A DNA stretch of 27,110 nt from a virus, in the IMG/VR virus record IMGVR_UViG_3300036402_000041, positions 1 through 27,110 of that record; one strand, 5' to 3'. This document shows positions 1 through 27,110 of the stretch, piece after piece. Positions within the stretch are counted from its first letter, which is position 1; each line of letters begins with the position of its first letter. The notes below the pieces were generated by a model. It had not been told where the DNA came from. It did no database searches and saw only the letters and a program-made list of their open reading frames with translations. The translations under genes and the position numbers were made by a program.

Positions 1-2
1 AC

Positions 3-413
3 ATCGAAGACAGGATCGTCGCCCGCCTCTCAGGCGTCGAACTCGTCACCATCGAATCGCCATCCTTCGGCAGCGTCGGCTCTGCCAGCCGCGACCTCGC
101 CGGCCTCTGGTGGCGCGTCGTCGGCAAAGTCGACCAGCTCGGCATCCCCGTCGCCGAAGTCTCACCATCCGGCCGAATCAAGTACGCACTCGGCACCGGC
201 CGCGGCGACAAAGACCGCGTCCTCGCCGCCGTCATCAAGCGCTACCCCGACCTCGACGTCACCGGCAACGACATCGCCGACGCGCTCGTGCTCGCAGCCA
301 TGGGCGCCCGCTGGCTCGGCAATCCGATCGAAGACTCACTGCCGGCCAACCACGTCGCGGCCATGGACGGCGCGCACTGGCCGGCCGGCGCCAATCAACT
401 CACGACCGCCTGA
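3..413 (+). CDS. RuvC-like Holliday junction resolvase, C-terminal part (5' end outside window)
   Basis: The reading frame is open from the window edge to the TGA at 411-413, so the N-terminus with the first catalytic aspartate is missing. What remains (136 residues) fits the end of the RuvC/RNase H-like resolvases that actinophages carry: an acidic strand ending in TIESPSFGS, then an LAGLWWRV helix, a K-rich segment GRGDKDRVLAA, and the final helix with NDIADALVLAAMG, where the Asp of ADAL is the usual last metal ligand. Enzymes of this family resolve four-way or branched DNA during replication and before packaging. It is the first of a run of tightly spaced genes; the next gene starts 11 bases on, behind GAAGGAGG. 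Family assignment is by motif pattern only; a related RNase H-fold nuclease is the alternative. Confidence 0.8.
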   Translation: MEDRIVARLSGVELVTIESPSFGSVGSASRDLAGLWWRVVGKVDQLGIPVAEVSPSGRIKYALGTGRGDKDRVLAAVIKRYPDLDVTGNDIADALVLAAMGARWLGNPIEDSLPANHVAAMDGAHWPAGANQLTTA

Positions 414-424
414 AGGAGGCTGAC

Positions 425-700
425 ATGCCACGCAACGAGATGAACCCGCGTCACTGGCGCGACTTCCTGGCCGTACTCGACACGGTCGACGCCGGCCGCG
501 AGGTCTCCAGCAACCACCTCCGCAGCCTGCTCAACACCGCCGACATCCCGGAGAAATCCCGCGGCGGACTCTTCTCGCAGGCAGCGAGCCAGGGCTTCCT
601 GAGGCGCCTCCGCTACGAACCGTCCACCGGTGACAGCGCGCACGGTGCCGTCATCGCTATCTACGTCCGCACCAAGCAGCCGATGGCGGTGGCCGCATGA
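425..700 (+). CDS. Hypothetical protein, 91 aa
   Basis: The ATG at 425 follows a good ribosome site (GAAGGAGG, 413-420). The frame closes by overlapping the next gene's start as ATGA at 697-700. An upstream extension of this frame exists but runs across the resolvase in an arginine-rich shadow, so the RBS decides the start. The product is soluble, with no membrane segment: NEMNPRHWRDFLAVLDTVD, then a segment VSSNHLRSLLNTADIPEKSR followed by GGLFSQAASQGFLRRL, then a strand-rich end. The shape (helices, then a wing-like YEPSTGD...IAIYVRT) would fit a small winged-helix DNA-binding protein, which is inference only. I do not recognise the family. Confidence 0.75.
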   Translation: MPRNEMNPRHWRDFLAVLDTVDAGREVSSNHLRSLLNTADIPEKSRGGLFSQAASQGFLRRLRYEPSTGDSAHGAVIAIYVRTKQPMAVAA

Positions 701-1215
701 CCACCATCCAGAACGCGGGCGGCGGCGACTGGCTCGACCTGCCCACCAAGCCCGTCCCGCACCGCGGCCGCACCATCCCGCTGGGCCTGCCGTGGGCCGA
801 GCTCACCGCGAACCATGTCGCAGCCGGCGGCCAGGTGGACTCCGGCGTGTGGCACAAGGGCAACGTCAAAGTCATCGAGGCCGGGCGTCGCGGATCCGAG
901 CGGATCCACACGTTCGTCGAGGACGAGCACTACCAGGAGAGCGCGTCCCCGGCGCCGAAACGTGGAGCTCGTCACCGCAAGCCGGTTCAGCCCGACTCTG
1001 TCACCGCGGCCGCCGCCAAGCCGCGCGTGACGCTGTCCGACGAGGCCCGCGCCGAGATCGCCAGCCGGTACGCCGCAGGCGAGCACATGCCCGAGCTGGC
1101 CGCAGCATTCGGCGTCGGTGTCGGGTCCGTGTCGTGGGCGCTGAAGATCCACGGCGTCAAGACCCGCAGCCAGGCCGAGGCCCGCGCGCTCGCCAAAACG
1201 AGGAACGCGTCATGA
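697..1215 (+). CDS. Helix-turn-helix DNA-binding protein, 172 aa
   Basis: The start overlaps the previous stop (ATGA). The N-terminal half (about 1-90) is of unknown fold; a basic Pro/Arg linker follows (PAPKRGARHRKP). The C-terminal part from about residue 110 is a homeodomain/Hin-like helix-turn-helix: LSDEARAEIASRYAAGEH, then MPELAAAFGVGVGSVSWALK, with the recognition helix in GVGSVSWALKIHGV. Proteins of this kind bind DNA, but no target can be read from the sequence. The stop overlaps the next gene, also HTH-bearing, so two DNA-binding proteins are made from adjacent, translationally coupled frames. It may be a regulator or a nucleoid-like accessory protein; the molecular role beyond DNA binding is not supported. 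Confidence 0.75.
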   Translation: MTTIQNAGGGDWLDLPTKPVPHRGRTIPLGLPWAELTANHVAAGGQVDSGVWHKGNVKVIEAGRRGSERIHTFVEDEHYQESASPAPKRGARHRKPVQPDSVTAAAAKPRVTLSDEARAEIASRYAAGEHMPELAAAFGVGVGSVSWALKIHGVKTRSQAEARALAKTRNAS

Positions 1216-2087
1216 CACCCGACGACCCGCGCCACGGCAGAAACAGCGGGTACTACGCGCACCACACTGCCGGACAGGACGCCTGCGAACCCTGCCATCA
1301 GGCATGGCTACGACACCGCCGCCTCCGAGACAAGAAGAAGGCCATGGGGATCCCGCCCCAACTCCCCATCGGGGACCTGATCTACGCGAGGCTCCGGACC
1401 GCTCGCGACCGCGGCATGACCCACCAGGAGATCGGCGCCGCGATCGGCGTCTCCTCATCCTGCGCATGGGCATACGTCGAGCACGGCCCCAACTACATCG
1501 TGCTCGCCAAGACGTGGCGGAAGCTCGCCGCGTTCCGGCCCGGCCAGATCCTCACGCCGACCGGGATGATCCGCCGCATCCAGGCCCTCCACCACCAGGG
1601 CTGGAGTTGCGCCTCCCTAGCCCGTGAGATCGGGTGCCACGAGGAGTCCCTGCAGGAGGCGCTGCGCCACCGGGAGTACTCGACTAAGCGACTGCAGGTG
1701 GCAGTCGCTGAGGCGTACGACCGGCTCTGGGACAAGCCATGCCAGGAGCACCCGCGGATCACCAACCGAGCCAGAGGACGGGCGCGCCGAGCGAACTGGC
1801 CCCCCGCCATGGCCTGGGACGACGACGCGATCGATGACCCCCGCGCCCGTCCCGCCGGCCTCATCGGCAGCTATTCGCAGGCGGCAGGGATCGACGAGTC
1901 CGCGATCGAGCGCCGGATCCTCGGCGACCGCACCGCGAAACTCCACAAAGGCGAGACAGCCGAGGTTGTCCGCCGCATGCTCGCCGACGGCTGGTCGCAG
2001 AACGGGATCCGCCGGCACACCGGGATCAAACCGGACCGGTACATCGACCCCGCGCTGAAGCGGACACGGCAGTCGGTGGCGGCATGA
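1212..2087 (+). CDS. Multi-HTH DNA-binding protein with N-terminal CxxC motif, 291 aa
   Basis: The ATG at 1212 overlaps the preceding stop (ATGA); the open frame extends upstream, but that part is an Arg-rich shadow of the previous gene. The N-terminus (NSGYYAHHTAGQDACEPC, then a basic HQAWLRHRRLRDKKK) has the H/C spacing of a small zinc-binding motif seen in front of HTH domains in actinophage proteins. Three helix-turn-helix-like segments follow: about 60-85 (GMTHQEIGAAIGVSSSCAWA), about 120-150 (GWSCASLAREIGCHEESLQ) and about 260-285 (GWSQNGIRRHTGIKPDRYI). The repeated xGWSxxxxxxxxG pattern suggests internal duplication. A DNA-binding or regulatory role is inferred; no target sequence is evident. 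Confidence 0.75.
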   Translation: MTPDDPRHGRNSGYYAHHTAGQDACEPCHQAWLRHRRLRDKKKAMGIPPQLPIGDLIYARLRTARDRGMTHQEIGAAIGVSSSCAWAYVEHGPNYIVLAKTWRKLAAFRPGQILTPTGMIRRIQALHHQGWSCASLAREIGCHEESLQEALRHREYSTKRLQVAVAEAYDRLWDKPCQEHPRITNRARGRARRANWPPAMAWDDDAIDDPRARPAGLIGSYSQAAGIDESAIERRILGDRTAKLHKGETAEVVRRMLADGWSQNGIRRHTGIKPDRYIDPALKRTRQSVAA

Positions 2088-2311
2088 ACAAGACCGAGCT
2101 GCTCGAACTGCTCCTGGTGGAGAGGTTCCTCCCGTTGCCTCCCCGTCCCGAGCCCGGCCCCGCTGTTGCCGAAGTCCATGTGCCCCGCGTTGCGGACGAC
2201 ACCGAGGACGTACAGGAGGAACGCCGGCGCATGTTGCTCGACGCAACCGATGACCCGGCCGTACTGGTACAGCGCCGCGGCATCTACGTAGTACCGAGGA
2301 GGGCCGCATGA
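2084..2311 (+). CDS. Small hypothetical protein, 75 aa
   Basis: The ATG overlaps the previous stop (ATGA at 2084-2087), and its own stop overlaps the next start. The protein opens with a leucine-rich helix (MNKTELLELLLVERFLPLP), then a Pro-rich linker, an acidic helix (DDTEDVQEERRRMLLDAT) and a short strand-rich end (LVQRRGIYVVPRR). No cysteine cluster, signal peptide or membrane span is present. G/C-rich third positions and exact coupling on both sides support it as real. Function unknown. Confidence 0.65.
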   Translation: MNKTELLELLLVERFLPLPPRPEPGPAVAEVHVPRVADDTEDVQEERRRMLLDATDDPAVLVQRRGIYVVPRRAA

Positions 2312-2571
2312 GCACTGACCACACGATCATCGGCGGCTGGCGCTACGACCAACTCCGCCTCGTCTACATGGGCGTCCAGCCGATCGAGCAGACGTTGCAT
2401 GTCGTCGGGGTCCGCGCCCGCGGCAGCCTCCTCGACCGGGCCAGGCAGGACTTGACCGATGCGACCGAAGCGCACAAGGCCGGCGACGAGTACACCGCTG
2501 AGGCGTTGACCGCAGCGCTCGCGGTCGAGATCACCAAGCAGCGCCAAATGAAGGGGAGGGCTGCCGCGTGA
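2308..2571 (+). CDS. Small hypothetical protein, 87 aa
   Basis: Start and stop both overlap neighbouring genes in the ATGA/GTGA style. The product reads as strand-rich at the N-terminus (HTIIGGWRYDQLRLVYMGVQ) and as two amphipathic helices later (SLLDRARQDLTDATEAHKAG and YTAEALTAALAVEITKQRQM). It has no recognised motif. Position directly before the Dam-like methyltransferase and coupling to it suggest co-expression, not necessarily a shared function. Confidence 0.65.
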   Translation: MSTDHTIIGGWRYDQLRLVYMGVQPIEQTLHVVGVRARGSLLDRARQDLTDATEAHKAGDEYTAEALTAALAVEITKQRQMKGRAAA

Positions 2572-3101
2572 GCTTCGTAGCCCGCAATCATCCGCAGCAG
2601 GTCGCCGAGCGCGGACCGCTGGACGAGATCGACGACCGGACCACGCCGTGGGACTTCTTCCTGCCGCTGGCTCAGCGGTTCGGTGGCTTCACGCTCGACG
2701 CTGCGGCGGCCGAGCACAACGCCCGATGCCCGAAGTACTACACCCGCGCGAGCAATGGCCTGCTGCACTCGTGGGAAGGCGAGCGCGTCTGGTGCAACCC
2801 GCCTTACTCGGATCTCGGCCGCTGGGCCGCCAAGGCTCGCGCCGAGGCTCCGCGAACCGATCTGATCGTGATGCTCCTCCCCGCGAACCGCACCGAGCAG
2901 GGCTGGTGGCAAGACCACATCGAGCCATGCCGGGATGGACGGGATCCGTACGGCCCGCGCATCGAGTTCCTGAAAGGCCGGCTGCGGTTCTTGAAGCCAG
3001 GCCAGACCCAGATCCTGCCTAACGAGCGCCCGCCCTTCGGGTGCCTGCTCGCGATCTGGGACAAGCGGCCCGCACTGCCCGGTCTGGAGGTAGTCGCGTG
3101 A
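2568..3101 (+). CDS. Phage N6-adenine DNA methyltransferase, Dam-like (PF05869 type)
   Basis: Starts with GTG at 2568, overlapping the previous stop; 177 residues, the usual size for phage Dam-like enzymes. The AdoMet-side motif FTLDAAAAEHNARCPKYYT (residues 41-59) is followed by WEGERVWCNPPYSD with the catalytic NPPY at 77-80; both are hallmarks of this family, which methylates adenine N6. A hydrophobic strand LIVMLLPANRTEQGWW follows. In phages such enzymes mostly protect virus DNA from host restriction; this role is inferred. The stop TGA (3099-3101) shares its A with the next ATG. A second, unrelated methyltransferase lies 0.5 kb downstream. Confidence 0.9.
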   Translation: MSFVARNHPQQVAERGPLDEIDDRTTPWDFFLPLAQRFGGFTLDAAAAEHNARCPKYYTRASNGLLHSWEGERVWCNPPYSDLGRWAAKARAEAPRTDLIVMLLPANRTEQGWWQDHIEPCRDGRDPYGPRIEFLKGRLRFLKPGQTQILPNERPPFGCLLAIWDKRPALPGLEVVA

Positions 3102-3631
3102 TGACCGTCGGAGAGGCGCGCGGCCTCGCCACGTTCCTCCGCTCCATCCGGGGCGACGAGGAGTGGCAGACCTCGAAGATCCTCAACGCCCTCGCCAAGC
3201 TGCAGGACGAGGGGTACACCACCCAGGACATCACCGAAGCGTGCACCGCGATCGCGCTCGACCGGTCGAACCTGTACGCCACGATGCTCTCGATCAAAGC
3301 CCCGGAGATGATCGCGAAGAAGCACGCCGCGAAGGTGAACCTCCGGACCGGTGGCCCGAGCCGGCGCGGCGACGACTCGTTCCTGTGCGACGTGTGCGGG
3401 AAGTCCGAGGGTCGCTGCCAGTCCGACGCGACGAACCTGAACGGCTCTGACCACGCGTTCGTGAACGTCTCGCGCCGCGACCTTGACCGCGACCAGATGC
3501 ACGCCGACGGGCGCATCGCGGCAGCCCGAGCCAACGCGATCTCCAAGGCGGCCAGCGGCCTGTTCGCGCTCCCTGCCGACGTCACCAACCCGACCCATCC
3601 CGAGCCCCAGCAGGAAGAAGAAGCGTCATGA
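3101..3631 (+). CDS. Hypothetical protein between the two methyltransferases, 176 aa
   Basis: The ATG at 3101 is used in a TGATG overlap behind GGTCTGGAGG; a GTG at 3098 in the same frame is the only close alternative. The N-terminal half is helical (EARGLATFLRSIRGDEEW, then ILNALAKLQDEGYTTQDITE). A CDVCGKSEGRCQSD segment (about residues 88-101) could bind one zinc with a partner further on. The C-terminal part is Ala-rich and helical (GRIAAARANAISKAASGLF) with an acidic tail. I do not recognise the family. Its position between two DNA methyltransferases, overlapping both, suggests co-translation with a modification module; that link is inference. Confidence 0.7.
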   Translation: MTVGEARGLATFLRSIRGDEEWQTSKILNALAKLQDEGYTTQDITEACTAIALDRSNLYATMLSIKAPEMIAKKHAAKVNLRTGGPSRRGDDSFLCDVCGKSEGRCQSDATNLNGSDHAFVNVSRRDLDRDQMHADGRIAAARANAISKAASGLFALPADVTNPTHPEPQQEEEAS

Positions 3632-4902
3632 CCGTGCATTACCGCGACGCCGCGGTCACCCTGCATCACGGCGACTGCCTCGACGTGCTCCGTGAGATCC
3701 CCGACAGCAGTGTCGACGCCGTGGTCACCGACCCGCCATACGGGCTGGAGTTCATGGGACGCGAATGGGACGGAGCGGACGGATTTCGTCGCAGCCTGAA
3801 CCCCAACGATGCAGGGCGAGACAACGCCTTTGGCCGCACGTCACGCACCTCCCCTGAGTACTCCACCGGCAAGCCGTCCAACGCCAGAATCCGCACCCGC
3901 GTAGATGGCCGTACGAATCCGACCGAAGGTAAGTCCACGACGACGACGCCCGAGGCATACGTGGCAGGGCCGCCATTTCAGCACTGGTGCGAGGCATGGG
4001 CCACCCAGTGTCTTCGTGTCCTCAAGCCCGGGGGCCACATGCTCGCCTTCGGTGGTTCGCGCACGTGGCACCGCCTCACTGTCGCCATCGAAGACGCTGG
4101 CTTCGAGATCCGCGACTCCATCGCCTGGCTATACGGGAGCGGGTTCCCGAAGTCGCTGAACCTGCTCGACGAGCAAGGCGACCGGACCGGGTGGGGCACC
4201 GCTCTGAAGCCCGCCTTCGAGCCGATCGTCGTCGGCCGAAAGCCCTTCCCGGGCACGGTCGCCACCAACGTGCTGGAGCATGGCACCGGGGCGCTCAATA
4301 TTGATACCTGCCGAACCGGGCTGGCGGCAGCGGATGACTATGGGCGTAGCACGACTAGGTCAGATGGCAGCCGAAGCACGAGCCATGAGGTCTTTGGCGC
4401 GGACCAGCGTGTAATCGCGAGCGAGGCTCACACCTCTGGTCGCTGGCCGACCAACGTCGTACTGGATGAGTCGCAGGCCGCCGAGTTGGACAAGCAGACC
4501 GGCACGCTGACCAGCGGATACCGGCAGGGCGACGCCTACGGGCAGTTCGCGGCGCGAACTGCCACCGAGACCTATGGCGACTCCGGCGGCGCATCGCGGT
4601 TCTTCCCGACCTTCCGCTACGAGGCCAAGGCACCCACCTCTGAGCGTCCCCGTAACGGCGAGATTGCCCACCCCACGGTAAAACCCCTCGACCTCATGCG
4701 CTGGCTGGTGCGCCTCGTCACCCCGCCAGGCGGCACCGTCCTCGAGCCGTTCGCCGGCTCGGGTACGACAGCTGAGGCCTGCGTGATCGAGGGATTCAAG
4801 TGCATCGCGATCGAGCGGGAAGCCGACTACCTACCACTCATCGTCAAACGACTCTCCAAGCCCATTCAGATCGGGCTCGACTTCGAAGGAGGAGCCGCAT
4901 GA
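3628..4902 (+). CDS. DNA methyltransferase, beta class (N4-cytosine/N6-adenine), 424 aa
   Basis: Overlaps the previous gene by ATGA. The catalytic motif DPPYG is at residues 35-39 (VVTDPPYGLEFMGREWD), and the AdoMet-binding motif FAGSGTT is near the C-terminus (375-381), preceded by HPTVKPLDLMRWLVRLVTPP. This order, catalysis motif first and AdoMet motif last, is that of beta-class N4/N6 methyltransferases. Between them are CLRVLKPGGHMLAFGGSRTW (motif V/VI-like strands), IAWLYGSGFPKS, and a variable middle part with GTGALNIDTCR and GRWPTNVVLD, which I take as the target-recognition region. No endonuclease partner is adjacent, so it is probably an orphan enzyme. Target base and sequence cannot be predicted. 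Confidence 0.92.
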   Translation: MTVHYRDAAVTLHHGDCLDVLREIPDSSVDAVVTDPPYGLEFMGREWDGADGFRRSLNPNDAGRDNAFGRTSRTSPEYSTGKPSNARIRTRVDGRTNPTEGKSTTTTPEAYVAGPPFQHWCEAWATQCLRVLKPGGHMLAFGGSRTWHRLTVAIEDAGFEIRDSIAWLYGSGFPKSLNLLDEQGDRTGWGTALKPAFEPIVVGRKPFPGTVATNVLEHGTGALNIDTCRTGLAAADDYGRSTTRSDGSRSTSHEVFGADQRVIASEAHTSGRWPTNVVLDESQAAELDKQTGTLTSGYRQGDAYGQFAARTATETYGDSGGASRFFPTFRYEAKAPTSERPRNGEIAHPTVKPLDLMRWLVRLVTPPGGTVLEPFAGSGTTAEACVIEGFKCIAIEREADYLPLIVKRLSKPIQIGLDFEGGAA

Positions 4903-5219
4903 GCATCGTCCGCGCCCCCGGCACCTGCATCATCGTCCACCTCGACGAGGGCGAGGCGCACCTGCCGACCCCCGAACGGGCGCAGGAATGGGCCGCCGAC
5001 TGGCCCGAGCAGAAGCAGATCCGCGCCATCGAACCCGCCCAGATGCCGTGCTGGACCGCCGAGTGCGACACCCCGGACTGCGTCGGGTGCGAAGACGACG
5101 AGAACGGCAACACCATGCACTTCCTCGCAGCCACCGCAGACGACGCCGAGCAGCAGCTGAGTGACCTCCAGCGGCAGCCCGACGGGCGGCTGCTCTGCAC
5201 CATGTGCCGCGACCACTGA
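4899..5219 (+). CDS. Cys-rich small protein, 106 aa
   Basis: The ATG at 4899 overlaps the methyltransferase stop and has GAAGGAGGAG (4886-4895) before it. An in-frame upstream extension overlaps the methyltransferase and lacks such a site. The central part holds CWTAECDTPDCVGCEDDENG and the end holds LLCTMCRDH, giving two or three cysteine pairs that could bind zinc, separated by a helical stretch (ATADDAEQQLSDLQR). Similar small zinc proteins are common among actinophage accessory genes, but no biochemical role is known to me. The 47-base gap after it is the first real break in the gene chain from the window start. Confidence 0.7.
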   Translation: MSIVRAPGTCIIVHLDEGEAHLPTPERAQEWAADWPEQKQIRAIEPAQMPCWTAECDTPDCVGCEDDENGNTMHFLAATADDAEQQLSDLQRQPDGRLLCTMCRDH

Positions 5220-5266
5220 CCCGCACCACTCCTGACTAACGCACCACAAGACGCGGGGAGCGCCTG

Positions 5267-5656
5267 ATGCCCTACCTGAACCTCGACGACAACTTTCCCG
5301 ACCACCCGAAGGTCGACGGGCTCTCCGACGGCGCGTTCCGGCTCCACGTCTCCGCCATGTGCTACGCCGCCAAACACCTCACCGACGGGTACATCCCGCC
5401 CGAACGCGTTGCCCGCCTCACGCCCCGGTACAAGCCCGGGCAGCGCGACGAACTCATCAAGGCCGGCCTGTGGCTCCAGCACGACACCGGGCACCGCATC
5501 CACGACTACCTCGACTGGAACAAGTCCAGGGCCTGGTGGCAGGCGAAGCGGGAAGCGACCGCGGCCAGGGTCGCGAAGTGGCGCAGAGGCAAGGGCGAGC
5601 CGCCGCTGCCGGAGGAGCCGCCGCACGACGACGAGCCACCCGAGGAGGAGGGGTAA
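5267..5656 (+). CDS. Replication-initiator-like protein (phage replisome organiser type), 129 aa; C-terminal tail probably out of frame
   Basis: The ATG at 5267 follows GGGGAGCG. The N-terminus (LNLDDNFPDHPKV, GLSDGAFRLHVSAMCYAA, LTDGYIPPERVARL) is a winged-helix type seen at the start of phage replication-initiation or DnaD-like proteins in actinophages. A basic helix follows (WWQAKREATAARVAKWRRG), then a Pro/Glu tail and TAA at 5654-5656. Family members, as I recall them, often have longer tails rich in Val-Thr-Asn repeats ending in Arg/Pro/Asp runs. Such a sequence (GVTNAVRAAVSNASPDQTR) is present just downstream in the +1 frame, after a GGGG run at 5650-5653. The annotated protein may therefore be truncated by one base. 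Replication role is inferred from family resemblance and the adjacent repeat block. Confidence 0.65.
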   Translation: MPYLNLDDNFPDHPKVDGLSDGAFRLHVSAMCYAAKHLTDGYIPPERVARLTPRYKPGQRDELIKAGLWLQHDTGHRIHDYLDWNKSRAWWQAKREATAARVAKWRRGKGEPPLPEEPPHDDEPPEEEG

Positions 5657-5841
5657 CGCCGTGGGCTGTCACCCCATCCGTAACGCCACATGTAACGGCG
5701 TTACTAACGCCGTTCGTGCAGCCGTTAGTAACGCTTCTCCAGACCAGACCAGAGAAGTACTTAGGCGCAGGTCTGCTTTTGGTACAGGTTTTGGGGTTCG
5801 TTTTGATGAAGGTTGATCAGAAAACTCACCTAGGTAACGCA
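5653..5841 (+). repeat. TAACGC repeat cluster with T-rich flank; candidate replication origin
   Basis: The hexamer TAACGC occurs at 5654, 5681, 5705, 5729 and 5835, and inverted (GCGTTA) at 5698-5703. There is a near copy TAACGG at 5693, forming the near-palindrome GTAACGGCGTTAC at 5692-5704. Between the main cluster and the last copy, about 5775-5830, the + strand is markedly T-rich for this genome (CTTTTGGTACAGGTTTTGGG, TTCGTTTTGATG). Iterons beside an easily melted stretch, inside or next to the initiator gene, is the layout of the lambda ori in gene O. The 200 bases 5657-5856 contain no confidently annotated gene, although the +1 tail of the preceding gene may run to 5816. Confidence 0.45.
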
Positions 5842-5856
5842 CGCGAGGAGAAGCAG

Positions 5857-6222
5857 ATGAGCGAGATCAAAATCGAGTCAGAGGCCATGCAGGCGATCGT
5901 TTCGAAGGCGATCCTGGAAGGCATCGACGCAGACCAGAAGCAGGCCATCCTGGAGCAGGCAGTCGCCGCCCTGATCAAGCCACGCACCACTGGCGGCTAC
6001 AACTCGAAGGCCACGACGCCGCTGCAAGATGCGTTCGACCTCGCCGTCGATCGAACCGTCAACCAGATCGCCACCGAGATGGTGAGCGGCAATGAGACCC
6101 TCCTCGCGAAGGTCCGCGAGCTGGTTACCGACGCCATGGCCGAGGCCGTCAAAGAGCCGTACACGAAGCTCCGCGAGAACGTGAACCGTGCCGTCGCCGA
6201 CAGCATCGTGAGCGGGTACTGA
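5857..6222 (+). CDS. Hypothetical protein, 121 aa, helical
   Basis: The ATG at 5857 has GCGAGGAG just upstream; the open frame extends further 5' through the repeat block, but that part has unusual composition and no start with a ribosome site. The product is almost entirely predicted helix: MQAIVSKAILEGIDADQKQA, then ILEQAVAALIKPRTTGGYNS, then DLAVDRTVNQIATEMVSG, TLLAKVRELVTDAMAEAV and LRENVNRAVADSI. It has no cysteine or membrane segment. Position next to the initiator and possible origin makes a replication-associated role thinkable, but nothing in the sequence shows it. The stop overlaps the next start as TGATG. Confidence 0.7.
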   Translation: MSEIKIESEAMQAIVSKAILEGIDADQKQAILEQAVAALIKPRTTGGYNSKATTPLQDAFDLAVDRTVNQIATEMVSGNETLLAKVRELVTDAMAEAVKEPYTKLRENVNRAVADSIVSGY

Positions 6223-6689
6223 TGACCGCCCAGCCCGCCGGCGAGCAGCACACCGGCAGCCTCAACCTCGCCGGCGAAGGCAATGAGGCCGAGGACCGCC
6301 TCCCGAACAACATCGACCCCCAAGCCGTCGAAGCGGCAGCCCGCGCCCATATCGAGAACGCAGGCTGGGACTGGAACGACCTCGACCAAGGTGACCTTGA
6401 CCACGACGCCACCAAGGCCGTGCTCATCGCCGACATGCGCATCGCACTCAGGGCCGCCTACCCGGCCATCCGGCAGCAGGTCGCCGAAGAGATCGCGGTA
6501 GCCCTCGACAAGTGCGCCAGCAGCCTCCACAAGACCGCCGACAGGACCCGCGGCCAGATCGCCGACGACGGACCCCGCGACGAGTACAACGACGAGCGGC
6601 TCAGGCGCGTCGCGCTCGCCCACGACAACCGGGCCGACGGGCTCACCGGGGCCGCTGTCGTCGCACGCGAGATCGGGAGGAAGGCATGA
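6222..6689 (+). CDS. Hypothetical protein, 155 aa
   Basis: TGATG overlap with the previous gene. The first 35 residues are polar and probably disordered. From PQAVEAAARAHIENAGWDWNDLDQ the protein is helical, with a tail containing LDKCASSLHKTADRTRG and ALAHDNRADGLTGAAVVARE. This style (a short W-D-rich N-terminal motif followed by AIRQQVAEEIAVAL and a long helix) is common in actinophage small proteins of unknown function. No catalytic motif is visible. The stop overlaps the next gene (ATGA), which has GGGAGGAAGG before it. Confidence 0.7.
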   Translation: MTAQPAGEQHTGSLNLAGEGNEAEDRLPNNIDPQAVEAAARAHIENAGWDWNDLDQGDLDHDATKAVLIADMRIALRAAYPAIRQQVAEEIAVALDKCASSLHKTADRTRGQIADDGPRDEYNDERLRRVALAHDNRADGLTGAAVVAREIGRKA

Positions 6690-7051
6690 GCGACCCCCAC
6701 GAGGGTGACCGCGTCTGGTTCGCCGGCGAGAAGCTGCCCTACAACGTCCAGGCCGTCAGCGAGACCGGCCGCTACGTCGCCTGCACCAAGCCCTTCGCGG
6801 CCCGCCACACGTACCTGTACACGGTCGTCGATCACGAGGAGCGCATCAGGGGAGCCGACAATTCGCTCGGCCGCTGCCTCGGCTACGAGACCCCTGAGGA
6901 GTGTCGCGACGCCCTTGCACAGTTCGAGTCGGGGGCCTTCGAATTCTCGCGTCGAGTCGGACCCATCCCGCTCGACCTCGTCCGAGTTCAGCACAATGGC
7001 AACAGCCCAGCGTGTCGCGCTGACCTAAGCGAATACGCGGCCAAGTCATGA
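6686..7051 (+). CDS. Conserved actinophage-type hypothetical protein, 121 aa
   Basis: The ATG at 6686 overlaps the previous stop and follows GGGAGGAAGG (6675-6684). The protein begins as a small beta-rich fold: GDRVWFAGEKLPYNVQAVSE, RYVACTKPF, TYLYTVVDHEERIRGADN, ending in a helix TPEECRDALAQFESG and a strand region. The VACTKPF...YLYTVVD...RGADN pattern is one I recall as recurring in actinophage and Streptomyces small proteins without known function. The last 20 residues (HNGNSPACRADLSEYAAKS) look like a variable tail. It may be a small RNA- or DNA-binding fold, but this is not established. The stop is coupled to the small terminase gene. Confidence 0.7.
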   Translation: MSDPHEGDRVWFAGEKLPYNVQAVSETGRYVACTKPFAARHTYLYTVVDHEERIRGADNSLGRCLGYETPEECRDALAQFESGAFEFSRRVGPIPLDLVRVQHNGNSPACRADLSEYAAKS

Positions 7052-7689
7052 CCACGGACAGCCCCGAGGAAAGCCGTGACGAGCGGTTCTGCGGCGCCCG
7101 GAAGCGGCAGGGCGAGGGGACCTGCACGCAGCCGTCGGGCTGGGGCACGGACCACGTCGGGATCGGGTCCTGCAAGCTGCACGGCGGGTCGATGCAGAAC
7201 CACAAGACGGCGGCGATCACGACGCAGGCGAGGCGTGACGTGGTCCTGTTCGGTGCCCGCCGCGACATCCACCCGGCTGACGCCTTGCTGGAGTTGGTGC
7301 AGTGGACGGCCGGCGAGGTCGACTACTGGCGGCACCGGGTGCGCCTGCTGGACGAGGATGCACTCACGTGGGGTGTGACCCGGGTGAAGGAGGGCGGGGA
7401 TGACCGGGGAACGACGGAGGAGGCGAAGCCGAACGTCGCCTACGTGATGCTGGTGGACGCGAGCAACCGGCTGGAGAAGTACTCGACGGCCGCCCTGAAG
7501 GCTGGCGTGGATGAGCGGCGGGTCAGGTTGGCGGAGCAGCAGGGGACGTTGCTGCATGGCGTCCTGGTGGCCGTTCTGGGCGAGCTGGGGCATGACGTGG
7601 CGCCGGGGTCTGCTGCGGCCCAGGTGATCCTGCGGCACATGGCCCCGCTGCGTGAGGCCGTCGAACTGGGGACGGGGGAAGCGTCGTGA
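7048..7689 (+). CDS. Terminase small subunit (CKLHGG type), 213 aa
   Basis: ATGA overlap at the start. The N-terminal domain has C15, C26, H36, C42 and H45 in FCGARKRQGEGTC, WGTDHVGIGSCKLHGGS, a zinc-ribbon-like motif typical of small terminase subunits in actinophages. It is followed by NHKTAAITTQARRDVV and a long helical region. Small terminase binds the packaging site (cos or pac) on the concatemer, oligomerises and hands DNA to the large subunit. Here it sits about 7.2 kb upstream of the large-subunit gene (14888), separated by accessory and adhesin genes, whereas the two are usually neighbours. Other HGG-motif DNA-binding proteins exist, so certainty is moderate. Confidence 0.72.
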   Translation: MTTDSPEESRDERFCGARKRQGEGTCTQPSGWGTDHVGIGSCKLHGGSMQNHKTAAITTQARRDVVLFGARRDIHPADALLELVQWTAGEVDYWRHRVRLLDEDALTWGVTRVKEGGDDRGTTEEAKPNVAYVMLVDASNRLEKYSTAALKAGVDERRVRLAEQQGTLLHGVLVAVLGELGHDVAPGSAAAQVILRHMAPLREAVELGTGEAS

Positions 7690-8063
7690 GGTACTTCCAT
7701 GGCGGTGCGCCCGGCCTCAAGCCCGGTGACCTGATCGAGCCGAGGCCGCCAGGCGAGGGCAAGCACCTGGTTGATGGCTGCCCGACGTGCGAGGCACGAA
7801 AGGCGGGAGCGCCGATCGAAGGCGATGGCCTGGATCCGACCCTGATCTACGTGACGACCGACCGGGAGTACGCCCGCATCTACGCGGGCGGCTATCCGCT
7901 GGGTGCGCTGTACGTCGTCGAGCCGATCGGAGAGTTGACTCCGTCTCCGGATCCCGTGCCGTCCTGGGGGTGCGAGGCGGCAATCGTGTCCGGGGTCTAC
8001 GACGCGTGCGTCCGCCTATCGCCCGCCCAGGTCCGTCGAGCAGTGAGGAGATACGCCGCATGA
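7686..8063 (+). CDS. Arr-like (rifampin ADP-ribosyltransferase-related) protein, 125 aa
   Basis: GTG start at 7686, overlapping the terminase stop. The sequence follows the Arr family in order: YFHGGAPGLKPGDLIEP (residues 3-19, matching the HGTxxxLKxGDxLxP motif with the conserved His), IYVTTDREYARIYAG (matching IYITxxxxxAxxWG) and ALYVVEPIGELTPSPD (matching the RIFIVEPxGxIEDDPN strand-loop). A final segment CEAAIVSGVYDACVRLSP stands where Arr has its C-terminal strand. An insert with CPTCEARKAG after the first motif is unlike classical Arr. Arr enzymes transfer ADP-ribose from NAD+ to rifamycin; the relatives in phages need not have that substrate and could modify host protein, RNA or NAD-derived signals. 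The fold is fairly likely, the activity open. Confidence 0.65.
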   Translation: MRYFHGGAPGLKPGDLIEPRPPGEGKHLVDGCPTCEARKAGAPIEGDGLDPTLIYVTTDREYARIYAGGYPLGALYVVEPIGELTPSPDPVPSWGCEAAIVSGVYDACVRLSPAQVRRAVRRYAA

Positions 8064-8914
8064 CGACCTACGAAGCCGTACACGCCGATCTGCGGGCTCA
8101 GCCCGCTTTCACAGCCACACCCCCGCAAAGCTGCCTGAATGGATGCCAGGAAGGCACAGGGCCGGAACGAGGCATGGTTTTCTGCCAACCCGCCTACCTC
8201 CTCTGCCCCCGATGCCTCGACCGGCTCGAACACTGGCTCCGCGACATCCCCGACAGCTACGCCCTCCTCCCCGTCGTCCAAGAACACGGCACCGTCCCCG
8301 GCAACCCCGAATCCGCCAAGACGAAACAACCCGACGCACCCGCACCCATGCGCCTCGAAGTCACCGACCTCCTCGACACCCGCGACGGGCGCGGGGCACT
8401 CGGCGTCGTGCATGCCTGGGCGCAGCTCATCCGCGACGAGCGGCGACTCCCCGCACGCCGCTGCCACTGCGACCACGCCCGACCCACCCACGGACAAGGA
8501 CGCGGCCACGACAAAGGCCACTGCACCGCGGCAGGCTGCGGCTGCCGCACCTACACGCCCGGCCCGTACTATGTGCACGCCGAAACCCGCCTGATCCTCG
8601 CCCACCTCGACTGGTGCGGGCAGCAAGAGTTCGCCGGCGACCTGTACCGGGAACTGAAAGACCTCACCCGGCAGATGTCCGACACCATCGGCGACTACCG
8701 GGCGCGGCCTGTCGGGAAGTGCGCGGCCTGGATCGACCGGCCTGGTGCCCCGTTGCAGGTGCTCTGCGGGGGAGCCCTTGTCATGGACCGCGACAAGCAG
8801 GGCGTCGTGTGTCTGGGGTGCGGCAAGGAGTACGCGGCTGACGCCGGGCTGCGCGAGTTGGGGCTCATCGTCGGGGCCATGTTCGGAGACACTAGGCAGC
8901 AGGAGGCGTCGTGA
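8060..8914 (+). CDS. Cysteine-rich multi-zinc-ribbon protein with helical core, 284 aa
   Basis: ATGA overlap at both ends. Three cysteine clusters are visible: C25/C29/C42/C49/C52 (with FCQPAYLLCPRCLDRL), C135/C137/C155/C160/C162 (RRCHCDH, HCTAAGCGCRTY) and C221/C236/C251/C254 (GKCAAW, VLCGG, VVCLGCGKEY). Between them are helical stretches, e.g. ALGVVHAWAQLIRDERRLP and DLYRELKDLTRQMSDTIGDY. This layout resembles actinophage zinc-ribbon/HTH proteins of unknown function; the last 30 residues (YAADAGLRELGLIVG) could form a helix-turn-helix. A nucleic-acid-binding role is likely, the precise task unknown. Confidence 0.75.
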   Translation: MTTYEAVHADLRAQPAFTATPPQSCLNGCQEGTGPERGMVFCQPAYLLCPRCLDRLEHWLRDIPDSYALLPVVQEHGTVPGNPESAKTKQPDAPAPMRLEVTDLLDTRDGRGALGVVHAWAQLIRDERRLPARRCHCDHARPTHGQGRGHDKGHCTAAGCGCRTYTPGPYYVHAETRLILAHLDWCGQQEFAGDLYRELKDLTRQMSDTIGDYRARPVGKCAAWIDRPGAPLQVLCGGALVMDRDKQGVVCLGCGKEYAADAGLRELGLIVGAMFGDTRQQEAS

Positions 8915-9081
8915 TTCGCAGCAGAGTGACCGCAGTTCGTGTCCAGCCAGGCTGGTTCTACGAGGTGTTCGACACCGAGCAGCCGGAAGGCAACCGCGTG
9001 ATAGTGAGCGGCGCACGGCTCACATGGAGGCATGCGATGGACGCGGCGATCTTCTGGCTCAAAAAGCCGCGCCATGACTGA
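8911..9081 (+). CDS. Very small hypothetical protein, 56 aa
   Basis: GTG at 8911 overlaps the previous stop (GTGA) and is preceded by GCAGGAGG. The translation runs VIRSRVTAVRVQPGWFYEVF, then an acidic turn, VIVSGARLTW, a helix HAMDAAIFWLKK and a basic end, with TGA at 9079-9081. It overlaps the next gene by 8 bases. The beta-beta-alpha pattern with conserved aromatics looks like a genuine small domain. Without this frame there would be a 160-base hole in an otherwise unbroken chain. Function unknown. Confidence 0.6.
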   Translation: MIRSRVTAVRVQPGWFYEVFDTEQPEGNRVIVSGARLTWRHAMDAAIFWLKKPRHD

Positions 9082-9310
9082 CCCGGGCAACATCATCGGG
9101 TTCAGCGTCGGCGGCCAGCCTGTCTACGCCAAGCCCTCCAAGCCGCTGCGGCTCGCCAGTCAGTCGATGATCGAGACCATCGAGATCATGGACGAGCGCG
9201 GCAATCAGGGCAGCGACATCGTCTGGGAGATCGCCGTCCACTACAGCCGAAGCTGGAACTTCACGGAGCGGGTGCGCATGGCGTGGCAGATCGTGCGAGG
9301 CAAGGGATGA
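9074..9310 (+). CDS. Small hypothetical protein, 78 aa
   Basis: ATG at 9074 lies inside the end of the preceding gene (8-base overlap); an earlier ATG at 9032 in this frame has no ribosome site and overlaps more. The protein has a polar start (MTDPGNIIGFSVGGQPVYA), a helix-forming centre (SMIETIEIMDERGNQ) and an aromatic end (YSRSWNFTERVRMAWQIV). It has no known motif. It is part of a run of four genes under 80 residues with coupled starts and stops. Confidence 0.6.
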   Translation: MTDPGNIIGFSVGGQPVYAKPSKPLRLASQSMIETIEIMDERGNQGSDIVWEIAVHYSRSWNFTERVRMAWQIVRGKG

Positions 9311-9468
9311 GCGACATGGACAAGAAGCGGCAGGCGATCGAGGCGATCATCTCGGCGAGCTTCCGTGCCGGGGTCGAGGTGGGGCGGCTGTACCGCGAAC
9401 CGGTCGAGCCCATCATTGAGTGGGATGGGCTCAAGCCGCGGATCACCGGCTACAAGGTGGGCGCATGA
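9307..9468 (+). CDS. Very small hypothetical protein, 53 aa
   Basis: ATGA overlap with the previous gene; an in-frame ATG further 5' (9283) is inside that gene. A helix KKRQAIEAIISASFRAGVEV is followed by GRLYREPVEPIIEWDG and a short end KPRITGYKVGA. The helix with RAGVEVGR resembles short phage proteins of unknown role. Supported by exact coupling on both sides (stop overlaps the next ATG at 9465) and codon bias only. Confidence 0.55.
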   Translation: MSDMDKKRQAIEAIISASFRAGVEVGRLYREPVEPIIEWDGLKPRITGYKVGA

Positions 9469-9695
9469 GCGATCCGATCGAGGCTGTCCGTGCCGCGCCT
9501 GGTGAGTTCTTCCTCGCCGCCGAGCAGGTCGCGGTCGGTGACCGGTTCAGGGTCCTGGACGCGGTCTACGAGGTGATGAGCGAGCCGTCGCAGTGGGGTA
9601 TCGCGTGGGTCGCGACCGTGAAGGTCATCGAGGGGTTGAAGCCGGGCAGCGAGTTCCGGGCCATGCTCCACACAGGGCGGAAGGTGGAAGGGTGA
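9465..9695 (+). CDS. Small hypothetical protein, 76 aa, beta-rich
   Basis: ATGA overlap at the start and GTGA at the end. After a short helix (MSDPIEAVRAAPGEFFLAAE) the sequence alternates hydrophobic strands and turns: VAVGDRFRVLDAVYEVMSE, WGIAWVATVKVIEG, SEFRAMLHTG. This reads as a small five-stranded barrel, possibly of the type that binds nucleic acid or modified bases, but no family can be named. Neighbours on both sides are also short and unrecognised. Confidence 0.6.
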   Translation: MSDPIEAVRAAPGEFFLAAEQVAVGDRFRVLDAVYEVMSEPSQWGIAWVATVKVIEGLKPGSEFRAMLHTGRKVEG

Positions 9696-10141
9696 CCGAC
9701 GACGAGATCTCCCGCATGAACGCCCGCATCGGGGCCTACGCGAGCAGGAGCGACGGCACCGAGAACCTCGGCATCGACTGGTTCGAGCACCTCCAGAAGC
9801 CGGACCTGCCGAAGACCAGCGACCCGCTCGCCCGGTTCGTGATCTCCCGCATCATCGAACTGGAGACCGAGCCGCGCGGTGAGATCAAAGCCGCCTACGA
9901 CGAGCCGGCTGGGCCGATGGCACACCGGTACGCCAAGCACGTCCGCCGCGACTGCATCGTGTTCAGGCAGATCGTGCTGGCCTACCTGCAAGCCCACGAC
10001 CGCGCCGAGACCTGCGAAGAGGACCACGACGATTCGGCCGAGCTGAGCGGCGTCATGATTGGGCTACGGCAGGCCGTGTTGGCAGTTGCCAACAGGTGGT
10101 CGGATCACCGCGAGTTCGACCCCGGTTGGAGGCTGACGTGA
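9692..10141 (+). CDS. Hypothetical protein, 149 aa
   Basis: GTG at 9692 overlaps the previous stop (GTGA); preceded by GGAAGGTGGAAGG. The core from residue 40 is helical and conserved-looking: DPLARFVISRIIELETEPRG, then HRYAKHVRRDCIVFRQIVLA, then YLQAHDRAETCEEDHDDS. A final helix is LSGVMIGLRQAVLAVANRW. The pattern of an Arg-rich helix followed by a V-x-FRQIVLAYLQAHD helix recalls DUF-type actinobacterial phage proteins; I cannot name the DUF with confidence. It is soluble, with no membrane span. Role unknown. Confidence 0.65.
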   Translation: MTDDEISRMNARIGAYASRSDGTENLGIDWFEHLQKPDLPKTSDPLARFVISRIIELETEPRGEIKAAYDEPAGPMAHRYAKHVRRDCIVFRQIVLAYLQAHDRAETCEEDHDDSAELSGVMIGLRQAVLAVANRWSDHREFDPGWRLT

Positions 10142-10527
10142 GCAAGCTTCAGTGGCTCTTGCTGATCTGCCGCCTGGTGACCTTCGCGGCCATGGTGGTG
10201 GCTCTCGTGGCTGCTCTGCTCGCTGGGCGATGGCAGCGCCAAGCCGCACGCGCTCGTCGGGAGACGGCGAGGATCGTGGCTGGCGGGCCAGTCCCACCGG
10301 TACGCCGCTCCGAGCAGGACCCTCGGGAGTTCTTCATCCCACTGACTGGCACGGATATGCCACGCCTGACTTGGGGGGGAAACGGCAAACCAGCACCTAT
10401 AGCCAGACGTATGACCCTCCCGCCTGCCGGTGGCGGTTACCGCGCGCTCCCCGGACCGACCCCGCCCAGAGGCACGCCACCCACTCCGCCCCGACCAAGC
10501 AACGGCGGAGCCACGACAGCCCGGTAA
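10138..10527 (+). CDS. Small single-pass membrane protein, 129 aa
   Basis: GTG at 10138 overlaps the previous stop (GTGA). Residues 4-29 form one hydrophobic helix (LQWLLLICRLVTFAAMVVAL plus VAALLAG) followed by WQRQAARARRETAR, so the positive-inside rule puts the C-terminal part in the cytoplasm. The rest is Pro/Gly-rich and probably disordered (PPAGGGYRALPGPTPPRGT). One transmembrane segment near the N-terminus with a basic cytoplasmic tail could be an accessory membrane protein; holin or superinfection-exclusion roles are possible but nothing specific supports them. It is the last gene before a hairpin at 10532. Confidence 0.6.
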   Translation: MSKLQWLLLICRLVTFAAMVVALVAALLAGRWQRQAARARRETARIVAGGPVPPVRRSEQDPREFFIPLTGTDMPRLTWGGNGKPAPIARRMTLPPAGGGYRALPGPTPPRGTPPTPPRPSNGGATTAR

Positions 10528-10531
10528 CGCA

Positions 10532-10563
10532 GCGAGCGCCCAGCCGGCCAGCCAGGCGCTCGC
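10532..10563 (+). terminator. Hairpin after the accessory gene chain; possible terminator
   Basis: A perfect 9-bp inverted repeat, GCGAGCGCC (10532-10540) and GGCGCTCGC (10555-10563), with a 14-base loop, starts four bases after the TAA of the membrane-protein gene. There is no T-run, but T-less terminators are common in high-GC actinobacteria. It separates the long coupled chain of genes from the HTH gene at 10628. The 100 bases 10528-10627 hold no other feature I can support. Confidence 0.45.
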
Positions 10564-10627
10564 AACAGTCCCTCAGCAGGGTGTCGAACCGCACAGCCAT
10601 CATGACACCTGCAACGGGGGGCACGCC

Positions 10628-10870
10628 GTGACTGACCTGCCGCGCTACACCGACGACGAGGCGTTCGCGCTCGGACTGCATCCAGCCAATGCGTTCCGGG
10701 CGTTCTCCCTTGCCCCCGGCACGATCAGGGCCTGGGCATCGGCTGGCCACATCCAAGCCCGGGGGATCGGGGCGCGGGGTGCCCGGCTGTACGTGGTCGC
10801 TGAGGTCGCGGCCTACTCGAAACGTGACCTGAAGCGCCCTGGTCCGCGCCGATTGTCCAGTGTCGCGTGA
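10628..10870 (+). CDS. MerR-like helix-turn-helix protein, 80 aa
   Basis: GTG at 10628, with GGGGGG a few bases upstream as ribosome site; an in-frame extension 5' is Pro-rich shadow. The N-terminus (YTDDEAFALGLHPANAFRAF) leads to the helix-turn-helix SLAPGTIRAWASAGHIQARG and a wing GARGARLYVVAEVAAYSKR. The T-I-R-x-W-A...G-x-I pattern with a basic wing is that of MerR-type or excisionase-like small DNA-binding proteins. It is the only gene in the left half set apart on both sides: hairpin upstream, TGTCGC-repeat region downstream, which begins at its own stop. A regulator acting at that region is an attractive inference. Excisionase is the alternative; no integrase is in the window. Confidence 0.65.
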   Translation: MTDLPRYTDDEAFALGLHPANAFRAFSLAPGTIRAWASAGHIQARGIGARGARLYVVAEVAAYSKRDLKRPGPRRLSSVA

Positions 10871-10926
10871 CACCTTGTCGCGTGTCGCTTGACATGGTTC
10901 GTTGAATTCGGCAACACTCAGCGACA
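10860..10926 (+). promoter_or_regulatory. TGTCGC repeat region with weak promoter candidate
   Basis: TGTCGC occurs directly at 10861, 10876 and 10883, and inverted (GCGACA) at 10921-10926; a further direct copy lies at 10964. The first lies in the inverted repeat GTGTCGCGTGACAC (arms GTGTC/GACAC, 10860-10873), overlapping the HTH gene's stop. A perfect TTGACA (10889-10894) is followed after 18 bases by AACACT (10913-10918), a poor -10. This looks like an operator/promoter region for the rightward structural genes. The rest of the 10871-11090 gap holds only the hairpin at 11019. Confidence 0.4.
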
Positions 10927-11018
10927 GCGGGCGAGGTATCTCTACTCACCGTCACCACTTGAATGTCGCGCTCCACAGAGCGCGCAGCCTCCACGCTTCG
11001 ACCCCGTGGACGCCCCCC

Positions 11019-11058
11019 GCGAAGCCCCGGCTCCCCACCTGGAAGCCGGGGCCTTCGC
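11019..11058 (+). terminator. Strong GC hairpin in the leader before the adhesin genes
   Basis: GCGAAGCCCCGGCT (11019-11032) pairs with AGCCGGGGCCTTCGC (11044-11058), one C bulged, loop of 11 bases. It is one of the strongest hairpins in the window, with the look of a factor-independent terminator without T-run. It lies 33 bases before the ATG of the collagen-like gene, so it either ends readthrough from the left operon or structures the leader RNA of the right operon. Which depends on where the promoter is. Confidence 0.5.
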
Positions 11059-11090
11059 ATTCCCCCGAGCCCCGCTGGAGGTGACACGCC

Positions 11091-11855
11091 ATGGCCATCC
11101 CCGCCGAGTGGAACACTCGCACCGTCGAGCGCACCTACAAGGACGAGCTCGACAACCCAATGACCGGCTTCGTCACCTTCACTGCGACCGTCGGCTACGT
11201 CGAAAACACGGCAGAAACCACCGCCTGGTTCTCCCGGCCTGTCCGCGTCGCCCTCGACGGCACCGGCAAAGCCTCCGCGCTGCTGCGCACATCCGACCCG
11301 GACATGCCGCAGCACGGCTACACCCACAAGGTCGTCGAAGAACTCGCCTACGCGGTCGTCTCCGGGCAGCCGACACCTGAGCCGATCACCAACACGTACT
11401 ACATCCTCGTCGAGCCAGGCGCATCCCCGCTCGAGTACGGGCTACTCGCCCCCGTCCAGCCCGGACAGGGCGTCGTCGTTGTCCCCGGCCTCGAAGGACC
11501 GCAAGGCCCTCCCGGCGCCGACGGAGCACCTGGAGCCCCCGGTGCCCCCGGCGCGACCGGTGCCACTGGTGCGACAGGCGCAGCTGGTGCACCCGGTGAC
11601 ATCTCCGGGCTAGCGACCATCGCCACCACCGGTCACCTGAGCGACGCCACGGACTATGTCGCGCCGATGACCACGTCCGAGCGCAAGACCGAGGGCATCC
11701 TCGCTGACCGGGTCATGACCCAGGTCCGGTTCGTGTCCGGCGCCTACGAGACGATCGTCAACTCCTCGCGCCTCTGCCGCGTCTTCACCGGCACCGCAGC
11801 CAACGACCCCGCGGCCGCAGCCAACGAAGACGATCTCTGGCTCGTTCTGCCATGA
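11091..11855 (+). CDS. Minor tail/fibre protein with collagen-like repeat, 254 aa
   Basis: ATG at 11091 behind CTGGAGGTGAC. The N-terminal domain (1-110) is beta-rich (MTGFVTFTATVGYVE, VRVALDGTGKASALLRTSD, VVEELAYAVVSG, NTYYILVEPG). This is the type of small sandwich that heads phage appendage proteins and probably attaches to the virion. Residues 133-168 are 12 Gly-X-Y triplets (GPQGPPGADGAPGAP...), a triple-helix-forming stalk, so the protein should be a trimer. The C-terminal part (170-254) could cap the stalk; it ends in NEDDLWLVLP. Collagen-like stalks are common in phage tail fibres. It overlaps the next gene, a tailspike-like protein, by ATGA, forming an adhesin module placed before the large terminase. 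Confidence 0.75.
   Translation: MAIPAEWNTRTVERTYKDELDNPMTGFVTFTATVGYVENTAETTAWFSRPVRVALDGTGKASALLRTSDPDMPQHGYTHKVVEELAYAVVSGQPTPEPITNTYYILVEPGASPLEYGLLAPVQPGQGVVVVPGLEGPQGPPGADGAPGAPGAPGATGATGATGAAGAPGDISGLATIATTGHLSDATDYVAPMTTSERKTEGILADRVMTQVRFVSGAYETIVNSSRLCRVFTGTAANDPAAAANEDDLWLVLP
11487..11594 (+). repeat. Collagen-like Gly-X-Y coding repeat (12 triplets)
   Basis: Twelve consecutive Gly-X-Y triplets, GLE GPQ GPP GAD GAP GAP GAP GAT GAT GAT GAA GAP, are encoded by a 9-base-period pattern of GGN-NCN-CCN codons. The DNA is locally repetitive (GGTGCCACTGGTGCGACAGG), so copy number may vary by slippage between relatives, changing stalk length. Confidence 0.85.
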
Positions 11856-13954
11856 CCGTCGCCCGCGTCCGCCAAGCAGGCGTGTGGGTACGACGGAACA
11901 GTGCACCTGTCGACCCGTCGCCCGGCTACACCTACGTCGTCAACCCGGGCGACGACCCGCAGGCCGCCTGCACCGCGGCCCCGACAGGCGCGTCGATCCT
12001 ATTCAAGCCCGGCACGCACCGCCCGAACGCGCTGAACCCGAAGACCGGACAGGTCCTGGTCGGGCAGGCCGGGACGATCTTCGACGGCAGCACGGCCTTG
12101 ACGTCGTTCACGTCGGACGGCGCCGGCCACTGGTACGCCAGCGTGACGCTCCCGGACTACACCGAGTCGACCGCCGTCCAGTGCGAGATCACGACCGGCC
12201 CGAACGCCAACGCCTGCCGCAAACGCGAGCAGGTCTTCGTCGACGGCGTCCACCTCGACCGCGTCATGGCCCTCACCGAGCTCAACCTGACGTCCGAGTT
12301 CTACCAGGACCACGCTGCGGACCGGGTCTACTTCTCGTACGACCCGACCGGGCACACCGTCGTCATGGCGTCGAAAGCCCACGCTGTCTCGACCGCGAAC
12401 ACGGTCCGGATGACGGGGATCAAGGTCCAGTATTACGCGCCCCCGTCGCAGCTCGGCGCGATCTACCTCCGCGGCATCAACTCCGAGGTCGATCACTGCG
12501 AGATCACCAACGTCCACGCCATCGGCGTGTTCCTCGACGGCGCGAACGGAACCCAGATCCACGACAACACGATTCACCACGTAGGGCAGCTCGGTGTCGG
12601 CTCTCACGCCTCCCACAACGTGCGGATCGCAGCGAACTGGCTGCACCACAACAACACCGACGGCTACCGGCCCGACGACTGGGAATCAGGCGACATCAAG
12701 TTCACCTGGTCCGACGGTGTCATCGTCGAGGACAACCTGTGTGAGGACTCCCGCGGGCTCGCGATCTGGGGCGACATCGAGAACGGCCTCAACGGCAAGT
12801 GCTTCATCCGCCGCAACGCGGTCCGCTGGTGTTACGCGGACGGGATCCGGTACGAGATCGGCTACAACTGCGAGATCTCGAACAACACGATCGAGTACTC
12901 GGGGTTCCAGTTCGCTGCCGACCATGGCGACGACTCGGCGTTCACGGGCTACTCGGGGTTCGGTACCGCGGCGATCAACATCAACACGTCCCGCGACGTC
13001 GAGGTGTTCGGCAATGTGCTGGGTCCGAACCAGAACGGGATCTTCGCGCAGTTCCGGCCGCGTGCCGATGTGACGTTCCCGAACCGGGACCTGATCAACT
13101 TCAACGCCCACGACAACGACGTGACGCTCGTCCCGTACACCCTGACCGGGAAGGCCGGGAACAGCTACACGTCCGGCCTCAAGTCGGGTGAGGGCGTCAC
13201 CGGCCTCAACACCCTCATGGGCAGCTCGGGCATCGCGACGGCGCAGTACTACGACGCAACCAAGAACAACCGGTTCAACCACAACACGTACCGGGTCTCA
13301 TCGCCCGGCCGCCTCCAATACGCCTGGACCCAGGGCTACCGGTCGTTCGCGACCTGGCAGTCCGCCGGCCAAGAAGCCACCGGTGTACAGGTAGCGGCGC
13401 CCCGTCCCGGGTTCCAGATCACCGCAGGCGGCGACGACGGCAACTGGCACACCTTCGACACGACCGGGTACTACTCGGCGGTCGGCACGAAGATCTACAT
13501 CGGCGACAACGCGGCCGTCCCGACCGACGCCGACCGTTGCGCATGGCTCCGGTTCTTCCCGCACATCCCCGGCGGCGCCACGATCACGCCCGCGCAGGCG
13601 TACCTGTTCCTGTACGCCACCGGCCTCTCAGGTGTCGCCCCCGACATGCTGATCGATGCCGAGAAAACCATCAACGCCGCCCAGCCGACTTCGAAAGCCA
13701 ACGTTGCCGGCCGGGCGCGCACCACTGCACAGGTTGCCTGGGCCTCGCCCGCGTGGGTGTCGTCGTCGTGGCAGCAGTCCCCGGCGATCCACACGATCCT
13801 GCAAGAGCTCGTGAATCAGCCGGGCTGGACCGTCGACTCCCCGGCGTTGCTGTTCCTCCGCGACAACCAGGCCGGCAACGTCAGTGGGCAGATCTCCTTC
13901 AACGCCTACGAGACGGACCCGGCGCTGTCCGCGAACCTCCAAGCCCAGTGGTGA
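11852..13954 (+). CDS. Tailspike-like right-handed beta-helix protein, 700 aa
   Basis: ATGA overlap with the collagen-like gene. The first 25 residues (VRQAGVWVRRNSAPVDPSPG) carry a G-x-W-V motif. Residues about 27-90 (VVNPGDDPQAACTAAPTGAS, ILFKPGTH) are the pectate-lyase-like entry of a parallel beta-helix. Coils with N-x-I/V and H-D-N repeats follow over about 190-430 (VDHCEITNVHAIGVFLDGAN, IHDNTIHHVGQLGVGSHASH, VRIAANWLHHNNTDG, FIRRNAVRWCYADGIRYEIG, CEISNNTIEYSGFQF). Such proteins bind and often cut host surface polysaccharide; substrate and activity cannot be read here. Residues about 525-700 form a separate beta domain (GATITPAQAYLFLYATGLSG, HTILQELVNQPGW) that recurs in the next gene. 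Confidence 0.8.
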   Translation: MTVARVRQAGVWVRRNSAPVDPSPGYTYVVNPGDDPQAACTAAPTGASILFKPGTHRPNALNPKTGQVLVGQAGTIFDGSTALTSFTSDGAGHWYASVTLPDYTESTAVQCEITTGPNANACRKREQVFVDGVHLDRVMALTELNLTSEFYQDHAADRVYFSYDPTGHTVVMASKAHAVSTANTVRMTGIKVQYYAPPSQLGAIYLRGINSEVDHCEITNVHAIGVFLDGANGTQIHDNTIHHVGQLGVGSHASHNVRIAANWLHHNNTDGYRPDDWESGDIKFTWSDGVIVEDNLCEDSRGLAIWGDIENGLNGKCFIRRNAVRWCYADGIRYEIGYNCEISNNTIEYSGFQFAADHGDDSAFTGYSGFGTAAININTSRDVEVFGNVLGPNQNGIFAQFRPRADVTFPNRDLINFNAHDNDVTLVPYTLTGKAGNSYTSGLKSGEGVTGLNTLMGSSGIATAQYYDATKNNRFNHNTYRVSSPGRLQYAWTQGYRSFATWQSAGQEATGVQVAAPRPGFQITAGGDDGNWHTFDTTGYYSAVGTKIYIGDNAAVPTDADRCAWLRFFPHIPGGATITPAQAYLFLYATGLSGVAPDMLIDAEKTINAAQPTSKANVAGRARTTAQVAWASPAWVSSSWQQSPAIHTILQELVNQPGWTVDSPALLFLRDNQAGNVSGQISFNAYETDPALSANLQAQW

Positions 13955-13961
13955 CGCGGCG

Positions 13962-14870
13962 ATGACGACCACCATCACCGCCACGGTCGCGGCCTCCGGC
14001 GACGACCTGTCGTGGCATAACGAAGGCGTCGGATCGTTCTCCATCACAGGCGCAACGATCCTCGTCGGCGACTCCGACTCGGCCAACTTCAACCGGTGGG
14101 GCCTGATCCGGGTCACCGGGCTCACGATCCCCGTCGGGGCGACGATCACCGAAGCGCACGTCACCGTCAAGGCGACCGGGCTGACCGGGGCCATCCCGGC
14201 GATGACACTGCAAGGCGTCCTGGGTGACAACGTCGCTGCCCCGACGACCCGCGCCATCGCGAACGCCCTGTCGCTCACCACGGCATCGGTCGCGTGGACG
14301 CCGACTGCGTGGGTGTCGACGACGCTGTACCCGTCGCCTGACCTGAAGACGATCCTGCAAGAGATCGTCAACCAGGGCACGTGGACATCGGGCGACTCGA
14401 TCCTCCTCGCCTTCACCGTGCCGAGAGACGCCTTCACCAGCGCGAACGCGGCATCGTTCCGGGCCTACGACAACACCCCAGCCGATGCAGCTGTCCTGTC
14501 CGTCACCTACGCGACAGCCTTCGCAGGCGTCGCAAACGCAGGCTCGGACCAGACCGGCATCGCGCCCTACGCCACCGTCACCCTCACCTCGGCCGGCTCA
14601 ACCGGGTCACCGACCGCGTGGCGCTGGACGCCGCTCACTGTCGGCGCGCCTGCACTGTCGTCGACGAGCGTCGCCTCACCGACCTTCACCGCACCCGGCA
14701 CCCTCAACGGCGCCACCTACACGTGGGGCCTCGAAGTCGGCGACGGCTCCACCTGGTCCGCCCAGGACACCGTCACGACAGCGGTCAACTCCCACGACCT
14801 GTTCGTGAAGAAGTCAGGCGTCTGGGTGCCAGCTAGGTGGAAGGCCCGCAAGTCGAGCATCTGGGTATAG
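13962..14870 (+). CDS. Adhesin-like protein: spike-domain paralogue plus PKD/Ig-like domain, 302 aa
   Basis: ATG at 13962, 7 bases after the spike stop; the ribosome site is poor, so translational coupling is likely. Residues 1-185 match the C-terminal domain of the preceding spike, e.g. GATITEAHVTVKATGLTGAI and LKTILQEIVNQGTW. Residues about 190-275 read as a PKD/Ig-like sandwich (NAGSDQTGIAPYATVTLTSA, WGLEVGDG). The C-terminal 25 residues (DLFVKKSGVWVPARWKARKS, then SIWV) resemble the first residues of the spike. It is probably a second virion surface or receptor-binding subunit. The next gene, large terminase, starts 17 bases on. Confidence 0.72.
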   Translation: MTTTITATVAASGDDLSWHNEGVGSFSITGATILVGDSDSANFNRWGLIRVTGLTIPVGATITEAHVTVKATGLTGAIPAMTLQGVLGDNVAAPTTRAIANALSLTTASVAWTPTAWVSTTLYPSPDLKTILQEIVNQGTWTSGDSILLAFTVPRDAFTSANAASFRAYDNTPADAAVLSVTYATAFAGVANAGSDQTGIAPYATVTLTSAGSTGSPTAWRWTPLTVGAPALSSTSVASPTFTAPGTLNGATYTWGLEVGDGSTWSAQDTVTTAVNSHDLFVKKSGVWVPARWKARKSSIWV

Positions 14871-14887
14871 CGAAAGGGCGGTGAATC

Positions 14888-16417
14888 GTGGCCGCCATCT
14901 CAGCTTTCGAGTACGCCGCCCGCGCCTTCGAGGAACCGCAGCAGAAGTACGTCAGCCCTGGCGACCTCGCAAAGGCGATCGACCCGAGCACCATCCAGAC
15001 ATCCGCGCTCGACCTGATCGACCAGGCGCTCATGGATGTCGAGGCTGGCCTGATCGACCGGCTCATGATCTTCATGCCACCCCAGGAGGGGAAGTCGACC
15101 CGGGTCACGAAGATCGGGCCGCTCTGGGCGCTACTCCGCAACCCCGACCGGCGCATCGCAGTCGTCTCCTACGGCGCAGACCTGGCGCAGACATTCGGCC
15201 GCGAGATCCGGCAGATGATCACCAGCAACCAAGGCCAGGACGGAACCCTCGACCTCGGCCTCCGCATCGCACCTGACAACGGCGCTGTGTCGGCATGGCA
15301 GATCGAAGGCCGCCGCGGAGGAGTCCGCTCGATCGGCCTCTCCGGTGGCATCACCGGCCGCCCGGCCGACTGGCTGTTCATCGACGACCCGCTGGCAAAC
15401 CGGGAACAGGCTGAGTCGGAACGGTTCAGGCAGCGCGCCAAGGACTTCTGGACTTCGACCGGCTCAACCCGCCTCGCACCCGGTGCGCCGGTGGTAGTGA
15501 TCCTGACCCGCTGGCACGAGGATGACCTCGCCGGCTGGCTGCTCGGACGCGAGGACGGCGACCGGTGGCGGGTCGTCAACATCCCCGCGCAGGCGAACCA
15601 CGACCCGAACAAGGATCAAGCCGACCCCCTCGGACGCCAGCCTGGTCAGTACATGCAGTCCGCTCGCACCAACGAACGCACCGGCCAGCCGCGAAGCGAC
15701 CGCGAGTGGGAGCAGATCAAGGTCCAGGCCGGATCGCGCGACTGGGAAGCCCTATATCAGGGGAACCCAGCGCCGCCCGAAGGTGGCACGTTCAAGCGGG
15801 CATGGTGGCGCGAGTACGACGTACCCCTGTGGCTCGAAATGGACAACGGCGCGAACCACGTCACCCACTATGACGACCTGCTCATCAGCTGGGACATGAC
15901 CTTCAAGGACACGGCCAGCAGCGACTACGTGGTCGGCCAGGTGTGGATGCGCAGGGGTGCCGACGCCTTCCTGCTCGACCAGGTGTGCGACCGGATGGAC
16001 TTCGTCACCACCTGTCAGCGGTTCCGTGAACTGGCAGCGAAGTGGCCGCAGGCGACGCTGAAGATCGTCGAGGACAAGGCCAACGGCACCGCGGTCATCA
16101 ACTCTCTCCGCCGCATCGTGCCGGGCATCGTCCCCGAGGAGCCGCACGGCAGCAAGGAAGCCCGCGCCTACGCCATCACCCCACTGGTCGAGGCGGGCAA
16201 CGCCTGGCTCCCGTCACCCGAGTTGGCGCCGTGGATCGGCGACTTCATCGAGCAGGCGGCAGCGTTCCCCAATGCCGCGAATGACGACATGGTCGACGCG
16301 CTGTCGCAGGCGCTGAACCGGCTCATCCTGGCTCCGCTCCTCGCCGGCCAAGACCTGACCGAGCCCGACGAGTTCGCCGAGCTCGACAACGACGGCTACA
16401 CCTACGCGCCCTACTAA
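14888..16417 (+). CDS. terL: Terminase large subunit, 509 aa
   Basis: GTG at 14888 behind GAAAGGGCGG. The ATPase domain has Walker A MPPQEGKS (63-70), Walker B DWLFIDDP (161-168) with the acidic pair at its end, and the coupling motif ILTRWHEDDL (205-214). The nuclease domain (RNase H fold) has SWDMTFKDTASSDYVVG with D336, VEDKANG with E395/D396, and ANDDMVDALSQAL with D467 and D470. It cuts concatemeric DNA and drives it through the portal by ATP hydrolysis. The length is normal for actinophage TerL. The protein sits first in the packaging/head block with portal 13 bases downstream, while its presumed small subunit lies 7 kb upstream. Confidence 0.95.
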   Translation: MAAISAFEYAARAFEEPQQKYVSPGDLAKAIDPSTIQTSALDLIDQALMDVEAGLIDRLMIFMPPQEGKSTRVTKIGPLWALLRNPDRRIAVVSYGADLAQTFGREIRQMITSNQGQDGTLDLGLRIAPDNGAVSAWQIEGRRGGVRSIGLSGGITGRPADWLFIDDPLANREQAESERFRQRAKDFWTSTGSTRLAPGAPVVVILTRWHEDDLAGWLLGREDGDRWRVVNIPAQANHDPNKDQADPLGRQPGQYMQSARTNERTGQPRSDREWEQIKVQAGSRDWEALYQGNPAPPEGGTFKRAWWREYDVPLWLEMDNGANHVTHYDDLLISWDMTFKDTASSDYVVGQVWMRRGADAFLLDQVCDRMDFVTTCQRFRELAAKWPQATLKIVEDKANGTAVINSLRRIVPGIVPEEPHGSKEARAYAITPLVEAGNAWLPSPELAPWIGDFIEQAAAFPNAANDDMVDALSQALNRLILAPLLAGQDLTEPDEFAELDNDGYTYAPY

Positions 16418-16430
16418 GGAGGTGACCCGC

Positions 16431-18080
16431 ATGGAGGATTGGTCTCAGCCCACACTTCAAGAGGGAGCCTCCCAGGAGGTCGCCCTGCGCGAGACGCACC
16501 TGTCGGACCAGTTGGCGGGCGCGAACAACCAGATCGAGATGCTCGCCGAGTCCCTCGCGGACCTGGAGCTTGCGTTCGAGGACCGCGGCTGGGACCGGCT
16601 CGCCGTCAACGCGACCCGCGAGTTCTCGCCTGAGGGTCTGCGCCGGGCACGGGAACTGTGCCGGGTGATGACGGTCGCGAACCCGCTACTGAAGCGCGGC
16701 CTCGGCCTGCGTAAGGCGTACGTGTGGGGTCAGGGTGTCGGGATCTCCGTCCGCGACAAGGGCGACAAGGGCCAGGACGTCAACGCTGTCGTGCAGTCGT
16801 TCCTCGACGACCCGTTCGTGAAGAAGACCTTCTCGGGGACGCAGGCGCACGAGGAGATGGAGCAGGCCGCGTTCACCGACGGCGACCTGTTCCTCGCACT
16901 CTTCACGTCGAAGCTCACCGGCAAGGTCCAGCCCCGCTGGCTGCCAGTCGACGAGATCACCGACATCATCCACGACCCGCAGGACCAGATCTCCGTCTGG
17001 TACTTCCGGCGCGAATACGTCGAACGCACGATCGTGAACGGGATGACGGCGCAGGCGACCCGGACCGTCTACTACCCGGCCCTCGGCTACGAACCCCAGT
17101 TGAAGCCGCCGACGATCAACGGCCACGACGTCCTGTGGGATGCCCCTGTCCGGATGGTGTCCGTCAACCGGCCCTCCGGCTCCTCGCGTGGCGTCCCCGA
17201 TGCGTTCGCTGCGATCGCCTGGGCGCGCCACTACAAGGAGTTCCTGGAGCAGTGGGCGACGCTGATGCGCGCCCTCGCCCGCTACGCCTGGCAGACGAAG
17301 ACCCGAGGCGACCGCGCCAAAGCCGTAGCCGCGAAGATCGGCACCGCCCCGCCGCTGACCCGCGAAACGATCCGCGACGGCAACCTCGCGGGCGCCGGTT
17401 CGCATGTCGTGTCCGACCCGAACACTTCGCTCGAGGCGATCCCGAAGACCGGTGCCACGATCGACGCCGACTCCGGCCGGCCGCTCGCTGCGATGGTCGC
17501 GACTGCGCTCGAAGTCCCGGTGACCATGCTCCTCGGCGACCCCGGCGTGTCCGGTGCGCGTGCGACGGCGCAGACGCTGGACCAGCCGACCGAGCTGGGT
17601 TTCCAGTTGCGGCAGGAGCTGTGGGCCGAGTTCAAGATCGACGTCCTCAATCACGTCATCGACTGGGCGATCCGTGCACCCAAGGGCGAGCTCAAGGGGA
17701 AGGTCGGCCGCGACGGCGACCGGGTCACCGCCGAGCTCCCCGACGAGGACGACCGGACCATCGACATCTCGTGGCCCGAGTTCGAGTCGCTCCCCGTCGA
17801 CATCCTGGTCAAGGCGATCGCGGAAGCGTCCGCTTGGCTGCCGCCGCTCACCGTTGCCCGCCTTGTCGCCGACGCATTGAAGATCGACAACGTTGACGAG
17901 TTGCTTTCGGAACTGACTGATGAGCAGGGCAACTTCAAAGACCCAGCTATGAATGCCGGCCAGGCCGCGACGAACGCGTTCCGCAAGGGACAGGACCCGG
18001 CTGCGCTCCTCAACGGGCAGCCGCAAGACCAGCCCGCGCCGGACGTGAAGCCGCCGGCGAAGAAGCCACCGAAGGCCTGA
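16431..18080 (+). CDS. Portal protein, 549 aa
   Basis: The ATG at 16431 follows AAGGAGGTGA (16416-16425); the GTG at 16422 is part of that ribosome site and is not the start. Portal features: ATREFSPEGLRRARELCRVM near the N-terminus, NPLLKRGLGLRKAYVWGQGV, FLDDPFVKKTFSGTQAHEEM, VSVNRPSGSSRGVPDAFAAI, and ALEVPVTMLLGDPGVSGARA (the active-loop region). These are typical of siphovirus portal proteins, the dodecameric ring at the capsid vertex through which DNA passes. The C-terminal 30 residues are Pro/Lys-rich (QPAPDVKPPAKKPPKA). The neighbours (TerL before, MuF after) are the expected ones. Confidence 0.92.
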   Translation: MEDWSQPTLQEGASQEVALRETHLSDQLAGANNQIEMLAESLADLELAFEDRGWDRLAVNATREFSPEGLRRARELCRVMTVANPLLKRGLGLRKAYVWGQGVGISVRDKGDKGQDVNAVVQSFLDDPFVKKTFSGTQAHEEMEQAAFTDGDLFLALFTSKLTGKVQPRWLPVDEITDIIHDPQDQISVWYFRREYVERTIVNGMTAQATRTVYYPALGYEPQLKPPTINGHDVLWDAPVRMVSVNRPSGSSRGVPDAFAAIAWARHYKEFLEQWATLMRALARYAWQTKTRGDRAKAVAAKIGTAPPLTRETIRDGNLAGAGSHVVSDPNTSLEAIPKTGATIDADSGRPLAAMVATALEVPVTMLLGDPGVSGARATAQTLDQPTELGFQLRQELWAEFKIDVLNHVIDWAIRAPKGELKGKVGRDGDRVTAELPDEDDRTIDISWPEFESLPVDILVKAIAEASAWLPPLTVARLVADALKIDNVDELLSELTDEQGNFKDPAMNAGQAATNAFRKGQDPAALLNGQPQDQPAPDVKPPAKKPPKA

Positions 18081-18081
18081 C

Positions 18082-19122
18082 GTGGCGATCACCGCCACCA
18101 CGATCCGCCTCAGCAAGCGGCTCCGCAAAGACCTCCTCGCCGTAACCAACCAGCAAGACCGAGCGCTCACCCAAGCCTGGGTCGACGCCTGGGATACGGT
18201 CGCGGTCGACCTCGAATCGGCGATCAACGAGCTCGCAGCGAACGCGCAGGGCGGGATGTTCTCGCGGGCCACGCTACTGCGGTCCAGGCGGCTCCAGATC
18301 GTCCTGCAACACATCGCCCAGGCGCTCGTCGGCCTCACCGAGGACGCTGGCCGGCTGATCACCGACGACCTACCCGGTGTCGTGCGGGCAGCAGGCGAGG
18401 CGCAAGAGAAGATCATCGCTTCCCAGCTACCGAAGGCTGAGCGCGACAAGCTGGCCGGCTGGAACCGGGTGGATACGCGGCAGATCGACGCGATCGTGAA
18501 GCGCTCCAGCGAGCGGATCACGTCGCAACTGTGGCCACTGTCCACTGAGGCCGATGCGGTGATCCGGCGCGAGATCGTCCGCGGTGTCGCCGTCGGCTCA
18601 AACCCGCGCCAGACCGCGGCGCGGATCATGCAGGGCGCCGAGGGCGGCTTCAACGGCGGCCTTGCCCGGGCGCTGACTGTGGCCAGGACCGAGACGCTGG
18701 ATGCCCACAGGGCCGCGGCCGCTGTATCTCACGCCGAGAACGCGGACGTGCTCGGCGGCTGGATCTGGCTTACCGACCTATCGCCGCGCGTATGCCCTGC
18801 CTGCCTGGGCATGTCCGGCACTGAGCATCCGCTGACCGAGCCGGGGCCTGAAGGCCACCAGAACTGCCGCTGTGCACGGATGCCGCGGACGAAGACGTGG
18901 GCGGAGCTCGGGATCGAAGGCATGGACGAACCCGCGTCGGCCGCGCCTGATGCCGCCGCCTGGTTCGACGGGATCAGCGGGGACGAGCAGCGCGCCATCC
19001 TCGGCGCTGCCCGGTACGACGCCTGGAAGCGCGGCGACTACCCGATCGGCAAGTGGGCGGTCCGCAAAGAGAACCCGGAGTGGCGGGCGAGCTACCAGAC
19101 ATCGCCGCTCCCCAAAGCCTGA
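18082..19122 (+). CDS. MuF-like minor capsid protein, 346 aa
   Basis: GTG at 18082, one base after the portal stop. The N-terminal half is helical (LSKRLRKDLLAVTNQQDRAL, LVGLTEDAGRLITDDLPGVV). The MuF/SPP1-gp7-type head morphogenesis domain covers about 150-280: IRREIVRGVAVGSNPRQTAA, VARTETLDAHRAAAA, WIWLTDLSPRVCPACLGMSG, GPEGHQNCRCARMP. The CxxC and the GHQNCRC cysteines form the family's zinc-like knuckle. Members bind the portal and help assemble the procapsid or ride inside the head. The last 60 residues have a short unrelated extension ending SYQTSPLPKA; there is no toxin domain of the kind some MuF proteins carry. Confidence 0.9.
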   Translation: MAITATTIRLSKRLRKDLLAVTNQQDRALTQAWVDAWDTVAVDLESAINELAANAQGGMFSRATLLRSRRLQIVLQHIAQALVGLTEDAGRLITDDLPGVVRAAGEAQEKIIASQLPKAERDKLAGWNRVDTRQIDAIVKRSSERITSQLWPLSTEADAVIRREIVRGVAVGSNPRQTAARIMQGAEGGFNGGLARALTVARTETLDAHRAAAAVSHAENADVLGGWIWLTDLSPRVCPACLGMSGTEHPLTEPGPEGHQNCRCARMPRTKTWAELGIEGMDEPASAAPDAAAWFDGISGDEQRAILGAARYDAWKRGDYPIGKWAVRKENPEWRASYQTSPLPKA

Positions 19123-19163
19123 CCCGCCCCATCACCCCCATGCCCGACCCAGGGAGGTCACGC

Positions 19164-20816
19164 ATGCCCCGCAAGAACCTCACCGAGTCCGGTGCGCACA
19201 CCCAGATCCTCGAAGCCAACAGCGACGGATCATTCCTCGTCCAGGTCATCTCGCCCGGCTGGGGAAGCAGCGGCTACTACTCCGCGGCGGTCCTCGAAGC
19301 CGCCGGCAAGTCGAAGGTGTGGCCGGCGGGCACACACATGTACTTCGACCACCCCGACGCGATCGAGGCTGAGGTTCGCCCGGAGCGGTCCGTCAAGGAC
19401 CTCGCCGCGACCCTCACCGAAGACGCCCGCTGGGACTCCAGCCGCGAGTCACTCGTTGCCCGCGTCGAACCGGTCGGGCTCGGCAAGACCGTCCTCGTCG
19501 ACGAGGCGTTCCGCAAGGCGATCGCCTGCTCCGTCCGGGCATCCGCCGAGTTCAGCGTCGGTGAGGCCGAGGGCCGCAAGGGCGTCATCGTGAAGGAGAT
19601 CTTCGCCGACACCTTCAACTCGGTCGACTTCGTCACCCACGCCGGCCGCGGCGGCATGATCCTCGAGTCCGCCCGTGCCGCAGTCGACACCGACGTGCCG
19701 GCCGTGTTCCTGCGTGAGTCGGCGGTCGCGAAGATCCGCGAGGCCCGCAACATCGGCCAGTGGATCGAGTCCCGCCTTCACCTTGAGCTCACGCAGCTCG
19801 CCGACAACATGTTCGGCGACGGCCGGCTGACCCGCGAGGAACGGATCTCACTGTCGTCTGCCGTCGGTGACGCGCTGACGGCGTTCACGTCCGACCTGGA
19901 GAAGTCCGCGCCGCAGCTGTACACGCGGGACCTGTGGGCCGAGCCCGAGGCGATGGCTATGGCCGCCGAGGCGACCCGCCCGGCCCGTGAGACCGCTGCT
20001 GCCGACACGGAGCAGGCGGTCCAGGACGCGGTCGGCCAGGCGTACAGCAACGCGGACGCCGAGACCTATTCGTGGCTGCGGGACTACGACCCCGACGCGA
20101 AGGTCGCGTACTTCGAACTGTCGGTCGCCGGTGCCTGCACCACGTACCAGCAGTCGTACACGGTCGCCGATTCCGGCGACGTCGAGCTCACCGGCGACAA
20201 GACCGAAGTCATCCGGCGCATCACCTACATGCCCGCCGGCACCTCCGAGTCCGCCACCCCCATCGTCCCGGTCCACCCGGCCGGGCAGTCCACCACCACC
20301 AAGGAGCACACCATGCCCGAAATCGAGGAAGGCGCCAAGGTCTCCATCACCGAGACCAAGCTGCGCACTCTCGAAGCGGACGCCGGCCGGGTGCCTGCAC
20401 TCGAGGCCAAGGTCGTCAGCGAGTCTGCCCGCGCCGACCTGGCCGAGCAGGAACTCGCCGTCGAGAAGGCCCGTGACTACGCCCGCAAGTTCGGCGTCGA
20501 CCGCGTCAAGGAAGCGAACACCGAGCTTCCCAGTGCGGTTGTCGAGAAGGTCGTCGCCACCGCGATGCTCACGATCCCGCTGACCGAGGCCGACAAGGCC
20601 GCCGACCGTCGTCTCGACACCGAGGTGTTCGGGAAGCAGGTCGACGAGGCCCAGAAGACCGAGGAGACCTACCTCGCGTCGATCGTCGAGGCCGGTTCCG
20701 GTCACGTCCGCGGCGTCGGCTCCACCGGCACCACGACCGAGGTCACCGAGGCCGACGTCACCAACCTCGTCGAGGGTGCCTTCGGCGGCCCGCGCAAGAC
20801 CGTGAAGGGGGCCTGA
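19164..20816 (+). CDS. Capsid maturation protease fused to scaffold, 550 aa
   Basis: ATG at 19164 behind AGGGAGGTCACGC; an upstream in-frame stretch overlaps the MuF gene and lacks a site. The N-terminal protease (about 1-170) has H63 in THMYFDHPD, S123 in AIACSVRAS and a terminal SVDFVTHAGRGG motif (153-164), the order of herpes-fold prohead serine proteases; H63 and S123 are the proposed catalytic pair, assigned by pattern. A middle domain (about 200-375) includes YSWLRDYDPDAKVAYFELSV and VELTGDKTEVIRRITYMPA. The C-terminal part from 384 is coiled-coil scaffold (TKLRTLEADAGRVPALEAKV, ARADLAEQELAVEKARDYAR). It processes capsid and scaffold during maturation. An internal start allows separate scaffold. 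Confidence 0.88.
   Translation: MPRKNLTESGAHTQILEANSDGSFLVQVISPGWGSSGYYSAAVLEAAGKSKVWPAGTHMYFDHPDAIEAEVRPERSVKDLAATLTEDARWDSSRESLVARVEPVGLGKTVLVDEAFRKAIACSVRASAEFSVGEAEGRKGVIVKEIFADTFNSVDFVTHAGRGGMILESARAAVDTDVPAVFLRESAVAKIREARNIGQWIESRLHLELTQLADNMFGDGRLTREERISLSSAVGDALTAFTSDLEKSAPQLYTRDLWAEPEAMAMAAEATRPARETAAADTEQAVQDAVGQAYSNADAETYSWLRDYDPDAKVAYFELSVAGACTTYQQSYTVADSGDVELTGDKTEVIRRITYMPAGTSESATPIVPVHPAGQSTTTKEHTMPEIEEGAKVSITETKLRTLEADAGRVPALEAKVVSESARADLAEQELAVEKARDYARKFGVDRVKEANTELPSAVVEKVVATAMLTIPLTEADKAADRRLDTEVFGKQVDEAQKTEETYLASIVEAGSGHVRGVGSTGTTTEVTEADVTNLVEGAFGGPRKTVKGA
20301..20306 (+). promoter_or_regulatory. Internal Shine-Dalgarno AAGGAG inside the protease gene
   Basis: AAGGAG at 20301-20306 stands 6 bases before an in-frame ATG (20313), inside the coding sequence of the protease-scaffold gene. 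The site is as good as those at the head of the structural genes. It directs the nested scaffold start described as its own feature. Confidence 0.75.
20313..20816 (+). CDS. Nested scaffolding protein, 167 aa (internal in-frame start)
   Basis: The in-frame ATG at codon 384 of the protease gene is preceded by a consensus AAGGAG at ideal spacing. The product starts MPEIEEGAKVSITETKLRTL, forms a long acidic coiled coil (DLAEQELAVEKARDYARKFG) and ends with FGGPRKTVKGA. It is an acidic helical protein with a basic C-terminal end, as capsid scaffolds have, the basic tail being the usual contact with the coat. It would be the analogue of lambda Nu3, made from the 3' end of gene C. Just before it the protein has a low-complexity linker (HPAGQSTTTKEHT), consistent with a boundary between modules. 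The start is seen directly; use in vivo is inference. Confidence 0.75.
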   Translation: MPEIEEGAKVSITETKLRTLEADAGRVPALEAKVVSESARADLAEQELAVEKARDYARKFGVDRVKEANTELPSAVVEKVVATAMLTIPLTEADKAADRRLDTEVFGKQVDEAQKTEETYLASIVEAGSGHVRGVGSTGTTTEVTEADVTNLVEGAFGGPRKTVKGA

Positions 20817-20817
20817 C

Positions 20818-21174
20818 ATGGCCACGAACGAGCTGTACGACGAGGCGGAGAACCTTCTCCTCCCGGTCATCGCCGGAACCGTCTCCGGTGGCCCGGTGAT
20901 CGTCGGGATGCTCCCCGGCGTCGCCCTCACCACCCGTGACGCGAGCGGCAACGCGATGGTCACGACCGAGGGCGCCTACAAGGTGTCCGTCACTGGCGCG
21001 ATCACGTTCATCGGCCAGCCGGTGTACATCACCAGCGCCACCTACGCCCTCGTCGTCGCCCCGGGCGCCGGGATCCAGCTGTACGGCCACGCCCTGTCGC
21101 TGAAGAGCGCCGGCGCCGCAGTCATCCCCGTCCGCATCGCACCGTTCGCTGTCGCCAGCGACGCGCCCGCCTGA
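20818..21174 (+). CDS. DUF2190-like capsid decoration protein, 118 aa
   Basis: ATG at 20818, one base after the protease stop, with GGGGGCC upstream and likely coupling. The whole protein is a beta sandwich in the style of DUF2190/capsid-decoration proteins: ELYDEAENLLLPVIAGTVSG, GPVIVGMLPGVALTTRDASG, TTEGAYKVSVTGAITFIGQP, VYITSATYALVVAPG. The SGxPVxVGxLxGVALT pattern and the location just before the major capsid gene fit. Such proteins trimerise on the head surface or stabilise the shell; this role is by family resemblance. Confidence 0.82.
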   Translation: MATNELYDEAENLLLPVIAGTVSGGPVIVGMLPGVALTTRDASGNAMVTTEGAYKVSVTGAITFIGQPVYITSATYALVVAPGAGIQLYGHALSLKSAGAAVIPVRIAPFAVASDAPA

Positions 21175-21194
21175 TCTCCAGAGGAGACCAAAAC

Positions 21195-22337
21195 ATGACG
21201 ACCACTGAGTTGTTCCTCACGGGCGATGCCGCAGTCGCTGAGGGCGGCGCGCTCACCGTTCAGCGCCGCTCCGGGAACCCGCAGCACCTTGCCCGCGTCG
21301 CTGAAGCCGCCAAGCTCACCAAGCGGGTGTTCGAGGGCGACCGGCGCGCCATGCTCCAGGTCCAGGAGCTCATGACCACGTCGGACTTCCCGAAGCTGTT
21401 CGGGGATGTCCTCGACCGGGCGCTCCTCGCCCAGTACGAGCAGATCTCGCCGATCTGGTCGGGAGTCGCGACCCGCGTGCAGGTCAACGACTTCCGCGCC
21501 AAGCACTGGATCGACCTGCTCGGTGGCCGCGCCGAGCTCGACCCGGTCGGGCAGGGCGGCGAGTACCCGGCGCGCGCACTGACCGAGGGCGACTACAACC
21601 TCACGGTCGGGAAGTTCGGTGCCCGTCTCCCGCTGACCTGGGAGATGATCATCAACGACGACCTGGGTGCGTTCCAGACCGCGCCGGCCCGTCTCGCGCA
21701 GGCCGCGGTCGACACCGAGGACAAGCTGAACACCCGCCTCTACGCGACCGCGACCGGCCCGAACACGGCGTTCTTCACCGGAGCGACCGCGCCCGACAAC
21801 AAGGCGCTGACCGTCGACAACCTGTCGGCCGCGCTCACCACGGTCGCGACCCGCAGGGACTCCGACAACCGGCCGATCATGATCCGGGCGTTCGTCCTGG
21901 TCGTGCCGCCGGCGCTCGAGGTCATGGCGCACAACATCGTCAACGCAACGCTGATCCGGCTCCGCAACGACGCCTCCTCGGCGTCGGGCGCCCGCGACAT
22001 CGAGGTCACGAACTGGCTGGCTGGCAAGGTCACGATCGTCACGAACCCGTGGCTGCCGGTCATCGACCTGTCCGGTTCGGGTGCGAACGCCGCGAAGACC
22101 TGGTACCTGTTCCCGGCGCCGTCGACTCCGCGCCCGGCCCTGGTCATGGGCTTCCTGCGCGGGCACGAGACCCCGGACCTGCGGGTCAAGGCCGATGGTG
22201 GCCAGCGTGTCGGCGGCGGCAGCGTCCCGGCCGAGGAGGGGTCGTTCGACAACGACGACATCCAGTACCGGATCCGTCACGTCACGGGCGGCACCACGCT
22301 CGACCCGATCGCGACCTACGCCTCAGTCGGTCCGTGA
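21195..22337 (+). CDS. Major capsid protein, HK97 fold, 380 aa
   Basis: ATG at 21195 behind AGAGGAG. Order and size fit a phage major head protein: an N-terminal arm (about 1-60), an E-loop-like region with RVQVNDFRAKHWIDLL and GGEYPARALTEGDYNLTVGK, a spine helix region (TAPARLAQAAVDTEDKLNTR), and P-domain strands with RAFVLVVPPALEVMAHNIVN, KVTIVTNPWLPVIDLSGSG and AKTWYLFPAPSTPRPALVMG. The C-terminal part has DNDDIQYRIRHVTGGTTLDP, where the last A-domain strand is expected. It is preceded by protease/scaffold and decoration genes and followed by connector genes. No cleavage site for the arm is marked with confidence. Confidence 0.9.
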   Translation: MTTTELFLTGDAAVAEGGALTVQRRSGNPQHLARVAEAAKLTKRVFEGDRRAMLQVQELMTTSDFPKLFGDVLDRALLAQYEQISPIWSGVATRVQVNDFRAKHWIDLLGGRAELDPVGQGGEYPARALTEGDYNLTVGKFGARLPLTWEMIINDDLGAFQTAPARLAQAAVDTEDKLNTRLYATATGPNTAFFTGATAPDNKALTVDNLSAALTTVATRRDSDNRPIMIRAFVLVVPPALEVMAHNIVNATLIRLRNDASSASGARDIEVTNWLAGKVTIVTNPWLPVIDLSGSGANAAKTWYLFPAPSTPRPALVMGFLRGHETPDLRVKADGGQRVGGGSVPAEEGSFDNDDIQYRIRHVTGGTTLDPIATYASVGP

Positions 22338-22525
22338 GCCTGCTCGACGGGCTCCACCCGGTCACGACCGAGGGTCAGATCCTGCTGCACATCGCGAACA
22401 CGCTCGACGAGCTCAACGCGAAGCTGCAGGGTCCGGCCCCGGCCGAGCCGGCCGACGACAAGCCGGAACCGGCCAAGCCGCCGGCCAAGAAGGCTGCGTC
22501 TCGCCGGAAGGTCACCGGCCAGTAG
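22334..22525 (+). CDS. Small Pro/Lys-rich protein after the capsid gene, 63 aa
   Basis: GTG at 22334 overlaps the capsid stop (GTGA). An N-terminal helix EGQILLHIANTLDELNAKLQ is followed by a Pro/Ala/Lys tail (PADDKPEPAKPPAKKAASRR). A short helix plus a basic disordered tail fits a small head protein or a linker that binds DNA or the capsid, but no family is known to me. The codon bias and coupling support it as real. Confidence 0.6.
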   Translation: MSLLDGLHPVTTEGQILLHIANTLDELNAKLQGPAPAEPADDKPEPAKPPAKKAASRRKVTGQ

Positions 22526-22529
22526 CTGA

Positions 22530-22682
22530 GTGTCGGGGCGTCAACCCGCGGAATCGATGCAAGACCACGCTCATACACCGCGGGAAGGCGTACCGGGGAG
22601 TCCCTGGTCCGGGGCTTATACGGCCAGGCCGCATCGAGCCTCCTCCTTTCTCCCTGCCATGGCGCGACCTGCGCCCCGACAC
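22530..22682 (+). other. Structured intergenic segment with nested inverted repeats
   Basis: An 11-base perfect inverted repeat, GTGTCGGGGCG (22530-22540) and CGCCCCGACAC (22672-22682), encloses a second pair, TCGATGC (22554-22560) and GCATCGA (22631-22637). A third pair, CCCGCGG (22545-22551) and CCGCGGG (22578-22584), crosses the second one. Stop codons and poor codon bias argue against a gene in the 188 bases between the small protein and the next ATG (22714). It may be a structured leader, terminator or small RNA; nothing decides between them. Confidence 0.45.
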
Positions 22683-22713
22683 CACACACCTCCCCCGACT
22701 TTGAGGAGCACCC

Positions 22714-23256
22714 ATGTCTGCCATCGTCGCGGGCGACCTGCTGTTCAAGTACTCGGTGGTCGCAGCCGCCGGCAACACCACGGCCAGCGCACCCGCCACT
22801 GCCCTCGGAGACCAGATCTCGACGTCCGCCTGGGCTGGTGGGTCGCTGAATGACCTGTTCGATGACATCTCTGGCGCCGAGAACGCGGCCTCGACGGTCG
22901 ACTACCGGTGCATCTTCGTCCACAACTCCAATGCGTCGAACACGCTGGAGAACGCGGTCGTCTACCTGTCGGCCGAGGTCGGGGGCGGGGCGGGAGTCGC
23001 GGTCGGCGCGGACACCACCGCCGCTTCCGTGATCGCATCGGCCTCCGCGCAGGCGTTGACGATCGCCAACGAGACGACTGCGCCAGCCGGAGTCACCTTC
23101 TCCAGCCCGACTACCGCAGCGGGAGGCGTGGCCCTCGGCAACATCCCGGTCGGTCAGTGCAAGGCGTTCTGGGTCCGCCGTACCGCGGCCAACTCGGCGG
23201 CCCTCTCGGCCGACGGGGTCACCATCGCGGTCGCCGGAGACACCGGCTCGCTGTAG
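22714..23256 (+). CDS. Putative virion structural protein, 180 aa
   Basis: ATG at 22714 with TTGAGGAGCACCC before it. The protein is beta-rich and Ala/Thr/Ser-rich, with YRCIFVHNSNASNTLENAVV (about residues 64-83), ANETTAPAGVTFSSP and a final GQCKAFWVRRTAANSAALSA. This Y-R-C-I-x-V-x-N-x-(8)-L-x-N-A-x-V and T-T-A-P-x-G-V-x-F pattern recurs in virion proteins of unrelated phages, usually without defined role. The place after capsid and before the W-repeat protein suggests head surface or head-tail. Function unknown. Confidence 0.72.
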   Translation: MSAIVAGDLLFKYSVVAAAGNTTASAPATALGDQISTSAWAGGSLNDLFDDISGAENAASTVDYRCIFVHNSNASNTLENAVVYLSAEVGGGAGVAVGADTTAASVIASASAQALTIANETTAPAGVTFSSPTTAAGGVALGNIPVGQCKAFWVRRTAANSAALSADGVTIAVAGDTGSL

Positions 23257-23292
23257 CAGCCCGCACCTGACGCCGGTGAAGGAGGCGAGCTC

Positions 23293-25497
23293 GTGCCCAC
23301 GGTAACCAACCTCACCTCCGGTGCCGGCTCGGCTGCTACGTCGTTCGCCACGGCTTCAGTTGCCCCGACCGGGAACCGTCTGATCCTGGTTTCGGTCCAC
23401 GCCTACATCTCCACCGGTTCGGTCCAGCCGGCCACTCCGACGGTCACCGGCAACGGCATCACCTACACCCTCGTGCAGGCGCAGGACGTTGATACGTCCG
23501 GTGTTGACCGGGCCACCGAATGGGTGTTCCGCGGCCTAGCCACGAGCCCGAGCAGCGGCGCCATCACCATCTCGTTCGGTGCGGTCACGATGACCCGCTG
23601 CGCCTGGTCGGTGGATCAATCCGATTCGGACATCGACCTGTCCGGTGTCAATGGTGCTGGCGCGATCGCTCAGAAGGTCGGAGCCACCAGCGCCGGCGCG
23701 ACGAGCCTCAGCGTCAGCTACTCACCGGCGATGCGCTCCGATAGCGCCGGGTACTCCGCCTGGGGTCACCAGGTCCAAGAGGTCAAGACCCCGCGTACTT
23801 CGTGGACCGAATTGTCGGATGTCACCTCCGTCACCTTGGCGACCATGGAGACGCAGTTCTTCTCCGGCACCGACACGGCCGCATCCGCCTCATGGACCAC
23901 CAGTTCCCGCGCCGGTGGCATCGCGATCGAGATCAAGAAGGCCGCCCCGTTCATCTGGTCCGGCGAGTACGGACTGCAGGGCGGGACGACTGGGCTGACG
24001 ATGATCCCGCCCGCGGGCACCGTCGCCGGTGATCTCGACGTCATCTGGGTGCTGAACAAGAACTCCAGCGTCGACCCGACCGACCCGGGTAGCGGCTGGC
24101 TCAGGATCGGCAGCGCTGAGCTCGGCACGGGCGCTGATGGCGTGGGGACCGGCAAGATCCGCTTCACTGCCTGGTACCGGATCCTGACCGGGGCATCCAC
24201 GAACACCACGGTCTCCGCCGGCGCCGCGAACCGGATGATCGGTGGCGGCATGACCTACCACCTCACCGGTGCTGGGGCATGGACTACGCCGACGATCGCT
24301 TTCGGGGAGGATGTCGACGCATCCACCACAGCCTTCGTGGCGCTGATGACAACCGACCTCGCGGCCGGAGTCGACGACTACACCCTGTCTGTCGGTGGCT
24401 TCACTGCGATCACCACCCTTCCAGGGCGATCGCTCACGATCCCCAACTCGACACAGAGCCGGTTGGACAACATCAACTCCGCCGGCGGCGCGGTCGGGAA
24501 CACGATCTTCGCGTGGAGCGATCAGCGGGTCGGGATGGTCGGCACCCAGTCCGGCGCTGCAACGACTGGCGCGACCTCTGGCGTGGGTACGACCGGTGGC
24601 GCGATGCAGATCCGCATCCGCATGGCCGGCACGACAACGGTCAGCGGAACGCGTGCAACGACCTGGCGAGCACTCACGCAGATCACCGCAACCCGCGGCA
24701 CTACCTGGCGCGTCCTGACCGCTGCGGTCGGCAGCAGGGCATCAACATGGCGAGTCCGGTCGGCGGTTACCGCGACCCGGGCCACGACCTGGCGAGTAGC
24801 GGCCACGGTTGCGTCTCTCAGGGCAACCACTTGGGATGTCCTGACCTCGACCGTCGCCAGTCGCGCAACGACCTGGCGCACCCGCGCGCAGGTCACCCCG
24901 ACCAGGGCAACCACGTGGCGGACCCGCTCGCTCGCCGTCGGCGCCAGGGTAACGACCTGGAACGTGGACCAGTCGGCCACGGTCGTCGCAACCCGCTCGA
25001 CCACCTGGGCCGTTGCAGGCCGGGTTACATCGACCCGCTCGACCACCTGGGACACGCTCACCCGAACCACCGTCACGCGCGCCACGACCTGGGATGCCAC
25101 CGCGGTCGTCTCCGCTGCCCGCAGTACGACTTGGCGGACGCGGCAGGCAGTCCAGGCCAGCAAGAACACGACCTGGCGAGTCCGTGCGACCACCACGGCG
25201 CCCCGGACGACGACCTGGAACACCGCCACGCGGGCCAGTAGTAGCGCCTCTGCCATTTGGCGGACCCTCGCTGCCACCAGTAGCAGCCGGGCGGCCAATT
25301 GGCGGCTGCTCGAGGTGGTCGCCGCCACCCGCAGCACCGGATGGGCCGTGGCCAGCAACCTCGTCCCGCAGACAGGCGAATCGGTGCTCACTGCAAGCAA
25401 CAGCCCGTCCAGCGTCCTAGTCGCGACCAACCCCCGCCCGACCCTGACCCCATCGAACGCCCCATCGAGCCAACTGGAGGTGAGCCATGGCGTATGA
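23293..25497 (+). CDS. Large beta-domain protein with 17 tandem 14-residue Trp repeats, 734 aa
   Basis: GTG at 23293 behind GAAGGAGGCGAG. Residues 1-215 and 220-440 look like two related beta-sandwich or jelly-roll domains (NRLILVSVHAYISTG, TVTGNGITYTLVQAQDVDTS; and GLTMIPPAGTVAGDLDVIWV, TAWYRILTGAS). From 453 to 690 the protein is a tandem repeat with Trp every 14 residues from W458 to W684, one interval of 16; consensus R-[AS]-T-T-W-[RD]-[VT]-L-T-x-x-[VT]-x-[AS]-[TS]. A Ser/Thr/Pro tail ends it. The gene lies between capsid and connectors, so it may be a capsid or neck fibre; a tail role is possible. It overlaps the next gene by 11 bases. I recall TTW repeats in actinobacterial phage proteins but know no function. 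Confidence 0.75.
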   Translation: MPTVTNLTSGAGSAATSFATASVAPTGNRLILVSVHAYISTGSVQPATPTVTGNGITYTLVQAQDVDTSGVDRATEWVFRGLATSPSSGAITISFGAVTMTRCAWSVDQSDSDIDLSGVNGAGAIAQKVGATSAGATSLSVSYSPAMRSDSAGYSAWGHQVQEVKTPRTSWTELSDVTSVTLATMETQFFSGTDTAASASWTTSSRAGGIAIEIKKAAPFIWSGEYGLQGGTTGLTMIPPAGTVAGDLDVIWVLNKNSSVDPTDPGSGWLRIGSAELGTGADGVGTGKIRFTAWYRILTGASTNTTVSAGAANRMIGGGMTYHLTGAGAWTTPTIAFGEDVDASTTAFVALMTTDLAAGVDDYTLSVGGFTAITTLPGRSLTIPNSTQSRLDNINSAGGAVGNTIFAWSDQRVGMVGTQSGAATTGATSGVGTTGGAMQIRIRMAGTTTVSGTRATTWRALTQITATRGTTWRVLTAAVGSRASTWRVRSAVTATRATTWRVAATVASLRATTWDVLTSTVASRATTWRTRAQVTPTRATTWRTRSLAVGARVTTWNVDQSATVVATRSTTWAVAGRVTSTRSTTWDTLTRTTVTRATTWDATAVVSAARSTTWRTRQAVQASKNTTWRVRATTTAPRTTTWNTATRASSSASAIWRTLAATSSSRAANWRLLEVVAATRSTGWAVASNLVPQTGESVLTASNSPSSVLVATNPRPTLTPSNAPSSQLEVSHGV
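24649..25344 (+). repeat. 42-bp coding tandem repeat, 17 copies (TTW repeat)
   Basis: TGG codons recur in frame from 24664 to 25342, every 42 bases except one 48-base step. The DNA core around each is close to (A/G)CN-ACC-TGG-CG with synonymous and conservative changes, so units have diverged and the array is old. The last four copies lose the TT (SAIW, AANW, STGW), as end units often do. All copies stay in one frame of the 734-residue protein, so this is a protein repeat and not a CRISPR array. Confidence 0.92.
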
Positions 25498-26092
25498 CGT
25501 AGGCGACATCGCAGTGTTCACCCTCGGCGTCGCACCGCACGACGGGACGACGGGCGTGACGGTGGTCGTCCGGGCGCCCGATGGCACCGAGAGCCCAGTG
25601 ACCCCGACCCCGTCAGGTGGCGGCGCGACCTGGACCGTGCAGGTACCCCTCACCGCCGCCGCGACCTGGTACGTCACATGGACCGTCACTGGCACCGGCG
25701 CGGGCGTGCAGTCGGACAGCGCCGAAGCCGACCCGGTACCGCCCCCGTCGGACGCGCAACGCCAGACCCGGCTGCTCATCGCGGACACGGACCCTGCGAA
25801 CCGGTTCTTCTCGACGCTGCAACTCGCCGACTTTCTCGCCATGAACGGCGACTCGGTACGCCGAGCAGCCGCGCAAGCCCTCGACGTGTGGGCCGCGAAC
25901 GAAGCGATGGTATCGAAGAAGATCACCACCCAGGACCTCCAGACCGACGGGCCGGCTGTTGCCGCCGCACTGCGGGCGAGCGCGACCGAGCTCCGCCGGC
26001 AAGCCGACGCGGGCGAGGGTTCCAGCGACGACATCGGCTTCGAGATCGTCGAGTACAAGCCGTACCCGCACCACTCCGGCTGGCGGTACTGA
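25487..26092 (+). CDS. Head-tail connector protein with N-terminal Ig-like domain, 201 aa
   Basis: ATG at 25487 behind TGGAGGTGAG, overlapping the W-repeat gene by 11 bases. Residues 1-85 form an Ig/FN3-like sandwich (DVGDIAVFTLGVAPHDG, VTVVVRAPDGTESPVTPTPS, AATWYVTWTVTGTGAGVQSD). After a Pro linker the helical connector part begins (RQTRLLIADTDPANRFFSTL, QLADFLAMNGDSVRRAAAQA, LDVWAANEAMVSKKIT), the layout of gp6/gp15-type adaptor proteins that sit under the portal. The fused Ig-like domain would face outwards. Assignment of the C-terminal part is by pattern and position; the fusion itself is plain from the sequence. Confidence 0.78.
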   Translation: MAYDVGDIAVFTLGVAPHDGTTGVTVVVRAPDGTESPVTPTPSGGGATWTVQVPLTAAATWYVTWTVTGTGAGVQSDSAEADPVPPPSDAQRQTRLLIADTDPANRFFSTLQLADFLAMNGDSVRRAAAQALDVWAANEAMVSKKITTQDLQTDGPAVAAALRASATELRRQADAGEGSSDDIGFEIVEYKPYPHHSGWRY

Positions 26093-26508
26093 TGCCGTTT
26101 CCTGGCTCCCGGGTCATCGTCCCCAGGTGGGAAGCGCACCACCGGCCCGTGCTGGCGACGACCCGGACCGCGATGATCACGTTCCGCCGGATCTCCGGTC
26201 CGCCCGTGCACGACCCCGCGACCGGGTCCACCGACCAGCCGCGGACGGTCGTCTACACCGGGTCATGCCGCATCCAGGAACACCAGATCAACGCCCACTC
26301 CGCTGTCGCCGGCGCGGAACTGATCACGACCCACGCCTACCAGGTGTCCCTCGATGTAGCGGCGGCTCTACAGAAGGACGACATCGGCACCGTTGACGCC
26401 AGCAACGACCCGACCCTCGTCGGCCGGGAGTTGCGCGTCAACGACATCCAGCGCGGCTCGCTCCTGTTCGAGCGCGACGTGATCTGTATCGATGACCTGG
26501 AGGCCTGA
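26092..26508 (+). CDS. Head-tail stopper-type protein (DUF6093-like), 138 aa
   Basis: TGATG overlap with the connector gene. The protein is a small beta barrel: TRTAMITFRRISGPPVHDPA, RTVVYTGSCRIQEHQIN, HAYQVSLDVAAALQKDDIG, GRELRVNDIQRGSLLFERDV. This pattern (start strand with MITFRR, a central TGxCRIQ, a Y-x-V-x-L/I strand and the D-D-x-x strand) is that of actinophage proteins I know as DUF6093, which occupy the stopper slot below the connector ring. The next gene overlaps by TGATG. Function is inferred from position. Confidence 0.78.
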   Translation: MPFPGSRVIVPRWEAHHRPVLATTRTAMITFRRISGPPVHDPATGSTDQPRTVVYTGSCRIQEHQINAHSAVAGAELITTHAYQVSLDVAAALQKDDIGTVDASNDPTLVGRELRVNDIQRGSLLFERDVICIDDLEA

Positions 26509-26849
26509 TGCACTTCGACGTCTCCGAACTCCAGGCCCTGGAGCGGGACCTGGTGAAGGGTGCCGCGAGGGTCGAGAAGACCGCGCCGCTCATCGTCAAG
26601 AAGTCCGCGCTCGACATCGAGGCCGACGGCAAGATCAACGCCCCCGTAGACACCGGGACGCTGCAGAACTCGATCTCCAGCGACATCAACGGGCTCACCG
26701 CCGAGATCGGCCCGTCCACGGACTACGAGGCCTACGTCGAGTACGGCACCAGCAAGATGGCCGCCCAGCCGTACATGGGGCCAGCCGCCGAGAAGAACAC
26801 CCCGGCATTCGAGCAGGCGCTCGGCAAGGTCGCGGAGAAGATCCTGTGA
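26508..26849 (+). CDS. HK97 gp10-like head-tail/tail-completion protein, 113 aa
   Basis: TGATG overlap at the start. The sequence fits the gp10-like family: a long N-terminal helix (ELQALERDLVKGAARVEKTA), KKSALDIEADGKINAPVDTG with the family's A-P-V-D-T-G motif, GTLQNSISSDI, then YEAYVEYGTSKMAAQPYMGP with the Y-x-x-x-V-E-Y-G-T motif and the QPYMGPA end. Such proteins sit at the head-tail joint and help attach the tail. The order connector, stopper, gp10, tail terminator is the usual one for siphoviruses. Confidence 0.9.
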   Translation: MHFDVSELQALERDLVKGAARVEKTAPLIVKKSALDIEADGKINAPVDTGTLQNSISSDINGLTAEIGPSTDYEAYVEYGTSKMAAQPYMGPAAEKNTPAFEQALGKVAEKIL

Positions 26850-27110
26850 CCACCCTGCCCGCGGTCACGCCAGTCGCTGACGCCGTCCTCACGCTACTGC
26901 AGGCGATCCCGGGCCTCAACGTGTTCGACACGGAGCTTCCGGCGAACCCGCCGCTCGACCCAGACAAACGCGTCCACCCGTATGCCGTGTTCTTCCCGAG
27001 CGGAGGCAACGCGTTCGGCGACCGCCTCAACGACATCCCGACCGACGTGAAGTGGACCTGCCGGATCCTCTTCGTCGGCGGCGACAAGACCCGCGCCCTC
27101 TGGGCGTTGG
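26846..27110 (+). CDS. Tail terminator-like protein (3' end outside window)
   Basis: GTG at 26846 overlaps the previous stop (GTGA). The readable 88 residues begin LPAVTPVADAVLTLLQAIPG, LNVFDTELPANPPLDPDKR, HPYAVFFPSGGNAFGDRLND, and end in VKWTCRILFVGGDKTRALWA. The pattern of an N-terminal helix, a strand, a P-rich turn and the Y-x-V-F-F-P / I-L-F-V-G-G-D strands matches tail terminator or completion proteins (gpU-like), which cap the tail tube at the head end. The sequence runs off the edge, so length and C-terminus are unknown. Confidence 0.75.
   Translation, partial: MTTLPAVTPVADAVLTLLQAIPGLNVFDTELPANPPLDPDKRVHPYAVFFPSGGNAFGDRLNDIPTDVKWTCRILFVGGDKTRALWAL

Follow-up and report, generated by a model that had tools for sequence, protein, structure and literature searches.

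A 14-residue tryptophan repeat of phage proteins is co-inherited with the phrog_13135 family and may serve as a docking backbone of a virion appendage

What is the role of a protein with a strict 14-residue tryptophan period that is encoded among the structural genes of a phage? The question is raised by the window analysed here, the whole of a 27,110-base IMG/VR record that carries terminase, portal, head morphogenesis and maturation protease genes. In this record, a head decoration or cement protein (20818-21174; Phage_cement_2, phrog_122) and the major capsid protein (21195-22337; Phage_capsid_4, E 3e-47) are followed by a single gene encoding a 180-residue protein of the phrog_13135 family (22714-23256; matched by profile to this PHROG of unknown function), and then by the repeat protein gene (23293-25497), which encodes 734 residues from a GTG start codon with a Shine-Dalgarno sequence, AAGGAGG, at 23279-23285. 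An HK97-gp10/Neck1 protein (26508-26849; PF04883, phrog_5) is encoded further downstream, and these five genes all lie on the + strand. The first-pass annotation had placed the repeat gene between capsid and connector genes. The capsid gene upstream and the Neck1 gene downstream agree with this placement, but the gene directly 3' of the repeat gene (25487-26092, + strand) matches only PHROGs of unknown function (phrog_18316 and phrog_17896), and labelling it a connector is thus not supported. The best capsid matches in cultured phages have 36-39% identity and include proteins from Streptomyces and Arthrobacter phages. Together with the high G+C content of the window and an Arthrobacter member of the repeat family (below), this makes an actinobacterial host likely. 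Elsewhere in the window, the product of 11091-11855 is probably a tail fibre protein, as judged from matches to tail fibre PHROGs, and has a short repeat that is probably collagen-like (tandem DNA repeats at 11511-11598), and the gene at 3628-4902 encodes a DNA methyltransferase (phrog_67, E 5e-89).

The array comprises 17 units of 14 residues from R454 to W684 (24652-25344, + strand). Translation of 23293-25497 confirmed the spacing that had drawn attention to the protein: the 17 tryptophans from W458 (codon 24664-24666) to W684 (codon 25342-25344) lie 14 residues apart at every step except W556-W572, which spans 16 residues (a single longer unit, W556 to residue 571; 24958-25005, + strand). 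Residues 441-700 contain 15 tryptophan pairs at a lag of 14, whereas 20,000 shuffles averaged 0.99 such pairs and had at most 6, so that none reached the observed count. The R-[AS]-T-T-W context that had been attributed to each tryptophan was too strict a description, being found in 9 of the 17 units; [RK]-x-T-T-W occurs in 13, Arg or Lys occupies position -4 in 16, and the last three units are degenerate (ASAIW, RAANW and RSTGW). The consensus of the array is W-R-[TV]-x-[AT]-x-V-T-x-T-R-A-T-T. Tandem Repeats Finder gave no report over the array, and the units share on average 35% of their residues and 47% of their nucleotides. The array is repetitive as a protein rather than as a recent tandem array at the DNA level, and this low identity among units indicates that its regularity is more likely to stem from selection at the protein level than from recent duplication.

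The two beta-sandwich domains that the first-pass annotation proposed at the N-terminus have no sequence resemblance to each other. Two N-terminal regions precede the array (residues 1-220, 23293-23952; residues 221-445, 23953-24627), and a Pro/Ser/Thr-rich tail with low pLDDT follows it (residues 685-734, 25345-25494; all + strand). The C-terminal tails are variable among the repeat proteins of relatives. A search with the whole 734-residue protein returned no match in Pfam, PHROGs, the PDB or cultured phages. The N-terminus matches three loci only, L002, L003 and L004. The first region is conserved in all three (82% identity in L002, 63-65% in L003 and L004) and the second is common to L002 only; its place is taken by a LamG domain in L003 (Pfam) and by a similar stretch, read by eye, in L004. 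These three proteins end in a different repeat, of the type GTxAATQANQTASASG. In its longer form this alternative C-terminal repeat reads GTxAATQANQTASASGQLGY (L002:7407-9575, L003:6916-9189 and L004:7956-10055).

Relatives of the array were sought in viral contigs with a DNA pattern that required four T-W pairs spaced 42 bases apart, chosen because the low-complexity filter hides such repeats in protein searches, and the frames were then read individually. About two dozen loci were found to carry the same kind of array; L132, L133 and an Arthrobacter metagenome-assembled genome (MAG; L130) came from a second pattern of greater stringency. Loci that the first pattern had caught in chance frames were set aside on reading, as were further matches of the stricter pattern in bacterial genomes, where the Arthrobacter MAG is the sole true member. 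Matches on Klebsiella and Staphylococcus plasmids were also set aside, their repeats being unrelated; on the Klebsiella plasmid pKP18-3-8_KPC_vir, a hypothetical ORF beside a RepB gene contains 14-residue PQRWRVNG repeats (L136:7647-8792), which are possibly plasmid DNA repeats read as protein. The expectation that similar repeats occur in other phages was therefore correct. The view that the repeat has no described structure or role also stands: it is absent from Pfam, PHROGs and the PDB, and our literature searches on the repeat and its partner found neither the repeat nor the pairing described.

Repeat statistics were compiled from 26 proteins, including that of the window, by counting W-W steps of 13 to 22 residues. 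Of 665 such steps, 524 are exactly 14 residues long, and the family consensus, with Trp as position 1, is W-[NDA]-[VT]-[LRK]-A-x-V-[TSA]-x-[TS]-R-[AS]-T-[TS]. In units of 15-17 residues, the additional residues mostly fall in the V3-V7 or the V7-R11 interval, so that R-A-T-T-W-x-V is uninterrupted, a length pattern that would fit a strand followed by a tolerant turn. Since longer units occur in relatives, the 16-residue unit of the window is a family trait rather than a defect. Like its relatives, the window protein has an aromatic residue every 14 positions, Val or Thr at +2 and Val at +6. The arginine, which the first-pass annotation suggested could stack with Trp and zip the array along its length, is not general, and Leu, Thr or Ser is often found in its place in other lineages, where W1, V3 and V7 are kept. 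Single repeat proteins contain up to 60 tryptophans.

The other repeat proteins have N-termini unlike that of the window protein, and several carry recognizable domains: LamG in L030, L036 and L150, and CBM_4_9 in L120. In L150 (7550-10795), a LamG domain and an apiosidase-like catalytic domain are split by runs of the Trp repeat in a protein that adjoins phrog_13135, possibly an enzyme-bearing appendage. L172 contains one protein that combines a TQAQ-type repeat with Tyr-type 14-mers. From these domain arrangements, the repeat is a portable module fused to many anchors. Thus, the original proposal of a stand-alone rod can be only part of the story. A regular, beta-forming repeat in a structural-gene setting is supported, but the same module is found on gp15 (below), LamG, CBM and glycosidase domains. 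The low-complexity composition, and the position of LamG, CBM_4_9 and apiosidase-like domains between or beside the repeats (L036, L030, L120 and L150), could also be read as signs of a flexible, mostly unfolded linker that spaces lectin and enzyme domains, in which case the link to phrog_13135 would reflect nothing but inheritance of a gene block. We regard this as very unlikely: W1, V3 and V7 are kept across lineages despite a unit identity of only about 35%, and the distribution of the partner gene described below also argues against it.

We predicted the structure of the array with AlphaFold2 (AF2) from 45 aligned arrays. The first-pass annotation had suggested a regular solenoid. AF2 indeed draws a 14-residue coil with a strand at R-x-T-T-W-x-V, in which polar and apolar residues alternate, and pLDDT is about 71-82 over the first 170 residues; over the whole model, however, the mean pLDDT is 66 with a pTM of 0.52, and the five models range from 66 to 37. 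AF2 has been reported to overpredict beta-solenoids for repeats (PMC11795689). Foldseek comparison of the array model with the PDB gave no significant match, and a repeat profile search against the PDB gave no match. These results bear on a second alternative, in which the array folds on its own into a beta-solenoid or a trimeric fibre shaft, with phrog_13135 capping it, anchoring it or decorating the same site. The predicted coil, its alternating strands and the proteins with up to 60 tryptophans speak for such a rod, while the spread of model confidence, the missing PDB fold match and the reported bias of the method towards solenoids speak against it, and we consider it rather unlikely.

A close known comparison for such a rod is the triple beta-spiral, whose repeat is about 15 residues long. 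As in these fibre shafts (adenovirus fibre type), the array has a short beta repeat of similar length that tolerates longer loops. It differs in having one conserved Trp per unit, a co-inherited separate partner and no sequence match in the PDB. Membership of this class was rejected on composition: over the 524 units, Pro does not exceed 11% and Gly stays below 10% at any of the 14 positions, leaving no conserved Gly/Pro turn, a point that also weakens the case for an autonomous shaft.

The gene directly upstream gave a clearer lead. The product of 22714-23256 matches the phrog_13135 profile over its whole length (E 6.4e-25, profile positions 3-181 of 182), and 36 bases separate the end of its stop codon from the start codon of the repeat gene. 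A phrog_13135 gene is placed directly 5' of the repeat gene in the window, L030, L042 and L093, with one small gene intervening in L035. To establish how general this is, we ran the family profile against the complete records from which the loci came. It was found in 23 of 26 repeat-bearing records (E 1e-46 to 1e-86; the window is not counted in the 26), compared with 3 of 40 controls, which were contigs on which the T-W pattern had matched in chance frames. One of these three positive controls, L056, contains a true array (C-T-W-N-D-L). With the loci that built the profile left out, the pairing is characterized by a Fisher p of 4e-10. Two of the three repeat-bearing records without phrog_13135, L068 and L133, are fragments that start inside the repeat gene and lack its upstream side; the third, L122, contains repeats but lacks phrog_13135 over 33 kb. 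The same whole-record search found phrog_13135 in none of L002-L004, which share the N-terminus of the window protein but carry the other repeat. That the N-terminus is retained while repeat and partner are both absent is at odds with the inheritance of a mere gene block around a linker.

The pairing was also examined in reverse, by a scan for phrog_13135 that was blind to the repeat. This yielded 57 new loci with 805 ORFs of at least 150 residues. A long chain of aromatic residues spaced by 14 was present in 29 of the 805 ORFs and in none of 805 shuffled ones, with exactly one such ORF in each of 29 loci, 10 of which are on contigs known from the repeat scan and 19 on contigs that it had not caught. 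The remaining loci are cut by contig ends, contain few or variant units, or contain hardly any. Reading by eye revealed Tyr-type units in L172 and a His-type 14-mer in L197, where 14-residue units next to phrog_13135 (7492-11230) have His in the aromatic place (SHRLLVLVDGDLSG). The latter suggests that the 14-residue period is more conserved than the Trp itself. Among the 57 loci, L153 shows a single unit and no repeat was found for L154 and L166; the distant phrog_13135-like proteins G033 and G044 have no recognisable 14-mer nearby. Across 43 loci, distance between repeat profiles tracks distance between phrog_13135 sequences (Mantel r 0.75, reached by 0 of 5000 permutations), as expected under co-evolution, although shared descent alone may account for it. 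A related spacing is seen in Aeromonas phage vB_C4, where a large tail protein encoded after the tape measure gene (L134:5385-9965) has a terminal run of about 20 almost identical units of 14 residues (PYGLRSTVQAELLP), which space their aromatic, Leu and Val residues as the Trp repeat does. Phrog_13135 was not found in this phage despite its Tyr-type 14-mers, which are perhaps convergent with the Trp repeat. The co-inherited partner, which the earlier reading missed, is a more important finding than a lone rod, and as far as we have searched, the link between phrog_13135 and the 14-residue repeat is new.

With a permissive threshold, phrog_13135 was found in 54 records of a phage collection, and almost all of these are KVP40-like Vibrio phages. 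KVP40 encodes it as the hypothetical protein KVP40.0353, between gp15 and gp16. The gp15 of KVP40 is 450 residues long and has C-terminal repeats such as DIDWSTRAVVTSVN. A gp15 with a 14-residue aromatic extension, followed directly by phrog_13135, is found in KVP40, nt-1, D479, F86, 6E35.1a, VS2, 1.081.O and phi-Grn1. Relative to the gp15 of T4, a tail terminator and sheath stabilizer, these variants thus carry a C-terminal repeat of the same pattern and then phrog_13135. In T4, KP15, SW69-9, Acj9, P-SSM2, K440 and S-ShM2, gp15 has 228-280 residues and no repeats, and none of these seven is among the phrog_13135 matches; the terminase small-subunit gene lies directly 3' of gp15 in all but P-SSM2, where one other gene intervenes. 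Thus, in a gene block that is otherwise alike, the gp15 extension and phrog_13135 either both occur or are both missing. This again disfavors a linker with a passively inherited neighbor, since the KVP40-like phages have both additions while the surrounding T4-like block is otherwise conserved. A third, unrelated phage, the Alteromonas schitovirus PT15-A5, encodes a small protein with Tyr-type 14-mers directly 5' of its phrog_13135 homolog. The window protein has no gp15 domain detectable with PHROG or Pfam profiles. In Vibrio phage 1.081.O, "CRISPR spacers" of 20-26 bases at 42-base steps have been annotated inside gp15 (L135:3281-3474; MG592456.1, 238315-238508). They coincide with the region coding for the 14-residue (42-base) repeat and are thus most likely a misannotation. 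A head fibre has been reported for phi-St2/phi-Grn1 (PMC12796354). We do not equate it with the gp15 repeat protein, gp15 being a neck protein.

The predicted structure of phrog_13135 is an eight-stranded beta-sandwich (pLDDT 90.4, pTM 0.89); rows from annotated records were left out of one structure prediction. Foldseek returned nothing significant for it in the PDB (best E 0.016) and one good match in BFVD, an uncharacterised viral protein. The weak PDB matches of the predicted model include type 1 or chaperone-usher pilins, which we take as a hint only, the FimF and FimI matches not being significant. Chaperone-usher pili offer a possible mode by analogy: in donor-strand exchange, each beta-sandwich subunit is completed by a strand of another chain. 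Here, the proposed donor strands would instead stand in tandem on one long chain. Fourteen extended residues span about 45 Å, which is near the length of a small beta-sandwich domain.

Co-inheritance in unrelated phages suggests that the repeat protein and phrog_13135 build a virion appendage together. Since the anchors differ and the repeat alone is common to them, phrog_13135 most likely acts on the repeat. We give about an even chance to the array being a portable docking backbone that works with phrog_13135 in a head or neck appendage. The array would hang from a virion anchor, the N-terminal region of the 734-residue protein in the window and the neck protein gp15 in KVP40-like phages. 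From one 14-residue unit to the next, an identical short x-x-T-T-W-x-V strand would be presented, with a turn after it that tolerates changes in length. Units of this kind, each with a fixed seven-residue strand and present in about 5 to some 50 copies, would suit multivalent docking of beta-sandwiches, favoring a beaded whisker or sleeve of phrog_13135 subunits bound along the units at the head or neck. The lectin and glycosidase domains in or beside the arrays of relatives may then bring the appendage into contact with host or environmental glycans. Speaking against this reading are L122 and phage vB_C4, in which 14-residue repeats occur without phrog_13135, and conversely G033, G044, L154 and L166, where phrog_13135 or a distant likeness of it has no recognisable array nearby; in addition, no proteomic proof of either protein in virions was found. 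In its most specific form, to which we give somewhat less than an even chance, one phrog_13135 beta-sandwich is captured per strand unit, like beads on a string, the encoded number of repeats sets the length of the decorated filament, and fusion to one anchor after another, the KVP40-like neck among them, has carried the module across unrelated phage families. The family, its modular fusions and the co-inheritance are direct observations; from them we infer the physical binding, the ratio of one subunit per unit, strand donation, virion location and glycan contact.

The strictness of the pairing, and the fact that the two genes are often neighbours in several lineages, would equally be expected if phrog_13135 were an assembly chaperone that helps the array to fold or shields it, in the manner of phage fibre chaperones, and were no stoichiometric part of the virion; chains rich in Thr, Ser and Trp could aggregate. 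We nonetheless hold a chaperone to be unlikely, because phrog_13135 lies upstream of the repeat gene in window-like phages and downstream of gp15 in Vibrio phages, always among structural genes, and because chaperone action alone gives no account of length changes that fall only between fixed strands. Docking along the array would resemble known head appendages in general position: the capsid fibres of phages 7-7-1, phiCbK and phi29 make the first contact with the host (PMC12796354), and those of phi29 are helical according to a title cited there. The window protein may share such a location, judging from its gene position; no sequence relation to these fibres is apparent.

Taken together, an isolated repeat of an uncultured phage becomes part of a two-gene module that is present in the cultured model phages KVP40 and nt-1. 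For the first time, there is thereby a clue to the function of phrog_13135 and to that of the long C-terminal stretch by which gp15 is extended in KVP40-like phages. Should partner binding proceed unit by unit, the array would be a ruler for a protein filament whose setting is genetic, and phage appendages could be built in a new way.
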